From Collinsella aerofaciens ATCC 25986 (lineage in GTDB: Bacteria > Actinomycetota > Coriobacteriia > Coriobacteriales > Coriobacteriaceae): a stretch of DNA of 64,000 bases. Positions within the stretch are counted from its first letter, which is position 1; the number at the start of each line of letters is the position of its first letter. A program made the translations under genes and the position numbers. The notes beneath the pieces were generated by a model. It had not been told where the DNA came from. It worked only from the letters and a program-made list of their open reading frames with translations, and searched no databases. The DNA lies in contig NZ_CP048433.1 of the NCBI RefSeq assembly GCF_010509075.1, positions 2,170,001 to 2,234,000 of the forward strand, given 5' to 3'. Below, one piece after another: positions 1 to 64,000 of the stretch.

Positions 1-10
1 CGGGAGGTTT

Positions 11-60
11 TTATTTGGGCGTGGTGGCGGGCAGCATGATCTGCGTCATGTAGGTTGCTG
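11..60 (-). pseudogene. C-terminal remnant of an unidentified gene, copy A
   Basis: On the minus strand the last codons read ATYMTQIMLPATTPK followed by a stop. A closely similar ending (ATYVTQITVPVAPFR, stop) occurs at 1343-1440, and about 24 of 28 bases match across the shared core. The upstream part of the reading frame here overlaps the antitoxin gene on the other strand and looks like a shadow, so only the tail seems to be preserved. The parent family was not recognised. Confidence 0.35.
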
Positions 61-168
61 AGGGTGACCCTGCGGAGCGGTGTCGTTCCGGAGCGATAGA
101 AGATTCATGCAAAGCAAAGGGGCCCCGCAGTGAGGTCCCACAACGGGCTGCCCCATTGTGATGAGTTT

Positions 169-202
169 TATACACTTTAACATTAATATTAACGTGTATA
201 CT
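169..202 (+). promoter_or_regulatory. AT-rich dyad and possible promoter of the antitoxin-toxin operon
   Basis: Arms TATACAC (169-175) and GTGTATA (194-200) flank an AT-rich centre that holds the perfect palindrome TTAATATTAA (183-192). TATACT at 197-202 could serve as a -10 box. Type II antitoxins usually repress their own promoter through such dyads, so this is a plausible operator. No good -35 box is visible. Confidence 0.4.
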
Positions 203-235
203 TAGCAGTGAAGATATATGTTGAGAGGAGCAGTT

Positions 236-628
236 ATGGTTACGGTCGCGTTTTCGGAGCTGCGCCAAAACCTTACGCAGGTGGCCGAAAAGGTTGCCAA
301 TGAGGGCGAGGAGGTTGTGGTCTTCAAGCGGAGCAAGCCGTTGTTCAAGATCGTACCGCTCGACTATCAAGGCCCGGTTGCAGTGGAATATGACGCTGCC
401 CAGGAGCGCGGGGGTGCAAAGCCGACGCGCGGCTCGGACAAGCCCAAGCGCGACGTGGGTACGATGTGGCATCCCAAGATTACCTGGAAGGAGATTCGCG
501 AGATGCTCGCGGAGAATGAGGACTACCAGGAGTATCTCGATATCGTGGCTAACATGCCAAAGGGAACGCCGCTCGATACGATGACGGTTGAAGATGAAAA
601 GCGCGTCGCGAGGGAGCGCTACCTATGA
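236..628 (+). CDS. Phd/YefM-type antitoxin
   Basis: This 130-residue protein begins VTVAFSELRQNLTQVAEKV and continues with a strand rich in VVVFKRSKPLFKIVPL, the typical Phd/YefM fold that dimerises, binds the operator and neutralises a partner toxin. The start at 236 was chosen because AGAGGAG lies five bases upstream. An in-frame ATG at 218 has no ribosome binding site. The long charged C-terminal half (about residues 50-130) is larger than in classic Phd proteins and probably wraps the toxin. It overlaps the next gene by ATGA, which indicates translational coupling with the PIN toxin. Family assignment is by motif only. Confidence 0.8.
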   Translation: MVTVAFSELRQNLTQVAEKVANEGEEVVVFKRSKPLFKIVPLDYQGPVAVEYDAAQERGGAKPTRGSDKPKRDVGTMWHPKITWKEIREMLAENEDYQEYLDIVANMPKGTPLDTMTVEDEKRVARERYL

Positions 629-1047
629 GGGCATTTCTCGATACCAATTTTCTGCTCGATTGCGTGCTTCCGGGCCGGCCGGAGCACGCAGCGGCGCAAA
701 CGATCAAGGGGCTCGTCGACGTGGGGCTTATCGAAGGCGTTGTTTCGGCCTGCTCTCTCAAGGACGCGTACTACATTCTCACCAAACAGGCCGGCGAGGC
801 GCGCGGGCGCGAGGTAGTGCGCGACTGCCTTAAGAGCTACTCGGTAGAGCCTCTCGACCAAGAAGCTTGTTTTACCTCCGCCTATTCCGATGAGCCGGAC
901 TTTGAGGACGGCTGTATCCGTGCGATGGCCGAGCGTGCCGGCGTGGACTTTATCATCACGCGTGACCGCGCCGCTTTTGTGCGCTCGACCATCAAGACCT
1001 TCTCGCCTGCAGAGTTCATCCGTGCGTTTCCGATTCCGGATGAGTAA
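625..1047 (+). CDS. PIN-domain toxin (VapC-like ribonuclease)
   Basis: This 140-residue protein starts MRAFLDTNFLLD, so the first conserved acidic residue of the PIN fold is Asp6. Later come FEDGCIRAMAERAG and DFIITRDRAAF, which supply the remaining conserved acidic residues of the metal-binding site. PIN toxins are metal-dependent RNases that cleave tRNA or rRNA. The start codon overlaps the antitoxin stop (ATGA), the usual arrangement of a two-gene toxin-antitoxin operon. The pairing with a Phd-type rather than a VapB-type antitoxin is a known but less common combination. The length is normal for the family. Confidence 0.85.
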   Translation: MRAFLDTNFLLDCVLPGRPEHAAAQTIKGLVDVGLIEGVVSACSLKDAYYILTKQAGEARGREVVRDCLKSYSVEPLDQEACFTSAYSDEPDFEDGCIRAMAERAGVDFIITRDRAAFVRSTIKTFSPAEFIRAFPIPDE

Positions 1048-1108
1048 AACCGCCATATCGGGGATTGTCCCCGGCGTTTAGCGAGCTTGTTGGGAGGCTC
1101 CTGGTCCA

Positions 1109-1300
1109 GTGACTGTTACAAAAAACGGCTATAGCAAATTTGTTGTACTTCGATCTGAAGACTATGACCTCATGGTTCAGGAACAGGCTAAGGCTCGTCT
1201 GATGGCTCGTATAGCTGTGGCCGAGCGGGAGCGTGCTGCTGGCACGGCGCGTGATGCCTTTGAGGCTCTCGATGACCTTGAGGCAAAATATGGCCTATAA
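1109..1300 (+). CDS. Antitoxin of the Axe/Phd type, N-terminally truncated
   Basis: The reading frame from a GTG at 1109, with GGGAGG about eleven bases upstream, gives 63 residues containing TVTKNGYSKFVVLRSEDYD, the strand-turn-strand signature of Axe/Phd-type antitoxins. In the same frame, the sequence from an ATG at 1040 reads MSKTAISGIVPGV, then TAG at 1079-1081, then RACWEAPGPV, which resembles the missing N-terminal part of such antitoxins. The gene therefore looks broken by a nonsense mutation. A shortened product might still be made from 1109, but it would lack the DNA-binding N-terminus. The toxin frame that follows is also cut short. Confidence 0.6.
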   Translation: MTVTKNGYSKFVVLRSEDYDLMVQEQAKARLMARIAVAERERAAGTARDAFEALDDLEAKYGL

Positions 1301-1385
1301 CGTCAAGATTCTGCCTTCAGCCGAACGTTATCTAGGCAGTTCTTATCTGAACGGGGCAACCGGCACCGTGATCTGCGTCACGTAG
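1290..1385 (+). pseudogene. Truncated RelE/ParE-type toxin
   Basis: An ATG at 1290 overlaps the antitoxin end, as expected for a downstream toxin gene. The frame reads MAYNVKILPSAERYL, which is like the first strand and helix of RelE/ParE toxins. After about 16-18 codons the similarity is lost, and the frame runs into the neighbouring remnant and stops at 1385. RelE/ParE toxins are normally 85-100 residues, so this is a 5' fragment. The identification rests on a short stretch and on gene order. Confidence 0.5.
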
Positions 1386-1440
1386 GTCGCCGGATCATCG
1401 CTGGCGATGCCATCGATGAGGGCGACCTCGCGTTGCCCCG
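1343..1440 (-). pseudogene. C-terminal remnant of an unidentified gene, copy B
   Basis: Read on the minus strand directly after the MATE gene stop, an open frame gives QREVALIDGIASDD and then PATYVTQITVPVAPFR followed by TAA at 1343-1345. The ending matches the remnant at 11-60. It has no start of its own. It seems to be the tail of a gene that once lay downstream of the MATE gene and was disrupted by the toxin-antitoxin DNA. The family is not recognised. Confidence 0.4.
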
Positions 1441-2787
1441 CTACGCTGCCAACTTGTCAAAAGCCCCGCGTCGGTTGAGCACGGTAAACGCGATAACACA
1501 GATGACTGCTGACAAAATCGATCCGCACGGCGAAGCGATGCCCATGGGAAACAACGTATCGGAATAGGCGTTCGACAGTAGCCACGCGCCCGGCACGCGA
1601 ATGAGCGCCACGGCCAGCACGTTGTGCGCAAAGCCGATGTAGCTCTTGCCGTATGCAGCGAAAAAGCCGCTAAAGCAAATGTGGATGCCGGCAAAGATTG
1701 CGTCGAAAATATAGCTGCGCATATAGCCGGTACCGGCGGCGACCACTGCAGCGTCCTTGGCAAAAAAGCCAATAAACGCTGGCGCCACCAGCCACATCAG
1801 CACCGTGATCAGGCAGCCGTACACCACCGAGATTGTCATGGCGTCCTTGAGTACCTGACGTGCGCGGTCGCCCTTGCCCGCGCCGGCATTTTGCGCCGTG
1901 AGCGCGCTGACGGTGGCACCCATGGAACTTGGCACAATGAACAAAAAGCTGATCATCTTTTCGACCAGGCCCACGGCGGCGGCGTCGACGAGCCCTCGGT
2001 GGTTGGCGATGACGGTGATAAACATAAACGCCACCTGGATGCAGCCGTCCTGCACGGCCACGGGCACGCCAATCTTAAGAATGCTGCCGAGCACCTCGGG
2101 CTGGGGGCGCAGGTCGCTGCGCTTTACGTGGATGTTCGTGCGGCGGCTCTTGAGCCACACGAGCGCGAGGGCAACGCTGGCCGTCTGGGCGGTCACTGTG
2201 CCGAGCGCCGCGCCCACAGGGCCGAGCCCCATGTGGCCGATAAACAGAAAATCGAGCGCGATGTTGATGATGCATGCCACGCCGATCACGTACATGGGCG
2301 AGCGCGAATCGCCTAGGCCGCGAAAGATGGCCGAGAGAATGTTGTATGCGGCGATAAACGGAATGCCGACAAAGCAGATACGCAGGTAGGCGGCGGTTCC
2401 TTCGACCGCCTCGGCCGGCGTGCCAATGAGTGCCACGATTTGCGGGCACAGTGCGAGCAGGACAGCGGCCAGCACCACCGAGACACCCATAAAGAGCGTA
2501 ATGGTGTTGCCGATGGCGGTCTCGGCGCGATCGAAGCGGCGCGAGCCCACGGCGTGACCGACGATGACCGTCGTTCCCATGGCCAGGCCCACGAGCGTCA
2601 CGGTAATGATATAGAGCGTCTGCGCGCCATTGCCCACGGCGGTGATGCCGGCGGCGCCGCTAAACTGCCCCATCATGTACAGGTCGGCCATGCCGTAGAG
2701 CATCTGCAAAAAGTACGAGAGCATATAGGGCAGGGCAAAGACCGCGATGGTCTTAAGGACATTGCCGCGTGTGAGGTCGTGTTCCAT
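1441..2787 (-). CDS. MATE family multidrug/Na+ efflux transporter
   Basis: This 448-residue integral membrane protein has about twelve hydrophobic segments. It starts MEHDLTRGNVLKTIAVFALP and has the MATE hallmarks LPYMLSYFLQMLYGMADLYMM in helix 1 and AVGNGAQTLYI in helix 2. MATE proteins extrude drugs or metabolites in exchange for Na+ or H+. The length is typical. The gene is divergent from the ABC exporter pair that begins at 3047. A dyad resembling a MerR-type operator lies upstream at 2835-2858, but no MerR gene is nearby. The substrate cannot be told from sequence. Confidence 0.92.
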   Translation of the reverse strand: MEHDLTRGNVLKTIAVFALPYMLSYFLQMLYGMADLYMMGQFSGAAGITAVGNGAQTLYIITVTLVGLAMGTTVIVGHAVGSRRFDRAETAIGNTITLFMGVSVVLAAVLLALCPQIVALIGTPAEAVEGTAAYLRICFVGIPFIAAYNILSAIFRGLGDSRSPMYVIGVACIINIALDFLFIGHMGLGPVGAALGTVTAQTASVALALVWLKSRRTNIHVKRSDLRPQPEVLGSILKIGVPVAVQDGCIQVAFMFITVIANHRGLVDAAAVGLVEKMISFLFIVPSSMGATVSALTAQNAGAGKGDRARQVLKDAMTISVVYGCLITVLMWLVAPAFIGFFAKDAAVVAAGTGYMRSYIFDAIFAGIHICFSGFFAAYGKSYIGFAHNVLAVALIRVPGAWLLSNAYSDTLFPMGIASPCGSILSAVICVIAFTVLNRRGAFDKLAA

Positions 2788-2834
2788 GGGCGGGGCTTTC
2801 TGGCTTGGTTCGTTTAGCTACCAGTGTAGTGAAA

Positions 2835-2858
2835 ACCCTACAACGATTGTAGAGTCAA
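2835..2858 (-). promoter_or_regulatory. MerR-like operator in the MATE promoter region
   Basis: The dyad CTACAA-CGA-TTGTAG (2838-2852), extended to ACCCTACAA / TTGTAGAGT with one mismatch, lies directly downstream of TTGACT read on the minus strand (2858-2853). A dyad next to the -35 box, with a long spacer before the -10 box, is typical of drug-responsive MerR-family promoters. The -10 box is weak here, so this is a candidate only. Confidence 0.4.
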
Positions 2859-2977
2859 GCTTTGTGTTGACGCCGGAGCGAAAAAAGTCTCGCGCACCAT
2901 TATTCCGAGTGAATATGGACACACATCACGAGAACTCGCCGCCGGCGCTAACCTTGCAGAAAACGATTTCGGAACAC

Positions 2978-3007
2978 TTGACACCGCCGCACGGCGCGCC
3001 ATAATAC
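2978..3007 (+). promoter_or_regulatory. Sigma-70 type promoter of the ABC exporter operon
   Basis: TTGACA at 2978-2983 is followed after 18 bases by TAATAC at 3002-3007 (or after 17 bases by ATAATA at 3001-3006). The start codon of the first ABC gene lies 40 bases downstream, preceded by GGGGGA. Confidence 0.6.
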
Positions 3008-3046
3008 GTGGGTTTGCGAACAACGTTTGATGGGGGATGAACCTGC

Positions 3047-4876
3047 GTGCGCAATCTCAAGATTCTGTTTTCCTATCTGGGGGCATACCGCCGCGATGCC
3101 ATACTCGGCGTGTTCTTTGTGACTGCTGAGACGGCGCTCGAGCTGTTTATCCCGGTCATCATGGCCAACATCATCGATGTGGGCGTGCCTGCGGGTGATA
3201 TCAACTACATGCTGCTGCAGGGCGCGTACATGTTGGTGTGCGCTGCGCTTTCGCTGGTACTGGGCTTGGGTTATGCCCGCACGTCCGCCCGCGTTGCCTC
3301 GGGCCTAGGCGCTAACCTGCGCGAGGCCGAGTACAAAAAGATTCAGACGCTCGCTTTTGGTAACCTGGACAACTACGACGCCAGCTCGCTCGTCACCCGC
3401 ATGACCACGGACATCACCGTTATCCAAAATGCTGTGGGCAACGGCTTTCGCCCTATGGTGCGCGGCCCGGTGACGCTTATCGTCGGCCTTATCTACGCGC
3501 TGATGCTGTCGCGCCCGCTCGCCACCGTCTTTGCGATCATCTTGCCCGTGCTGGCAATCGTACTGGGCGCCATCACCTATCGCGTCAGTCCGCTCTACCG
3601 CCAACTCCAGACCTCGATGGACCACCTCAACGGCGTGGTACAGGAAGACCTCACCGCCGTGCGTGCCGTCAAGGCCTACGTTCGTACCGAGCACGAGGAG
3701 GCCAAGTTCGACACCGTCAATACCGAGCTCGCCGGCACGGCGACGAAGACCTTTGGCAACGCGGTGCTCAACCTGCCGGTGTTTCAGCTGTCGATGTACG
3801 TGGCTGCGCTCTCCATCCTGTGGATTGGCGGCCACATGATTCTCGCCGGCAAGCTGGGCGTGGGCTCGCTCACGGGCTTTATGAGCTACGTGCTGCTGAT
3901 CATGAATTCGCTCATGATGATTTCCAACGTGTTTTTGCTGCTCACGCGCGCTCTTACGAGTGTGGGCCGTATCGCAGAGGTGCTCGATGAGGAGCCCTTT
4001 ATCGCCAACCCCGCGGGAGACCTCGCGATTGCGGCGCCAGCGGACGGCAGTATCGAGTTTCGCGACGTTTCCTTTAAATACCGCGCGGATGCAGCTGAGG
4101 ATGTGCTCGAGCATATCGACCTTCGCATCGAGAGCGGCTCGACGGTGGGCATCCTCGGCGGCACGGGCTCGGGCAAGAGCTCGCTTGTGCAGCTGATTGC
4201 GCGCCTGTACGACGCCACCGAGGGCGCCGTACTTGTGGGCGGACACGACGTGCGCGACTACGACCTCGCGACTCTACGCGACGCCGTGGGCATTGTGCTG
4301 CAAAAGAATGTGCTGTTTACGGGTACCGTGCGCGAGAACCTGCAGTGGGGCAATCCGCAGGCGTCGGACGATGAACTCCTCGCGGCTTGCCGCGCGGCGT
4401 GCGTGGACGAGTTCCTTGATCGCATCGGCGGGCTGGACGGCGAGTTGGGCCAAGGCGGCGCCGGTGTCTCGGGTGGCCAGAAGCAACGCCTGTGCATCGC
4501 GCGCACGCTGCTCAAGCATCCGCGCGTGCTCATTTTTGATGACTCCACCAGCGCGGTCGATATGGCGACCGACGCAAAGATTCGCGAGCACATCGCCCGG
4601 ATTTCCGATACGACCGTGCTCATCATCGCCCAGCGCATCGCGAGTGTCATGGATGCCGATCGCATTGTGGTATTGGACGACGGTCGTGTCCACGGCGTGG
4701 GCACGCACGAGGAACTGCTAGCGGGCGACAACATATACCAGGAGATTTATGCCTCGCAGATGGAGTTTGCGAGGAACGCGGACGCCGGCGACGGCAGCGA
4801 CGATGGTTGCGCGAATGATCCGTTTTCCTCCGTCCCCGGAGGATCGCCCTTGGAAGGGGGTGAGCGCCATGCCTAA
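3047..4876 (+). CDS. ABC exporter half-transporter with degenerate ATP site
   Basis: This 609-residue fused membrane-ATPase subunit starts at GTG 3047 behind GGGGGAT. Residues 1-310 form six membrane helices of the type I exporter fold. The nucleotide-binding domain follows, with Walker A GGTGSGKS at about 371-378, the signature VSGGQKQR at about 474-481 and Walker B VLIFDDSTS. The catalytic glutamate after Walker B is Asp499 here, which marks the degenerate site of heterodimeric exporters such as BmrC/D, LmrC/D or TM287/288. The stop overlaps the next gene by 8 bases, and that gene has the canonical DE pair, so the two should form one heterodimeric drug or lipid exporter. The substrate is unknown. 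Confidence 0.93.
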   Translation: MRNLKILFSYLGAYRRDAILGVFFVTAETALELFIPVIMANIIDVGVPAGDINYMLLQGAYMLVCAALSLVLGLGYARTSARVASGLGANLREAEYKKIQTLAFGNLDNYDASSLVTRMTTDITVIQNAVGNGFRPMVRGPVTLIVGLIYALMLSRPLATVFAIILPVLAIVLGAITYRVSPLYRQLQTSMDHLNGVVQEDLTAVRAVKAYVRTEHEEAKFDTVNTELAGTATKTFGNAVLNLPVFQLSMYVAALSILWIGGHMILAGKLGVGSLTGFMSYVLLIMNSLMMISNVFLLLTRALTSVGRIAEVLDEEPFIANPAGDLAIAAPADGSIEFRDVSFKYRADAAEDVLEHIDLRIESGSTVGILGGTGSGKSSLVQLIARLYDATEGAVLVGGHDVRDYDLATLRDAVGIVLQKNVLFTGTVRENLQWGNPQASDDELLAACRAACVDEFLDRIGGLDGELGQGGAGVSGGQKQRLCIARTLLKHPRVLIFDDSTSAVDMATDAKIREHIARISDTTVLIIAQRIASVMDADRIVVLDDGRVHGVGTHEELLAGDNIYQEIYASQMEFARNADAGDGSDDGCANDPFSSVPGGSPLEGGERHA

Positions 4877-6767
4877 GACCGCAGCCCAAGCACGCCCGGC
4901 CGACCTCAAGCGCACCGTGCGCCGCCTGCTCTCCTACATGGGGCATGCCAAGTTCTCGTTGCTCGCGGTGGGCGTGCTCGCCTCCGTCGCCGCCATCGCG
5001 AGCCTCGCCGGCACCTACATGGTGCGCCCCATCGTTAACGGCTTGGCTACGGGCGGGGAGGAACTGCTCGCCAAGCAGGTCATCCTGACGGCGATCATCT
5101 ACGCCGCGGGCGTGCTTTCGGCCCTGGGCTACTCGCAGATCATGGTGCGCGCGGCCCAACGCGTGGTGTCCGATATTCGCCGCGACCTGTTCGCGCACAT
5201 CCAGACGCTGCCGCTCAGTTATTTTGACAGCACGCGCTCGGGCGACATCATGAGTTTTTTCACCAACGACGTCGACACCGTCTCCGAGGCGCTCAACAAC
5301 AGCTTTGCCAACGTGATTCAGGCCGCCATTCAGGTTGTGGGCACCACGGCTATGCTCATCATCCTTAACTGGCAGCTCACGATTATCACACTCGTGTGCG
5401 ATGCGGCCATTGTGCTGTATGCGCGCTACTCGGGCGCGCGCTCTAAGCGTTTCTTTGCTGCCCAGCAGGCATCGCTTGGCGACCTGGACGGATATATCGA
5501 AGAGATGGTCTCGGGTCAAAAGGTCATCAAGGTCTTTAACCGTGAGGCGGCGAATGTCGCCGGCTTTGCCTGCCGCAACGACGAGCTTCGCCGCACCGGC
5601 ACCGCCGCCGTGAGCTATGCCAACTCCATGGTGCCCATGACTGTCGTGATTGGCTACGTCAACTATGCCATCGTCGCCGTGGCGGGCGGCATGCTCTGCA
5701 TCAAGGGCCTGGCCGACGTGGGCGCGCTTGCAAGCTACCTGGTCTTCGTTCGCCAGGCGGCCATGCCCATCAACCAGTTTACGCAGCTGGGCAACTTCTT
5801 GCTCAATGCGTTGGCCGGTGCCGAGCGCCTGTTTGCCGCCATGGACCTTGAGCCCGAGGTGGACGAGGGCTGCGTGGAGCTGGTGCAGACGGGCGACGCC
5901 GCGTGGGCGTGGAAGATTCCCGAGGGCCAGGGCGTGGGCGCGTACGGGCATTTGCATGATGTGGCAGCCGTTGATGAGTCGGGCCGCGCGGTGGCCGCCG
6001 ACGGCACCGAGCTCACGTGCGGCTTGGTCCCGCTTGCCGGCGACGTGCGCTTCCATGCCGTGGACTTTTCCTACGTGCCGGGCGCCCGCGTGCTCACGGA
6101 CCTCAACCTGTTTGCCAAGCCGGGGCAAAAGGTTGCGTTTGTGGGCTCCACGGGCGCCGGCAAGACGACCATTACCAACCTCATCAACCGCTTCTACGAG
6201 GTCGATGACGGCGAGATCACGTACGACGGCATCGACGTCAAGCACATTGCCAAGGCCAGCCTGCGCGGGTCGCTCGGCATCGTGCTGCAGGATACGCACC
6301 TGTTTAGCGGCACCATTGCGCAGAACATCCGCTTTGGCAAGCTCGACGCGACCGACGAGGAGGTGCGCGCCGCTGCCGAGGCCGCCTGCGCCGACTCGTT
6401 TATCCGCCGCCTGCCGCGGGGCTACGACACACCGGTCACGGCCGACGGCGCCAACCTGTCGCAGGGTCAGCGTCAGCTGCTCGCCATCGCGCGCGTGGCC
6501 GTCGCCGATCCGCCGGTGCTCATCCTGGACGAGGCCACGAGCTCCATTGACACGCGTACCGAAAAGCTCATCGAACGCGGTATGGACCGCATCATGCGCG
6601 GACGCACCACCTTTATGATCGCGCACCGCCTGTCCACCGTCCGCGACGCCGACGCCATCATGGTCCTCGAACACGGCCGCATCATCGAACGCGGCACCCA
6701 TGAGGAGTTGCTTGCCCAGCACGGCGAGTACTGGCAGCTGGCACATGGGTTAAAAGAGTTGGATTAA
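4869..6767 (+). CDS. ABC exporter half-transporter with canonical ATP site
   Basis: This 632-residue partner of the preceding protein starts at ATG 4869 behind GGAAGGGGG and overlaps the upstream stop. An upstream in-frame ATG at 4749 lies inside the previous gene and is unlikely. The membrane domain spans about residues 15-320. The ATPase domain has Walker A GSTGAGKTT (Lys432), the signature LSQGQRQ and Walker B LILDEATSS (Asp554, Glu555). An unusual insert of about 60 residues, containing a run of acidic and Gly-rich sequence, sits between the membrane and ATPase domains. Complementary degenerate and intact sites in the two subunits fit a heterodimeric exporter. Confidence 0.93.
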   Translation: MPKTAAQARPADLKRTVRRLLSYMGHAKFSLLAVGVLASVAAIASLAGTYMVRPIVNGLATGGEELLAKQVILTAIIYAAGVLSALGYSQIMVRAAQRVVSDIRRDLFAHIQTLPLSYFDSTRSGDIMSFFTNDVDTVSEALNNSFANVIQAAIQVVGTTAMLIILNWQLTIITLVCDAAIVLYARYSGARSKRFFAAQQASLGDLDGYIEEMVSGQKVIKVFNREAANVAGFACRNDELRRTGTAAVSYANSMVPMTVVIGYVNYAIVAVAGGMLCIKGLADVGALASYLVFVRQAAMPINQFTQLGNFLLNALAGAERLFAAMDLEPEVDEGCVELVQTGDAAWAWKIPEGQGVGAYGHLHDVAAVDESGRAVAADGTELTCGLVPLAGDVRFHAVDFSYVPGARVLTDLNLFAKPGQKVAFVGSTGAGKTTITNLINRFYEVDDGEITYDGIDVKHIAKASLRGSLGIVLQDTHLFSGTIAQNIRFGKLDATDEEVRAAAEAACADSFIRRLPRGYDTPVTADGANLSQGQRQLLAIARVAVADPPVLILDEATSSIDTRTEKLIERGMDRIMRGRTTFMIAHRLSTVRDADAIMVLEHGRIIERGTHEELLAQHGEYWQLAHGLKELD

Positions 6768-6815
6768 CCTGTCCGAGCACGATGCTTCGGCCCTCCGTGC
6801 CCCTCACCTCACCTC

Positions 6816-6880
6816 AAACCATCACAACATTCGACGTTTTTTGCCAAAATCGGGAAAAGCATCAAATGTTGTGATGGTTT
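6816..6880. repeat. 65-bp palindromic element, copy A
   Basis: Arms of 19 bases, beginning AAACCATCACAACATTCGA (6816-6834) and answered at 6862-6880 with one mismatch, flank an asymmetric centre (GTTTTTTGCCAAAATCGGG). The same element recurs at 8058-8122, 24834-24898 and, split by an IS, at 10728-12306. Copies A and B share one orientation of the centre. The others are reversed. Confidence 0.9.
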
Positions 6881-6981
6881 TTATGCCACTCGATCGGGTG
6901 GAATCGCTTTCTTGCGCACGAAGGTGTGCGGACCCGTGAGCAGGGGAATAAGGTTGGTTATCCGACTCCATTGGAGGGCTC

Positions 6982-8019
6982 ATGGACTTGCCGATCGTCC
7001 TGTCCCATAAGACTGCCTGGCTGTACCACAACGTGGCGCGCCCGTCCGAGCCGCTCTCGCGAGCAAGCAGCCTATACGATGAGGACTCGCTTGCTAACGA
7101 GGCGGAACCGACCGCGAACCTGCCCAAATTGGGACTCGATGCCAAAGGGCTGAGGGCTTCAACGGCAGTTGGGATCGTTACCGACTATCTGGTTTCGCTT
7201 GGTATTCCACGAGAAGAGCTCGATCATATCGACACGCTCGTCAACTTCGATTTTGAGCGCTCGACGCCGGCTGGATTTAGGTGTCACGTGTTTGGGGCGC
7301 CGGTACCTCCATGCCATCTTATCGAGGTGGCAGAGGGCCTTCTAGTGGTTGATGAGGCCATGTGCTTTGTCCAAGCGGGTTCGTGGATGAGCGAGCTCGA
7401 GCAGCTGGAATATGGCTACGAAATCTGTGCCCGATACCATTTGAATCATCTGTCGACAGGCGATTATATCGAGATGGGGCAGAGGTATACCGTTGCCGAC
7501 TTGATTGCCTATTGCAATGAGAACCGATCTCGTCAGGGGGCTATACGCGCGGCCGCCGCGCTCAAGCGCGTGCACGATGGCGCGCGGTCGCCCATGGAGA
7601 CGGCCACCGCAATCATGGTCGTAGCAAAACGTTCCCAGGGAGGGCTGGGATATGCCAAGATCGAGCTCAACCATCGGGTCGATGTTCCCAGCGAGTTCAA
7701 ATATCTCGCTAAGTCCGGGTATTTCGAGATCGACGTATATGCGCCTGCGAGTGGTACGGGGATTGAATACAACGGTTCGGACCATCTTGATAAACAGCGC
7801 AGCGCGTCGGATGCGGAGCGTATGACCGTGCTGAGCGCGCTGGGCTTTAGGATGATCGTCCTCACCGGGACCCAGTTTGCCCATCAGCTGCAATTGCACC
7901 GGGCGATGAACGCCATCGCACTCGCTATGGGTCTCAAGTGCGACCGAAGCGAAGCGTTCCAGAAACGTCAAAACGACCTGCGAGAATTTGTGATTCGACA
8001 CTGGGACGGCGGCCTTTAG
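6982..8019 (+). CDS. Vsr/DUF559-like endonuclease-fold protein
   Basis: This 345-residue soluble protein is not recognised by name. Its last third reads like the DUF559/Vsr branch of the PD-(D/E)xK nuclease fold: FEIDVYAP, then GIEYNGSDHLDKQRSASDAERM, then LSALGFRMIVLTGTQ, with acidic residues and a conserved Asp/Arg-rich helix. Such domains cut DNA at mismatches or nicks, but the partner or target is unknown. Residues 1-200 have no evident motif. Related proteins are common in several paralogues in Coriobacteriia, by recollection. The gene is flanked at about 100 and 40 bases by two copies of the same 65-bp palindrome in direct orientation, which suggests a mobile unit. The start at 6982 follows GGAGGG. 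Confidence 0.6.
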   Translation: MDLPIVLSHKTAWLYHNVARPSEPLSRASSLYDEDSLANEAEPTANLPKLGLDAKGLRASTAVGIVTDYLVSLGIPREELDHIDTLVNFDFERSTPAGFRCHVFGAPVPPCHLIEVAEGLLVVDEAMCFVQAGSWMSELEQLEYGYEICARYHLNHLSTGDYIEMGQRYTVADLIAYCNENRSRQGAIRAAAALKRVHDGARSPMETATAIMVVAKRSQGGLGYAKIELNHRVDVPSEFKYLAKSGYFEIDVYAPASGTGIEYNGSDHLDKQRSASDAERMTVLSALGFRMIVLTGTQFAHQLQLHRAMNAIALAMGLKCDRSEAFQKRQNDLREFVIRHWDGGL

Positions 8020-8057
8020 GGGCGCTTTGGTCCTTCTACGGGGTGCCGTGGGTAGGC

Positions 8058-8122
8058 AGACCATCACAACATTCGACGTTTTTCGCCAAAATCGGGAAAA
8101 GCATCGAATGTTGTGATGGTCT
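8058..8122. repeat. 65-bp palindromic element, copy B
   Basis: The arms AGACCATCACAACATTCGA and its complement enclose a centre almost identical to copy A (CGTTTTTCGCCAAAATCGGG) in the same orientation. It lies 38 bases after the nuclease gene and 130 bases before moaA. Confidence 0.9.
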
Positions 8123-8254
8123 GTGCGTTGAGGATGGGCTTGGGAAGTCCGTTTTGCTCGAAGCGACCTGTCCTGTCGTACGGGTGTCGGCACGATTCTC
8201 TCGTGGGGTATTATGTTTTCCGAAGAATAAAACGCCGCGTGAGGGGAGGGCCGC

Positions 8255-9310
8255 GTGGACGGGCACGTGCAACACGACGGCTTTGGCCGCGACATCAACT
8301 ACCTGCGCATTGCCGTTACCGACAAGTGCAATTTCCGCTGCATCTATTGCATGCCGGCCGACGGCGTGGCGCCCCGCGCGCACGATGAGCTACTCAGTGC
8401 CGAGGAAATCGCCCGTTTTGTGCGCCTGGTGGCGGGAGAGGGCATTCGCCGCGTGCGCCTGACGGGCGGCGAGCCGCTGGTCAGCCGCCGTATCATCCCG
8501 CTCATTCGCGACATCCGCGCGATTCCGCAGATCGAGGACATCTCGCTCACCACCAACGGCGCCCTGCTGCCCAAGCTGGCGCCGCAGCTCAAAGATGCCG
8601 GGCTTAACCGCGTCAACATCTCGCTCGACACGCTCGACCCTACGCTGTTTGGAAAGATCACGCGCTTGGGTCGACTCGAGCAGACCATGGCGGGCATCGA
8701 CGCGGCACTGGCCTGGGGCTTTGAGCCCGTTAAGGTCAACTGCGTTGTTGTGCGCCGGCTCAACCAGGATGTGGCGGCCCTCGCGCGGCTCACGCTCGAC
8801 CGCCCCATCCACCTGCGCTTTATCGAATATATGCCCATCGGCGACGAGCGCACGAGCTCGCATTGCGCTGTGGACCCGCATGCGCCCGCGCTCAATCCCG
8901 AGCTGTGGGACGCGAGCGATACCGTGCCGAGCGACGAGCTGCGGGCGCGCATCAATGCCGGGGCCGCCGCGGCGGGACAGGGCGAGCTCGAGCCGCTCGA
9001 CATCAACGACGCTCCTGCCGGCGCGGGCCCTGCGCGCTATTGGCACTTTCCGGGCGCGGCGGGAACGGTCGGCTTTATTAGCGCCATGTCCAATCATTTT
9101 TGTGCGAATTGCAACCGTCTGCGCCTGACGGCCGATGGCAACGTGCGTCCGTGCCTGTTCAGCGATGCCGAGTATTCGGTGCGTGAGGCGTTGCGCCGTG
9201 GTGATGATATGCAGGTACTTTCGATTTGGCGCGATGCCGTGGCCCACAAACCGCAGGAACACGCGATAATTGAGGGCACGCAACGATTTATGTCCCAAAT
9301 CGGAGGATGA
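8255..9310 (+). CDS. moaA: GTP 3',8-cyclase MoaA
   Basis: This radical SAM enzyme of 351 residues converts GTP to 3',8-cyclo-GTP, the first step of molybdenum cofactor synthesis. The N-terminal cluster motif is Cys25, Cys29 and Cys32 (CNFRCIYC), followed by LTGGEPLV. The C-terminal cluster is held by Cys283, Cys286 and Cys300 (FCANCNRLRL ... VRPCLF). The protein ends in Gly-Gly, which the family needs for activity. A GTG start at 8255 follows GAGGGGAGGG. It is slightly longer than usual because of a stretch at about residues 205-260. The next gene supplies MoaC, so the two act in sequence. Confidence 0.97.
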   Translation: MDGHVQHDGFGRDINYLRIAVTDKCNFRCIYCMPADGVAPRAHDELLSAEEIARFVRLVAGEGIRRVRLTGGEPLVSRRIIPLIRDIRAIPQIEDISLTTNGALLPKLAPQLKDAGLNRVNISLDTLDPTLFGKITRLGRLEQTMAGIDAALAWGFEPVKVNCVVVRRLNQDVAALARLTLDRPIHLRFIEYMPIGDERTSSHCAVDPHAPALNPELWDASDTVPSDELRARINAGAAAAGQGELEPLDINDAPAGAGPARYWHFPGAAGTVGFISAMSNHFCANCNRLRLTADGNVRPCLFSDAEYSVREALRRGDDMQVLSIWRDAVAHKPQEHAIIEGTQRFMSQIGG

Positions 9311-9314
9311 TCAT

Positions 9315-10619
9315 ATGGCCAAGAGCAGGTACGCCGATGCCACCAAGGCCGCTCGCAGGGCCGCGATGTCTGCCCACAAAGTCACGGCTGCGGCGAATGC
9401 TGGCAGCGCCGACGCGTCCGCGCAGCCGACCGCCAGCGCCGCCGTCGAGCCGGCCCGTGACGCCCGTCGCGACGAGCTGACGCACGTGGACGCCAAGGGC
9501 GAGGTTCGCATGGTCGACGTGTCCGACAAGGCCGAAACGCATCGCATTGCCATCGCCGAGGGCACCATCCTCATGCACCCCGATACGCAAGCCATGGTGC
9601 TGCAAGACCGCGCCAAAAAGGGCGACGTGCTTGCCTGCGCGCGCGTGGCGGGCATTATGGCCATCAAGCGCACGAGCGACATCATCCCCATGTGCCATCC
9701 GCTGCTCATTACCAAGAGCAAGTGCGATATTGCGCCCATCGCTCCGGCGGGGACGCCGGCCGAGGACGTGCCCGAGGGCTGGGCACCGGCGCGCGCGGAC
9801 GGGCAGGTTGGCTTTCACGTGCTGGTTACGGCCGGCGTGACGGGCAAGACGGGTATCGAGATGGAGGCCCTGACCGGCGCGAGTGCCGCGTGCCTAACCA
9901 TCTACGACATGTGCAAGGCGGTCGATCGCGGTATGGAGATCGTCGACGTTCGCCTGCTGCACAAGGAAGGCGGCCGCTCGGGTGTGTGGGATCGCGCCGA
10001 GCGTCACGCCGCTGCCGTTGAGTCCGTGGCAGCTGACGGTGCCGCGCCCGCGAGCGCACCCGTCGCCGTCGCTCCCGCAGCTCCCACTCCGGCCGTCCCC
10101 GCGATCGCGTTTATCGGCTACCAGAACTCGGGTAAGACCACGCTCGTCGAGAAGGTTATCGCCGAGCTCACCCGCCGCGGCCTGCGCGTGGGTTCGCTCA
10201 AGCATCATGGGCATCACGGCTTTGATATCGACGTGCCCGCTAAGGACACCTGGCGCCATCACCAGGCCGGCTCCAAACACGTGGGCCTCATCTGCGCCAC
10301 GCGCTGGGCGGAGTACGCCGACACGCGCGAGGAGGACGAGATGCCCGCGCGCGAGCTGCTGTCGCGCTACAACGATGTCGACGTGGTGATCATCGAGGGT
10401 TACAAGACCGAGGGCTTCGACAACATCGTGGTCGCGCGCTCCGGTGTCGACCGTCTGCGCGGCAAGAGCTCGCTCGACCTGGTCGACGGTCACACGCTGG
10501 CCCTTGCCTGCAACGAGGCCCTGGCACGCCAGGCCTTCGACGCCGGTTTTGCGACCCGAGCCATCAACATCAACGACGCCCGAGCCATCTGCGATCTCAT
10601 CCAAGATTATCTGGCCTAA
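9315..10619 (+). CDS. Fusion of cyclic pyranopterin monophosphate synthase MoaC and MobB GTPase
   Basis: This 434-residue fusion starts at ATG 9315 behind CGGAGG, five bases after moaA. Residues 1-50 are a low-complexity Ala-rich leader. Residues 53-225 are MoaC: LTHVDAKGEVRMVDVSDK, IPMCHPLLITK, GVTGKTGIEMEALTGASAA and KEGGRSGVW, the sequence that makes cyclic pyranopterin monophosphate. An Ala/Pro linker leads to MobB (about 260-434), with P-loop GYQNSGKTT (Gly268-Thr275) and a DVVIIEGYK strand. MobB helps add a nucleotide to molybdopterin. Genes for the intermediate MoaD/MoaE steps are not in this window. Confidence 0.93.
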   Translation: MAKSRYADATKAARRAAMSAHKVTAAANAGSADASAQPTASAAVEPARDARRDELTHVDAKGEVRMVDVSDKAETHRIAIAEGTILMHPDTQAMVLQDRAKKGDVLACARVAGIMAIKRTSDIIPMCHPLLITKSKCDIAPIAPAGTPAEDVPEGWAPARADGQVGFHVLVTAGVTGKTGIEMEALTGASAACLTIYDMCKAVDRGMEIVDVRLLHKEGGRSGVWDRAERHAAAVESVAADGAAPASAPVAVAPAAPTPAVPAIAFIGYQNSGKTTLVEKVIAELTRRGLRVGSLKHHGHHGFDIDVPAKDTWRHHQAGSKHVGLICATRWAEYADTREEDEMPARELLSRYNDVDVVIIEGYKTEGFDNIVVARSGVDRLRGKSSLDLVDGHTLALACNEALARQAFDAGFATRAININDARAICDLIQDYLA

Positions 10620-10658
10620 AACCTGCCAAAAGGGGACAGGTTTATTTTGGCAGGTTTT
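10618..10658 (+). terminator. Hairpin terminator after the moaC-mobB fusion
   Basis: The arms AAAACCTGCCAAAA (10618-10631) and TTTTGGCAGGTTTT (10645-10658) match perfectly and enclose a GGGGACAGG loop. The left arm overlaps the stop codon. Confidence 0.75.
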
Positions 10659-10675
10659 ATCTGGGCAAACCTCGC

Positions 10676-10715
10676 AACCGCCACAAAGGGGCCAGGCACC
10701 TTTGTGGTGGTTTTT
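10676..10715. repeat. CCACAAAGG hairpin repeat, copy 1
   Basis: AACCGCCACAAAGG pairs with CCTTTGTGGTGGTT around a GGGCCAGGCA loop and is followed by T residues. It belongs to a dispersed hairpin family also seen at 12325, 13287, 24788 and 57997, and in a shorter form at 33555. It can act as a terminator but is too conserved to be only that. Confidence 0.7.
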
Positions 10716-10753
10716 GCTTTGCAGTAAAAACCATCACAACATTCGATAGAAAT

Positions 10754-12259
10754 GGTGGCGCGCGCAGACGTGGTGTAAGAGCGTCCTGAGGTCCGTCGCT
10801 GCAAGTCCCGATATTACTCCTTCTTGAGACCGCGCCTCTCGACTATCTCGTCCACTATCTCCCTGGCGCGCCGCCCGAGCGCGCGGCGCCTCCCCTCTGT
10901 CGGGGCCGGCCTGTCCGCGGGCTCGGCGAAGCCCTCGGCGGCCGAGGCCTCGGAGAACACGCGCTGCTGGGACCACTGTCCCTCGGTCTCCATGAGGCTC
11001 GCGCACGTCAGGCGCAGCATCGACTCCCTCGAGGGGAAGGACTGCACGACCCTGTAGCGGCGCTTGATCTCGCGGTTGGCGCGCTCCTGGACGTTGTTGG
11101 TGCGGAGCTTGGCCCAGTGCGCCCTGGGGAAGGCCGTGAACGCCAGCGCGGAGTCCTCGGCCTGCTCGAAGACCTCGCCGGCCCTGGCGGACACCGACGC
11201 CACCCAGGGCGCCGCCTCGGCCCACACGCAGCGCGCGAGGTCGGGGTCGTCCTGGTAGACCGCGGCATGCACGAGGTCCCTGACGGCCGCCTTGGAGTCC
11301 TCGGGCCTGCCCGAGCAGGCGCTCTGGAGGTTGCGCTGCAGGTGCGTCACGCAGCGCTGCCAGGCGCAGCCCTGGAACAGGCGCGAGACGGCGGCCACGA
11401 GCCCGGCGTGGCTGTCGGAGACCACGAGGCGAACGCCGGCCAGCCCGCGCTCGCGCAGCCCGCCGAGGAATGCCGCCCAGGAGTCCTCGCTCTCGGTGTC
11501 GACCACGTCGCAGCCCAGGAAGTGCTTGCGCCCGTCGGCGCCCAGCCCGATCGCGGTCACGACGCCCTGCGAGACGACCGACGAGCCGACCCTGCAGCTC
11601 ATGTAGGTGGCGTCGAGCCACAGGTAGCAGCACGGCGTGCCCGACAGGTCGCGGCGGCGGAACTCCGCCACCTCGGCGTCGAGGTCGGAGCAGAGGCTCG
11701 AGACCTCCGAGCTCGACAGCGAGGATATGCCCAGCTTGGACGCCACGCGCTCGACCTTGCGGGTGGATACGCCGCACACGTACATCTCCTGCACGATGGC
11801 GGCCACCGAGGTGTCGACGCGCGACCATCGCGCGAGCATGCCCTCGGGGTAGTAGGTGCCGTGCCTGAGCTTGGGTATCTCGAGCTCCACGTCGCCCACG
11901 GCGGTCTTGAGCGACCTGGGGCGGTAGCCGTTGCGACTGTTCTCCCTGCCGTCACTGCGCTCATTGCGGCTCGCGCCGCACATCTGCTGGGCCTCGGAGT
12001 CCATCAGTGCGTTCATCACGCCGCCCAGCACCCTGCACGCGAACTCGCGCGCGTCGCCGCACTCCTGCCAAAGCCTCGCCGCCTCGAGGGCCTCGTCGCG
12101 GCCGAGGCGCAGTACACTCTCTTCTTGGGGCATCGCCTTTCCTTCCATTCGTCACCTTCATTACTCCAACGACGAATTCTAGGCGGTGTCCCCTCCCTTT
12201 CAAGAAAGGGCGGAGGCGGGGCATGCCCCGCCTCTTACACCACATCTCTGTGCGCTACC
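10754..12259 (-). mobile_element. Complete IS256-family insertion sequence (1506 bp)
   Basis: The ends are imperfect inverted repeats of about 27 bases that share GTGGTGTAAGAG and begin GGTGGCGC at the left and GGTAGCGC at the right. Both sides are bordered by ATAGAAAT (10746-10753 and 12260-12267), an 8-bp target duplication of the size IS256 elements make. One intact transposase gene fills the element. A GC-rich hairpin (about 12201-12230) lies upstream of it. Intact ends and an intact gene suggest recent transposition. Confidence 0.93.
10814..12148 (-). CDS. IS256-family (mutator-type) transposase
   Basis: This 444-residue DDE transposase has Asp179 in LWLDATYM, Asp245 in VVSDSHAGL and Glu355 in NNVQERANREIKRR, the catalytic triad of the family. 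C/H signatures such as RCVTHLQRN precede the last residue. The helix-rich N-terminus (CGASRNERSDGRENSRNGYRPR) binds DNA. Translation could start at 12148 or five codons later at 12133, where GGAAGGAAAGG gives a better ribosome binding site. The length is normal for an intact family member. Confidence 0.95.
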   Translation of the reverse strand: MEGKAMPQEESVLRLGRDEALEAARLWQECGDAREFACRVLGGVMNALMDSEAQQMCGASRNERSDGRENSRNGYRPRSLKTAVGDVELEIPKLRHGTYYPEGMLARWSRVDTSVAAIVQEMYVCGVSTRKVERVASKLGISSLSSSEVSSLCSDLDAEVAEFRRRDLSGTPCCYLWLDATYMSCRVGSSVVSQGVVTAIGLGADGRKHFLGCDVVDTESEDSWAAFLGGLRERGLAGVRLVVSDSHAGLVAAVSRLFQGCAWQRCVTHLQRNLQSACSGRPEDSKAAVRDLVHAAVYQDDPDLARCVWAEAAPWVASVSARAGEVFEQAEDSALAFTAFPRAHWAKLRTNNVQERANREIKRRYRVVQSFPSRESMLRLTCASLMETEGQWSQQRVFSEASAAEGFAEPADRPAPTEGRRRALGRRAREIVDEIVERRGLKKE

Positions 12260-12324
12260 ATAGAAATCGCGATTTTGCCGAAAAACGTCGAATGTTGTGA
12301 TGGTTTGGCCCGTAGACGCCGCGA

Positions 12325-12362
12325 TCACCACAAAGGGGACAGGCACCTTTGTGGTGGTTTTT
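12325..12362. repeat. CCACAAAGG hairpin repeat, copy 2
   Basis: TCACCACAAAGG pairs with CCTTTGTGGTGG around GGGACAGGCA and is followed by TTTTT. It lies twenty bases after the right half of the split palindromic element, just as copy 1 lies before the left half. Confidence 0.7.
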
Positions 12363-12451
12363 GCTTTGAGGGGCCGCGGCTGCGCCTTGGTATACCATGT
12401 ACGCCGTTCACGAATACACCCCACACCGCCGCACAACCCAGAAAGGCCCTT

Positions 12452-13273
12452 ATGGACACCACCTTCAGCCACATCAAAGCCGTGTTCTGCGATATCGACG
12501 GTACGCTGCTCACGAGCCAGCACACGGTGTCCCCGCGCACCGTGGCGGCGATCCGCGCCCTGCGCGAGCGCGGCGTGCTCTTTGGCCTGTGCACCGGGCG
12601 CGACGCCCACGCGACCGAGGCCATGTACGAGCTCTGGGGTATCGAAGGCCTGGTGGACGTGCTCGTGGGCTGCGGTGGCGCCGAGGTCATCGACCGCGCG
12701 CACGACATCAACGAGCTGAGCTATCCGCTGCCGGGCGAGACCATCGCGCGCATCTGCAAGCACATGGCGGACCTTCCGGCAACGCCCGTCTGCCCCCGAG
12801 ACGGCGTGTTCTACGTGCCCGAGAGCAACGCGTGCGTCGAACACCTGTCGCGCGTCGACGGCGTGCCCTACCAGGTGGTCGATTTTGCCGAGTTCTTGCA
12901 CGAGCCGCAGCCCAAGGTGATGTTTACCATGGCACCCGAGGTGATGCCGCAGGTCATAGAGCGGGCGTCGACGTTTGCCGATAACACTGTTAAGGCGGCG
13001 GCTCTGCAAACCACGCAGCGGCTCTACGAGTTCATGGATCCGCGCGTGTCCAAGACGCGCGGCCTTGTGCGCGTAGCGGAGCTCAACGACATGGAGCTCC
13101 AGGACATCTGCGTGTTTGGCGATGCGGACAACGACACCTGCATGGTGGCCGACGCCGGCGTGGGTGTGGCCATGGCAAATGGTAGCGATGCCACCCGTGC
13201 CGCCGCCGATTTTGTAGCCGCCAGCAACGACGAAGACGGCATCGCGATCTTTATCGAGGAGCATCTGCTGTAG
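12452..13273 (+). CDS. Cof-type HAD family phosphatase
   Basis: This 273-residue hydrolase starts at ATG 12452 behind GAAAGG. The haloacid-dehalogenase nucleophile motif is CDIDGTLL (Asp14, Asp16), and motif IV is VFGDADNDTCM near the end, followed by the Cof-type GVGVAMANGSDATRAAADFV. A large cap domain (about residues 85-195) is typical of sugar-phosphate or flavin-type phosphatases of the Cof/YidA group. The exact substrate cannot be told. The gene stands alone after the IS, and a hairpin follows at 13287. Confidence 0.92.
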   Translation: MDTTFSHIKAVFCDIDGTLLTSQHTVSPRTVAAIRALRERGVLFGLCTGRDAHATEAMYELWGIEGLVDVLVGCGGAEVIDRAHDINELSYPLPGETIARICKHMADLPATPVCPRDGVFYVPESNACVEHLSRVDGVPYQVVDFAEFLHEPQPKVMFTMAPEVMPQVIERASTFADNTVKAAALQTTQRLYEFMDPRVSKTRGLVRVAELNDMELQDICVFGDADNDTCMVADAGVGVAMANGSDATRAAADFVAASNDEDGIAIFIEEHLL

Positions 13274-13286
13274 CGCAGGGGGAGAA

Positions 13287-13319
13287 CCGCCACAAAGGGG
13301 GCAGGCGCCTTTGTGGCGG
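13287..13319 (+). terminator. CCACAAAGG hairpin repeat, copy 3, as terminator of the HAD gene
   Basis: CCGCCACAAAGG and CCTTTGTGGCGG form a perfect stem 13 bases after the HAD stop. It belongs to the dispersed hairpin family. There is little T-run, so termination strength is uncertain. Confidence 0.6.
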
Positions 13320-13329
13320 CCTCAGGCGA

Positions 13330-13778
13330 TTTGGGCGAATTGATACCGAAAATCTGCGCGAAAATTCAAATAACGTTGTCTGAACATCATGCTTCTAACC
13401 ACCGATGGGTTAAAGATATTCCCATCAATTTGGTAGTCTATTCCTCCCGGTTAATGATTTACCGCTCACGGTCGATTTTCGACCGTTCACAGGACGCATG
13501 CTCTTGAGCAAAATGTTGTGCAAATAAATAAAATGCTATTAAAAAATGATAACTAGCTTAATTACCAGTAGAAATAGATATTTCATAGCGAATAAACGAA
13601 GGTAAATCCGAGCAAATGTCAAGCGAATTGAGAATTCGCTACAAAACTATCGGTATTTTTGCTTAGATGTTCAAACAATTGCTACAATATGGATTACTAA
13701 GCGTGCGCAATTACAGATTGCGCAGATACGTTTGATAGTGAAAGAGCAAGATCGCGGTCTCTTGGGGAGGAGACATCG
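13330..13778 (+). promoter_or_regulatory. AT-rich control region upstream of the pilus genes
   Basis: This stretch is clearly AT-richer than the surrounding genome and has no convincing gene. It carries three perfect dyads: ACGGTCGA-TTT-TCGACCGT (13468-13486), AGCGAATT-GAG-AATTCGCT (13622-13640) and TGCGCAAT-TACAG-ATTGCGCA (13704-13724). TACAAT at 13684-13689 is a possible -10 box, just before the last dyad. These are candidate operator sites for control of pilus expression. The first gene has GGGGAGGAG before its start. Confidence 0.5.
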
Positions 13779-16700
13779 ATGAAAGCGAATTCAGACAAAT
13801 CTAAGCAGAGTAAAAAAGCGACGCGCCGTGTACTGGCAGGCGTTTTGTGCGGAGCCTCCGTGTTGAGCCTGGTACTGTCGCTCGTCATGCCACCGATCTC
13901 GCAGGCCATTGCCAACGGTGCCCAGACGGTTCCTACCGAAGGAACTGTGATGGGGGGGGGTTCCTCAAGTGAGTCTACTGATGTAGGCAGCACCAACAAC
14001 GGGGATACCGAAAACCAGAATAGTGACGATGCCGAGAATGGCGCGAGCGAAGACGCCGTTGCCGCAGACCTGCCGTCCGACGACACGGAGGCCGAGGGTG
14101 ATGCTCAGTCTGCGGATGATAGTGCTAACGGCGAGGGCGCAATCGCACTTGCTGCAGAAAATGAATCGACTTATGAAATCAGCAGAGGAGATGAACTCAG
14201 CGCGAAGCTTCCTGACAAGAAATTTCGCGATGGAAATGGCTCCGCTACTTTTAAGCTTGTTAACGATATTGAATACAGCGGTGAGATTAGGCTTGAACAA
14301 ACTGACGATAACCCTATCAATATCACCCTTGACCTAAACGGTCATAAGATTAAGTGCTTGAACACCGACAAGCCGTTATTTGATATTGCTAACGGCGCAA
14401 CACTTACAATTAAGGATTCCGCACAGGCGAATGAGACGCTCATCGAGGGCCAGCAGCTTACTGATCAGGGGCAGTACCTGAATCCCGATAATTATGGCAA
14501 GAAAGCCGAGCTAAATTACGTTGATGGCATTCCGTCTAATCTTACCTACTACGTGACCAAATCGACCCCAAGTGGTACAGGGACAACCGAGACGCTTGTC
14601 AAACATGACGTTGATATTAAAGGCGCCATCGTGGCGTGCAGCGGCAACGCAAATCTAAGGCTCATCAATCTGTATAACAACAACGGCAAGGGCTCGTTTA
14701 ACCTTGTGAGCGGCGTGATCACGCAAAAGAAAGGCGGCAGGGTTAGCAGCTTGGTCTATGCCGAGAACGGCTCTACCGTCAACATGAGCGGCGGCTATGT
14801 TTGTGGCGCTTCTAGCTCGGGCGCGGGCGCGGGCATTATGGTGTCCAACGAGAAAGGTAGTGCCTCGACCCTTAATGTGACCGGTGGCGTAATTGCCGGC
14901 AATAGTGCTCCTAGTGGCGGCGGTGTGTATGCTAAAGGCTCCACGGTCACCATAACTAATGGCGTAATCTCCGGCAACAGCACGCTTGATTCTGCTGGCT
15001 TTGGTGGCGGCATCATGGCCGAATATGGCGGCAGCGTTACTGTTTCCGGCGGTTACATTACGAACAATAAATATGCCAATTTCTGTGGCCATGATGGTTA
15101 TGGCGATCATGGCGGCGCTGGACTTGCCGCTAGAAACGGTACTCATGTCACCATTTCGGGCGGCCAGATCACGGGCAACTATTCTGAGGAAGCAGGCGGC
15201 GGCGTTTATGTCACGGATGTCGACCGTAATGAGCAATCCCGTACGGGTATGGCGTGGCTGAAAATCACGGGAGGAATTATTGCCTCTAACGTGAGCTACC
15301 GATCTGAAGGTGCTGGCATTCGAGTGGGCCAGATGGTTGACGCGATGATAAATGGGTCGTCAAACGATAGCCCAGTCTACATCACTAATAACTCTTGCAT
15401 GTCTCGCTTTGACTGGGGCGGAGGCGGTATCTTTGTCCAGGGAAACTCGGATTTGGGCAAGGAGAAGACTGCTGGTAGGCTATTCATATATAACTCGTAC
15501 ATTAGCGCCAATACCGCTGGCGGCTATGGCGGTGGCGTTGCAGTCTGCCCTACGGGCAAGACGTTGGTAACGAACACTGAGGGCACAGCAATCTTTGGCA
15601 ATTCGTCTGCCAAAGATCAGCAGGACGCAAAAGCTGATTATAATTCTGAAACGAATAGCGGTAACGAAGGCACCCCTCACCTATCCGCTGGTGGCTACGA
15701 AGGCCTTGAACACAAAAAGAACCAGGATGCTGACGCCTACAATGCCAAAGAGTTTCGCGAAAACGGCCACGCGGACTTCTTCCTTGCGGCGGAGGATCAT
15801 AAGACCCCGATCGCGGCGGTGATTGGCAAAATGCTTGGCGGCGGTGACGCCAAATACAAGGGAAGTAAAGAGCTTACGCAAGCCATTACTATCCCCGCTA
15901 ACGGTGGCGTGCAGGTATATAAAAGCATCGGCCTGAGCTCGGGTGTTACAGCTCAAGACGAAGCCGCGATCAATGCGCAAAAAGTTGCGACAACGTTCAT
16001 CACCGGCAACTATTCCTGGGACCATGGCGGCGGCATCATGTCGAACGGCGACCTGTACATGGGCGTGCCTGAGGACACGTATGTCTATCCGAGCCTCAAG
16101 CTCAAGGCGACCAAGGTACTACGTAATTCGCAGACAAATGTGAACGAGGGGCTCGAAGAGAATCAGTTTACCTTTAGGGTCTACCGCAAGGACTCAACCG
16201 ACCCTTTGGCTAGCGCGACATTCAATCGTAACGTTTGCACCGAGGTTGGAACTGCAAAAAATGATGCAAGCGGCAATATCACGTTTGACCTTGGTGAACA
16301 GTTCGCAACGGGTGGCACGGGTAACGAAATCACATACTACTTGGTCGAAGATGTCGGCGATGATCCTGACATCACGTGCGACTCCAGTGTGTATGAGATT
16401 GTGGTACGGACCCAGGATAAGCCGACCAAGCTCATGACTGTTCCGAGTAAAAATAATCCGAACGAAGAGAAGGAACTTCTCATCCATAACTACACGATTA
16501 CAGACGTCAACGGGACCAAGTACGAACTCGATAAGTCTGGGAAGTGGATTAACAAAAAAACGTGGAGTGTCGCGAAGAATGTCGACGGCTATTATCAAAT
16601 TATCTGTGAGGACGGTTCGGCGACTTTCACTAACGTATGTACCGCGTACGACTCGACTGGCGTTTGGATCCCTAAGGCGACCAAGGTCGTTAAGGGTGGC

Positions 16701-17267
16701 GAGATGAAGGAGTTCACGCTCGAGTTTGCGGATAACGAGAACTTCGATAGTCCCAAGACGGTTATGACCGACCCCGACGGCGAGATTATCACCACTGCCG
16801 ACGGCGGCAAGTCCCAGACCCTGAGCTTCGACAAGATCGAGTACAAACTCGATCAACTCAACAAACTTCCGGCTGACTCCACTGGCCGCGGTGCAAGCAA
16901 GACCTTTACTTATTACGTCCGCGAACAGCAGCCGAACACGCCGTTTGCGCACTATAAGTACGACAATTCGGTCTATCAGATTACGGTCAATGCAGTTGAT
17001 AACACTGACCACAAGATCAACGTCACTGCGACCTACAAGCAGATTCGGGATCGTGACGGCAATGAAGTGACCACCGACACGGACCACAAACTCACCGACG
17101 ACTCCACCCCCACCTTCACCAACACCTACTCCACCTCTTTGCCCCTTTCTGGTATGTCGGGCGTCACTCTGACGTACCTTGCCGGCGCGGCGGTGCTTTG
17201 CGCTGCTGCGGCCTGGATGCACATTCGTCGCAAGGCGAATGCGAAGGGAGGCGAGCGTCGTGAATAA
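13779..17267 (+). CDS. LPxTG-type pilus adhesin / tip subunit with beta-helix and isopeptide repeats
   Basis: This large surface protein has 1162 residues. A signal peptide follows a basic start (VLAGVLCGASVLSLVLSLVMPP). Residues 50-130 are acidic and low-complexity. Residues about 190-650 contain GG-rich repeats such as GGGVYAKGSTVTITNGVISGN, typical of a right-handed parallel beta-helix. Two Streptococcal-type pilin isopeptide repeats follow (about 770-880 and 960-1100; for example KATKVVKGGEMKEFTLEF and FTYYVREQ). The sorting signal is LPLSG at 1121-1125, with a hydrophobic span and an RRK tail. It heads the three-gene pilus set and is probably the adhesive tip. GC content is visibly lower than in the next gene. 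Confidence 0.85.
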   Translation: MKANSDKSKQSKKATRRVLAGVLCGASVLSLVLSLVMPPISQAIANGAQTVPTEGTVMGGGSSSESTDVGSTNNGDTENQNSDDAENGASEDAVAADLPSDDTEAEGDAQSADDSANGEGAIALAAENESTYEISRGDELSAKLPDKKFRDGNGSATFKLVNDIEYSGEIRLEQTDDNPINITLDLNGHKIKCLNTDKPLFDIANGATLTIKDSAQANETLIEGQQLTDQGQYLNPDNYGKKAELNYVDGIPSNLTYYVTKSTPSGTGTTETLVKHDVDIKGAIVACSGNANLRLINLYNNNGKGSFNLVSGVITQKKGGRVSSLVYAENGSTVNMSGGYVCGASSSGAGAGIMVSNEKGSASTLNVTGGVIAGNSAPSGGGVYAKGSTVTITNGVISGNSTLDSAGFGGGIMAEYGGSVTVSGGYITNNKYANFCGHDGYGDHGGAGLAARNGTHVTISGGQITGNYSEEAGGGVYVTDVDRNEQSRTGMAWLKITGGIIASNVSYRSEGAGIRVGQMVDAMINGSSNDSPVYITNNSCMSRFDWGGGGIFVQGNSDLGKEKTAGRLFIYNSYISANTAGGYGGGVAVCPTGKTLVTNTEGTAIFGNSSAKDQQDAKADYNSETNSGNEGTPHLSAGGYEGLEHKKNQDADAYNAKEFRENGHADFFLAAEDHKTPIAAVIGKMLGGGDAKYKGSKELTQAITIPANGGVQVYKSIGLSSGVTAQDEAAINAQKVATTFITGNYSWDHGGGIMSNGDLYMGVPEDTYVYPSLKLKATKVLRNSQTNVNEGLEENQFTFRVYRKDSTDPLASATFNRNVCTEVGTAKNDASGNITFDLGEQFATGGTGNEITYYLVEDVGDDPDITCDSSVYEIVVRTQDKPTKLMTVPSKNNPNEEKELLIHNYTITDVNGTKYELDKSGKWINKKTWSVAKNVDGYYQIICEDGSATFTNVCTAYDSTGVWIPKATKVVKGGEMKEFTLEFADNENFDSPKTVMTDPDGEIITTADGGKSQTLSFDKIEYKLDQLNKLPADSTGRGASKTFTYYVREQQPNTPFAHYKYDNSVYQITVNAVDNTDHKINVTATYKQIRDRDGNEVTTDTDHKLTDDSTPTFTNTYSTSLPLSGMSGVTLTYLAGAAVLCAAAAWMHIRRKANAKGGERRE

Positions 17268-18930
17268 GAAAGTTTGCTCCTTCCCGATCTTGTTTGCGCT
17301 GCTTGCCCTCCTGATCGGCACCTGCGCGGTTGTGTTCCCCGCTTCCGCGCAGGCCGCGCCGACCTCGACCGGTTCCATCACGGTGAGCGGCACCGTGGCG
17401 AGCAGCTACGATGCCTACCAGATCTTTAGCGCCAACGTTGTCGACGGCGACAACGACGCCAAGATCGCCACCGACCTCGCCTGGGCAAGCGACGCCGTGC
17501 GCGACGCCGCGCTGCCTGTGCTGCACAGCGCCGGCATGCCCAATTCCCAGACCACCGCGCGGGAAGCTGCCGAGTGGCTCAACACCGATTCCCGCCTAAC
17601 GAGCGCACTGAGCGCACAGCTCGCTCGTTCCCTTCAGAGCTCTAGCGCCGTGTCCTTGGCCCTTAACGCGGGCACGGAGGCCGAGCTGCCCTGTGGCTAC
17701 TGGCTCATCGTCGCCGACGACGACGCCATCGCCCAAGGCGAGGTCGGCACCGCGCCGATCATGGCCCTGGTCGGCGGCAGCGCCGTCACCGTCAAGCCCA
17801 AGGCGGCGACCCCCAAGGTCGCCAAACACGTGCTGGAGGACGGCACCGCCGCCTGGCAGAAGGCCGCCGACGCCACGGTCGCCGACGACCTGTACTGGCG
17901 CCTCTCTGCCACGGTCCCGGCCGGGCTCACTGCCTACGACACCTATACGGTGCGGTTCGTCGACACCATGAGCGCGGGGCTCGACCCCTCCAAGGTGGCC
18001 GCGAGCATGCGCGTGTACGCGGCGGCGGGCGCGGACGGCGGCTTCGACGCCGTCCAGACCGGCAAGGACGGCCGCGCCGGCATCGAGCCCGCGAAGGGCT
18101 GGACCGATATCACGGCCCAGTGCGCCACCAAGGTAGCGGCCGACGGCAAGACCTTCACCGTGCGCACCGGCGACCTGATCGCCGCGCTCGGCGGGGCCGA
18201 CGCCTTCACCGCGGGCGCCCGCGTGGTCGCCGTGTACAATGCGCCGCTCAACAGCGCGTGCAACCACGGCATCGCGAAGGGCAACCCCAACGAGGTCTAC
18301 CTGCGCTACCCGCGCTCCCCCTTTGCCGACCAGTCCGGCGACGCCGGCTTTACCCGCACGCCGAGCGACGACGCGTGCGCCTACACCTGGGATCTCGCGC
18401 TCACTAAGCGCGGCAGCGACGGCGACAAGCCGCTTGCCGGGGCGGTCCTGAGCATCATCGACGACCGCGGTCGCACGCTGACGGCCGACGGCACGTGGGA
18501 TGCGGAGGGCAAGGCCACCGTCACCACGGGCGAGGACGGCCGCGTGACCGTCTCGGGCGTGGACTCGGGCAAGCTGGAGGTCCGCGAGTTCAAGTCGCCC
18601 AAGGGCTACACCGCCTTTGAGGGCACGCGCTCCGTGACGGTCAAGGCCGAGGGCCTGGACGTCGACCAGGTGGCCGCCGCCAAGCCTAAGCTCACCATCA
18701 CGGCCGAGTCGCCCCTACGCGCCGACAGCGCGGACGGGTCGACGGGCAGCCTGGAGGCGTCGCTCATCAACACGCCCACCGGCACACCCCCTAGCATTAC
18801 CACCGGAGGCTTTATGCCCTCGACTGGCGATATGGCAATGTACGCCGCGGCCGCCGCAGCGGTCGCCGGAGCCGCGCTCATCGTGGTCGCGCTCCTGGTC
18901 AAGCGGGGAGGTGGCAGCCATAAAGAGTAG
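17260..18930 (+). CDS. Ancillary pilin subunit with D2-type isopeptide domain
   Basis: This 556-residue precursor starts at GTG 17260 behind GGGAGGCG and overlaps the previous stop. The signal peptide is FPILFALLALLIGTCAVVFPASAQA. The fold follows the backbone subunit: an early SYDAYQIFSANV segment, KVAKHVLEDGTAAWQKAADA as a pilin-type stretch, a D2-type fimbrial domain, and a Cna/SpaA-like domain (ALTKRGSDGDKPLAGAVLSI). The sorting motif is MPSTG (519-523), then a hydrophobic span and KRGGG. Codon use is far GC-richer than in the two flanking subunits, which suggests a different origin. Confidence 0.85.
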   Translation: MNKKVCSFPILFALLALLIGTCAVVFPASAQAAPTSTGSITVSGTVASSYDAYQIFSANVVDGDNDAKIATDLAWASDAVRDAALPVLHSAGMPNSQTTAREAAEWLNTDSRLTSALSAQLARSLQSSSAVSLALNAGTEAELPCGYWLIVADDDAIAQGEVGTAPIMALVGGSAVTVKPKAATPKVAKHVLEDGTAAWQKAADATVADDLYWRLSATVPAGLTAYDTYTVRFVDTMSAGLDPSKVAASMRVYAAAGADGGFDAVQTGKDGRAGIEPAKGWTDITAQCATKVAADGKTFTVRTGDLIAALGGADAFTAGARVVAVYNAPLNSACNHGIAKGNPNEVYLRYPRSPFADQSGDAGFTRTPSDDACAYTWDLALTKRGSDGDKPLAGAVLSIIDDRGRTLTADGTWDAEGKATVTTGEDGRVTVSGVDSGKLEVREFKSPKGYTAFEGTRSVTVKAEGLDVDQVAAAKPKLTITAESPLRADSADGSTGSLEASLINTPTGTPPSITTGGFMPSTGDMAMYAAAAAAVAGAALIVVALLVKRGGGSHKE

Positions 18931-19038
18931 CTGGCAGCCCCACAGAGAGCGGGGCGAGACGTAGCGAAGTAGATGCTAAGACACAGACAGATGATGACCG
19001 ATCGAATGAGAATCAAACGGAAAACGGAGGAAAAGAAG

Positions 19039-20847
19039 ATGAGCATGAGCAAGAACATCGCACGCCTGGCAGTAACCGCCGGCCTCACAGCAGCGCTGAG
19101 CTTCGGCGGAGTCATGGCCCCGGTGACCATGGCGTTTGCGGCTGAGGGTGACGGCAGCATCACCATTAGTCAGGCCGAGAAAAACGATGGCACCACGTTC
19201 AAGGCGTACCAGATCTTTAAGGCTACGGTGACCGACACTGCAAACGGCGGCAAGACCGCTCAGAACATCACGTGGGCGAACGAAACGGTTAGCGCGAAGG
19301 TGGTTAATGCCATTAATAGCTGGGAGAAGAATCACAGCTTGAAGGTTGAAGATGGGCTGCCTAGCAAGCCTACGGCCCAGGAAGTCGCCGACTTCCTCAT
19401 GGCGCATGCGGATGATCCAACTGCAGGTTCGCCTGACGGAAAGAATGAGGGAACGCGAGTTACTACCGACAACATCCTCTACGCAGTTGCGGATGCCGTA
19501 AAGAATGAGGCGCCGGTTAAGTCCGGTATCGTTGCAGGCACTTCCTGGACTCCTGACGCCGAGAATGGCAACGGCTACTACTTGTTTGTGACCGACGGAA
19601 GTAGCTTGGCACCCGGCAATAAGAACACTGGTACGTCTCCTATTTTCGCGGTCGTGGGTGGTAGCGCTGTGACCGTTTGTGAGAAGACCAGCATCCCCAC
19701 GGTTGAGAAAAAGATCCTCAATGATTCCAACGTGACGAGCGGTGCAATTACTGGGGTGACAGAGGCCCATTGGAAGGACGCTGCCGACTCCCAGATTGGT
19801 CAGGAAGTGAGCTATAGACTTACCGGTACGATTGCAGATAACTACGCCAGCTATGACTCCTATTCCTACAAGTTCACGGATCAGCTGCCGGAAGGTCTCG
19901 ACTACATCGATGAATCGCTCAGCGTTTATGCACTGAATAATGGTGCATATATCGAGATCAGTTCGACTAGCTACAATGTGACTAAACCCTCTGGCTCTAG
20001 TCGTGACCTGGTAGTCGATTTTAATAAGGGCGAAAATGGCTTGAAGTCGGCCACTGCGAAAAATGGCGAAGAGCTTGTGATTAATGGGAAGACTAAAATC
20101 GTCGTTTTCTACAAGGCGAAGCTCAACGCAAGCGCGAATATTGCGGGTGCAAACAACCAGCTGAAGGTCAATCCTAACACCGTTACGCTCGAGTATTCCA
20201 ACAACCCCATGTCAGGTGGCACTGGCACCTCGGCGTCCGATACAGTTGAGGACTACACCTACGGCCTCAAGATCAACAAGGTCGACTTGGGAACGGAGCG
20301 GGCTCTGAACGGTGCCAAGTTTACCATTAAGGTGAAGGAAGCAGACGATGAGACCTCAACTGATATGTTTGTTCAGGGCGACGGCACCCTCTCCGCCGAT
20401 GAGTATGTATTCACGACCGATAACGGCGGATATTTTACAGTGAGGGGTCTCGATGCCGGCACATATACCGTGACAGAGAAACATCTCGATGGTTATGCCG
20501 ATATCTCACCGTTCGATTTCAAGATTGTTCCGACCATGTCAGAGGATGGGACTAAAATTGATAAGGTAACGCTTTCTATGTCCCAAACTGACAAGCTTAT
20601 CGCTGGCATCAATGATGATGGCGAGGGTAAGGTTGGCGATAACAAGCTTGAGGTCAAAACTGGCACAGCCACAAACGACGACGGTACCTTCAACATCACC
20701 GTCGGTGATACCAAGCAGGTTGGCCTTCCCCTCACCGGCCTTAACGGCGTGACCTTCACTTGGATTGCTGGTGGCGCGGTGCTGTGCATCGGCGTGGCGC
20801 ACCTCATCCGCAGCCGTAAGCAGGCTGAGGAGTCCGAGCAGGAGTAA
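19039..20847 (+). CDS. Major pilin backbone subunit, LPLTG-anchored
   Basis: This 602-residue precursor starts at ATG 19039 behind GGAGG. The signal peptide is LAVTAGLTAALSFGGVMAPVTMAFA. It shares the order of the preceding pilin: TFKAYQIFKATV, a D2-type isopeptide domain that contains TVEKKILND (Lys224/225, the likely polymerising lysine), a SpaA-type domain from about residue 410 (YGLKINKVDLGTERALNGAKFTI), and LPLTG at 563-567 with a membrane span and SRKQ tail. A class C sortase joins the Thr of LPLTG to the pilin lysine of the next subunit. The size and the lysine motif make it the backbone candidate. Confidence 0.85.
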   Translation: MSMSKNIARLAVTAGLTAALSFGGVMAPVTMAFAAEGDGSITISQAEKNDGTTFKAYQIFKATVTDTANGGKTAQNITWANETVSAKVVNAINSWEKNHSLKVEDGLPSKPTAQEVADFLMAHADDPTAGSPDGKNEGTRVTTDNILYAVADAVKNEAPVKSGIVAGTSWTPDAENGNGYYLFVTDGSSLAPGNKNTGTSPIFAVVGGSAVTVCEKTSIPTVEKKILNDSNVTSGAITGVTEAHWKDAADSQIGQEVSYRLTGTIADNYASYDSYSYKFTDQLPEGLDYIDESLSVYALNNGAYIEISSTSYNVTKPSGSSRDLVVDFNKGENGLKSATAKNGEELVINGKTKIVVFYKAKLNASANIAGANNQLKVNPNTVTLEYSNNPMSGGTGTSASDTVEDYTYGLKINKVDLGTERALNGAKFTIKVKEADDETSTDMFVQGDGTLSADEYVFTTDNGGYFTVRGLDAGTYTVTEKHLDGYADISPFDFKIVPTMSEDGTKIDKVTLSMSQTDKLIAGINDDGEGKVGDNKLEVKTGTATNDDGTFNITVGDTKQVGLPLTGLNGVTFTWIAGGAVLCIGVAHLIRSRKQAEESEQE

Positions 20848-20946
20848 CGCTCGCTCACCCATCCCTTTGGCAGGTGGGATGTGATGGCCATGAGACTTGC
20901 GGACACTTTTCTCGTCCATCGACGTTCTTGCTTTGCCATTCTCTTT

Positions 20947-20985
20947 TCGGGGCAGACTCCGCGCTGGAGTTTGCCCCGTTTTTTT
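20947..20985 (+). terminator. Strong terminator after the pilin genes
   Basis: CGGGGCAGACTCC pairs with GGAGTTTGCCCCG around a short loop and is followed by seven T residues. It separates the pilin genes from the small peptide genes and from the distal sortase. Confidence 0.85.
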
Positions 20986-21035
20986 GGGATAACGTAGCCA
21001 GCCTCCATTGCCCGATGGATCAAGCGTATGAATAT

Positions 21036-21049
21036 CGAACAGATGTTTG
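21036..21049. promoter_or_regulatory. LexA/SOS box upstream of small peptide gene 1
   Basis: CGAACAGATGTTTG fits the Gram-positive LexA (DinR) consensus CGAACRNRYGTTYG at every position. It lies 104 bases before the start of the small gene, and the spacing is the same in the second copy. Confidence 0.75.
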
Positions 21050-21152
21050 CAAATATTGCGTTTACCAGCTGTAAGTGCGAGTGCTCGCAGTAAAATGGCT
21101 TTGCGACGCATCCCGTGCGCGGGCGGCCGACGACTCGATCGGAGGTCCCCAA

Positions 21153-21305
21153 ATGCTGAAATTCCTTAACGCGCTCGCCGCCCTCGCGGCGGTTGGCACG
21201 TTCGTCATCACGTTTCTTGACTCGTATGAGGTTCGGTTTAAGGTCCGTAGGCGCACGCGCGGTGCGGACGGTAGAAGGCATTTGCGCCGCAACAAGCGCA
21301 AATAA
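21153..21305 (+). CDS. Small single-span membrane peptide with basic tail, copy 1
   Basis: This 50-residue protein starts at ATG 21153 with GGAGG six to ten bases before. Residues 1-22 are hydrophobic (MLKFLNALAALAAVG then FVITFL) and form one membrane span. Residues 29-50 are strongly basic (KVRRRTRGADGRRHLRRNK). I do not recognise the family. A perfect LexA box lies upstream and a strong terminator follows. SOS-induced small membrane proteins elsewhere are either division inhibitors (YneA, DivS) or type I toxins (TisB), so those are the closest analogies, with no sequence evidence for either. The whole unit is duplicated in tandem. Confidence 0.7.
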   Translation: MLKFLNALAALAAVGTFVITFLDSYEVRFKVRRRTRGADGRRHLRRNKRK

Positions 21306-21306
21306 G

Positions 21307-21335
21307 AATGCCCGGGGTTCGGAGCCCGGGCATTT
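21307..21335 (+). terminator. Terminator of small peptide gene 1
   Basis: AATGCCCGGG and CCCGGGCATT form a perfect stem right after the stop codon, with a short T-rich tail. Confidence 0.8.
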
Positions 21336-21399
21336 AACAACGTCGGAAACTGGTCGCCCGCGCTCCTAAGTACTTACACGGGGTGCGTCGTTTCCTGTA

Positions 21400-21446
21400 G
21401 TTATTGTATCCCGAATCGCTTCGCCGATACGGGACATTTTGAAAAC
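21400..21446. repeat. Hairpin at the end of tandem unit 1
   Basis: TATCCCGAATCG and CGATACGGGACA form an imperfect stem with TTTT after it. The same position in unit 2 (about 21887-21922) has a perfect stem ATCCCGAATCG / CGATTCGGGAT. Each unit therefore ends in a conserved hairpin that could terminate or start a transcript on either strand. Confidence 0.5.
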
Positions 21447-21516
21447 GCAAACACGTCGGGCAAACGCGGACAATGCGGCCAGGCTCCGCTGGATGAGGAA
21501 CCGTGTTTGTAACTAT

Positions 21517-21530
21517 CGAACAAATGTTTG
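21517..21530. promoter_or_regulatory. LexA/SOS box upstream of small peptide gene 2
   Basis: CGAACAAATGTTTG matches the LexA consensus perfectly and again lies 104 bases before the peptide start. The bases around it have drifted more than the box itself, which suggests selection on the site. Confidence 0.75.
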
Positions 21531-21633
21531 TCAAAATCGCGTTTACCAGCTGCGGGTGCATACGCTCGCAGTAAAATACCCTTGCGACGCATCCCGTGCG
21601 CGGGCGGCCGACGACTCGATCGGAGGTCCCCAA

Positions 21634-21783
21634 ATGCTGAAATTCCTTAACGCGCTCGCCGCCCTAGCGGCGGTGGGTTCGTTCGTCATCGCGTTTCTTG
21701 ACTCGTATGAGGTTCGGTTTAAGGTCCGTAGGCGCACGCGCAGTGCGGACGGTAGAAGGCATTTGCGCCGAAAGCGCAAATAA
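21634..21783 (+). CDS. Small single-span membrane peptide with basic tail, copy 2
   Basis: This 49-residue protein is nearly identical to copy 1. The differences are T16S and T20A in the hydrophobic part, G37S, and loss of one Asn in the basic tail. The changes keep hydrophobicity and charge, so both copies look functional. The ribosome binding site and the upstream CGATCGGAGG stretch are the same. A terminator (21785-21813) follows. Confidence 0.7.
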   Translation: MLKFLNALAALAAVGSFVIAFLDSYEVRFKVRRRTRSADGRRHLRRKRK

Positions 21784-21784
21784 G

Positions 21785-21813
21785 AATGCCCGGGGGTCGG
21801 ATCCCGGGCATTT
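21785..21813 (+). terminator. Terminator of small peptide gene 2
   Basis: AATGCCCGGG and CCCGGGCATT pair perfectly directly after the stop codon. The loop differs slightly from copy 1. Confidence 0.8.
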
Positions 21814-21989
21814 AACAAAACCAGAAAACTAGGCCGCCCGCGCTCTCGTACACTTACGCGGGGTGCGTCGTTTTCTATTGACATTGTATCCCGAATCGCT
21901 CTGCCGATTCGGGATATTTTGAAAACGCAAGTATGGGCTTAGGCACGAACGAAATCTCGTTAATTCCGAAAATTATGTATAATTCCAAT

Positions 21990-22982
21990 ATGAAATGGAA
22001 TCAAACGAAAACGATGGAAATGAACGAAGCGCTAATCTACTTACAAGAAGCACTAGGCCTCTCCGCCAAGACCAAAACTTGGCCTGGATCCGCACGCTTG
22101 CCACTGCATCTGCGGGCGATTGAGGTCCGCGCTGTTGACGCAAACGGTTTTTCGTTTTTGCTTGCAAGCTTGCCTACTGGCGTCGGGCTTCCCGAGGCTA
22201 AGAGAGTCTATAGTCAGCTAGCCTTGCGCGCGGAGACTCCTGTTGCCGTTTCATTTCCTGATGCCGATGCACGTCAGCGCAAAGCATTGGTCGCACATGG
22301 GATTCCCTTTGTCTGCCCCGGTAGACAGGTTTTTCTTCCATTTATGGGCACAGCTTGCACGGAGAGGGGCGGTGCCCGGTTTCACAATCACGCGACCAAG
22401 ATGTCACCCAACGCACAGGCTGCCGCAATCTGGGGAGCAGCCCAGGAGCCATATCGTCCCTATGACCTTTGTCGTGCGCTTGGGATTTCGGCAAGCCGCG
22501 CGAGTGAGGCCATAACCGAGCTTGTCGACAGGGGGCTCGCGAGGCGCGAACGTTGCGAGCGACGTGTCGTCGTGCTCCCTGTCGCCGTTGATCTTTTGCT
22601 CAGCGAGCACATGGCAGAACTCTCCTCGCCTGTCTCGAAGGTCATTTTTGCAAGGAAGACGCCGCAGATCGACTATCTTGTAGACGCCGGGGAGACGGCG
22701 CTCGCTGCGCGTTCGATGCTCGCTGCGCCGGGCATGGAACAAAAGGCCGTCTTAAGAAGTGCATGGCGTCAACTGAGCGACCTCGAAGTCGCAGACGGGG
22801 AGTTGCCGGATAACGAAACGGCGATGATCCAAGTGTGGCGCTATGCGCCCGTGTTTGCCGACTCCTCCCGCGTCGATGACATTTCGCTTGCGCTATCTTT
22901 GGCGGCGATCGACGATGAGCGAATTCAGCTCGAAGTCGATCGCATGTTTGGAAAGGAATATCCATGGCGAGAAGCGCTGTAG
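21990..22982 (+). CDS. AbiEi-like antitoxin (type IV toxin-antitoxin system)
   Basis: This protein of about 330 residues has a winged-helix-like region at about residues 145-195 (AIWGAAQEPYRPYDLCRALGISASRASEAITELVDRGLARR). The rest resembles antitoxin components of AbiE systems, which silence the paired nucleotidyltransferase and repress their own promoter. The start is uncertain: ATG at 21990 lies seven bases after TATAAT (21978-21983) and might be leaderless, and 21933 or 22014 are alternatives. The gene overlaps the next by 19 bases. Assignment rests on domain order and partner, since AbiEi proteins diverge strongly. Confidence 0.65.
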   Translation: MKWNQTKTMEMNEALIYLQEALGLSAKTKTWPGSARLPLHLRAIEVRAVDANGFSFLLASLPTGVGLPEAKRVYSQLALRAETPVAVSFPDADARQRKALVAHGIPFVCPGRQVFLPFMGTACTERGGARFHNHATKMSPNAQAAAIWGAAQEPYRPYDLCRALGISASRASEAITELVDRGLARRERCERRVVVLPVAVDLLLSEHMAELSSPVSKVIFARKTPQIDYLVDAGETALAARSMLAAPGMEQKAVLRSAWRQLSDLEVADGELPDNETAMIQVWRYAPVFADSSRVDDISLALSLAAIDDERIQLEVDRMFGKEYPWREAL

Positions 22983-23737
22983 AAGGTCTCCAAGAATTTC
23001 AGCAGCATATGCAAGAAGCTGCAGGATCGTATGCCCTTATCGGCGGCACGGCATGCGACATTTTGCTCGCGGAGGCGGGGCTTTCATTCAGGGCGACTCA
23101 CGATTTTGATGTGGTAATTGTCGCCGGTGACCGGTTGCCTCAGACGGCAGAAGCCATATGGACTTTGGTGCGTGATGGCGGCTACCGCTGCGGCTGGGGC
23201 GAAGGTAAAGGCTCATGTTTTTATCGGTTTACAGAGCCAAAGAGGCCGGGTTACCCCCATATGATCGAGCTCTTCGCGAAGTGCCCCGACTTTCTAAAGG
23301 GTCGTGAGGGGATTGATGTGGCGCCAATTCACGTTGATGAAAACATAAGCAGTCTTTCGGCAATTTTGTTGGACGATGCTTACTACAGCTTGTTCCTTCA
23401 GGGAATTCGGACCGTAGGCGGCGTTTCGGTCCTGGGCACGGAATACATTGTCCCGTTCAAAGCGAAGGCGTATCTCGACCTAAAAGCTAGAAGGGAAGCG
23501 GGGGAGAACGTTGATTCGAGGAAGGTAAAAAAGCATAAACGCGATGCGCTGAGGCTTGCTCAGCTGCTTGGCGAGTCGGAAGGCGTCGACCTGCGCGGAG
23601 AACTGAAGGACGATATGCTTGCGTTTGTTAAAGATTGCGAGGTGGGCGACGTCAATCTGAAACAGATTGGGGTTGCGGGCGCAACGATGGTGCAGTTGCT
23701 CGAGACGATGAAAGCAACATATGGCTTGATTGGTTGA
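22964..23737 (+). CDS. AbiEii-like nucleotidyltransferase toxin
   Basis: This 257-residue protein has the DNA polymerase beta-type nucleotidyltransferase motif: ALIGGTACDIL (GG[T/S]) followed by THDFDVVIV (DxD). A Lys-rich central segment (FKAKAYLDLKARREAG) and a KKHKRDALRLAQLL helix follow, as in AbiEii/MenT-like enzymes that modify tRNA or block growth. It overlaps the antitoxin gene, so the two are coupled. The pair sits between the pilins and the sortase of the pilus locus, and may stabilise the island. Function is inferred from motif and gene pairing. Confidence 0.7.
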   Translation: MARSAVEGLQEFQQHMQEAAGSYALIGGTACDILLAEAGLSFRATHDFDVVIVAGDRLPQTAEAIWTLVRDGGYRCGWGEGKGSCFYRFTEPKRPGYPHMIELFAKCPDFLKGREGIDVAPIHVDENISSLSAILLDDAYYSLFLQGIRTVGGVSVLGTEYIVPFKAKAYLDLKARREAGENVDSRKVKKHKRDALRLAQLLGESEGVDLRGELKDDMLAFVKDCEVGDVNLKQIGVAGATMVQLLETMKATYGLIG

Positions 23738-23847
23738 GTGGGGTTACGTGGCCCGGACGGTGCAATCTGGCTGCGTTATCCGGCGCGGGGCTCGCTAATC
23801 GGCTATTATTTGTTTAGACAACTTGAGTTGTAGAGGAGTGACTGGCG

Positions 23848-24774
23848 ATGGTGCAGGGCGCCAAACATATGAAGAGCAATAACGCCGCGGATAACGGCGG
23901 CTCAAGCCCTCAGCCCAAACCCAAGCGCCGCCGCAAGCGGCTGCCGCGCTGGGCCGACCGGCTCATCACCATCGTCATCATCCTTATTGGCGTGGGTCTT
24001 ATGACCTGGCCGTGGATCTTGGACCGGCTCGAGGCCTCGGGCGTGTTCAACCAGATCAGCACCGTGTCCAGCACCGTGGATGCGCTGTCTGAAGAGGAGC
24101 GTGAGCGCATCCTGCTCCAGGCGCGCTCCTATAACGAGCAGCTGGCGGGCGAGGCCACCGAGCTTCCCGCCGACCAGATCGAGCCCTACGCCCAGCAGCT
24201 CATCTTTGACCGCGACCCCATGATGAGCTGGGTCGAGATCCCCTCCATCGATGTGAGTATGCCCATCTACCACGGCACGAGCGAAGAAGTCCTCATGGCG
24301 GGCGTTGGCCACCTGGAGGGCACGAGCCTGCCGGTGGGCGGCACCTCGACGCATTGCGTGCTCACCGCGCACTCGGGCATGCGCAACCTGAGCATGTTCG
24401 ACGACATCCACTCGCTGGAGTCCGGCGACCTGGTGCTGCTGCACACCATGAACAAGACGCTCGCCTATAAGATGGTGGACTCCGAGGTGGTGCTGCCCGA
24501 GGAGATGGAGTCGCTGACCATCGAGCCCGGCGCTGACAAGGTGACGCTCGTCACCTGCACACCCTACGGCGTAAATGACCATCGCCTGCTGGTGCATTGC
24601 GTGCGCACCAAGTACAACAAGAAGGACGTCGACAAGCAAAAGTCGCTGGCCGGCCGCCACTGGGGCAAGCGCGAGTTTGCCGTGCTCATTGTGGTCGTAG
24701 CCATTGTGCTGTTGCTGCTGGACATCGTGATCCACGCGGTCCGCAAGCGCCGCAAGGCCAAGGCCTCGGCATAA
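23848..24774 (+). CDS. Class C sortase
   Basis: This 308-residue membrane-anchored transpeptidase starts at ATG 23848 behind AGAGGAG. A basic head, one N-terminal span (about 34-53), the catalytic core and a C-terminal span (about 275-298) are visible. Active-site residues are His175 (LTAHSG), Cys237 (TLVTCTPYG) and Arg246 (HRLLVHC). The DRDPMMSWVEIPSI lid-like stretch precedes the core, as in pilin-polymerising class C enzymes. It should polymerise the three upstream pilins through LPLTG-like signals. It is separated from them by 3 kb of small-peptide and toxin-antitoxin DNA and appears to have its own weak promoter (TATTAT near 23804). Confidence 0.93.
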   Translation: MVQGAKHMKSNNAADNGGSSPQPKPKRRRKRLPRWADRLITIVIILIGVGLMTWPWILDRLEASGVFNQISTVSSTVDALSEEERERILLQARSYNEQLAGEATELPADQIEPYAQQLIFDRDPMMSWVEIPSIDVSMPIYHGTSEEVLMAGVGHLEGTSLPVGGTSTHCVLTAHSGMRNLSMFDDIHSLESGDLVLLHTMNKTLAYKMVDSEVVLPEEMESLTIEPGADKVTLVTCTPYGVNDHRLLVHCVRTKYNKKDVDKQKSLAGRHWGKREFAVLIVVVAIVLLLLDIVIHAVRKRRKAKASA

Positions 24775-24787
24775 GACATTCTTCAGA

Positions 24788-24822
24788 ACCGCCGCAAAGG
24801 GGACAGGCACCTTTGTGGTGGT
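24788..24822. repeat. CCACAAAGG hairpin repeat, copy 4
   Basis: ACCGCCGCAAAGG pairs with CCTTTGTGGTGGT around GGACAGGCA, 14 bases after the sortase stop. It again lies beside a copy of the 65-bp palindrome. Confidence 0.65.
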
Positions 24823-24833
24823 CGGGGGCTTCC

Positions 24834-24898
24834 AAACCATCACAACATTCGATGAAAATTTCGATTTTGACGAAAAGCGTCGAATGTTGTGATGGTTT
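24834..24898. repeat. 65-bp palindromic element, copy D
   Basis: AAACCATCACAACATTCGA (24834-24852) and its perfect complement (24880-24898) flank the centre TGAAAATTTCGATTTTGACG. The centre runs in the same orientation as copy C and opposite to copies A and B. Confidence 0.9.
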
Positions 24899-24970
24899 TC
24901 GTTTCGGGCGGGATGGTTTTCGTTTCGGGCGGGATGGTTTTCGTTTCGGGCGAGACGGTTTTCGCTATGG
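24891..24970 (+). repeat. 21-bp tandem repeat, three exact-length units and a fourth degraded
   Basis: Units start at 24891, 24912 and 24933 and read GATGGTTTTCGTTTCGGGCG followed by G or A. A degenerate fourth unit follows. The first unit begins inside the right arm of palindrome D, so the array seems to have grown out of that arm. The rest of 24970-25080 has no gene or clear motif. Confidence 0.85.
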
Positions 24971-25080
24971 ACGGTGCGGTTTCGCTGCAGAACCGCCGGC
25001 CCGCCGCTTGCCAGCCCGCCGCCCTCGTTACGTTTTCGCTGCATTTGGGTAAAGCACCTGCTCCAAGCGGCGTTGCCTTG

Positions 25081-25086
25081 TATACT
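25081..25086 (+). promoter_or_regulatory. -10 box of the gatCAB operon
   Basis: TATACT lies 36 bases before the gatC start. A clear -35 box is not seen. Confidence 0.4.
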
Positions 25087-25121
25087 AGAGCGGTTTATCT
25101 GTTATGCGGAAGGGAGCGCCT

Positions 25122-25433
25122 ATGGCACTCAGCGAGAAAGACGTGCGCGGCATCGCCGAGTACGCAAAGATCGCACTGACCGATGACGAGCTCACCCAGA
25201 TGACGTCCTACCTGAACGACGCCGTCCAGATGCTCGAGCCCGTCTTGCAATATGACTTGCCCGACGTGGAGCCCACGTTCCATCCTATCGGAAGCCTGTC
25301 CAACGTGATGGGCGATGATCTGCGCGAGCCCGAGCGCGACCTGTCGCTCGACGTCGCGCTCGAAAACGCCGGCAGCGCGCGCGACCGCTACTTCCGCGTG
25401 CCGTCCATTTTGGGAGAGGGGGAGAGCGAGTAA
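25122..25433 (+). CDS. gatC: Aspartyl/glutamyl-tRNA amidotransferase subunit C
   Basis: This 103-residue subunit starts MALSEKDVRGIAEYAKIALTDDEL, the GatC pattern. It ends with a tail that holds GatA and GatB together (LPDVEPTFHP). The start at 25122 is chosen over 25104 because GGAAGGGAG lies between them. It stabilises the complex that converts Glu-tRNA-Gln and Asp-tRNA-Asn. Its stop overlaps the gatA start (TAATG), so the three genes are one operon. Confidence 0.95.
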   Translation: MALSEKDVRGIAEYAKIALTDDELTQMTSYLNDAVQMLEPVLQYDLPDVEPTFHPIGSLSNVMGDDLREPERDLSLDVALENAGSARDRYFRVPSILGEGESE

Positions 25434-26947
25434 TGGCTCAGAGCTTCGATTCCCTTACCGCCGCTCAGATTGCCGCGGGCGTTGCCGCCGGCGACTTTAC
25501 CGCTACCGAGGTGGCCCAGGCCTCCCTTGCCGCCATCGAGGCGCGCGAGGACGGGGTCCAGGCATTCCTGCAGGTGGCGCCCGAGCTCGCGCTCGAGGCC
25601 GCTGCGCGCGTGGATGCCGACCGTGCCGCCGGCAAGCCGCTGCCCCCGCTTGCGGGCGTGCCGCTGGCCATTAAGGACAACATGAACCTCGTGGGCACGC
25701 GCACCACCTGCGCTTCCCGCATGCTCGGGGACTACCAGAGCGTCTACACCGCCACCTGCGTCCAGCGCATGCTCGATGCCGGCTGCCTGCCCATGGGCAA
25801 GGCAAACATGGACGAGTTTGCCTTTGGCAGCTCCACCGAGAGCTCGGCGTTCCACCGCACCAACAACCCCTGGGATACCGAGCGCGTGCCCGGCGGCTCT
25901 TCGGGCGGCTCCGCTGCCGCCGTTGCCGCGGGCGAGGTCGCGCTCTCGCTGGGCTCGGACACCGGTGGCTCCATTCGCCAGCCGGCGTCGCTGTGCGGCG
26001 TGGTGGGCTTTAAGCCCACGTATGGCGCCGTGAGCCGTTACGGCGTGGTTGCCTTTGGCTCGTCGCTCGACCAGGTGGGTCCCTTTGGCCGCACGGTCGA
26101 GGATGTCGCGCTGGCCATGAACGCGCTTACCGGCGCGGGCCACGATCCGTACGACTGCACCAGCCAGGATTGCGCCGTCGACTTTACCGAACATCTCAAC
26201 GACAGCATCGAGGGCAAGCGCGTGGGCATTATCCCTGCGTTTATGGAGGCCGAGGGCCTGACGCCCGAGGTCAAGGCCGCTGTTCAGCGCGCCGCCCAGG
26301 AGCTGCAGAATCAGGGTGCCGAGCTGGTCGAGGTCGACCTGCCGCACCTGGACGCCGCCATCGCCGCCTACTACGTCATCGGCCCTGCCGAGGCGTTCTC
26401 CAACCTGGCACGTTTCGACGGCATTCGCTACGGCTATCAGGAGGAGGGCTGCGCCAACCTGTCCGACCAGAGCTCGCTGTCGCGCGCCCACGGCTTTGGC
26501 GCCGAGGCCAAGCGCCGTCAGATGCTCGGCGCCTACCTGCTGAGCTCGGGCGTGTACGACAAGTACTACTACGCAGCGCAAAAGGCCCGCACGCTCATCA
26601 CGCAGGACTACGACGCCGCGTATGCCAAGGTGGACACCATCCTCATGCCCGCTTCGCCGCGCACGGCCTTTAAGTTTGGCGAGATCAGCGACCCCACGCA
26701 GATGTACCTCTCCGACCTGTACACCATCTCGCTCAACATTTGCGGCAACGGCGGTATCTCGGTGCCGCTGGGCCTGGGCGAGGATACTCAGCTGCCCGTT
26801 TCTGCCCAGCTGGTGGGTCCGGCCTTTAGGGACCGTCAGCTGCTCACGTTTGCCCGCGCCTTGGAGCGCGGCTTTGCCGATGCCGCCACGGGTGCGCCCG
26901 TGCTTTCCGTCGCGCCCGATTTTGCCGGGAAGGGAGGCGAGCTGTAA
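25433..26947 (+). CDS. gatA: Glutamyl-tRNA(Gln) amidotransferase subunit A
   Basis: This 504-residue amidase releases ammonia from glutamine for GatB. Amidase-signature motifs are clear: PLAIKDNMNL carries the catalytic Lys, and GGSSGGSAAAVAAG together with LGSDTGGSIRQPASLCG carries the two catalytic serines. The C-terminal part reads PLGLGEDTQLPVSAQLVG. Start and stop overlap the neighbours by one to four bases (TAATG on both sides). Confidence 0.97.
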   Translation: MAQSFDSLTAAQIAAGVAAGDFTATEVAQASLAAIEAREDGVQAFLQVAPELALEAAARVDADRAAGKPLPPLAGVPLAIKDNMNLVGTRTTCASRMLGDYQSVYTATCVQRMLDAGCLPMGKANMDEFAFGSSTESSAFHRTNNPWDTERVPGGSSGGSAAAVAAGEVALSLGSDTGGSIRQPASLCGVVGFKPTYGAVSRYGVVAFGSSLDQVGPFGRTVEDVALAMNALTGAGHDPYDCTSQDCAVDFTEHLNDSIEGKRVGIIPAFMEAEGLTPEVKAAVQRAAQELQNQGAELVEVDLPHLDAAIAAYYVIGPAEAFSNLARFDGIRYGYQEEGCANLSDQSSLSRAHGFGAEAKRRQMLGAYLLSSGVYDKYYYAAQKARTLITQDYDAAYAKVDTILMPASPRTAFKFGEISDPTQMYLSDLYTISLNICGNGGISVPLGLGEDTQLPVSAQLVGPAFRDRQLLTFARALERGFADAATGAPVLSVAPDFAGKGGEL

Positions 26948-28623
26948 TGAAGGAGCTTTCCGAGGTCCTGCAGGATTGGGAGGCCGTGATCGGCCTGGAG
27001 ATCCATACCGAGCTCACCGCACTCGATACCAAGATGTTCTGCAACTGCAAGCTCAGCCACGATGACGAGCCCAACGCCAACGTGTGCCCGGTGTGCCTGG
27101 GCCTGCCCGGCGCCCTGCCGGTGCCCAACAAGCGCGCCATCGAGAGCATCGTCAAGGCCGGTCTCGCCACCAACTGCGAGATCCAGCGCCACTCGATGTT
27201 CTACCGCAAGCACTACTTCTATCCCGATATGGCCAAGAACTTTCAGACCACGCAGGGCCCGGTCGCCTTTGCCATGTACGGTCACCTGGATCTGGACGTG
27301 ACCGGTCGCGGTGCCGCCGAGCGCCCCGACTGCGCATTTGGTGAGGCAGAGGCCCAGAGCCTGGCGAGCGCCTCGGCCAACGCCGAGGGCCTGTCCACGT
27401 CTATGACGTCGACCATGCGCGAGGGCAACCAGCGTGCCGGCCACCTGGCCAGCTATGACGCGTCCAGCCTGCAGATGCCCGAGCGCCGCGAGGATGGTTC
27501 CTACACGGTGCCCATTCGCATCCTGCGCATCCACATGGAGGAGGATGCCGCCAAGATGGTCCACGTGGGCGGCGCCGAGGGCCGCATTACCGCCGCGGCC
27601 GAGTCGCTCGTCGACTACAACCGCTGCGGCACGCCGCTCATTGAGCTCGTCACCGAGCCCGATCTGCGCACGCCCGAGGAGGCTCGCCTGTTTATGGAGA
27701 AGCTCCGTCGCATCTTTGTGACACTGGGCATTTCGGACTGCTCCATGGAGAAGGGCTCCATGCGTTGCGACGGCAATGTGTCGCTGCGCCGCCGCGGCGA
27801 GACCAAGCTGGGCACCAAGACCGAGCTCAAGAACCTCAACTCGTTTAAGAGTCTGCATGACGGCCTTGCCTACGAGATCTGCCGCCAGGCCGAGGTGCTC
27901 GAGGAGGGCGGCATTATCTACCAGGAGACCCGCCACTGGGAGCCCAGTCGCAAGCGCACCGTGGTCATGCGTGTGAAGGAGACGGCCGACGACTATCGCC
28001 TGTTCCCCGACCCCGATCTGGCGCCGTTTGATCTGGACGATGAGTCCATCGACCGCTGCCGTGGCGAGATTCCCGAGCTGCCCGATGCCAAGCGCGCCCG
28101 TTTTGAGGCCGACTTTGGCATTAAGACGGCCGATGCCGAGCAGATTGCCGGCGACCCGGAGTTCGCCGAGTTCTTTGAGGCGGCCGCTGCCGGTATGGCT
28201 GGCAAAGAGGCTCAGACGGTCGCAAACCTGCTGGTCAACGAGATGATCGCCTACCTTAAGGGTGCAGGCGTGTCGCTGGCCGAGTCCGGCATTGCGCCGG
28301 CTCAGGTGGCAGCCCTTGCCAAGCTGCTGGCGACCGATGCCATCAGCTCCAACCAGGCGCACGAGGTCTTTGAGGCCATGGCCCAGACCGGTGACGATCC
28401 CAACAAGATCGTCGACGAGCGCGGCATGCGCCAGGTGAGCGATGCCGGCGCGCTGCAGCCGATTGTGGACGAGGTGCTGGCTAACTGTGCCGATCAGGCG
28501 CAGCAGTATCGTGACGGCAACCAGAAGGTTATCGGCTTTTTGGTAGGCCAGTGCATGAAGGCGAGCCGCGGTAAGGGCAACCCGAAGCTCTTCAACGAGT
28601 TGCTGAGAACGTCGCTCTCGTAA
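26947..28623 (+). CDS. gatB: Aspartyl/glutamyl-tRNA(Asn/Gln) amidotransferase subunit B
   Basis: This 558-residue subunit activates the misacylated tRNA by phosphorylation and transfers ammonia. It begins WEAVIGLEIHTEL and has the metal-binding Cys cluster CNCKLSH ... CPVCLGLPGALP near residues 38-60. The core contains HMEEDAAKMVH and DYNRCGTPLIELVTEP. The C-terminal YqeY-like tail (VGQCMKASRGKGNPKLFNELL) binds tRNA. It is about 60 residues longer than many GatB proteins, with extra sequence in the middle (about residues 125-180). Confidence 0.96.
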   Translation: MKELSEVLQDWEAVIGLEIHTELTALDTKMFCNCKLSHDDEPNANVCPVCLGLPGALPVPNKRAIESIVKAGLATNCEIQRHSMFYRKHYFYPDMAKNFQTTQGPVAFAMYGHLDLDVTGRGAAERPDCAFGEAEAQSLASASANAEGLSTSMTSTMREGNQRAGHLASYDASSLQMPERREDGSYTVPIRILRIHMEEDAAKMVHVGGAEGRITAAAESLVDYNRCGTPLIELVTEPDLRTPEEARLFMEKLRRIFVTLGISDCSMEKGSMRCDGNVSLRRRGETKLGTKTELKNLNSFKSLHDGLAYEICRQAEVLEEGGIIYQETRHWEPSRKRTVVMRVKETADDYRLFPDPDLAPFDLDDESIDRCRGEIPELPDAKRARFEADFGIKTADAEQIAGDPEFAEFFEAAAAGMAGKEAQTVANLLVNEMIAYLKGAGVSLAESGIAPAQVAALAKLLATDAISSNQAHEVFEAMAQTGDDPNKIVDERGMRQVSDAGALQPIVDEVLANCADQAQQYRDGNQKVIGFLVGQCMKASRGKGNPKLFNELLRTSLS

Positions 28624-28627
28624 GCGG

Positions 28628-28768
28628 GAACCCGGGAGCCCCGGCAGGGCGGGTGCTTCCTCAAAATTTCGAACAGTCCTGCGCAAGACGAAGGCCACAT
28701 TAAGTGGCCTTCTTTGCGTGCGGAACTCATTTTGAGGAAGCACCCGCCCTGCCGGGGCTCCCGGGTTC
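28628..28768. repeat. Long inverted repeat with conserved core, copy 1
   Basis: A perfect 40-bp stem (28628-28667 with 28729-28768) encloses 61 bases. Inside is a second stem GAAGGCCAC-ATTAA-GTGGCCTTC (28690-28712), flanked by CAGTCCTG and GTGCGGAACTC. The core recurs, with different stems, at 48985-49118. The element lies five bases after gatB and may end its transcript, but it is far larger than a terminator. Confidence 0.85.
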
Positions 28769-28816
28769 TGTGACGACTCGGCCGTTCGGGTCAGGTTGGC
28801 TGGATTGAATTTGGTG

Positions 28817-28843
28817 AATGAGGGCGCCGTTGGCGCCCTCATT
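28817..28843. terminator. Terminator between gatB and the AraC gene
   Basis: AATGAGGGCGCC pairs with GGCGCCCTCATT around a three-base loop and is followed on the plus strand by TCTTTATAT. It can serve both converging transcripts. Confidence 0.7.
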
Positions 28844-28845
28844 CT

Positions 28846-29850
28846 TTATATATGTTGGGAACGCCAGGTGGTGGGGGTGGTGCCGGTGTATTGTTTGTAG
28901 GCTTGGGTGAAGGCGGCCTGTTGAGGGTAGCCTAGACGCTCTGCCACCTGCGCTATTGTGAGCGCGCTATCGGCCAAAAGGTCCTGTGCTCGCTCCATAC
29001 GGCGTCTGCGAATGTAGGCGCCCAGGGACTCGCCAGTTTGGGCCTTAAAGGTGGCGCATAGTTTGGAGCGGCTTGTGTAGAGCCTCTCGGCCACCTCGTT
29101 GATACCCACATGTCTGCCTTTGTCGAGCGCGCGCTCAATCATTGCCGTTGCTTCTTCGGCAATGGTTATGCTGACGCGTGTGCCTGCCGCCTGCCGCGCC
29201 TGCTTGTGGGCCGCGCACGAACAGGCGAGCTCCGCGACCATGGTCTCCACGATGCCCTGCATATAGACGTGTCCGCCTACGGTGCGGGCGCGGTCCTCGT
29301 TAATCCGGCGCAGCGTGTGGCAGATGGCAGACGTCGCTTCCTCGTGCCATGGCTCGGCAAACGCCTCAAAGATTCCCACGAACTCGGTGGGATAGCGGTG
29401 TTCCAGTTCGTCAAAATATCCAGGCAAAAAGAGCACCGAGCGCGAGTGATAGAGCTGCCCCGCAAACAGCGGGCTTAACTCCTCGCCACAGTTGTTTTGG
29501 ATAAAGCTGCAAACGGCATTGTTTGGCCACGGTCCATGCAATGGCTTAAGGTTCGCGGGCGTTATGCCAGCCTCGGGCATGCATGTAAGTGTGGGCGCGC
29601 TGACCTCGCTCACACAGGCGTATGGCTCGGGTGTGTATTCGGCCAGGTACATATCGTGCGTCGGGGTTATGAAATGCTCCATGACGATGCAGGTGGGGGA
29701 GAGAGGCATGATCCATGCGCGGCCGTGCGCCCGGTCGTTTGCCACCTCGCCGGTAAAGACGGCGCCCTTGCCGGTAAGCTCCAGGCCAAACTGCTCAAAT
29801 TGCGGTGCGTAGAGCTCGGTTATGTCGGTCGCTGCCCGCCGTATTTGCAA
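28846..29850 (-). CDS. AraC family transcriptional regulator
   Basis: This 334-residue regulator has two C-terminal helix-turn-helix units at about residues 240-332: INEVAERLYTSRSKLCATFKAQTG and LTIAQVAERLGYPQQAAFTQAYKQYTG. These are the AraC/XylS signature. The N-terminal 220 residues form an unrecognised effector domain rich in His and Cys. It is divergent from an ABC pair, and an AraC regulator next to two ATPase-permease fusions is the layout of siderophore uptake systems like YbtA-YbtPQ, though drug or peptide export is equally possible. Confidence 0.88.
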   Translation of the reverse strand: MQIRRAATDITELYAPQFEQFGLELTGKGAVFTGEVANDRAHGRAWIMPLSPTCIVMEHFITPTHDMYLAEYTPEPYACVSEVSAPTLTCMPEAGITPANLKPLHGPWPNNAVCSFIQNNCGEELSPLFAGQLYHSRSVLFLPGYFDELEHRYPTEFVGIFEAFAEPWHEEATSAICHTLRRINEDRARTVGGHVYMQGIVETMVAELACSCAAHKQARQAAGTRVSITIAEEATAMIERALDKGRHVGINEVAERLYTSRSKLCATFKAQTGESLGAYIRRRRMERAQDLLADSALTIAQVAERLGYPQQAAFTQAYKQYTGTTPTTWRSQHI

Positions 29851-29964
29851 AAGCGTCCCTTTCCTTTGCAGAAACGTCCATGCCTGGCTTAATTGTGAGC
29901 CATGGCTAACACATCAATGATAAGTTCATTACGGTTAACTCTCAAGCCGTTAGAAAGGAATCTC

Positions 29965-31791
29965 ATGGCAAAGGGATCAAAAAGGGAAGGCGGCGGTATC
30001 GGCGAGCTGCTTGCATATGCCGGCGACCGTAAATTCCTAACGTATTTGGGCATGGCGCTCTCGGCGCTCTCGCAGCTGCTGAGCTTTGGCCCGTACGTGT
30101 GCATTTGGCTTGTCGCGCGCGATCTGATCGCCGTGGCACCTAACTGGAGCGAAGCCTGCGACATCGCGACGTATGGCTGGTGGGCCGTGGGGTTTGCGCT
30201 GGCAAGCATCGTAGCTTATTTCGTGGGGCTCATGTGCACGCATCTGTCCGCGTTTCGCTGCGCGTCCAATATCCGCAAGACTACGAGCGAGCACCTGCTT
30301 AAGCTGCCGCTTGGCTACTTTGACACGCACGCCACCGGTGAGCTGCGCCGTATTGTAGACGGATGCGCCGCCTCCACCGAGACTTTGCTCGCACACATGC
30401 TGCCCGATATCGCAGGCGCCACCGCCATGGTCGCAGGCCTGCTCGTGCTGCTTTTCGCGCTCGATTGGCGTTTGGGGGCGGCATGCCTTATCTCGGTCGT
30501 CGTTTCGTTTGGCGCCATGGCCACCATGATGAGCGGCAAAGGCGCCGAGTTCATGAAGGCCTACATGGGAGCGCTGGTCAAGATGAACAAGACCGGAACC
30601 GAATACGTACGTGGCATCCCCGTGGTCAAGGTGTTTCAGCAGACGGTCTACTCCTTTAAGGCCTTCCACGATGCGATCGCCGAATACGCCGACATGGCAC
30701 AAAACTATGCGGGCACGTTCTGCCGAGGTCCGCAGGTACTCAACCTTACCGCGCTCAATGGTCTTGTGGCATTCCTATTGCCCGTGGCGTTGCTGTTGGC
30801 GCCAGGCGAGACGGACTTCGCGCATTTTATGACCAACTTCACGTTTTACGCGATATTTTCGGCCGTGGTACCGACGGCTATGACCAAGCTCATGTTTGTG
30901 GGCGAGGCCTCTCAGATGAGTGCCGATTCGCTGGCTCGTATTCGAAGCGTCATGGATTCCAAGCAGCTCTCCGTGCCCGCCCAACCCAAGCACCCTGCCG
31001 GCGGCGACGTGCGATTTGAGGACGTGAGCTTTACGTACGAGGGTGCCGAAGCACCCGCCGTTAGCCATGTAAGTTTCAGCGTTCCCGCTGGTGGCACCCT
31101 CGCCCTGGTGGGTCCCTCGGGTGGCGGTAAGTCAACCTGCGCAAGCCTGATTCCGCGTTTTTGGGATGTTTCCTCGGGTCGAGTGCTCGTAGGTGGTGTG
31201 GACGTTCGCGATATGGATCCGCACGAGCTTATGGACCAGGTCGCCTTCGTGTTCCAGACCAACCAGCTGTTCCGGCAAACACTTGCCGACAACGTACGCG
31301 CCTCCAAGCCTACGGCCACTGACGACGAAGTGCGTGCGGCCCTCTCCTCAGCTCAGTGCGACGACATTGTGGCCAAGCTCCCACAGGGCATCAATACCAT
31401 GCTCGGTGCCGGCGGAGCATATCTTTCGGGCGGCGAGGTCCAGCGCGTGGCCCTCGCCCGCGCGATCCTTAAAGACGCGCCTATCGTGGTGCTCGATGAG
31501 GCCACGGCGTTTGCCGATCCCGAGAACGAGGCGCTCATTCAGCGCGCCTTTAGCAAGCTGGCGGCGGGTCGCACGGTCATTATGATTGCGCACCGGCTTT
31601 CGACCGTGGTGGGCGCAGACCAAATCGTGGTGCTCAACCAGGGCAGCGTGCAGGAGTCGGGTACCCATGCCGAGTTGCTGTCCCAAAATGGCCTGTATGC
31701 CAAGATGTGGGCCGAATACGAGCAGGCCGCGAGCTGGAAGATTACTGCTGCGACCGCGGATGCCGCCGTCACGAAGGGAGGCGAGGCCTAA
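29965..31791 (+). CDS. ABC transporter permease/ATPase, first of pair
   Basis: This 608-residue half-transporter starts at ATG 29965 behind AGAAAGGAAT. An ATG at 29902 lies upstream but has no ribosome binding site. Membrane helices cover about residues 30-330. The ATPase part has VGPSGGGKST, LSGGEVQRVALARA and VVLDEATAFADPENE, all catalytic residues present. The second subunit follows with a one-base gap. The unusual FADPENE after Walker B and a GGEVQR signature recall YbtP/YbtQ and IrtAB-type importers of the exporter fold. Substrate not assignable. Confidence 0.9.
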   Translation: MAKGSKREGGGIGELLAYAGDRKFLTYLGMALSALSQLLSFGPYVCIWLVARDLIAVAPNWSEACDIATYGWWAVGFALASIVAYFVGLMCTHLSAFRCASNIRKTTSEHLLKLPLGYFDTHATGELRRIVDGCAASTETLLAHMLPDIAGATAMVAGLLVLLFALDWRLGAACLISVVVSFGAMATMMSGKGAEFMKAYMGALVKMNKTGTEYVRGIPVVKVFQQTVYSFKAFHDAIAEYADMAQNYAGTFCRGPQVLNLTALNGLVAFLLPVALLLAPGETDFAHFMTNFTFYAIFSAVVPTAMTKLMFVGEASQMSADSLARIRSVMDSKQLSVPAQPKHPAGGDVRFEDVSFTYEGAEAPAVSHVSFSVPAGGTLALVGPSGGGKSTCASLIPRFWDVSSGRVLVGGVDVRDMDPHELMDQVAFVFQTNQLFRQTLADNVRASKPTATDDEVRAALSSAQCDDIVAKLPQGINTMLGAGGAYLSGGEVQRVALARAILKDAPIVVLDEATAFADPENEALIQRAFSKLAAGRTVIMIAHRLSTVVGADQIVVLNQGSVQESGTHAELLSQNGLYAKMWAEYEQAASWKITAATADAAVTKGGEA

Positions 31792-33549
31792 ATGTTCGCC
31801 TCATTCCAAAAGAAGTATTTCCTATCCGATAAAGGCGTCGCCGGCGTAAAATGCGGCATTTTATGGACCACGCTCACTAATCTTATTACCATGGCTGGCA
31901 TGGGCTTTTTATTCCTGGTTATGGCCGGCTTTGTCGAGCATCTCGCCAGCGGGGCTGACCTGCCGGATGCCCTGCCGATTGTGTGCGGCCTCCTGGTCTT
32001 TTTCGTGTTGCTCTTTGCCTCTAACTGGCAGCAGTATTACTACACCTACTGCATCTTTTACGAGGAGTGCGGCAAGCAGCGTATGGAGATTGCCGAGCGC
32101 TTGCGCAAACTGCCGCTGTCGTTTTTTGGTCGTCGTGATCTGGCCGATTTAACCGAGACCATCATGGGCGACGTCCAGGCCATGGAGCACGCCTACAGCC
32201 ACGTGCTGGGAGAGCTTTGGGGTGCCATCATCGCAAGCGCCATTGTCTTCGTGGCATCGCTGTTCTTTTGCTGGCAGCTGGCGATTGCGGCGTTTTGGAG
32301 CGTTCCCGTGGCCTTTGCCGTGTTGTATCTAACACGCGGCCCCATGACTCCGGTGTTTGATCGCGTGCGCGCCGAGAAGGTCAAGGTTACCGAGGCTATT
32401 CAAGAGACGCTCGACTGCGTTCGCGAGATTCGCGCCACCAACCAGGAGGCCCATTATCTTGAGGGACTCAACGCCGTGATCGATGCCGAGGAGCGCGAGA
32501 CCACCAAGGGCGAGCTCGTTAACGGGCTTTTGGTCAACTCCGCCTTTGCCATCCTGCGTCTGGGCATTGCCACCACGCTGGTCACGGGCGCCGCGATGGT
32601 CGCCTCCGGGCAGGTCGACTTTTTGGTGTTGTTTGCCTTCCTGCTTATGGTGAGCCGTATCTATGCGCCCTTTGACCAGGCATTAATGTTAATGTCCGAG
32701 CTGTTTGCCGCCGAGTCGTCTGCCAAGCGCATGCGTTCCATCATGGAAGAGCCTGTGGCGCGGGGCAGCGAGAACTTTAAGCCTGCGGGCCACGATGTGG
32801 TGTTCGATCACGTGGCATTTGGCTATGGTGCGGGCGAGGACGGACGCGCCGGCGAGAAAGTTCTTACCGATGTGAGCTTTACCGCCAAGGAAGGCGAGGT
32901 CACGGCGCTGGTCGGTCCTTCGGGTTCCGGTAAGTCTACGGTGAGCCGCCTGGCCGCGCGCTTTTGGGATGCCACTGCGGGCAAGGTTGCCGTGGGCGGT
33001 GTGGATGTTGCGGGCGTGGATCCCGAGGTGCTGCTGCGCGACTACGCCATTGTGTTCCAAGACGTGCTGCTCTTTGACGACACGGTGATGGGAAACATCC
33101 GCCTCGGGCGTCGTGATGCCACCGATGAGGAAGTGCTTGCAGCCGCGCGTGCCGCCAACTGTGACGAGTTCGTGAACCGCATGCCGCAGGGCTATGACAC
33201 TATGATTGGAGAGAACGGCTCCAAACTCTCCGGCGGCGAGCGCCAGCGCATCTCCATCGCCCGCGCACTGCTCAAAGACGCGCCTATCGTGCTGTTGGAC
33301 GAGGCGACGGCAAGCTTGGATGTGGAGAATGAGACCGTGGTGCAACAGGCACTCTCCCGTCTGCTTGCAGGTAAGACGGTTATCGTTATTGCCCACCGTA
33401 TGCGTACGGTGGAAAATGCCGACAAAATCGTTGTGCTCAAGAATGGCGTGGTTGCCGAACAGGGCACCCCGGCGCAGCTCAAAGCGGCAGGTGGAGAATT
33501 CGCCCGCATGGTTGCGCTGCAAAAGGAAGCGGCGGCCTGGCAGCTGTAG
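31792..33549 (+). CDS. ABC transporter permease/ATPase, second of pair
   Basis: This 585-residue partner begins directly after the stop of the preceding gene. Its six membrane helices span about residues 20-310. The ATPase part has VGPSGSGKST, LSGGERQRISIARA and VLLDEATASLDVENE. Both subunits keep the catalytic Glu, unlike the pair at 3047-6767, so both ATP sites should be active. Probably controlled by the divergent AraC regulator at 28846-29850. A hairpin (33555-33579) ends the operon. Confidence 0.92.
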   Translation: MFASFQKKYFLSDKGVAGVKCGILWTTLTNLITMAGMGFLFLVMAGFVEHLASGADLPDALPIVCGLLVFFVLLFASNWQQYYYTYCIFYEECGKQRMEIAERLRKLPLSFFGRRDLADLTETIMGDVQAMEHAYSHVLGELWGAIIASAIVFVASLFFCWQLAIAAFWSVPVAFAVLYLTRGPMTPVFDRVRAEKVKVTEAIQETLDCVREIRATNQEAHYLEGLNAVIDAEERETTKGELVNGLLVNSAFAILRLGIATTLVTGAAMVASGQVDFLVLFAFLLMVSRIYAPFDQALMLMSELFAAESSAKRMRSIMEEPVARGSENFKPAGHDVVFDHVAFGYGAGEDGRAGEKVLTDVSFTAKEGEVTALVGPSGSGKSTVSRLAARFWDATAGKVAVGGVDVAGVDPEVLLRDYAIVFQDVLLFDDTVMGNIRLGRRDATDEEVLAAARAANCDEFVNRMPQGYDTMIGENGSKLSGGERQRISIARALLKDAPIVLLDEATASLDVENETVVQQALSRLLAGKTVIVIAHRMRTVENADKIVVLKNGVVAEQGTPAQLKAAGGEFARMVALQKEAAAWQL

Positions 33550-33554
33550 GAGTG

Positions 33555-33579
33555 TGACAAAGGGACAGTCCCTTTGTCA
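33555..33579 (+). terminator. Terminator-like hairpin after the second ABC gene
   Basis: TGACAAAGGGA and TCCCTTTGTCA pair perfectly around CAG. It is a shortened relative of the CCACAAAGG family. Confidence 0.6.
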
Positions 33580-33729
33580 TATTGAGTTCACCCCCATAGT
33601 TTCCAAAAAGTTAGCCGTTGTTGACCAAATAATTATACTAAACTAGTCTCAAAAGTGTGCTCGAGCAAACTTGTTTACTCGGGTGCTAAGGCACCGTGCC
33701 GCAGTTGTTGCGGAAAAGGGAGAGACATC

Positions 33730-33975
33730 ATGAAGAAGTCCACGTTTAACACCCTGCTTGTTGGTGGCGGTTTTCTGCTCGGCACGGCCGGCATCAAACT
33801 GCTCACCAGCGCTCCGGTAAAGAATGCCTGCGTGCAGGGCATCGCGTGCGGTATGCGCGTCAAGAACTGCTATCAGGACATGGTCGAGCAGGCCAAGGCT
33901 AATGTCGACGACATGGTTGCCGAGGCTGCCTACATCACCCAGAGCGAGGCCGCCGCGGACAACGCAGCTGAGTAG
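33730..33975 (+). CDS. Small membrane-associated protein, DUF6110-like
   Basis: This 81-residue protein starts at ATG 33730 behind AAAGGGAGAG. Residues 5-25 are hydrophobic (FNTLLVGGGFLLGTAGIKLL). The rest contains two Cys (ACVQGIACG) and an acidic tail. Small proteins of this type commonly sit just before a P1B-type metal ATPase in gut Actinobacteria and Firmicutes and are annotated DUF6110. The assignment is from memory of that context. It lies 18 bases before the ATPase gene and is likely co-transcribed. A role in metal delivery or in assembly of the pump is an inference. Confidence 0.6.
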   Translation: MKKSTFNTLLVGGGFLLGTAGIKLLTSAPVKNACVQGIACGMRVKNCYQDMVEQAKANVDDMVAEAAYITQSEAAADNAAE

Positions 33976-33993
33976 CGCTCCCAGGCACAAACT

Positions 33994-36069
33994 ATGAGAT
34001 TCTCGATTGTTAGCGAGATCCCCGGCAGGACCCGTCTTCAATTGGCGGGTCCTGTGCCAGAGAGCGATCTCGATGCACTTCTTAAGCTCAGCGGCGATAT
34101 CGACGGCGTGCACAAGGTGCGCGTGTATGGCCGCATTGGCCAGATGGCGCTGGAGTACGACGAGCCACGCCGCGCGAGCGTGCTCGACGCCTTGGGCGCA
34201 CTCGATGCTCAAGCTATCGCCGATGCCAAGTCGGGCTACGTGATGCAACTCGAGCCGCGCAAGCACAAACTCGTTATGGACCTGGCGACACTCGTCGGTG
34301 CCCATTACGCACGTCGCTGGTTCTTGCCGACGCCTTTGCGTGCGGTATTTGTCGTGGCCGGTTACATGGCATTTTTGCGCGCTGCCCTTCATGAGCTGGC
34401 GCAGCCGCGCCTGACCGTTCCCGTGCTCGACGCTTCGGCCATCGGCATTTCGTTCGTCAAGCGTGATGTCGACACCGCGGGCCAGACGATGTTCCTACTC
34501 AACGTGGGCGAGCTGCTCGAGGACTACACCCGCGCCATGAGCGAAAACGAGCTCATCAACTCGCTGCTCGACGTACCCGACAAGGCGCAAAAAGTGGTCG
34601 GCGACACCGAGGTAAGCGTTGCCGCGACCGAGCTTGAGCCCGGCGACCTGGTCGCCGTGCGCACTGGCATGTCCATCTGCATCGATGGCGTGGTCGAGCA
34701 GGGAAGCGCCATGGTCAACCAGGCGACCCTGACCGGCGAGCCGTTGGCCGTCGAGCGCAGCGTGGGCGACGACGTGTTCGCCGGCACCGTCGTGGAAGAT
34801 GGCAGCATCTTGGTGCGTGTGCGCGCCAATACAGCGCAAACCAAGCTGCGCTCGATCGTCTCACTCGTGCAGACGGCCGATTCGCTCAAGTCCGAGGGCC
34901 AGTCGCATATGGAGGACCTTGCCAATAAGATCGTCCCGTGGAACTTTCTGCTCGCGGGCCTGGTTGCGCTTACCACCCGCAGCCTCATCAAGACTTCGGC
35001 GGCACTGATGGTCGACTACTCGTGCGCACTCAAGCTCACGGGTTCCGTCGCCGTTATGACTGCTATGAGCGACGCTGCCAAGATGGGCGTCATGGTCAAG
35101 GGCGCGAAGTACTTTGAGTCGTTTGCCAAGGCCGACACCATTGTGTTTGATAAGACCGGCACGCTGACCGAGGCGCAGCCGCGCCTTGCCTGCGTACTCA
35201 CCACCGATGGCTGGAGCGAGGACGAGGTCCTGCGCCTTTCCGCTTGCCTGGAGGAGCATTTTCCGCATCCGGTGGCGCGCGCCGTGGTCAATGCGGCACG
35301 TGAGCGCGGGCTCGAGCATCGCGAGCGCCACGCCGCCGTCGAGTACATCGTGGCGCACGGCATTGCCTCGTCCATCGAAGGGCGCCGCGCCATCATCGGT
35401 TCCGCGCACTTTGTATTTGAGGATGAGGGCGCGCAGCTCGAATCCGACATCAAGGAGCGCATCGAGTCCCAGATGCAGGGTTTGTCGCCGCTGTACCTGG
35501 CGGTCGACGGCACGGTCGTGGGCGTGCTCGGCATCGAGGATCCGCTCAAGCCCGGAGTGCGCGAGGCCATCGCCGACTTGCACGCGTTGGGCGTTAAGCA
35601 CGTGGTCATGCTCACGGGCGATTCGGAGCGCACGGCCGCACGTATTGCGCGCGAGGCGGGAGTCGACGAGTTTAAGGCCGAGCTGCTGCCCGAGGACAAG
35701 TACGCGTATGTGGAGCGCATTAAGAGCGAGGGGCGCCACGTTGCCATGGTGGGCGACGGCGTCAACGACTCACCGGCGTTGGGCCTGGCCGATGTGGGTC
35801 TGGCCATGGGCGGTGGAAGCGACATTGCCAAGGAGGTCGCCGATATCATCCTGACCGATACGGATCTGGCCGCAATCGTGCGCCTGCGCCGCATGAGCCA
35901 GGGCCTCGTTGATCGTCTGACGAGCTCCTATTCTAAGGTGATGCTCACCAACTCAGTGCTCCTGGCACTGGGCATTACCGGCGCGATTACCCCGCAGGCG
36001 TCGTCGCTGCTGCACAACGGCTCGACGATTGCGTACAGCTTGGACAACGCGAAAGCGTATCTGCGTTAG
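33994..36069 (+). CDS. Heavy-metal translocating P1B-type ATPase
   Basis: This 691-residue P-type pump begins with an HMA-like ferredoxin fold lacking a CxxC pair (about residues 1-70). Key motifs are TGEPLAV, DKTGTLTEA with the phosphorylated Asp386, the P1B-specific HP in EEHFPHPVARAV, and GDGVNDSPAL. The membrane metal site that usually reads CPC or CPx is YSCAL (Ser343, Cys344, Ala345), so the exported ion is unclear. Manganese or another divalent ion is possible by analogy with CtpC-like pumps. Preceded by the small protein at 33730. A strong terminator follows. Confidence 0.92.
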   Translation: MRFSIVSEIPGRTRLQLAGPVPESDLDALLKLSGDIDGVHKVRVYGRIGQMALEYDEPRRASVLDALGALDAQAIADAKSGYVMQLEPRKHKLVMDLATLVGAHYARRWFLPTPLRAVFVVAGYMAFLRAALHELAQPRLTVPVLDASAIGISFVKRDVDTAGQTMFLLNVGELLEDYTRAMSENELINSLLDVPDKAQKVVGDTEVSVAATELEPGDLVAVRTGMSICIDGVVEQGSAMVNQATLTGEPLAVERSVGDDVFAGTVVEDGSILVRVRANTAQTKLRSIVSLVQTADSLKSEGQSHMEDLANKIVPWNFLLAGLVALTTRSLIKTSAALMVDYSCALKLTGSVAVMTAMSDAAKMGVMVKGAKYFESFAKADTIVFDKTGTLTEAQPRLACVLTTDGWSEDEVLRLSACLEEHFPHPVARAVVNAARERGLEHRERHAAVEYIVAHGIASSIEGRRAIIGSAHFVFEDEGAQLESDIKERIESQMQGLSPLYLAVDGTVVGVLGIEDPLKPGVREAIADLHALGVKHVVMLTGDSERTAARIAREAGVDEFKAELLPEDKYAYVERIKSEGRHVAMVGDGVNDSPALGLADVGLAMGGGSDIAKEVADIILTDTDLAAIVRLRRMSQGLVDRLTSSYSKVMLTNSVLLALGITGAITPQASSLLHNGSTIAYSLDNAKAYLR

Positions 36070-36093
36070 CAGACGCGTTCGCCCACGTTATCT

Positions 36094-36138
36094 GGCCTGC
36101 GCCCAGACGGCATCGGTGTCGTCCGGGCGCAGGCCTTT
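36094..36138 (+). terminator. Terminator of the metal ATPase operon
   Basis: GGCCTGCGCCCAGAC and GTCCGGGCGCAGGCC form a long stem followed by TTTT. Only one base is unpaired. Confidence 0.85.
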
Positions 36139-36143
36139 TGCAT

Positions 36144-36192
36144 TTGACCATTTGCTAGCTTCTCTATATAGTGTTGCTAGCGATGCTAGCAA
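36144..36192 (+). promoter_or_regulatory. Promoter and operator of the RelB-PIN operon
   Basis: TTGACC (36144-36149), a 17-base spacer and TATAGT (36167-36172) form a good promoter. A perfect palindrome TTGCTAGC-GAT-GCTAGCAA follows at 36174-36192, with an extra half site TTGCTAGC at 36152-36159. The position over the transcription start fits autorepression by the antitoxin. Confidence 0.7.
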
Positions 36193-36212
36193 TTGAAGGG
36201 AGCAGGATCAAC

Positions 36213-36566
36213 GTGGGTTCTGTTAGCGGCATGGCGCAGGTGAACGTTCGCGTAGATCGCCAGGTCAAGAACCGTGCCGAGGAGGCGCTGCGGCTTTCGG
36301 GCGGGTCGCTGCCCGAGCTCATCAAAAAGGTGGTGGCCAAGGTCGCGCAGGGTGGCGGGCAGTGCGAGGAAGTGCTTGCGGCCGTCGATGACCGGCAGCA
36401 GACCATCGCGCCCGATACGCCGTTCGCCGCATCATGGGCGGCGGCGGATCAGCTTTACGCGGACATGGGCATCGCTACGTCGCCTGTGTCCGACGATCGC
36501 GATTGGGACGCAATCTATTCCGAAGCCATGGACGAGCGCTATCGCCAAAAGGGGATGATCCTGTGA
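36213..36566 (+). CDS. RelB/DinJ-type antitoxin
   Basis: This protein of 117 residues from GTG 36213 (or 111 from ATG 36231) begins AQVNVRVDRQVKNRAEEALRLSGGSLPELIKKVV, the ribbon-helix-helix pattern of RelB/DinJ antitoxins. The C-terminal half is acidic and likely wraps the toxin. Its stop overlaps the toxin start. A palindromic operator lies just upstream. The start choice is uncertain because no ideal ribosome binding site is seen: GGAG lies ten bases before the GTG. Confidence 0.7.
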   Translation: MGSVSGMAQVNVRVDRQVKNRAEEALRLSGGSLPELIKKVVAKVAQGGGQCEEVLAAVDDRQQTIAPDTPFAASWAAADQLYADMGIATSPVSDDRDWDAIYSEAMDERYRQKGMIL

Positions 36567-37078
36567 GCGGAGCCCCTCTTAAAATCATGGTGGATGCGAA
36601 TGTGTGGGTTGATTCGTTTTGCGTTGACCATGCCGAGTCGCTTGCTGCGCGTGCGTTTATTGGGCAGGCGACGGAGACGGGGGCGTTGCTGTTCTTCCCG
36701 GTGCATATCGCTAAGGACGTACTGTACGTTGTCCAACACGAGCTAAAGCGTAGCGTTCTTGCCAGCGGGGGAGCGCTCGACGAGGCTTCTGCCCGCGCGA
36801 TTGGCGATGCGGCGCTGGCGTTTGTTCGGAATATGACCGAAAACGCTATGGCCGTGGGCGCTGATGCATCCGATCTGTGGCTAGCCGACAAATATCTGTC
36901 GCTCCATCGCGATTACGAGGACAACTTGGTACTCGCCGCGTGCAAGCGCGCGCAGGTCGATTACTTGGTGACCAACGATCGCAAACTGCTCGAACATGCC
37001 GATCTTGCAGCAAAGACACCTCGTCAAATGATGCCGATTCTTGCTTTGGCCGAACGCGGCGGCGCAGCTATCGGTTGA
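36563..37078 (+). CDS. PIN-domain toxin of the RelB-PIN pair
   Basis: This 171-residue protein starts at a GTG that overlaps the antitoxin stop. PIN motifs are MVDANVWVDSF (the first acidic Asp), KDVLYVVQHEL in the middle, and YEDNLVLAACKRAQVDYLVTNDRKLL with the last acidic residues. The domain predicts a metal-dependent RNase. Pairing of a PIN toxin with a RelB/DinJ-type antitoxin is less usual than VapB-VapC. Protein length is within the family range. It differs strongly from the PIN toxin at 625-1047. Confidence 0.8.
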   Translation: MSGAPLKIMVDANVWVDSFCVDHAESLAARAFIGQATETGALLFFPVHIAKDVLYVVQHELKRSVLASGGALDEASARAIGDAALAFVRNMTENAMAVGADASDLWLADKYLSLHRDYEDNLVLAACKRAQVDYLVTNDRKLLEHADLAAKTPRQMMPILALAERGGAAIG

Positions 37079-37136
37079 CGCGAACTGTTTGCGGGCCTCA
37101 TGGACGACGATGCGCCAAGGGGCCCGCGTCTTCTAT

Positions 37137-37571
37137 TTACAAAAGCTCGGCCTTAATGGCGGGACTTTCTGCGAGCTGCTCGGCTGCCTTTTCGTCGGAG
37201 CTGTCGAGTGCTGCCAGGCTGCGGTAGACCCACTCGTTGACCTGGGTGTTCTTGACGCCTGCGGTCTGCATAAGGGCGCCTACCTCGCGGATTGCTGCGA
37301 ACAGATCGGCTTTGGGACCCGCGAGCTCGACCTCGATGCCGTGGTAGGCGGCCACGCCGCGGTTCTCACTCACGTGGTCGATAAAGCCCTCGACGGTCTC
37401 AAGCTGCTGGGCGAGAGCCGCATCATCGTCAGCGTCCAGCGCGACGAGTGCGTTCGATACCGTGAGGGCGGGATGTCCGCAGGGAACAAAGCCCTCGATC
37501 ACATCCATAGCTTCGGTAATGGTTGAGCCCAGGCCTGCGAGTGCATTGACGAGTTGCTGCTTGGTATCCAT
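37137..37571 (-). CDS. Conserved hypothetical protein, 144 residues
   Basis: The family is not recognised. The protein starts MDTKQQLVNALAGLGSTITE and is mostly helical and acidic, with no membrane span. Features are a possible metal site (PCGHPALTV), an EVELAGPKADLFAAIREVGAL stretch, and a helical tail (WVYRSLAAL). A ribosome binding site, GAAAGGATCG, precedes the start on the minus strand. It stands alone between the RelB-PIN pair and tmRNA. It could be a small binding or regulatory protein, but nothing supports a function. Confidence 0.65.
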   Translation of the reverse strand: MDTKQQLVNALAGLGSTITEAMDVIEGFVPCGHPALTVSNALVALDADDDAALAQQLETVEGFIDHVSENRGVAAYHGIEVELAGPKADLFAAIREVGALMQTAGVKNTQVNEWVYRSLAALDSSDEKAAEQLAESPAIKAELL

Positions 37572-37808
37572 AACGATCCTTTCGATGGGTCAATTTTGCT
37601 TGGCGAAAATATACGTGACGCGATCGGTAGCAAAAGTGCGAAGTGCGGCGCACATTGGGGTCTTCACAGCTCGTGCATAGAACAGCTGTCCGCTTTCAGA
37701 ACGTGGTAAGATAACACTCCACAAGCGGGGCTCGCTCCGTATGTTCCTTGAAAAGTCGACGGGTGTTGGGTGCTCGTGCCCAATACCATCCAGACTTTCC
37801 CGACATTC

Positions 37809-38172
37809 GGGGGCGACTGGTTTCGACACGATAGCTCTGAGAGAGGAAGCAAGCCGAGGTCTCCTCGCCTCGTTAAACAGGGGTACCGTCAAATTGAATT
37901 GACAACAACTCTTCTTTTGAGCCTATGGCTCTCGCTGCTTAGTTTATAGCGGCGCGTCAACCCGGTGATTTCCCCGACACCGGTGCGACGTCATTTTAGG
38001 GGAATGCTCCTGCGCACGTAATCGGTATGGCGCAGGCTAAGACCGAACCGGTTAGGACGCCGCGAGCGTGTCGCTGCGCGCAAAGCGTCCGAGACAAAAC
38101 CAGCGACTGAGCTTGGAGATGCCAATCAGGGGGCTTTCGTGGACCGGAGTTCGATTCTCCGCGCCTCCACCA
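37809..38172 (+). ncRNA. ssrA: Transfer-messenger RNA (tmRNA)
   Basis: The 5' end GGGGGCGACTGGTTTCGACA and the 3' end with T-arm GGAGTTCGATTCTCC and CGCCTCCACCA are typical of one-piece tmRNA. They pair to form the tRNA-like acceptor stem, and CCA is encoded. The tag frame ends at 37901-37942 with DNNSSFEPMALAA followed by TAG, matching the usual ALAA ending that targets proteins to ClpXP. The resume codon is not certain because TGA stands shortly before it in frame. It rescues stalled ribosomes together with SmpB, which is not in this window. Confidence 0.93.
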
Positions 38173-38180
38173 TAAGTAAC

Positions 38181-38214
38181 AGGCAGGTAGATACTCATAT
38201 CTACCTGCCTTTTT
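38181..38214 (+). terminator. Terminator of tmRNA
   Basis: AGGCAGGTAGATA and TATCTACCTGCCT pair perfectly around CTCA and are followed by TTTTT, nine bases after CCA. Confidence 0.9.
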
Positions 38215-38228
38215 ATTTATTGTCCGTA

Positions 38229-38700
38229 CCGCGGAGAATCGAACTCTATGCAGGGCGCGGGCGTAAAGAAAACGCGTAAGCGTTTTTAGCCCGCGGGCGA
38301 GGACGCCGACAGGCGGCCGAAGCCGGTGCGGATTTGCGAAGCAAATACGCGGATTCTCCGTGCAATGCCCCAGCCCAGAACAGATGCGATGTTTATCGAA
38401 TCTCAGCCGGCCATGCCCCGCACCAACGGAACCCCGTACCGCGGAGAATCGAACTCTGTGCAGGGCGCGGGCGTAAAGAAAACGCGTAAGCGTTTTTAGC
38501 CCGCGGGCGAGGACGCCGGCAGGCGGCCGAAGCCGGTGCGGATTTGCGAAGCAAATACGCGGATTCTCCGCGCAAAGCCTCAGCCAGATATAGATGAGAT
38601 GCCGACCGGGCGTCATGCCCCGGTTTCAACCCATCAACGGATCCCCCCCCCACCCGCGGAGAATCGAACTCTGTGCAGGGCGCGGGCGTAAAGAAAACGC
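38229..38700 (+). repeat. 210-bp repeats at the tmRNA 3' side, 2.3 copies
   Basis: Units begin at 38229, 38439 and 38654 with CCGCGGAGAATCGAACTC, the reverse complement of the tmRNA T-arm and acceptor side. Each full unit then has a hairpin AAAACGC-GTAA-GCGTTTTT, and ends with GGATTCTCCGCGC (38561-38573; GGATTCTCCGTGC at 38351-38363), a direct copy of tmRNA sequence just before its 3' end. The third copy is cut at about 38700. No protein gene is supported here. Open frames on the minus strand are repeat shadows. Confidence 0.85.
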
Positions 38701-38716
38701 TACGGCAACGCAGACC

Positions 38717-38920
38717 GGGACACGCTTTCCCGATGGCAGCCCAGGCGGAAAGCGCGTCCCGGAATCCGCGCTCAGACTGGGACGTAGTTTCCGGATGACA
38801 CATCAAGCGGAAAGCGCATCCCGGAATCTAAGCTCGAAATGGGATTCATTTTCCTGATGACGGGCTCAGCGGAAAATGCGACCCGGAATTTGCTCTGAGA
38901 ACGGGACACGCTTTCCCGCC
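38717..38920 (+). repeat. 62-bp tandem array with a hairpin in each unit
   Basis: GGGACACG-like starts occur at 38717, 38779, 38841 and 38903, exactly 62 bases apart. In each of the three full units the 14-base GGGACnCGCTTTCC pairs with GGAAAGCGnGTCCC about 20 bases later, followed by GGAAT. Some stem positions change on both sides together (CGC/GCG in unit 1, CAT/ATG in unit 3). Confidence 0.85.
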
Positions 38921-39012
38921 GACCGCTCCGCCCTCCTCAACTCCAAAAACTGCGCGCTCGCCATCCCAAAACTGGGTAGAAGAAAGCCAAAACGCAATCG
39001 CAGGAGGTCAAC

Positions 39013-39891
39013 ATGACTGCAGAAGATAAGGCAAAGAACGCTGGCAAGGTCGCGCTCGTTTTGGAGGGCGGCAGCTTCCGCGGGCAATTTACCGCAGGCG
39101 TGCTCGACGTCCTCATGGAGGCTGGCGTCGAGATTCCGGCTGTCTACGGTGTATCGGCCGGCGCCCTCAACGGCGTGAACTACAAGTCGCACCAGATCGG
39201 CCGTGCCAACCGCATCAACCTGGCTTTCTGCAACGATAGCCGCTTCATGGGTGCCGCATCGTTTGCGTCCACGGGCTCCATCGTCGGCTACGACTTTATC
39301 TTCAACGATGTCCAGGACCGCCTGGATCCCTTTGACAACGAGACGTTCGACGCGAGCCCCATCGAGATGTACGCCGTCGCGACGGACATGCTCTTTGGAA
39401 CCGCCACGTACCTTCCGGTCAAAAGCGCCGTACTTGACCTCGATGCCGTGCGCGCCTCGACGTCGCTGCCGCTGGTGACGCCGTCAGTCGAGATTGACGG
39501 GCACAAATACGTCGACGGTGGCGTAGCCGATTCGATCCCCATCGAGCACGTGCTGGAGGAGGCGGGCTTCGACCGTGCAGTCGTCATCGTCACGCAGGAC
39601 CGTTCGTATGAGAAAAAGCCTTACGAGTTTATGCCTGCCGCGCGCGCCCGCTATGCCGACTACCCCTATCTGCTCGAGGGAATCGAGACGCGCCACGACC
39701 GCTACAACATACAACGCATGCACCTGTGGAAGTATGAGCGCGAGGGCCGTGCGCTGGTCGTCGCTCCGCAAAAGCCGGTCGAGGTCGGTCATGTCGAGCA
39801 CGATTCGGCAAAGCTTTTGGACCTGTATATCCAGGGCCGCCAGGAGGCAAAGCGCCTGCTCGCGGAAATCCAAGAATTCGTTGAGCGCTAA
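39013..39891 (+). CDS. Patatin-like phospholipase family protein
   Basis: This 292-residue acyl hydrolase has the patatin glycine-rich anion hole LEGGSFRGQFTAGVLD near residues 17-32, nucleophile Ser48 in GVSAGAL and catalytic Asp168 in YVDGGVADSIP. It is of the YjjU type, with one patatin domain and a C-terminal helical tail. It probably hydrolyses phospholipids in the cytoplasm. Start at 39013 follows CAGGAGG. It sits alone between the tmRNA repeats and the ribosomal protein genes. Confidence 0.9.
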   Translation: MTAEDKAKNAGKVALVLEGGSFRGQFTAGVLDVLMEAGVEIPAVYGVSAGALNGVNYKSHQIGRANRINLAFCNDSRFMGAASFASTGSIVGYDFIFNDVQDRLDPFDNETFDASPIEMYAVATDMLFGTATYLPVKSAVLDLDAVRASTSLPLVTPSVEIDGHKYVDGGVADSIPIEHVLEEAGFDRAVVIVTQDRSYEKKPYEFMPAARARYADYPYLLEGIETRHDRYNIQRMHLWKYEREGRALVVAPQKPVEVGHVEHDSAKLLDLYIQGRQEAKRLLAEIQEFVER

Positions 39892-40084
39892 CGACGGCGA
39901 ACCCTCAAAAGATGACAACAGCTAAAGAGCTGGAAAATCACGGCTCGTGGATGACATGTGCAGAAACTCTGGTCGGAGCCAAAATACCTGTTGACTCGTA
40001 CGGAGAGCGGGGTAATATGGACGGGTTACTTGCAGAGCCCCGTGAATCTCTGTAACAACACGTACTGTACATGGAGGAGTCTAA

Positions 40085-40528
40085 GTGATTTCGAAATCGA
40101 CTCACTACGCCAAGCAGGGCGAGGTCCAGCGCAACTGGGTTCTCGTCGACGCCGATGGTGCTGTCCTGGGCCGTCTTGCCACCCAGATCGCAATGATCCT
40201 GCGCGGTAAGAACAAGCCCCAGTTCACGCCCAACAGCGACTGCGGCGACTTCGTTGTCGTCATCAACGCCGATAAGGTCCAGCTTACCGGTAACAAGGCT
40301 GACACGAAGACCTATTATCGCCACAGCGGCTACAACGGCGGCCTCAAGGCTGAGAGCTTCCGCCAGGCTATGGAGAAGCACCCGGAGAAGGTCATCGAGC
40401 GCGCCGTTCGCGGTATGCTGCCCAAGACCACCCTCGGCCGTGCCCAGATGACCAAGCTTAAGGTCTACGCTGGTGCCGAGCATCCGCATGCTGCCCAGAA
40501 CCCCACGAAGATTGAGCTGGAGGCTTAA
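40085..40528 (+). CDS. rplM: Large ribosomal subunit protein L13
   Basis: This 147-residue protein starts at GTG 40085 behind GGAGG. L13 motifs [30 protein letters not shown] and [14 protein letters not shown] are present. It pairs with S9 in the usual two-gene operon, since rpsI starts two bases after its stop. A typical length for L13. Confidence 0.98.
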
Positions 40529-40530
40529 AG

Positions 40531-40926
<396 letters not shown>

Positions 40927-40956
40927 GGTTTTATCTCCTTTCGAGATACAATGTAC

Positions 40957-41000
40957 AAGCGGGGCCTGCCGATTCCTCGGCGGGTCCCGCTTTTCTTTTT
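40957..41000 (+). terminator. Terminator of the rplM-rpsI operon
   Basis: AAGCGGGGCCTGCCGA pairs with TCGGCGGGTCCCGCTT around a four-base loop, followed by TTCTTTTT. A smaller stem precedes it at 40932-40948. Confidence 0.85.
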
Positions 41001-41049
41001 CGACTAGGGCGGGCGGTTGCATATCGCCTGCTAGGGAAGGAGCGATCCT

Positions 41050-42387
41050 ATGCCCCAGAACATCTTCGGTACCGACGGCGTCCGTGGCGTCGCCAATGCC
41101 GACCTCTCGTGCGACCTCGCGTTTCGCCTGGGCCGCGCGGCGACCAAGTTCCTTGGTCCGGACATCTGCATCGGCCGTGACACGCGCCTTTCGGGCACCA
41201 TGCTCGAGAGCGCTCTGACCGCCGGCATTATGGCCGAGGGCGGCCGTCCGCACTGCTGCGGCGTTATCCCCACGCCCGCCGTGGCGCTGCTCACCGTTCA
41301 GAACGAGCTCGACGGCGGCATCGTCATCTCTGCTTCGCATAATCCGCCGGAGTTCAACGGCATCAAGTTCTTTAGCCGCAAGGGTATGAAACTTCCCGAT
41401 GCTGTCGAGGAAGAGATCAGCGCCTGGGTCATGTCCGAGGAAGCCATGGCTGCCGACACGCTGCCGACCGGTGCCGGCGTGGGCCACATTATCAAGATGA
41501 AGGACGCCCGCAAGGCATATGTCGACCACGCCATCGATACGCTTGATGGCCTGAGGCTCGATGGCCTGGTCGTTGCCGTCGACTGCGGCCACGGTGCTTC
41601 CTGCCAGACCACGCCCGCCGCGCTGCAGCGCCTAGGCGCCACGGTCCATGCCATCAACACCGATTATTGCGGCACCGACATCAACGTTGAGTGCGGCTCC
41701 ACCCATCTTGAGCCCCTGCGCGAGCTCGTGCTGCGCACCCATGCCGACATCGGCCTGGCCCACGACGGCGACGCCGACCGCGTACTGTTCGTGGACAGCG
41801 AGGGCAATGAGATCGATGGTGACTACATCCTGGCTATCTGCGGTTCTGACCTCGCCGCTCGCGGCAAGCTCGCCAACTCCGAGATCGTCTCGACCGTCAT
41901 GTGCAACCTGGGCTTCTCCATCGCTATGAAGGAGCAGGGCTTCGAGATGGTCCAGACCGCCGTGGGCGACCGCTACGTTCTGGAGCGCATGCTCGCGGAC
42001 GGCGCCGTCATCGGCGGCGAACAGTCCGGCCACATCATCTTCCTGGAGCACAACACCACCGGTGACGGCCTGGTGACGGCTCTGCAGCTGCTGGCCGTGC
42101 TCAAGCGCACCGGTCGTACCCTCACCGATCTTGCCGGCATCATGAAGAAGTACCCGCAGGTACTCGTCAACGTGCATTCCGACAACAAGGCCGGCCTGGA
42201 CGATTGCCAGCCCATCTGGGATGCCGTCGCTGCTGCCGAGAAGGAGCTTGACGGCCGCGGCCGCATTCTGGTGCGCCCGAGCGGTACCGAGCCGCTGGTC
42301 CGCGTGATGGCCGAGGCCGAGACGCACGAGCTGACCCAGCGCGTTGTTGACGACATCGTCGAGGTTGTCAAGCGCGAACTTCCCTAA
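41050..42387 (+). CDS. glmM: Phosphoglucosamine mutase
   Basis: This 445-residue enzyme interconverts glucosamine-6-phosphate and glucosamine-1-phosphate for peptidoglycan synthesis. It has FGTDGVRGVAN at the start, the phosphoserine loop ISASHNPPEFNGIKFF, the metal loop DGDADRVLFVD, GGEQSGHIIF, and the phosphate-binding RPSGTEPLVRVM near the end. All are catalytic signatures of GlmM rather than other hexosephosphate mutases. The start is preceded by GGAAGGAGC. The PTS EIIA gene follows. Confidence 0.97.
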   Translation: MPQNIFGTDGVRGVANADLSCDLAFRLGRAATKFLGPDICIGRDTRLSGTMLESALTAGIMAEGGRPHCCGVIPTPAVALLTVQNELDGGIVISASHNPPEFNGIKFFSRKGMKLPDAVEEEISAWVMSEEAMAADTLPTGAGVGHIIKMKDARKAYVDHAIDTLDGLRLDGLVVAVDCGHGASCQTTPAALQRLGATVHAINTDYCGTDINVECGSTHLEPLRELVLRTHADIGLAHDGDADRVLFVDSEGNEIDGDYILAICGSDLAARGKLANSEIVSTVMCNLGFSIAMKEQGFEMVQTAVGDRYVLERMLADGAVIGGEQSGHIIFLEHNTTGDGLVTALQLLAVLKRTGRTLTDLAGIMKKYPQVLVNVHSDNKAGLDDCQPIWDAVAAAEKELDGRGRILVRPSGTEPLVRVMAEAETHELTQRVVDDIVEVVKRELP

Positions 42388-42458
42388 TGGTCAAATACGG
42401 GTGCCAAGTGGTAGACTGTTAAGGTTATTTTGATTGATTGGTATGTCCGAGGGGGAGC

Positions 42459-42956
42459 ATGTTCACTAAAGTCCTGAGGTCTTTTGGTATGCGTGGTCGA
42501 GTCCTTACGCTGGATGCTCCCATCTCGGGCGACGTCATTCCGCTTTCCGAGGTAAACGACCAGACGTTTGCCACCGGCCTTTTGGGCCAGGGCGTGGCGA
42601 TTCGGCCCACCGGAACGCGTGTGATTGCACCGGCTGATGCCAAGGTCGAGGCCATTTTTCCCACGGGACACGCTGTTGCGCTTAACACGGTCGATGGCCT
42701 GGACGTGCTCATCCACGTTGGTTTGGATACCGTTCAGCTCGAGGGCAAGCACTTTACCGTACATGCGCAAGTGGGTGACATCGTCCATAAGGGCGATGTG
42801 CTCATTGAGTTCGATCGCGAGGCAATTGCTGCCGAGGGCTACGATGTGACGGTTCCCATCTTGGTGTGCAACTCCGTTGAGTTCTCGAGCATCAAGGGCT
42901 CCGTTGGCGTGCATGTCGAAGAGATGGACCAGCTCATCGTTGCTCGCGAGCGCTAG
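42459..42956 (+). CDS. Glucose-type PTS EIIA component
   Basis: This 165-residue protein starts at ATG 42459 behind GAGGGGGAG. It has the EIIA-Glc pattern: VIPLSEVNDQTFATGLLGQG, FPTGHAVALNT with the first conserved His, and VLIHVGLDTVQLEG with the phosphorylated His. It takes phosphate from HPr and passes it to a membrane EIIBC partner, which is not in this window. Its closeness to glmM and nagB suggests a role in amino-sugar or glucose supply. It resembles Crr as a stand-alone single-domain protein. Confidence 0.93.
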   Translation: MFTKVLRSFGMRGRVLTLDAPISGDVIPLSEVNDQTFATGLLGQGVAIRPTGTRVIAPADAKVEAIFPTGHAVALNTVDGLDVLIHVGLDTVQLEGKHFTVHAQVGDIVHKGDVLIEFDREAIAAEGYDVTVPILVCNSVEFSSIKGSVGVHVEEMDQLIVARER

Positions 42957-43227
42957 CAAGTGCACGTGGCCATTAGTCTACAATTCAAACACGTTTACGG
43001 AGGGCGCCCTTGAAAGAGGACGCCCTCAGTGGCAAGATGGGATTTGTCCGAAGCTAAAAGGCTTTGGGTCACCGTGGACGGGCAGGGGCCTCGACGCGGC
43101 TAGACACGAGACACATACATTACGCGACCTCGCCCTGGTGGCCGCACACGTTGGTTGCGGCCGACGCGGGCCGCGGGCAAGTGCTTGTAAGGGAGCCTTG
43201 CCTCTCTTGTACGAGAAAGGACGCGTA
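42957..43227 (+). promoter_or_regulatory. Long untranslated leader upstream of nagB
   Basis: This 271-base stretch has no gene. It contains hairpins such as GAGGGCG-CGCCCTC (43000-43028) and AAGC-TAAAAG-GCTT (about 43053-43066), and other GC-rich self-complementary patches. No known riboswitch or glmS ribozyme core was recognised. It could be an mRNA leader with regulatory folding, or simply a terminator plus promoter. Confidence 0.35.
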
Positions 43228-43956
43228 ATGAAGATCATTAAAGCTAAAGACTACGAGGATATGAGCCGCAAGGCCGCTAATATCATCTCGGCCCAGGTTA
43301 TCCTCAAGCCCGACTGTGTGCTGGGTCTTGCCACCGGCTCCACCCCGATCGGTGCCTACAAGCAGCTCGCTGCTTGGTACAAGAAGGGCGACGTCGACTT
43401 TGCCGAGGTCAGCACCTACAACCTGGACGAGTATCGCGGCCTTTCGCACGACGATCCCCAGAGCTATCACTACTTCATGCGTGAGAACTTCTTCGATCAC
43501 ATCAACATCGACCTGAACAACACGCATGTACCCGACGGTTCCAACCCCGACGCCGCCGCTGCCTGCTCTGAGTACGACAAGATCGTCGCCGCCGCCGGTT
43601 ACCCGGATCTGCAGCTGCTCGGCATTGGCAACAACGGCCACATCGGCTTCAACGAGCCCGATGACCACTTCTCCAAGGGTACACACTGCGTCGACCTCAC
43701 CGAGAGCACCATTCAGGCCAACAGCCGCCTGTTCGACAGCATCGACGATGTTCCCCGTCAGGCCTACACCATGGGCACTCAGACCATCATGTATGCCCGC
43801 ATGATCCTGGTTGTCGCCAACGGCGAGGCCAAGGCTCAGGCCGTGCACGATATGTGCTATGGTCCGGTTACGCCCAAGTGCCCGGCTTCGATCCTGCAGC
43901 TGCACACCAACTGCGTTGTCGTTGCCGACGAGGCCGCCCTTTCGCTCTGCGAGTAG
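43228..43956 (+). CDS. nagB: Glucosamine-6-phosphate deaminase
   Basis: This 242-residue enzyme converts glucosamine-6-phosphate to fructose-6-phosphate and ammonia. It starts MKIIKAKDYEDMSRKAA and has LGLATGSTPIGAY, FAEVSTYNLDEYRGL, GIGNNGHIGFNEPDD with the catalytic residues, and the C-terminal CPASILQLHTNCVVVADE. Start at 43228 follows AGAAAGG. It stands against GlmM (towards cell wall) and takes amino sugars into glycolysis. Confidence 0.97.
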   Translation: MKIIKAKDYEDMSRKAANIISAQVILKPDCVLGLATGSTPIGAYKQLAAWYKKGDVDFAEVSTYNLDEYRGLSHDDPQSYHYFMRENFFDHINIDLNNTHVPDGSNPDAAAACSEYDKIVAAAGYPDLQLLGIGNNGHIGFNEPDDHFSKGTHCVDLTESTIQANSRLFDSIDDVPRQAYTMGTQTIMYARMILVVANGEAKAQAVHDMCYGPVTPKCPASILQLHTNCVVVADEAALSLCE

Positions 43957-43988
43957 CGCGAATCCTGCAGCTCGACATAGCCTTGCCT

Positions 43989-44016
43989 AAGGCCTCCGCT
44001 TTGCGGGGGCCTTTTT
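43989..44016 (+). terminator. Terminator of nagB
   Basis: AAGGCCTCCGC pairs with GCGGGGGCCTT and TTT follows. Confidence 0.85.
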
Positions 44017-44019
44017 GCT

Positions 44020-44404
44020 ATCCCTGTCCGCCCACTTGACCAAAATCTTGCCGCAAGCTTGATGAATGCCGGATGCCCAACAGCTTGATTCATTCCATAC
44101 CAGATTCTATGCAAAAATGCCACTAGAAGGTCGTAGACGGTAGCGGGTGCTAGGCGAGTTGAATGACATAACTGAACCTTGTTCATCTGCGTTACACTGC
44201 CGCTTAGATGGGACAAGCTGACAAGCTCATTTACCTGCTTAAAGACCGATTAGTCGGGGGATTAATAACAATCGGCCCTCGCTGTACAAAAACTTGCCGC
44301 TTGCGTACCAAAAGACAACCTATAACACAAGGTCGCTCTATTCATAGCGCGGCTTGTATGGTCTTGCGGCTACAGTGTCCATACGGTCGAGTTGAGGAGC
44401 GGGC
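44020..44404 (+). other. Intergenic region upstream of the SARP-type regulator
   Basis: About 385 bases are without a supported gene. Base composition is AT-richer than the flanks. TATAAC near 44322 is a possible -10 box. Short open frames on both strands look incidental. No repeats or strong hairpins were noticed. Confidence 0.5.
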
Positions 44405-47404
44405 ATGGTAAACGATTTGAGCGGTATAGACGACCTCGAGCTGATGCCGTTAGGCGGAGGCTATATGGTGCGACGCGAACGCTTGATGAATGAGCTTATC
44501 GCCAAGGGCCGAAAGGCCGGCATCGTGGTTCTTTATGCACCCGACGGGTTTGGGAAGACCTCGGTGCTGCTGCAGTACACCCACGAGGTTAAATGCGACC
44601 CGACGCGAGGCCCCGTGCGGATTATCGAGGCCGATCGCGCCACTGGGCGCGAGGTGTTTATGCAGCTCGAGGTGGTTACCGAAGAACTCAAAGACAAACC
44701 GCACTCCCTTATCGCGATTGATAATGTGCCAAACCTCGATCAGCACGATACCGAAGACCTCATCGACAGGATTCGCGGCCTGCGCGCTATGGGGATAGGG
44801 GTCTTGATCTCCTGCCGTCCTTCAAATCGTCAGCTGATTCATGGGCTGGGCGATTCGGTTAAGATCAATGCGCAGATGCTCAAGGTGCATGCCTATGAGT
44901 ATTCGGCATGGGCATCGGCGTTTTCGATCAGCACATCGCTCGACTTTTATCAGCTCACGCAGGGCGTGCCCGAGCTCGTTTCGGCATTGCAGACGGGTCT
45001 GTATGGCCAAGGTGACGTAGCCGGTCTGCTCGAAAACGAAATTGTCAACGTATATGGCGCGGCACTTGTCGATCTGGCTTCGCTCGACAATAATGCGCTG
45101 TTTTGCGTGGCATGTCTCATGGTTTTGATGGGCGAGGGTAATATCGCAGAACTCGAGGCTTGTGGGGTGAGGCTGTCGATGGTCGACCAGTCCTACTTTG
45201 TACGCGACTACCCGATCTTTGGCTTAGATCCCGCCGAGCGGAGTTTTACGTGTCTGGGCACGGAGGATAACGGACGCTTGCGTTTGCGTAAGTTGGTGGC
45301 CGAGGTTCGCCCCGAACTTGTTCCGAGGGCGGCCCGGATTTTGCTTAAGGCGGGCCGATGCGATGCGGCGATGGGCCTAGCGGACGCCTTTTTGGACCGT
45401 GAAGCGGTTCTTGAACTTGCTGGACAGTATGGGGTCGATCTTGCTCTGACGGGGCATGGGGCCGATATCTGCCGAGCAGCGCTGGGCACGATCGATGCCG
45501 ACGATCCGGCTCCAGAGCCAACGCCTGCCGAGGCGCTTGGCGTATATCTGGCAGCGGTCAGCGTGTCCAATACAAAGCTCGCCCGCTATATGGCATCGGT
45601 CATCGAGCGCGGGGGCGAACGGGCGGCCTGCGAAATAGACCCTGTTTCATGGAGGGTGGCCCAGACACTGACGGCTGTTTGCTATGGGGACAACGGGCTT
45701 GGGCTTCCTACGAACCTGGCCGTGCCAGAAATAGAGACGTCCCATACCGCACTCGATATGTTGTCTGCGCATATCGAGGTCAAGCGCTGCCTGACCGAGC
45801 GGGGAGATGACGGCGGCGTTCTACGGCAGCTCAAAACGAGCAAGGCCTACGACTGCGAGCTCGACATCGTGGGGATTGTTATACGGGCCGATAGTATGCT
45901 GGTGGAGCTCTTTGACGGGTCGTTTGCGGGAACCGACGAGCGCGACGACGAGATGACGGTGGTGCGGGAGGCGCTCGACGTACGTGGGCTTAAGGCGATG
46001 GCTATCTGGGTGCGCATGGTGTTGGCGGCACGGCGGCTCCTTTCCGGCTTGCCGGTAACCGACGACGCGGCGTTCAACGAGCTCGATCGTTTTGCCGTGC
46101 GCATGCGCGACAACCAGATTCAGCTGTTTGGTCTGTTGCTAGAAGGCTGGCAGTCGCTGGCAGAGGGACGGCCGGTTAATGCAAAGTTCCGTGCGGTCCA
46201 AGTGCTCAAACTTGCCGAGGAGTCGATTGCGTACATGCGCGATAACGCATTGCTGCTGGAGCGCGCGGCATATCTGCGTAACACCTCGATGGTTTCGGTG
46301 CGCGAGGAAGCGGAACTACTCGATATAAGCCAGACGCAGGTTGGTGGCGCAGAAGCCTGGATGGTGGCGCTGCATTTGGCCTGTGCGGGCCGAGACAGCG
46401 ACCTTGCGGCCTGGATGTCCATGAATCGTGCGGGGATTCTAGAGCCATCGTACCGGCTCTTTGCGCGCCTTGCCATGCATTGTCTGGGCGAGCCGGCGGG
46501 CAGGATACGCAAGAAGCTTCCCGTGCGCGAGCTGTCGCGGTACTCGCTGCGCGACGATTTGGAAGGGGAGGGCGAGCGCCTGTTCCAGGCCGGCGAGGTT
46601 GAAGCCGTTGATACCATCGACCATATCGAGATTCGCATGTTTGGTGCGTTTCGCGCCGAGCGCGACGGGTTTCCCATCACGGATAAAATGTGGCGCCGCA
46701 AGAAGGCGGCGACACTTGCCGAGCGGCTTGCGCTGGGCATGGATGCGCTCGTCGATCGTGAGACGCTGGCCATGGAGCTGTGGCCCCATGCCGAGTTCAA
46801 TAGCGCCCGCAATAACCTGTACTCGACGATATCGCGCTTGCGGTCGGCTTTGGGACCGACGCCGGATGGCAAGTCGTGTGTGCTCATCCAAAATGAATGC
46901 ATCGGACTCAACAGCGACTACGTCAAGACCGATGTACGGCTGTTTGACCAGATAAGCCGCGAGGTTTTGGGAAATCGCACGGGTGCGCGCGGGCCCCATT
47001 TAGTTGAGCTGTGCCTTAAGATTGAGCAGCTTTATGCCGGACCGCTGTATGTTCCCAATGGCTGTAATCCCACCTACTTTTTGCGCATGCGACGCATTAT
47101 GCAGTCAAAGTACATCGATTGCATGATTAAGGGAGCAAATGCCGCTCTAGAAGAAAATGATCTGCAGTCGGCGATTTGGCTGGCAGAGTCGGGGCTTCGA
47201 CAGGAAACGGCGCGTGAGGATATGGTGCGCTGCGCCATGCGCGTCTACAGTGCGGCGGGGCGGCGGCGCGATATCGTCGAGCTGTACAGCGGGCATATGC
47301 ACCATCTGAGGGAGCAGGTCAATGGCGTGCCCGAGCCCGAGACGCGGCGTCTATACGAGCGCTTGGTGGAGGGGCGGCTCAATCGCGTGCTGGTCGAGCG
47401 ATAA
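44405..47404 (+). CDS. Large AfsR/SARP-type transcriptional regulator with N-terminal ATPase
   Basis: This 999-residue protein has a MalT/STAND-like N-terminal ATPase: Walker A APDGFGKT (residues 45-52) and a possible Walker B near LIAIDNVPNL. A long helical middle (about 250-730) follows. The C-terminus resembles OmpR/SARP DNA-binding plus BTAD domains: IRMFGAFRAERDGFPI, MWRRKKAATLAERLALG, ELWPHAEFNSARNNLYSTISRLRSALG. Such proteins sense nucleotide or ligand binding and activate secondary or sugar metabolism genes. Usually the DNA-binding domain is at the N-terminus, so the reversed order is notable. No target is visible nearby. Confidence 0.85.
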   Translation: MVNDLSGIDDLELMPLGGGYMVRRERLMNELIAKGRKAGIVVLYAPDGFGKTSVLLQYTHEVKCDPTRGPVRIIEADRATGREVFMQLEVVTEELKDKPHSLIAIDNVPNLDQHDTEDLIDRIRGLRAMGIGVLISCRPSNRQLIHGLGDSVKINAQMLKVHAYEYSAWASAFSISTSLDFYQLTQGVPELVSALQTGLYGQGDVAGLLENEIVNVYGAALVDLASLDNNALFCVACLMVLMGEGNIAELEACGVRLSMVDQSYFVRDYPIFGLDPAERSFTCLGTEDNGRLRLRKLVAEVRPELVPRAARILLKAGRCDAAMGLADAFLDREAVLELAGQYGVDLALTGHGADICRAALGTIDADDPAPEPTPAEALGVYLAAVSVSNTKLARYMASVIERGGERAACEIDPVSWRVAQTLTAVCYGDNGLGLPTNLAVPEIETSHTALDMLSAHIEVKRCLTERGDDGGVLRQLKTSKAYDCELDIVGIVIRADSMLVELFDGSFAGTDERDDEMTVVREALDVRGLKAMAIWVRMVLAARRLLSGLPVTDDAAFNELDRFAVRMRDNQIQLFGLLLEGWQSLAEGRPVNAKFRAVQVLKLAEESIAYMRDNALLLERAAYLRNTSMVSVREEAELLDISQTQVGGAEAWMVALHLACAGRDSDLAAWMSMNRAGILEPSYRLFARLAMHCLGEPAGRIRKKLPVRELSRYSLRDDLEGEGERLFQAGEVEAVDTIDHIEIRMFGAFRAERDGFPITDKMWRRKKAATLAERLALGMDALVDRETLAMELWPHAEFNSARNNLYSTISRLRSALGPTPDGKSCVLIQNECIGLNSDYVKTDVRLFDQISREVLGNRTGARGPHLVELCLKIEQLYAGPLYVPNGCNPTYFLRMRRIMQSKYIDCMIKGANAALEENDLQSAIWLAESGLRQETAREDMVRCAMRVYSAAGRRRDIVELYSGHMHHLREQVNGVPEPETRRLYERLVEGRLNRVLVER

Positions 47405-47407
47405 AAA

Positions 47408-47436
47408 ACGGGTGCCCGAAGTGCTCGGGCACCCGT
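47408..47436 (-). terminator. Terminator of yhbY, possibly bidirectional
   Basis: ACGGGTGCCCGA and TCGGGCACCCGT pair perfectly around AGTGC. On the minus strand a TTTTTT run follows. It also lies just after the stop of the SARP-type gene on the plus strand. Confidence 0.75.
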
Positions 47437-47473
47437 AAGCTTGCTATGTGTTGGCTCGCCGGATCATTGGCTC

Positions 47474-47773
47474 TTAGACGAGCTTGATCTTCTCGATGTC
47501 CTTGCGCGAGGACTCGCGATACAGCGAGAACTTGCGGCCGATGACCTGGACGACCTCGGCGTGGCAACGCTCAGCGAGCTCTTCGGCGGCCTCGCGGGCG
47601 GAAAGACTGGAGCCATCGAGCACGGAGCACTTAACGAGCTCGTGCTTCTCCAGGTAGGCGACCGTCTGCTCGACGGTGCCCTCGTTGACATCGGACTTGC
47701 CGATGATGATAGCGGGGTTGAGGTGATGGGCCATGCTGCGAAGCTGCTTGACCTGGGCTCCTGTCAGTGCCAT
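47474..47773 (-). CDS. yhbY: YhbY family RNA-binding protein
   Basis: This 99-residue protein is a single CRM domain: LTGAQVKQLRSMAHHLNPAIIIGKSDVNEGTV with the conserved GxxG-like loop, then LEKHELVKCSVLDG and VVQVIGRKFSLYR. CRM proteins bind the large ribosomal subunit precursor and help assembly. On the minus strand the start has a GAAAGCGAGAACCC stretch upstream. It is transcribed away from the methyltransferase gene's end. Confidence 0.93.
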   Translation of the reverse strand: MALTGAQVKQLRSMAHHLNPAIIIGKSDVNEGTVEQTVAYLEKHELVKCSVLDGSSLSAREAAEELAERCHAEVVQVIGRKFSLYRESSRKDIEKIKLV

Positions 47774-47931
47774 GGGTTCTCGCTTTCTATGTATGGGGCG
47801 CCCCGCGACGGGGCCTTAATCTACGTGAGCTGTCCCACGATAGCGCAGGAACGGTGCGGTGTGGGGCGCGTTTGCCCAGTTCAAAAAGAATGCGGATGCC
47901 GAGTGAGTGGGCGGCGTGGGCTGCGAACAGG

Positions 47932-48819
47932 CTATGAGCTGGGCGCAGAGACCGGCTCCCATGCAATAAACGCCCAACGGACCTTGCGGACATGATCGAG
48001 CATATAGCGCCCCTGCGGCACGCCCTTGGAGCCCGGCTCGCCGGCATGGGGGTTCTCGATCATGTGTTGGGCGATGTAGTCGCGCAGGCGGGCAACCTTA
48101 TCCTCGTTGCCATGCTCGAGCATACGGGAGAAGTCCGTCACGCCTGCCTCGAGGCTATCGAAGGTATCGCGACGAGGCGATTCAAAGTACGTAACTTGCG
48201 GCAGGGCACCCATCTGAATAAGGATGTTAAAGGCATACACAAAGCCATTACTGCAGGTAACCGAGGCACCGATGGCGTTCATCAGGTGCAGATCATAGCG
48301 CGGGCTGGAGTTAGCGACCATCGTGACAGCACAACGCCGACGAGCCGTATGATCAAGCTTGGCAAGCGCGCCTTTTAGGTTGGTCGTGGTGACAGAGCGA
48401 CTGGCAAAGGCAACATCTACCGCTTTCACGACCGGTCCAACCAAATCCCAATCATCATCCCAAGCAAGCTCAAGCGGCGTAATGAGATCCTCGAGTCCAT
48501 AGTATTCAATACCAGCATCAAGCGTGCCCAGCATGGCGGGGGAGAAATCAGCCGCAATCACAGGATGCCCAGCCTGAGCAAGCGGAATAGCAATCGACCC
48601 AGCCCCACACCCCATATCAAGCACCGATTCACCAGGCTTTAACGCCAACAGCTTTATAAAATCCCGGGCATACGGAGCAGTTTCAAGCGGCCGAAAATGC
48701 CGTGCCCTTTTATCCCACTCAAAAGAATCATCAGCCCGCCGCCGACCAGCTTGCAAGCGCATCCATTCCTGATTCCAATCAGCAGAAAGAAGCTCAGAGC
48801 GAGCATCCCCATCAACCAC
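47932..48819 (-). CDS. Class I SAM-dependent methyltransferase
   Basis: This protein of 295 residues starts from a GTG at 48819 behind TAGGAGG. A longer frame to 48879 would add a hydrophobic stretch without ribosome binding site. SAM-binding motif I is VLDMGCGAGSIAIPLA, followed by PVIAADFSPAML. The substrate part is unrecognised. Its N-terminus contains WNQEWMRLQAGRR and ALKPGESV. The substrate could be a small molecule or a quinone-like compound, and motif I alone cannot decide. It stands alone, with the long inverted-repeat element upstream. Confidence 0.85.
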   Translation of the reverse strand: MVDGDARSELLSADWNQEWMRLQAGRRRADDSFEWDKRARHFRPLETAPYARDFIKLLALKPGESVLDMGCGAGSIAIPLAQAGHPVIAADFSPAMLGTLDAGIEYYGLEDLITPLELAWDDDWDLVGPVVKAVDVAFASRSVTTTNLKGALAKLDHTARRRCAVTMVANSSPRYDLHLMNAIGASVTCSNGFVYAFNILIQMGALPQVTYFESPRRDTFDSLEAGVTDFSRMLEHGNEDKVARLRDYIAQHMIENPHAGEPGSKGVPQGRYMLDHVRKVRWAFIAWEPVSAPSS

Positions 48820-48984
48820 GGGCCAACCTCCTAGCAACAAAAAAGCGACTCCTCCCAAAAGAAGAGCCGCAACCAGCATATATCAGAAAGAACCGTTCCA
48901 ACGCCAAACCGCCGCACCAGCCAAGTGGTGCAGGAGCGAAGCAACTGCAACCGGGATAGAACCCAACTGAGATCCCGTTGTGCG

Positions 48985-49118
48985 GGAGCCCCGGGGAGGG
49001 CAAATATATAAGGTCGATCGCGAGTTCCGCACGAGCCGGAGAGCACTTAATGTGCTCTCCGTGCGAGCCAGGACTGTCCGAGCAGGCGACCTTATATATT
49101 TGCCCTCCCCGGGGCTCC
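48985..49118. repeat. Long inverted repeat with conserved core, copy 2
   Basis: A perfect 32-bp stem (48985-49016 with 49087-49118) encloses 70 bases. The inner stem is GGAGAGCAC-TTAAT-GTGCTCTCC (49038-49060). The core motifs GTTCCGCACG and CAGGACTGTCC are the reverse complement of those in copy 1, so this copy is inverted. The first 16 stem bases (GAGCCCCGG..GGGC) resemble copy 1, but the rest (AAATATATAAGGTCG) is unrelated and still perfectly paired. Confidence 0.85.
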
Positions 49119-49135
49119 TCGCCCGAACCCCTCAG

Positions 49136-50500
49136 CTAGTTCTTCAGCGAGTTCAGCGGTGCCGGGAAGCGTCCACCACGGTGGGCAAGCACGGTGCCGG
49201 CGTTGGGGTTCACCGGCATGATGGGCGCACGGCCAAACAGGCCACCGTACTCGACGCAGTCGCCCACGCCCTTGCCGATGGCAGGAATCACGCGGACGGC
49301 CGTGGTCTTGTTGTTGATGACGCCGATGGCCATCTCGTCGGCGATGATGCCGGCGATGGTCTCGACCGGGGTGTCGCCGGGGATGGCGATCATGTCCAGG
49401 CCGACGGAGCACACGCAGGTCATGGCCTCGAGCTTCTCGAGCGAAAGCGCACCGGCCTCGACGGCGGCGATCATGCCGGCGTCCTCGGACACGGGAATGA
49501 AAGCGCCCGAGAGACCGCCCACGCTGGAGCTGGCCATGACGCCGCCCTTCTTGACGGCATCGTTGAGCATGGCGAGCGCGCAGGTCGTGCCGGGGCCACC
49601 GCAGGTGCCCACGCCGATGATCTCGAGGATGCGGGCAACGGAGTCGCCAATGGCAGGCGTAGGTGCCAACGACAGGTCGACAATGCCCTTCTCGACACCC
49701 AGACGATGGGCGGCCTCGCGGCTCATGAGCTCGCCGGCGCGGGTGATCTTAAAGGCGGTCTGCTTGATCTTCTCGGCAACCTCCATCATCGAGGCGGAAT
49801 CGGGCAGCGTCTCCAGGGCTGCGGCCATAACGCCGGGACCCGAGACGCCTACGTTGATGACGGCGTCGGCCTCGCCACCGCCGTGGACGGCGCCCGCCAT
49901 AAACGGGGAGTCCTCGACCATGTTGGCAAAGCAGACAAACTTGGAAGCGCCAACGGAATCCTGGTCGGCCGTGAGTTTAGCGGCATCGATGATGGTCTGG
50001 GCGGCCATAAGCACGGCATCCATGTTGATACCGGCGCGCAGGCTGGCGACGTTGACGCTGGAGCAGACGCGGCTCGTGGTGGCGAGCGCCTGGGGGATGG
50101 ACTGGATGACGCGGCGGTCGGCGTCGCCGATGCCCTTTTGGACGAGCGCGGAGAAGCCGCCCAGGTAGTCGATGCCGAGCGTCTCGGCCGCGCGGTCGAG
50201 GGCATGCGCGATGGGGGTGAGGTCCTCATCCTTGCAGCACGCGGCAATCTGCGCCACCGGGGTGACGGAAACGCGCTTGTTGACGATGGGGATACCGTAC
50301 TCGCGCTCGAGGTTCTCGGCGGTCTCGACCAGATGCTCAGCCGTGTGCGTCACGTGGTCGTAGATTTTCGTGCACATGCGGTCGAGGTTCTCGTCGCCGC
50401 AACCCATGAGCGAAACACCCATGGTGATGGTCCTGATGTCGAGGTTCTGTTCCTCAACCATGCCGCGGGTTTCCGCGATTTCTGCGGGCGTGATCGCCAT
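49136..50500 (-). CDS. UPF0210 (DUF711) family PFL-like protein
   Basis: This protein of 454 residues starts at ATG 50500 behind GGAGCGCAAGG; an upstream in-frame extension to 50557 lacks a binding site. The family resembles pyruvate formate-lyase in fold, with characteristic [51 protein letters not shown] and [16 protein letters not shown]. Function is unknown in the family. It usually follows an ACT-domain partner (UPF0237), which is absent here. Length is typical. Confidence 0.92.
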
Positions 50501-50545
50501 CCTTGCGCTCCTATCTGCCAAAACGAGCATAGTCTTATCTATTCT

Positions 50546-50585
50546 AACGTGCCGCACGTGCCAAGTGGCGCATGCGGCACGTTTT
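50546..50585 (-). terminator. Terminator-like stem between metH and the UPF0210 gene
   Basis: AACGTGCCGCA pairs with TGCGGCACGTT around a 16-base loop. It lies between two minus-strand genes and could end metH transcripts. The U-run on that strand is weak. Confidence 0.55.
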
Positions 50586-50608
50586 GGTGCTCGGTTGTTT
50601 CCGTTGTG

Positions 50609-53158
50609 TTACTGCCCAAAGACCTCTTCGGCGATACGAGCGCTTTCGGCGGCGTCCTTGGCGTAGTAGTCCGCACCGATCTGCTTGGCGTATTCGGGGG
50701 TGAGCACGGCGCCGCCCACGATGATCTTGACGCCCGGAACCTCGGCATGGAGCAACTTGATGGTCTCTTCCATGGCGACGACGGTGGTGGTCATAAGCGC
50801 CGAGAGGCCGACGAGTTTGATATCGCGCTCCTTGACGGTCTTGAGTACCTCCTGCGGATCGACGTCGCGGCCCAGGTCAAAGACGGTGTAGCCGTAGTTG
50901 TCGAGCAGCATTTTGACGATGTTCTTGCCAATATCGTGGATGTCGCCCTTGACGGTGGCCACGCAGATCTTGCCCTTGTCGGCAATCTCGCCGGCGGGCA
51001 TCAGGCGCTTGATGGTGTCGAAACCCACGCGCGCGGCCTCAGCCGAGGCCATGAGCTGCGGCAGGAAGAACTTGCCCTGGTCAAAGAGGACGCCGACCTC
51101 GTCGAGGGCGGGGATAAAGTGATTGTTGATGAGGTCCATGGCGTCGTGGTCTGCCAGCAGACGCTCGGTCTCGGCAGCGATCTCGCCTTTGCGGCCCGAG
51201 ACGACCATGCGACGAATCGGGTCGTCGGTGCCGGCGGTGCCAGCAGCGGGCACAGTGTCGGTCGATGCGGCCTGAGCCGCTGCCGGGTTTGCGGCGATCT
51301 TATACGGATCGGTCCAGCCGGCGTAGCGCTCGATGTATCCGGTCGAGCCCTCGTCCTCAACGCTCAGGACGCGATAGCTGTAGACAGTATCCATAAAGCG
51401 CTTGGAGCCCGGGTTCATGATGGGGGCGTCCAGACCCGCGCCAAAAGCGGCGGCCAAAAAGACCGAGCCCAGCAGCGGGCGGGCAGGCAGGCCAAAGCTG
51501 ATGTTCGACACGCCGAGCGCGCATTTGACGCCCAGACGCTCCTTGCACAGGGACATGGCGCGCAGGATCTGCTCGGCCTGGCGTTGATTGGTCGAGGCGG
51601 TCATGACCAGGCAGTCGATGAGGATGCGGTCCGGTCCGATGCCGTAGCGGGCAGCCTCGGCCACGATGTGCTCGGCGATGGCGAAGCGAGCCTCGGCGGT
51701 ATCGGGGATGCCGCCTTCGTCGAGCGTAAGGCCGACAACGTTGGTGCCGTAGTGGGCGACCAGCGGAAAGATCTCATCCATGATTTGCTGCTTGCCATTG
51801 ACCGAGTTGATGATGGGCTTGCCGGCGTAGCGGCGCACGGCGGCCTCGACGGCTGCGGGGTCGGTGGAGTCGATCTGCAGCGGCAGCAGCGTGGACCCCT
51901 GGAGCTGTTCGGTCGCCTGTTGGATGATCTTGACCTCGTCGATCTCGGGCAGGCCCACGTTAACGTCCAGGATGTCGGCGCCCTGTTCCTGCTGGCTGAT
52001 GCCCTGGCTCACAACGTAGTCCAGGTCGCCGTCGCGCAGGGCCTGCTGCAGGCGCTTTTTGCCGGTGGGGTTGATGCGCTCGCCGATGACGGCGATCTTG
52101 TGGCCGTCGCAGGGAAGGTCCACGACCGTTTGGGCGCTCGTGACCGACATACTGGGCTTGCGGTGGCGCGGGCTGGGCGTGTGGTTGTCGATAAGCGTGC
52201 GCAAGGCCGCCATGTGCGCCGGCGTGGTGCCGCAGCAACCGCCCACGACGCTCACGCCGTCGGCGATCATGCCGGCGACGGCCTCGGCGTATTCGGGGGC
52301 TTGGATATCAAAGACGGTGTTGCCGTCGTCGTCCACATGGGGGAGTCCCGCGTTGGCCTGCACCATAACGGGCTTGTCGGTAACGGTGAGCATACGTGCT
52401 GCGAGTCCTCGGAGCTCGGCCGGTCCCTGGCTGCAGTTGATGCCCAAAACGTCGGCGCCGATGGCATCGAGCGTGATGGCGGCGACCTCGGGGCTTGTTC
52501 CCAAGAAGGTGCGGCCGTCTTCCTCAAAGGTCATGGTGGCAAAGACGGGCAGGTCGGAGTTCTCGCGGCAGGCGAGGACCGCCGCCTTGATCTCGGCCAG
52601 GTCGGTCATAGTCTCGATAATAAAGAGGTCCACACCCGCGGCGACGCCGGCGCGCACTTCCTCGGCAAAGAGGTCATAGGCCTCGTCGAAGCTGAGGGTA
52701 CCCAGGGGGCGAAGCAGTGCGCCGATGGGGCCGATATCGCCGGCGACGTAGTGGGCACCGGCCGCGCGGGCACAGGTGACGGCCGCGGCAAAGACGTCTG
52801 CCACGGTGGCGGCACCGTCGAGCTTGTGGGCATTGGCGCCAAAGGTGTTGGCGGTAATCACGTCGCAGCCAGCCTCGACGTACTGCCGCTGAATGTCGGT
52901 AATGACCTGGGGTTCCTCAAAGTTGAGCAGCTCGGGCAGGGCGCCCGCCTTCATGCCAGCGGCCTGCAACATGGTGCCCATGCCGCCGTCGAACAGCAGG
53001 TGTCCCGTGCCCTCGATGGCCGCACGCAGGCGATCGTCCTTAATGCGCAGATCGTCGATCGTGCGCGTCTTGTACGTGGCACCGTTGCGACGTACGGCAT
53101 CAACGGGTGCCGCCAATGCAGTGCCGTCAGAATCATGAGTGATAAGCGGAGTAAACAT
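50609..53158 (-). CDS. metH: Cobalamin-dependent methionine synthase MetH without activation domain
   Basis: This 849-residue enzyme methylates homocysteine with methyl-tetrahydrofolate. Order: homocysteine-binding domain (DGGMGTMLQAAGMKAG; Zn-ligand GGCCGTTPAHM), pterin-binding domain (VIGERINPTGKKRLQQAL), then the cobalamin-binding part with GDIHDIGKNIVKMLL. The usual C-terminal reactivation domain, which makes E. coli MetH about 1230 residues, is missing. It is encoded separately by the gene directly upstream. Start at 53158 follows TAGGAGCCC. Operon order is metF, activation protein, metH. Confidence 0.97.
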   Translation of the reverse strand: MFTPLITHDSDGTALAAPVDAVRRNGATYKTRTIDDLRIKDDRLRAAIEGTGHLLFDGGMGTMLQAAGMKAGALPELLNFEEPQVITDIQRQYVEAGCDVITANTFGANAHKLDGAATVADVFAAAVTCARAAGAHYVAGDIGPIGALLRPLGTLSFDEAYDLFAEEVRAGVAAGVDLFIIETMTDLAEIKAAVLACRENSDLPVFATMTFEEDGRTFLGTSPEVAAITLDAIGADVLGINCSQGPAELRGLAARMLTVTDKPVMVQANAGLPHVDDDGNTVFDIQAPEYAEAVAGMIADGVSVVGGCCGTTPAHMAALRTLIDNHTPSPRHRKPSMSVTSAQTVVDLPCDGHKIAVIGERINPTGKKRLQQALRDGDLDYVVSQGISQQEQGADILDVNVGLPEIDEVKIIQQATEQLQGSTLLPLQIDSTDPAAVEAAVRRYAGKPIINSVNGKQQIMDEIFPLVAHYGTNVVGLTLDEGGIPDTAEARFAIAEHIVAEAARYGIGPDRILIDCLVMTASTNQRQAEQILRAMSLCKERLGVKCALGVSNISFGLPARPLLGSVFLAAAFGAGLDAPIMNPGSKRFMDTVYSYRVLSVEDEGSTGYIERYAGWTDPYKIAANPAAAQAASTDTVPAAGTAGTDDPIRRMVVSGRKGEIAAETERLLADHDAMDLINNHFIPALDEVGVLFDQGKFFLPQLMASAEAARVGFDTIKRLMPAGEIADKGKICVATVKGDIHDIGKNIVKMLLDNYGYTVFDLGRDVDPQEVLKTVKERDIKLVGLSALMTTTVVAMEETIKLLHAEVPGVKIIVGGAVLTPEYAKQIGADYYAKDAAESARIAEEVFGQ

Positions 53159-53167
53159 CGGGGGCTC

Positions 53168-53956
53168 CTAATGGCTGGAATAGCAGGTGGTGTGGGCGGC
53201 ACGGAAGCGGCAGTTCTCGCGCATGCGGCAGATATTGCAGGTGGGGCGGCTCTGGGCGTCGTGGACTTCGCCGTCGAACAGACCGATCACCGCGGTCACG
53301 CTTTTGGTGGGCATGAGCAGGCTGGTGGGCGTGACGGTCAGGCCGATGAGCCGCGTGGCGTTGAGCGCATTGACGATCGAGCGCTGGGCCGAGAGCGGGC
53401 AGTCGCCATAGCCGGGACTGAAGCGCCAGTTGCCGGCGAGTCCGTGTGCGGCGGCCGCAGCCTTGACCTGCTGGTCCATCTGCTCGACGGCGGCTTCCAC
53501 GTAAGCGGAGCACGCGGCGTCGAGCACGGCGCCCTCCAGGGGATGTTGGGCTCCCGTGGTGCGCAGGCGACGCTCGGCGTCCATGCCGAGGGTACATGCC
53601 ATGAGCGCGGCAAAGCGGGCGTCCTTAAGATGACGATAGATATCACGACCGCGCAGCTCAACATTGGTGCCGACCAGACGGATGCAAGGTTCTCCCTGCT
53701 CGTCCACACCCGTGGCATCGACGGCAAACACGCGGCGCACGCCACGGGGCTCAATGTCCAATTCCAGACGCTCGACCACAAGCTCAATACGCTGCGACAG
53801 CTCGGGCTCAATCTGCTGGCCGCCGTAACCCAGATACCGCAGCATCTCGGCACGGTCGACACGGGGATGGTGCGCAGCATCGACACGGTAAAGCGCCGGC
53901 GACGCAAGGTCGGCCGGCACTTCGATAGCGGTTGTATCGATGTGCGGTTTTTCCAT
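53168..53956 (-). CDS. Stand-alone methionine synthase activation-domain protein
   Basis: This 262-residue protein matches the reactivation domain of MetH: FSPGYGDCPLSAQRSIVNAL near residues 178-198 is its SAM-binding stretch, and LTVTPTSLLMPTKSVTAVIGL follows. The C-terminus has a Cys cluster, CNICRMRENCRFRAAHTTCY, unlike the E. coli domain. It likely re-methylates oxidised cobalamin using SAM and an electron donor. Its start overlaps the metF stop (TAATG) and its stop is ten bases before the metH start. A split activation domain is known from several anaerobes. Confidence 0.9.
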   Translation of the reverse strand: MEKPHIDTTAIEVPADLASPALYRVDAAHHPRVDRAEMLRYLGYGGQQIEPELSQRIELVVERLELDIEPRGVRRVFAVDATGVDEQGEPCIRLVGTNVELRGRDIYRHLKDARFAALMACTLGMDAERRLRTTGAQHPLEGAVLDAACSAYVEAAVEQMDQQVKAAAAAHGLAGNWRFSPGYGDCPLSAQRSIVNALNATRLIGLTVTPTSLLMPTKSVTAVIGLFDGEVHDAQSRPTCNICRMRENCRFRAAHTTCYSSH

Positions 53957-54828
53957 TACCCCAGGCGCTCCATAATGGTCGCGGCGATCGCAGGACGGTT
54001 CATAGTGTACAAGTGCAGGCCGTCAGCGCCGTGCTCCTTGAGGTCGCAAAGCTGGCGGGCTGCATAATCTACACCAGCTGCCTGCAGGCTCTCGGGGTCA
54101 TTCTCGTACTTGGCGAGGATCTTGATGACGGGGGAGGGCAGCGAAGCGCCGCACATAAAGACCATGCGGCTGATCTGTGACTTGCCCATAAACGGCATGA
54201 TGCCCGCGGTAATGGGCACGGTGATGCCGGCCTTGTCGGCAAGCTCGCGAAAACGGTAGAAGCACTCGTTATCAAAGAAGAGCTGCGTCACAAAGAAGCT
54301 CGCGCCAGCGTCCTGTTTTTGCTTGAGGTGTTCGACCGAGAGGTTGAGATCCTCACAGGCAATGTGGCCCTCGGGGTAGGCTGCGGCGCCCACGCAAAAG
54401 CCGGCGTCGACGAGCTCGGGGATGAGGTCGCGGGCGTAGGCGTAGTCCGAGGCGGGCTTGTCGTCCTCGGTCGCGCCGGCAGGGAGATCGCCACGCAGGG
54501 CCAGGATGTTTTCCACGCCGGCGGTGCGATACTCGTCGATCTTGGCGGCGATATCGGCGTGCGACCGGCCCACGCAGGTAAGGTGTGCCACCGAGGGCGT
54601 GTCGAATTCGCTCGTAATCATATGCGCGATGGGGGCGGTGGCGGCACCGTTGCCCGAGCCGCCGGCCGAGCAGGTGACCGAGACAAAGCTCGGCGAAAGC
54701 TTGCACAGATTGCCTGCCACTTCGCGAGCCGTGTCGAGGGTCAGCTCGCCCTTGGGCGGGAACATCTCAAACGAAATGGGCGCGGTGCCCTGGGATGCTG
54801 CCTGCTTAAAAACCTCGTCGACGCGCAT
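53956..54828 (-). CDS. metF: Methylenetetrahydrofolate reductase
   Basis: This 290-residue enzyme starts at ATG 54828 behind GAGGAGC. The frame extends further upstream but without binding site. It has ISFEMFPPKGE, VSVTCSAGGSG, VAHLTCVGRS and ILALRGDLP, then a long FVTQLFFDNECFYRF. These are MetF motifs that bind FAD and folate. It makes methyl-tetrahydrofolate, the substrate of MetH next to it. The whole methionine unit is one operon on the minus strand, divergent from glnA. Confidence 0.96.
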   Translation of the reverse strand: MRVDEVFKQAASQGTAPISFEMFPPKGELTLDTAREVAGNLCKLSPSFVSVTCSAGGSGNGAATAPIAHMITSEFDTPSVAHLTCVGRSHADIAAKIDEYRTAGVENILALRGDLPAGATEDDKPASDYAYARDLIPELVDAGFCVGAAAYPEGHIACEDLNLSVEHLKQKQDAGASFFVTQLFFDNECFYRFRELADKAGITVPITAGIMPFMGKSQISRMVFMCGASLPSPVIKILAKYENDPESLQAAGVDYAARQLCDLKEHGADGLHLYTMNRPAIAATIMERLG

Positions 54829-55254
54829 ATCGTGCTCCTCTAGATACGTAATAGTGCGATGTGTTGTAAGGATTCTACTGCACCACTGTGCCACGGTGGA
54901 GTTTCACTGGCTATTTGGGGATACCAATCAAAGATGCCTTGCTATCGGCTTTCTCTATAACAGAGCGGCTAATCTAGGCACGGACTATAAAGACTGGTAT
55001 CTGATGCAAAATACCAGTTAATAGAGCCCCATCCCAAATTGACCGCCCTTAAACCATGGGGAGAGGTCTGCAATTTATGCAGTTGATTGGCTGTTGAGGG
55101 TGGCAACGCCGCCTCGATAGGGTAACCTCATTGATTGGTTTCGCGACAGCAACATAACGGTAATGTCGCGGAAACACGGCGAGTCTAAGCTATGACTCGT
55201 TCGTTAGTAATCAACACCGCTTCTCACGCGGTGCCGATACGAAGGGAGTTCCGT
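54829..55254. promoter_or_regulatory. Divergent control region between metF and glutamine synthetase III
   Basis: Two dyads stand out: ACTGGTAT / ATACCAGT with a ten-base loop (54993-55018), and TTTCGCGACA / TGTCGCGGAA (55139-55173). For the glutamine synthetase, TTGATT (55131-55136) and CATAAC (55153-55158), 16 bases apart, form a possible promoter over the second dyad. No S-box or cobalamin riboswitch was recognised for metF. Confidence 0.45.
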
Positions 55255-57342
55255 ATGGCCGATCTTACTGACCGCTTCGGGACCATGGTGTTCTCTGAGG
55301 AAGTCATGAAGGACTACCTCCCCAAGGACATTTGGAAGCGCCTTGCTGCAACCCTCGAGGGCGGTGAGCCGCTCGACCTGGATGTGGCCAACGCCGTTGC
55401 CCATGCCATGAAGGTCTGGGCCATCTCCAAGGGCGCGACGCACTACGCGCACTGGTTCCAGCCGCTTTCGGGCATTACTTCCGAGAAGCACGACAGCTTC
55501 CTGGAGCCCAACCACGACGGCACCGCCATTACCAAGTTTACGGGCAAGAACCTCATCCAGGGCGAGCCCGACGCTTCCAGCTTCCCCAACGGCGGCCTGC
55601 GTGCTACCTTCGAGGCCCGTGGCTACACCGCTTGGGACCCCACTAGCCCCGCCTTTATCAAGGACGATGTCCTGTGCATCCCCACGGCTTTCTGCTCCTA
55701 CACGGGCGAGGCCCTGGACAAGAAGACCCCGCTGCTGCGTTCCATGACCGCGCTCTCGCGTGAGTCTAAGCGCGTTTTGGCGCTGTTCGGTAAAACCCCC
55801 AAGAAGGTCGTTCCTTCCGTGGGCGACGAGCAGGAGTACTTCCTGATCAAGAAGGACGCTTACCGCAAGCGCAAGGACCTGGTCATCACCGGCCGCACCC
55901 TCTTTGGTGCTGCTCCATGCAAGGGCCAGGAGCTCGAGGAGCACTACTTTGGCGCTATCCGCCCCACCGTCTCGGCCTATATGAAGGATCTGGACGATGA
56001 ACTGTGGGCGCTCGGCATTCCGGCAAAGACCAAGCACAACGAGGTTGCTCCCTGCCAGCATGAGCTCGCCCCCGTCTATGGCGAAGTCAACGAGGCCATC
56101 GACCAGAATCTGGTCATGATGGAGAAAATGAAGCTCATCGCCTCCCGCCACGACTTGGTCTGCCTGCTGCACGAGAAGCCCTTTGAGGGCATCAATGGTT
56201 CGGGCAAGCACAACAACTGGTCGCTTGGCACCGAGTCCGAGAATCTGCTCGATCCGGGCGACACTCCGCTCGACAACCTGCAGTTCATCGTCTTCCTCAC
56301 CGCGGTGATCGAGGCCGTCGATAACTATCAGGAGCTCCTGCGTGCCTCCGTTGCCTCGGCCGGTAACGACCATCGTCTGGGCGCCAACGAGGCTCCTCCG
56401 GCGATTATGTCCATCTTCCTGGGCGACCAGCTTACCGAGGTCGTCGAGAAGATCATCGATGGCAAGGCTTCCGTCCATGCCACGCGCGGCGTGCTCGACT
56501 TGGGCGCCGATACTCTGCCCAAGCTGATGCAGGACAACACCGACCGCAACCGCACCTCCCCGTTTGCCTTCACCGGCAATAAGTTCGAGTTCCGTGCCTG
56601 CGGCTCCGAGCAGAACGTCTCCGACTCCAACCTGGTGCTCGATGCCGCCGTGGCCAAGTCGCTCAAGTCCTTCGCCGACGCGCTTGAGGGTACGCCCGAG
56701 GACAAGTTCCAGGACGCCGCGCTCGAATACTGCAAGAAGGTGCTGACCGATCACCAGCGCATCCTGTTCTCCGGCGACGGTTACTCCGACGAGTGGCCCA
56801 TCGAGGCCAAGAAGCGCGGCCTTGCCAACAACAAGACCACGGCCGACGCTCTTCCCGCCTTTGTTTCCGATAAGGCCATCGCGCTCTTTGAGGAGACGGG
56901 CGTCCTGACCAAGGCCGAGGCTCAGTGCCGCTACGACTGCAAGCTCGAGAAGTACAACAAGCTCATGAACATCGAGGCTACCACGATGGTTCGCGAGGCG
57001 CGTCGTACCTATCGCCCGGTCATTACCGCCTATGCCACCAAGGTCGCTAAGGGCCTTGAGACTATTCGTGCCGCCGGCGCCGAGGCCGCCATGCAGTGCG
57101 AGCAGAACACGCTCAACAAGCTCTGCAACGGCATCACCACCATCAACGACTCCATCAAGGCGCTTGACGCCGTGCATCAGAAGGCTGAGGCCCTCGATGG
57201 CCAGGAGCAGGCCAACGTGTACGCGCACGAGGTCGTTCCCGCTATGGATACGCTGCGCGCCGCCGTGGACGCCATGGAAGAGATCGTGGCAGCCGACTAC
57301 TGGCCGGTCCCGACTTACGACGACATCCTGTTCTACGTGTAG
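55255..57342 (+). CDS. glnA: Glutamine synthetase type III
   Basis: This 695-residue ATP-dependent enzyme joins ammonia to glutamate. It is the long GSIII form rather than the 440-470-residue type I. Start at ATG 55255 follows GAAGGGAG. Motifs include [39 protein letters not shown], the substrate loop [39 protein letters not shown] and the nucleotide loop [22 protein letters not shown]. It is the main route of ammonia assimilation in many gut anaerobes. A terminator follows at 57372. Confidence 0.97.
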
Positions 57343-57371
57343 AGCGTAACTGACATATCGTCACGGTATTG

Positions 57372-57407
57372 AGCCGGGGTCCGCATCAGGCGGGCCCCGG
57401 CTTTTTG
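57372..57407 (+). terminator. Terminator of glutamine synthetase III
   Basis: AGCCGGGGTCCG pairs with CGGGCCCCGGCT and TTTTTG follows, thirty bases after the stop. Confidence 0.9.
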
Positions 57408-57439
57408 TTTGCGAAGGACGCTTTGAGGTCCGTTTTGCC

Positions 57440-57861
57440 GCCGAAACGCCCGCCACCGCGAGGGTAACGGGCTTCTCAGATTCTGTGGTGCCCCCAGCGG
57501 GATGTCCGCGTGCGGCTGGCGCCGCCCGCTTTCGCTGCGTCGCTTCGCTCCTTGCGTGCTGCGCTGGAAAACGCTTCGCGTTTCCTCAGCTCCGCACCCT
57601 GTCGGGTTCGAATCCCGGCGCATGGGTAGCAAAAAGCCCGCCACCGAATTGGTAACGGGCTCCTCAGATTCTGTGGTGCCCCCAGCGGGATGTCCGCGTG
57701 CGGCTGGCGCCGCCCGCTTCCGCTGCGTCGCTTCGCTCCTTGCGTGCTGCGCTGGAAAACGCTTCGCGTTTCCTCAGCTCCGCACCCTGTCGGGTTCGAA
57801 TCCCGGCATTTCGGTAGCAAAAAGCCCGCTACCGCGAGGGTAACGGGCTCTTCAATTCAAA
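57440..57861 (-). repeat. 188-bp repeats downstream of tRNA-Glu
   Basis: On the minus strand each unit has a terminator-like hairpin (AGCCCGTTACC / GGTAGCGGGCTTTTTG; 57817-57848, 57629-57660, and a degraded copy at 57445-57472). Then comes an inverted T-arm (RC of GTCGGGTTCGAATCCCGGC at 57789-57807 and 57601-57619), a hairpin AAACGC-GAA-GCGTTT, and a direct copy of the tRNA 3' end ATCCCGCTGGGGGCACCA (57674-57691 and 57486-57503). Starts are exactly 188 bases apart (57486, 57674, 57862). No protein gene is supported. Open frames here are repeat shadows. Confidence 0.85.
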
Positions 57862-57938
57862 TGGTGCCCCCAGCGGGATTCGAACCCGCGATATCCACCT
57901 TGAAAGGGTGGCGTCCTTGGCCGCTAGACGATGGGGAC
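57862..57938 (-). tRNA. tRNA-Glu (anticodon TTC)
   Basis: Read on the minus strand, the gene begins GTCCCCATCGTCTAGCGG, and its anticodon arm is CCACC-CTTTCAA-GGTGG with anticodon TTC. The T-arm is GCGGGTTCGAATCCCGC, and the end GGGGGCACCA includes an encoded CCA. Acceptor stem bases GTCCCCA and TGGGGGC pair. The 3' end is followed by a terminator hairpin with U-run. Confidence 0.96.
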
Positions 57939-57996
57939 AGCGGGAAAGAGTATAGCAGACTTTTTTAACTGTTCACATATCGTTGGCAAACTGAAA

Positions 57997-58033
57997 AACC
58001 ACCACAAAGGTGCCTGTCCCCTTTGTGGTGGTT
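57997..58033. repeat. CCACAAAGG hairpin repeat, copy 5 (reverse orientation)
   Basis: AACCACCACAAAGG pairs with CCTTTGTGGTGGTT. The loop reads TGCCTGTCC, the reverse complement of other copies. It lies just downstream of the MurT-GatD stop on the minus strand and can serve as its terminator. Confidence 0.7.
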
Positions 58034-58039
58034 GGGGCG

Positions 58040-60214
58040 TTAGGGGAGGAGCTTCATGGCGGCGTCGTGGGCGGCGTGCTCGTAGGTGTCGTCGAGGGGC
58101 GTGAGCGGCAGCAGGGCTGTGGCCTGCGCATCGCCGCGGCGCTCGAGGGCGTGCGCGATCAGCCAGTCGGCGAGCTCGGGGTTCTTGGGCAGTGCCGGTC
58201 CGTGTAGGTACGTGCCGATGACGCCCTTGTAGATCAGGCCCTCAAAGCCATCGTCGCCGTTGTTGCCGGTGCCCGTGATGACGGACGTTCCGAGCGGCGT
58301 GGCCTCGGCGTCCAAAAGCGTGCGACCTCCATGGTTCTCGAATCCCACAAAGGGCTCAGGTGCCAGATCGGTTTTGACGGCTACGTTGCCGATCAGGCGA
58401 TCGGAGCCGCGTACGGTTTCGGCGGCAATGACGCCCAGACCCTCAATGCGATCCTCACCCATATAGTACGAACGGCCGAGCAGCTGATAACTGCCACAGA
58501 TGGCAAGCAGCGAACCGCCGTCCTCAACATAGGATGCGACCTTGTCTTTTTGAGCGAGCAGTTCATGTGCAACCGCCAGCTGGTCGCGGTCGGAGCCGCC
58601 ACCCATCATGACGATGTCGGTGTCGGTGAGATCGAGCGACTCGCCCATGCGGACCTCGTCCACGCGAACGGGGATGCCGCGCCAGGCGCAGCGACGCTCG
58701 AGGGCGATAACGTTGCCGCCGTCGCCGTAGAGGTTGAGGGCATCGGGGTACAGGTAGACGATGCGCAGCGGGCGCGAAAGCTCGACTGGCGCGATGCCGA
58801 CAGGAAGAGCGCTGCCGTCGGCACGGGCTACGGCGCGCCCGGCAACAGCGTCGGCGGTGGCGCCTTTCAGCCCGTCGAGCTCCTTGACCAGCGGCGGGAA
58901 GGCCGTGTAGTTGGCGACGGCGTAGAAGGTGTCATCGGCGGCCTCGTCTGCCACGGCGCCAATTGCCTGCGCGACGTCCGAGATAATCGCGGCATCGATG
59001 CCGGCGTACTTGAGACGCACCTGCATGTCGTGCGCACGCGTGCCTCCGGCAAAGGCGACAAGCCCTGGGGTATCGGCGATGCGCTCAAAGTCGACGTCGT
59101 AGATCCACGATACATCGTGGCCGTCGGCATCGTTGTCGTTGAGGAAGAAAGCGCAGAGTCTGCCGCCCGCCGTCTTAATGGACTGAATCTGGCGATCGAA
59201 GCCCACGGGATTCTTAGCCAGGTTGGCCTCGACAGTGCGGCCGGCGATATCCCAGCGCCCCATACGACCACCGGCGGGCACATAGGCATCGAGCGTGGGC
59301 TGCAGGTGCGCCGTATCCACGCCTAACTCATGTGCGGCAAAGAATGCGGCGGCAACGTTGTAGACCATGTACAGGCCGTTGTAGCGCGTGGCGATGTGTG
59401 CGGCTGGCGCGCTGGAATCAGATCCAAACACCAGGTCAAAACCATAGCCGTCGCAGCCGAGCTCCACGCCCGTCACGCGACGGACAAGCGCAGGGCGGGC
59501 CCAGCCGCACGAGGGGCAATGGTAGGCGCCGAGCTGGCCGTATTGCACGTAGTCATACTCCAGCGGCGCGTTGCACTGTGAGCAAAAACGTGAGTCGCTA
59601 ATACGGTCGGACTCGGTGTTGGTGGCGCCGTCGATGCCAAAGGCGATGCTCGCGTTGGGAACGCGCGCGGCGATTGCGGCACACAGCGGGTCGTCGGCGT
59701 TGTAGATGAGCGTCGTTGCCGGCGAAAGCTCCAGCGCGTGGGCGATGACGTCCTGGGTGTGGTCAATCTCGCCGTAGCGGTCCAGCTGGTCGCGGAACAG
59801 GTTGAGCAGCACGAAGTACGTCGGCTTGAGCTTGGGCAGGACGCGCACGGTGTAGAGCTCATCGCATTCAAAAACGCCCACGCGCTTGCCACCGGCTCGC
59901 TTGAGGCCGCTGCGCGCCTCGAGCAGTGCGCCCACCACGCCCGGCTCCATGTTGTTGCCGGCGCGGTTGCATACCACGGTGGCGCCGCTGGCGGCAACGG
60001 CGTCGGCGATGAGGTTGGAGGTGGTGGTCTTGCCGTTGGTGCCGGTGATCACCACGCTGCGGTCGACAAGGGCAGCGAGGTCGCTCAGCAACTCGGGGTC
60101 GATCTTCATGGCGATGCGGCCGGGAAGCACGCCACCCTGGCGCTTAAGGACGGAGCGCAGCCCCCAGCGAGCGATATCGCTCGAGGTGCAGGCAAGAGAT
60201 GAGCGGAGGTTCAT
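58040..60214 (-). CDS. Fused MurT-GatD lipid II isoglutaminyl synthase
   Basis: This 724-residue fusion amidates D-glutamate of lipid II. Residues 1-470 are MurT: a Mur ligase core with P-loop VITGTNGKTTTSNLIADAV and a four-Cys zinc ribbon (CSQCNAPL ... CPSCGW), then the DUF1727-type end. Residues 480-724 are a GatD-type glutamine amidotransferase: LRIVYLYPDALNLYGDGGN, the nucleophile Cys573 in LLAICGSYQLLG and a catalytic His in GTYLHGPALPKNP. In staphylococci and streptococci the two are separate genes (murT-gatD). Amidation allows cross-linking and is the target of natural immunity-evading variation. Confidence 0.93.
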   Translation of the reverse strand: MNLRSSLACTSSDIARWGLRSVLKRQGGVLPGRIAMKIDPELLSDLAALVDRSVVITGTNGKTTTSNLIADAVAASGATVVCNRAGNNMEPGVVGALLEARSGLKRAGGKRVGVFECDELYTVRVLPKLKPTYFVLLNLFRDQLDRYGEIDHTQDVIAHALELSPATTLIYNADDPLCAAIAARVPNASIAFGIDGATNTESDRISDSRFCSQCNAPLEYDYVQYGQLGAYHCPSCGWARPALVRRVTGVELGCDGYGFDLVFGSDSSAPAAHIATRYNGLYMVYNVAAAFFAAHELGVDTAHLQPTLDAYVPAGGRMGRWDIAGRTVEANLAKNPVGFDRQIQSIKTAGGRLCAFFLNDNDADGHDVSWIYDVDFERIADTPGLVAFAGGTRAHDMQVRLKYAGIDAAIISDVAQAIGAVADEAADDTFYAVANYTAFPPLVKELDGLKGATADAVAGRAVARADGSALPVGIAPVELSRPLRIVYLYPDALNLYGDGGNVIALERRCAWRGIPVRVDEVRMGESLDLTDTDIVMMGGGSDRDQLAVAHELLAQKDKVASYVEDGGSLLAICGSYQLLGRSYYMGEDRIEGLGVIAAETVRGSDRLIGNVAVKTDLAPEPFVGFENHGGRTLLDAEATPLGTSVITGTGNNGDDGFEGLIYKGVIGTYLHGPALPKNPELADWLIAHALERRGDAQATALLPLTPLDDTYEHAAHDAAMKLLP

Positions 60215-60259
60215 GAAACCGTTCCTAACGTAAACGACATGGTCGGGTCGAGTGCGTCA

Positions 60260-61303
60260 CTAAAAACCGTAGCGGCGCGCAAATTCCTGGGCAAGCTGCG
60301 ACACGTCTTCGCAGGCATTGGCCCAAGGGGCAAAGTCGGGAGTGTCCGAGATAATACCGTCCGCTTCCCAAACGGCCTGGTGCGAAAGATCCCAGGGATC
60401 GTGTGGCTCGGGCCGGCAGGGAAGGTACGGTGTCTGGTACATGGGGTTCAGTAAGAAGAACGCACCGCCCTCGCAACGGTTGGCAAACTCACGTAGCGCG
60501 CGTGTCGCCGGGCGCATCTTGTTTGTTTTGAACAGCAGAATCGTGCGGGCGAGCAGATACCAAGGAGAGTTCTCGAGCGCGTCAGCCCCGATCTCTTCCT
60601 CGAGCTGGTGGGCCAGGGCAAAAAAGCCGTCCTGGTCTTCCAGGCGAGCGAGGGCGAGCAACACGGTGCCTGCGGCTCGGGTGGGGTAGCCTTCCGCCTT
60701 AAGGACGCGGCGGGCGTAGTTGGCGGCAGCACGGTAGCGGGCGCTCGCCATGCACAGCTGCGAGATGGCCTCGAGCGTATGAAGCCACCCGATAAGAGCC
60801 GGCTCGCTCACGGTAAGGTCTGCTGCGGTGACACCATCGGCCAAAACATTATTGGCCCAGTAGTGCGGGGCTTCCATGTCGAACCCGGGCACACTTTGCT
60901 GCAGGTAATCGGCCGTGGTCGCCTCGAGCTTCATCAGGTCGCCCAGGCAGGCGTCAACGGGCGTGTCGGCCAGGATGATGGCGAGCAGCTGGGCATCGAG
61001 GACATACGCATCGACGCGGACAATCTTGAGCAGCTCATCGCGCATGTCGTCGAACAGACGATTGCGCGTCTGCTCGAACTCCTCGTCGCTGCCCATGTCC
61101 TCGATGCGATGGAGCTCGTCGAGCAGGTGGCGATGAACACCGGCGTAGGACAGCAGCGCCTGGGCATGCTCGGACTGCGCATACTTTTGGGGATTCGCGC
61201 TAATGTCGTTATGGACAAGCTCGCGTGCTGCATCGGTGAGCTCGGGGTGCGACGCCAGATAGGTGCGCTCCAGGTAGGCGGGGATGTAGACGCTCGGATC
61301 CAT
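60260..61303 (-). CDS. Hypothetical helical-repeat protein, gene 1 of pair
   Basis: This 347-residue protein is not recognised. It is mostly helical, with TPR-like Ala-rich repeats (about 170-270; for example RYRAAANYARRVLKAEGY and RLEDQDGFFALAHQLEEEIG). No signal or membrane span is seen. It overlaps the preceding gene (61303-62379) by a start-stop junction, and the two seem to be paralogues. A function in protein-protein contact is the only thing the fold suggests. Confidence 0.75.
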   Translation of the reverse strand: MDPSVYIPAYLERTYLASHPELTDAARELVHNDISANPQKYAQSEHAQALLSYAGVHRHLLDELHRIEDMGSDEEFEQTRNRLFDDMRDELLKIVRVDAYVLDAQLLAIILADTPVDACLGDLMKLEATTADYLQQSVPGFDMEAPHYWANNVLADGVTAADLTVSEPALIGWLHTLEAISQLCMASARYRAAANYARRVLKAEGYPTRAAGTVLLALARLEDQDGFFALAHQLEEEIGADALENSPWYLLARTILLFKTNKMRPATRALREFANRCEGGAFFLLNPMYQTPYLPCRPEPHDPWDLSHQAVWEADGIISDTPDFAPWANACEDVSQLAQEFARRYGF

Positions 61304-62379
61304 TAGAGGTCTCCTCCCTTAAACGGCAAACCCTGCTCGGCCGCCCGCAGTATGCGCTCATCGATTTGGGAACGCACGATATCGTTGGTGGCGACCCAGG
61401 CGGCAAAACTGGCGTTGTCGGGGGCGCCCAGGCCCTCCTGCAGTACCGGCGTCGCCTCGGACAGCGCAAGGACAAGTTCGTCGGTGGAGCCCACACTCAC
61501 ATTGACGCGGGCATAGACGCCATCGGGAAACTCGGTTTGGAAGTAGAGCGCCTCGGCTGCGTGCGGGCACGAACGCACAAGGATACGCAGGTAGTGTTCG
61601 GCACCCTCGTAGTCCAGCTCGCGCCAGGCAGCGCTTATCAGCGCGATGAGCGTCCACGGGTCCAAGTCACGCTCCGCATCTTTGGGGCGGCGGCGCAGCG
61701 GGGTATTCGCGAGGTACGGCACGGAGTGAGCGGAGCGAAAGCGCTTGAGCTCCTCGGCGGGGTATTCGAGCTTTGCCATGGCGAGCATCGCGGTGTGGCG
61801 GACGCCGGCCGGATCGTTGGGGGCAAAGTCGAGGCTGCGGTTTGCGGCTTCGAGCGACATGCGATAGCGGCCGCTAATGAGGGCGCGTGACGCAAGGGAG
61901 GCAAGCCAGCGCAGATAGGGGCGGCGCGTAAGGTCGCCTGCGGCCTCGCGCTCGTAGGGGTCCTGCGCCGAGGCGATCTTGAGCGCCAGATCGTGCTCCA
62001 CTTCGTCACACTTGGACACCAGATACTGTACGTACTCCTCGTTGGAGTTGGCGGTGAGGGCGGTCAGCATGCGCTGGGCGTCCCAGTTGGTGGGGTCGAG
62101 CGCGGCTGCCTCGCGAAGCATGTTCTCGGCAGCGGCCTCTTCTTGCTCTGCCTGGGTATCGTCAGGGATAAAGGGAATGCGGTAGTCAACGGCCTCGACC
62201 ACCTTGGCAATCAGATGCCCGGCGCGGTCGCGGTCGTGCACGATGAGCGGTGCGGGGTTGCGGGTGAATTGCTCCATCAGACGCTCTACGGCGGCACCGT
62301 CGGTGAGCGGGATATTGTCGCGGCGCAAGGCCTCAAGAACGAGGCGATGGCAATCCTCTTGAATGGGATCGAATGCCAT
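61303..62379 (-). CDS. Hypothetical helical-repeat protein, gene 2 of pair
   Basis: This 358-residue protein begins MAFDPIQEDCHRLVLEALRR and again has TPR-like stretches (about 90-130 and 165-300; for example YRMSLEAANRSLDFAPNDPAGVRHTAMLAMAKLEY). The family is not recognised. It has a good ribosome binding site (GGAGGCCCC before the start on the minus strand). It precedes and overlaps the next gene and is probably co-transcribed with it and with MurT-GatD. Confidence 0.75.
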   Translation of the reverse strand: MAFDPIQEDCHRLVLEALRRDNIPLTDGAAVERLMEQFTRNPAPLIVHDRDRAGHLIAKVVEAVDYRIPFIPDDTQAEQEEAAAENMLREAAALDPTNWDAQRMLTALTANSNEEYVQYLVSKCDEVEHDLALKIASAQDPYEREAAGDLTRRPYLRWLASLASRALISGRYRMSLEAANRSLDFAPNDPAGVRHTAMLAMAKLEYPAEELKRFRSAHSVPYLANTPLRRRPKDAERDLDPWTLIALISAAWRELDYEGAEHYLRILVRSCPHAAEALYFQTEFPDGVYARVNVSVGSTDELVLALSEATPVLQEGLGAPDNASFAAWVATNDIVRSQIDERILRAAEQGLPFKGGDL

Positions 62380-62879
62380 GGGGCCTCCTTTGCTGCGGTT
62401 AGGGTTCAGATGTTTCTATATAAGGTTCTAGTTTACCCGCATGTGGCACACCGGGGGTGCCGCACTTGGACTTGCACCTTTGCACCACGAAGTCGGATGT
62501 CGCACAAATGTCGGCACCATGGACGGCCGAGTGGTATCACGGTGCCGCAAACGGTCGATTTTTGGCGGCGAACGGTGCATATTTTGGAGGGGCACAGTCC
62601 TGCCCGGGATATGTAGTCAACCTTGATAAAACGTTTGCCCAGCTTGGGAGTATGGATGCCGCACAAGGGTCTTCAGGGATAGAAAAAACGTTTCATCATT
62701 GGCGGCTTTAGGTGAATAACTGACCAACCAGAACGGTAAAATAGTGTTTGTCTGAGCGTTGAGACGTTTAGACATCGCGCATTGTCATCGCCGGCAACGC
62801 GCAAACCGGTCCTAACGGAGCCAATTGGGTGCTCCGTTATATACGCAAGTCTAAGAGGGGCTTGTTTAGGAGGCACAGT
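62380..62879 (+). other. Intergenic region upstream of the alcohol dehydrogenase
   Basis: About 500 bases hold no convincing gene. A perfect hairpin TAACGGAGC / GCTCCGTTA with a nine-base loop lies at 62813-62839, forty bases before the next start, and may be an attenuator or operator. TAAAAT near 62737 is a possible -10 box. Confidence 0.5.
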
Positions 62880-64000
62880 ATGGGACGTTTTACCAATCCT
62901 CGCGATCTGTACTTTGGTGAGGGCGCTCGCCACGAGGTGAAGAACCTCAAGGGCAAGAAGGCCATCATCGTTTCTGGCGGCAGCTCTATGCGCCGCGGCG
63001 GGTTCCTGCAGGACGTCGAGAACGACCTTAAGGAAGGCGGCTTCGAGGTCAAGCTGTTCGAGGGCGTCGAGTCCGACCCGTCCATCGAGACGGTCATGAA
63101 GGGCGCCGAGGCCATGCGCGAGTTCGAGCCCGACTGGATTATCGCCATCGGTGGCGGCTCGCCCATCGATGCCGCTAAGGCCATGTGGGTCTTCTACGAG
63201 TATCCCGAGGAGTCCTTCGACAACATCATCCAGCCGTTCAGCTTCCCCGAGCTGCGTCAGAAGGCTCATTTCTGCGCCATCTCCTCTACCTCCGGCACCG
63301 CTACCGAGGTCACCGCGTTCTCCGTCATTACCGACTACGCCAAGGGCATCAAGTACCCGCTGGCCGACTTCAACATCACCCCTGATGTCGCCATCGTCGA
63401 CCCCGAGCTCACCTACACCATGCCCGCCAAGCTGTGCGCACACACCGGCATGGATGCTCTGACCCACTGCATGGAGGCTTACGTTTCCACTTGTGCTTCC
63501 ATGTTCACCGACGCCAACGCTCTGCACGGCATCCGCGAGATCGTCGAGTGGCTGCCCAAGTCCTATGCTGGCGACCATGAGGCCCGTCAGCACATGCACG
63601 AGGCTCAGTGCATCGCCGGTATCGCCTTCTCCTCGGGCCTGCTGGGCATCGTTCACTCCATGGCTCACAAGACCGGTGCGGCCTTTGAGAACGGCCACAT
63701 CATCCACGGTGCTGCTAACGCCATGTACCTGGGCAAGGTCATCCAGTGGAACTCCAAGGATCCCCGTGCTGCCGAGCGTTACGCTTACGTGGCCAAGGAG
63801 ATCCTGCACCTTCCCGGCGAGACCAACGAGGAGCTCATCGCTGCGCTCGTCCAGAAGATCCGCGACCTCAACGACCAGCTCAACATTCCGCAGTCCATCA
63901 AGGATTACGCGAATGGTGGCGTGAAGGTCGACGCCGAGAACCCGCAGATGGTTTCCGAGGAGGAGTTCCTCGCCAAGCTGCCCGAGATCGCCGCGAACGC
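62880..64000 (+). CDS. Iron-containing alcohol dehydrogenase, 3' end beyond window
   Basis: The frame runs from ATG 62880, behind GGAGGC, and is still open at the window end (about 373 residues seen). Family motifs are IIAIGGGSPIDAAKAMW (nucleotide binding), STSGTATEVTAF, GMDALTHCMEAYVS and the metal-binding His-rich stretch GIVHSMAHKTGAAFENGHIIHGAAN. It is a group III dehydrogenase, probably converting aldehydes and alcohols such as ethanol in fermentation. The opening MGRFTNPRDLYFGEG matches short-type members. Long opposite-strand frames are shadows. Confidence 0.93.
   Translation, partial: MGRFTNPRDLYFGEGARHEVKNLKGKKAIIVSGGSSMRRGGFLQDVENDLKEGGFEVKLFEGVESDPSIETVMKGAEAMREFEPDWIIAIGGGSPIDAAKAMWVFYEYPEESFDNIIQPFSFPELRQKAHFCAISSTSGTATEVTAFSVITDYAKGIKYPLADFNITPDVAIVDPELTYTMPAKLCAHTGMDALTHCMEAYVSTCASMFTDANALHGIREIVEWLPKSYAGDHEARQHMHEAQCIAGIAFSSGLLGIVHSMAHKTGAAFENGHIIHGAANAMYLGKVIQWNSKDPRAAERYAYVAKEILHLPGETNEELIAALVQKIRDLNDQLNIPQSIKDYANGGVKVDAENPQMVSEEEFLAKLPEIAAN

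Follow-up and report, generated by a model that had tools for sequence, protein, structure and literature searches.

Tandem units that follow tRNA-Glu and tmRNA in the window (the whole 64,000-nt stretch of the Collinsella aerofaciens ATCC 25986 genome analysed here) belong to a family of tRNA-linked repeats (TLRs), which is classed as such because it shows the two hallmarks of that class, placement and 3′ identity, together with a model match. A unit is laid out as follows: the 3′ end of an RNA gene is followed by about 50 bp, often with a terminator, then by an inverted copy of the T-arm of the gene and a core of hairpins, after which the stretch of the gene between T-loop and CCA is repeated in direct orientation. 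We tentatively read the units, with a probability of about 0.45, as non-autonomous mini-elements of the TLR class that are specific for the 3′ ends of RNA genes, an RNA module being a close rival.

Results

Two arrays behind RNA genes in the window

On the minus strand, the CCA end of tRNA-Glu is followed in turn by a terminator, CGGGATTCGAACCCG, a core, ATCCCGCTGGGGGCACCA, a copy of the terminator, and a second unit (Table 1). CGGGATTCGAACCCG is the reverse complement of the tRNA-Glu T-arm, the core holds an AAACGC-GAA-GCGTTT hairpin (P3), and ATCCCGCTGGGGGCACCA is an 18-nt direct copy of the tRNA-Glu 3′ end. TRF reports a period of 188 bp with 2.3 copies at 57444–57879, in agreement with the period given in a preliminary description of this DNA. 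Behind tmRNA, two units whose starts lie 210 bp apart consist of CGCGGAGAATCGAACTC (the inverted T-arm), AAACGCGTAAGCGTTT, and then a direct copy, and a third unit is truncated. The direct copies of tmRNA are short, 9 and 12 nt, and carry neither CCA nor terminator; the terminator of tmRNA is present once, outside the repeat. The tRNA-Glu and tmRNA cores represent two types, with a loop hairpin common to both.

The preliminary description had proposed the same order of parts in both arrays, which stands for the inverted T-arm, the hairpin core, the direct copy and the 210-bp period of tmRNA, but not for the tmRNA terminator. Its direct copy of the gene 3′ end is present as described at tRNA-Glu, but only in the short form without CCA at tmRNA. 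Its observation of different spacers sharing one small hairpin corresponds to the two core types, and the units, for which it reported no integrase gene, are too short to encode one.

Table 1. Coordinates of the tmRNA and tRNA-Glu arrays (window numbering)
Feature	Position	Strand	Basis
tmRNA, host RNA gene of the second array	37809..38172	+	ARAGORN; Rfam
tmRNA terminator region, single copy; end approximate	38173..38221	+	sequence
tmRNA unit 1, inverted T-arm CGCGGAGAATCGAACTC	38230..38246	+	sequence comparison
tmRNA unit 1, core	38247..38351	+	R1 match 38229–38362, 140.8 bits
tmRNA unit 1, short direct copy GATTCTCCG	38352..38360	+	sequence comparison
tmRNA unit 2, inverted T-arm	38440..38456	+	sequence comparison
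tmRNA unit 2, core	38457..38561	+	R1 match 38439–38572, 142.1 bits
tmRNA unit 2, direct copy GATTCTCCGCGC	38562..38573	+	sequence comparison
tmRNA unit 3, truncated left end	38654..38700	+	98% identity to unit 1
tRNA-Glu(ttc), host RNA gene	57862..57938	-	ARAGORN; Rfam tRNA
Glu unit 1, gene-proximal spacer: terminator-like hairpin and T run	57806..57861	-	sequence
Glu unit 1, inverted T-arm CGGGATTCGAACCCG	57791..57805	-	reverse complement of tRNA-Glu T-arm
Glu unit 1, core, hairpins P2–P5 (AAACGC-GAA-GCGTTT in P3)	57692..57790	-	R1 match 57684–57809
Glu unit 1, direct copy of tRNA-Glu 3′ end ATCCCGCTGGGGGCACCA	57674..57691	-	sequence comparison
Glu unit 2, spacer copy with terminator	57618..57673	-	sequence
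Glu unit 2, inverted T-arm	57603..57617	-	sequence comparison
Glu unit 2, core	57504..57602	-	R1 match 57496–57621
Glu unit 2, direct copy of tRNA-Glu 3′ end	57486..57503	-	sequence comparison
Glu array end: third terminator copy, decayed; far end approximate	57431..57485	-	TRF, sequence

The window holds other repeats as well. Degenerate repeats of ~62 bp (GCGGAAAGCGCGTCCCGGAATCC...) occupy 38700–38930, after the tmRNA array; a similar stretch stands behind the tRNA-Phe unit (L049), and the two possibly represent another dispersed repeat of the genome. A 21-bp tandem repeat in 3.5 copies is located at 24891–24982. A weak match of covariance model R1 on the minus strand at 49418–49542 (18.4 bits, E 0.0065) is probably due to chance.

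Units across the Collinsella genome

Thirteen of the 58 RNA genes of this genome (tRNA and tmRNA, ARAGORN on RNA-gene flanks) carry a unit, and chance is therefore excluded as the cause of the repeats in the window. The unit-bearing genes are Arg-acg (three genes), Glu-ttc, Gly-ccc, Leu-caa, Leu-cag, Leu-taa, Lys-ttt, Phe, Ser-gct, Val-tac and tmRNA. The Leu-caa unit was assigned by its core and direct copy, its inverted copy being poor. Behind Gln-ttg, the left end of a unit alone remains, and several arrays finish in truncated units. R1 gives 17 matches genome-wide at E ≤ 0.001, and also 17 at E ≤ 0.05 in the smaller search of RNA-gene flanks and a prophage end (one antisense shadow excluded), the two sets agreeing in number.

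One match, L053, was considered as a unit away from any RNA gene and rejected, a 3′ fragment of tRNA-Lys(ctt) being located upstream. ORFs with Bro-N and endolysin-like domains lie near this unit. The locus looks like a case in which a prophage parted an older unit from its tRNA-Lys(ctt) gene, because the intact gene, adjoined by an integrase-like ORF (identified by eye), lies ~38 kb away. The apparent prophage, known from its two ends (L053 and L031), spans about 815000–854000 of G000 C1, between tRNA-Lys(ctt) and its 3′ fragment.

Placement and gene specificity in Coriobacteriia

R1 matches 40 of 43 genomes of the genus and 85 of 296 genomes of the class, in 33 of 124 genera; on such large genome sets, stricter filters lose weak matches. 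We examined 109 matches from 81 loci, comprising the class and genus searches and the flanks of this genome and of a close species (G001); these loci are the better-scoring ones rather than a random sample. An RNA gene or a tRNA 3′ fragment lies upstream of 108 of the 109, which is the placement expected of TLRs. Specifically, 106 have a same-strand RNA gene upstream, 86 of them within 80 bp and 20 at 81–450 bp in arrays, two (L053 and L090/L142) follow a tRNA 3′ fragment with prophage-type genes alongside, and the remaining match is an antisense shadow. A Pfam phage-integrase gene is located near the L090/L142 unit, within a prophage-type insertion, and an integrase-like ORF was recognised by eye at L031; neither is unit-borne. 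A terminator-like hairpin with a T run, called by a simple folding rule, is present in 60 of 86 distinct gene-unit spacers and absent in 26; by eye, a terminator also precedes the unit at E. coli proK and lysQ.

The host genes of the examined units comprise 26 gene kinds, and each examined unit has an inverted T-arm and a direct copy that derive from its own host. The direct copy matches its own gene over 18.2 nt on average, compared with 5.7 nt for other genes, and the own gene is the best match in 95 of 106 units. This mean, like the 18 nt of the Glu units, agrees with the 18–19-bp 3′ identity that marks TLRs, which the tmRNA units of the window do not reach. The inverted copy matches its own gene over 13.9 nt and other genes over 8.4 nt; the own gene ranks above every other in only 42 of the 106, because T-arms are alike. 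Where the host has a T-loop other than TTCGAAT, the exact reverse complement of that loop is present in 47 of 52 units and the common loop in none, while hosts with the consensus loop have the consensus in 50 of 53 units (one gene had no scorable loop).

The preliminary description had thus correctly proposed a single family behind structured RNA genes, with a T-arm adapted to each host gene. Its suggested search of relatives found units with an RNA gene upstream nearly throughout and the T-arm part present across the class; copies lying mostly away from RNA genes, which it had named as evidence to the contrary, were not what was found.

Fold and compensatory change

In the predicted fold, a helix between the inverted T-arm and the direct copy (P1) closes a structure with four hairpins (P2–P5) inside. 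P2 joins the last bases of the inverted T-arm to a short segment that follows them, and P3 to P5 are further hairpins. The direct copy begins at C56 or R57 in 67 of 92 scored units, and since this start coincides with the inner end of P1, the sharp boundary in the T-loop may reflect pairing and not a crossover point.

RNAalifold on a mixed alignment of type A and type B units gave little structure, and the two types were therefore aligned apart. Among the nine type B units of this genome, 13 pairs are changed on both sides, a number reached by no shuffle, and four of the five measures of the covariation test lie above all 500 shuffles, the fifth, further pair types, not doing so (199/500). Across 108 distinct units of the class, in an alignment (A3) that was fitted to the structure of the model and thus leans towards it, 45 of 46 pairs show changes on both sides and 90.9% of cells are paired. 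Doubly changed cells number 977, compared with 260 in shuffles and at most 207 in slid controls, and none of 500 shuffles reaches that number. Furthermore, the core stems (helices 3–10), which are templated by no gene copy, also show compensatory changes.

Triloops close 133 of 191 unit hairpins with at least six Watson-Crick pairs, 80 of them being C(GNA)G, compared with 14 of 51 hairpins in control stretches. GNA triloops are unusually stable in DNA, and the excess is a hint of single-stranded DNA, but no more than a hint because GNRA tetraloops occur in units too (19 of 35 tetraloops). The sense strand seems to be the folding strand, as RNA or as single-stranded DNA, because G.U pairs outnumber A.C pairs (179 versus 67, a good part of the excess coming from two columns). 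The excess of G.U suits RNA at least as well as DNA.

Kinship with the tRNA-linked repeats of E. coli

PMC8144298 calls the family tRNA-linked repeats, with credit to Egan and Landy (1978) and Rudd (1999), and counts 22 TLRs at ten loci in E. coli. It portrays them as dispersed, related and tandem copies directly behind tRNA and rRNA genes, on the same strand, with a 3′ end identical to the last 18–19 bp of the upstream gene. Until the rrA/B/F RNAs behind 5S genes were presented in that paper, TLRs were, by its account, without known function. The words 'inverted' and 'mobile' are absent from its main text. We found no description of TLRs outside Gammaproteobacteria in the open-access literature, a scope that omits most subscription papers.

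The anatomy of the E. coli TLR/RtT repeats, a likeness that the preliminary description had missed, is the same as that of the Collinsella units. The 178-bp repeats behind tyrT and tyrV of E. coli K-12 correspond to Rfam family RtT (RF00391), and a tyr unit comprises, in order, an inverted GGGGAAGGAT, a direct T-arm half AAGGTTCGA, hairpins with GCA and GAA loops, and AATCCTTCCCCCACCACCA. A model built from Coriobacteriia only (R2) ranks the four E. coli tyr units first, with E-values of 7.6e-5 to 1e-3 and the next match at 0.17, these values being rough, with filters off and 2.6 kb searched. The proK unit has a Pro-specific inverted T-arm and an R2 match at E 7e-5, while lysQ gives a weak R2 match (E 0.044) that ranks below an antisense match at 0.013. 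The rrnB repeat gave no R2 match and has no inverted copy of the 5S end, and in the short lys repeats the inverted T-arm is a stub only. A search of this Collinsella genome with the RF00391 model gave no match, because the core sequence differs. The tyr unit was matched in 4695 of 5426 E. coli genomes.

The E. coli TLRs and the units described here thus have in common the same-strand placement behind RNA genes, the 3′-end copy and the tandem arrangement of related units, and the tyr and proK TLRs also hold the inverted T-arm and GNA-loop hairpins. In contrast to E. coli, this Collinsella genome has units at 13 of 58 RNA genes including tmRNA, with a fuller inverted T-arm and another core sequence, and the rrnB and short lys TLRs, unlike the Collinsella units, lack a full inverted copy.

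Two E. coli loci show further detail. In the lys operon of K-12 C3026 (L335), four tRNA-Lys genes have the short TLR form with a stub of the inverted T-arm, and the last tRNA-Lys has the full form, behind a terminator. In strain CKJ_1000_3.1 (L329), the second proK unit is truncated and runs on into sequence that we take to be REP-like.

Units in other phyla and sequence collections

A pattern scan of named genomes gave at least 119 stretches, all of which were classified. Among the matches listed, 80 titled stretches hold 84, of which 52 follow an RNA gene, 33 of these having a direct copy that is 13 nt or longer; a further 21 lie inside an antisense tRNA and are due to chance, and 11 have no gene found. 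Among the matches listed for the other 39 stretches, 41 in number, 23 follow an RNA gene, 15 of them with such a copy, while 8 are antisense and 10 have no gene found. Seventeen of the 33 direct-copy units among the matches listed belong, by record title, to Bacillota or to actinobacteria not labelled Coriobacteriia; because most such records are metagenome-assembled genomes, a misplaced contig is possible in single cases. R2 matches 14 of 14 such Bacillota and actinobacterial genomes, picked for having a pattern match, with 1–7 matches each. At 30 R2 loci in these genomes, an RNA gene is located upstream in 25; three more have a tRNA 3′ end that is masked, at the edge of a contig or part of a fragment, and two have neither. 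R2 also matches 17 of 396 sampled genomes of the host's phylum, two of them outside the class: G471, with the unit anatomy behind two tRNA-Ser genes, and G463, with no tRNA in the locus.

Phages and plasmids were considered as vectors and rejected, the tmRNA core having no match in 50,697 phage records and matching one of 72,556 plasmid records, over 41 bp in a Collinsella record. Four viral contigs with the exact hairpin pattern were examined and are not units. The E. coli tyr unit has one match filed under phages, which is a Salmonella contig with the unit behind tRNA-Pro, and matches 27 plasmid records; the one inspected is 5.4 Mb long and holds units behind tyrosine tRNA genes next to purU. 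In searches of 10 sources at E ≤ 0.5, no Rfam family fitted units outside E. coli, bar a sub-threshold overlap of BASRCI153 in L219 (E 0.0018, 30.8 bits versus a cut-off of 137).

Presence, absence and core similarity

Unit presence differs between this genome and G001. Units at Gly-tcc and Ser-cga are present only in G001 (that at Ser-cga without a CCA copy), the Leu-cag unit is present in this genome and absent in G001, and the Gly-gcc site is filled in G001 and holds a remnant in this genome. At the filled Gly-tcc site, the right host flank is preserved and a diverged terminator copy stands on the left. This difference would arise if a unit had inserted together with a gene-end copy of its own, and equally if the other genome had lost its unit by deletion between direct repeats; the Collinsella cases of presence and absence in general could be deletions too. 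In the congeneric genome G038, which has no R1 matches, none of 20 sampled RNA genes carries a unit.

Behind tyrV, E. coli K-12 has three units, and among the other strains read, two have one, one has six and two have none. Between tyrT and tyrV, four E. coli strains have an exact empty site of 33–34 bp in place of the 175-bp unit of K-12. Since this position is occupied by a homologous unit in a Klebsiella record, the empty E. coli sites are probably losses, by deletion through the direct repeat. The preliminary description had suggested mini-elements that insert at RNA gene 3′ ends; the family and its placement are upheld, and insertion may, but need not, account for the differences in presence, the empty E. 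coli sites looking like deletions.

Core identity was compared among 106 units, the first 27 and last 11 bases of each match being excluded. Within one family, units of different genomes are 0.739 identical at the same gene kind (108 pairs) and 0.631 at different genes (1376 pairs); between families, the values are 0.574 (133 pairs) and 0.553 (3555 pairs). Units behind different RNA genes of the same genome are 0.669 identical (366 pairs). These values suggest that within a family units go with their gene, and that over longer times they come to resemble the other units of their own genome more. Because units at different genes of one genome have more similar cores than units at one gene kind in different families, we infer that units spread or are homogenised; both would give likeness within a genome.

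Discussion

We favour the element reading because units are often placed beyond terminators, at 26 gene kinds and with a patchy distribution, and because folding would create a T-arm replica. Under this reading, units would spread between the RNA genes of a lineage as non-autonomous elements, the direct copy would leave the gene with a complete 3′ end, much as happens with integrative elements that attach at tRNA 3′ ends, and copy-number change and loss would follow from ordinary recombination between direct repeats. On a folded single strand, the inverted T-arm and the direct copy would rebuild a double-stranded T-arm replica, in which the hairpin core sits at the T-loop, and a recombinase provided in trans could take this replica for the tRNA gene. 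Among the loci read, no unit-borne gene or recombinase and no autonomous copy with a recombinase was found, and movement was not seen.

Two known systems offer partial parallels. Integrative elements at tRNA 3′ ends belong to the tyrosine-recombinase class, with identity from the T-loop to the 3′ end; like the units, they have a T-loop-to-CCA identity block at both junctions, a restored gene end and a preserved right flank, but the units are ~130–210 bp long, geneless, equipped with an inverted T-arm and present at many genes. Integron attC and CTX phage attP are folded single-strand recombination sites in which, as proposed for the units, the folded strand rebuilds a double-stranded target copy. 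No integron integrase or cassettes were seen with the units, and the likeness to attC is one of fold only.

The close rival is an RNA module, for which we see a substantial, though smaller, chance: a read-through transcript would fold and be cut by the 3′ processing of the gene, serving as a small RNA or as a processing or termination buffer, and selection would keep P1 matched. The strong compensatory change, the excess of G.U over A.C and the location of all examined units on the sense strand of their gene, antisense shadow aside, accord with this. So do the E. coli rrA/B/F TLR RNAs behind 5S genes, which PMC8144298 describes as transcribed, processed, bound by Hfq and CsrA in vitro and conserved in at least 31 Enterobacteriales species, its authors explaining the 3′ repeat as an RNase E site. 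RtT RNAs, likewise, are reported near tRNA genes in Pasteurellaceae, with Northern signals for RtT homologues in Actinobacillus (PMC4986893). However, a terminator-like hairpin stands ahead of the unit in most distinct spacers, unit presence varies between close species, and an RNA role alone leaves the spread to so many gene kinds unexplained; moreover, PMC8144298 states that a phenotype described early for a tyrT TLR has been retracted, and its CsrA prediction gives the 19 tRNA-operon TLRs scores <0.01.

That the units are passive repeats, functionless ancient insertions whose copies are kept gene-like by template switching or gene conversion while slippage and recombination alter copy number, we consider improbable. 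Such events could act over the ~55 and ~170 bp that separate the inverted and direct copies from the gene, truncated units end several arrays, and unit number behind tyrV in the E. coli strains read ranges from none to six; but no gene copy could template the compensatory changes in the core stems, and the same fold recurs across phyla. The LTR-retroelement reading, in which the inverted T-arm would be a primer-binding site and the direct repeats would resemble long terminal repeats, is largely refuted. An inverted tRNA-end copy does follow the first direct repeat, over 22–23 nt in L097 and L145, but L097 is the only one of 106 units in which this copy extends to a complement of CCA and six acceptor bases, and the tRNA 3′ end would therefore stay unpaired. 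The boldest form of the element reading, TLRs as cross-phylum, self-retargeting parasitic mini-elements moved in trans by whichever recombinase uses the host gene, we regard as rather unlikely. In this form, a unit would copy the T-arm of its host gene in both orientations, its folded single strand thereby mimicking the attachment site of that gene; if it is true, RNA genes serve not just phages and islands but also ~180-bp elements as attachment sites, in at least three phyla.

The 178-bp tyrT repeat of 1978 is now placed in a class that spans Actinomycetota, Bacillota and Proteobacteria and whose members have one fold in common, keep to a strict rule of placement and carry an inverted T-arm specific to their gene. 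An old puzzle thereby becomes a set of testable questions: what moves or homogenises the units, why the T-arm is matched to the gene, and whether units act as DNA or as RNA. Genomic islands are called from tRNA-end duplications, and these, like annotated RtT sRNAs, may in fact be TLR units.
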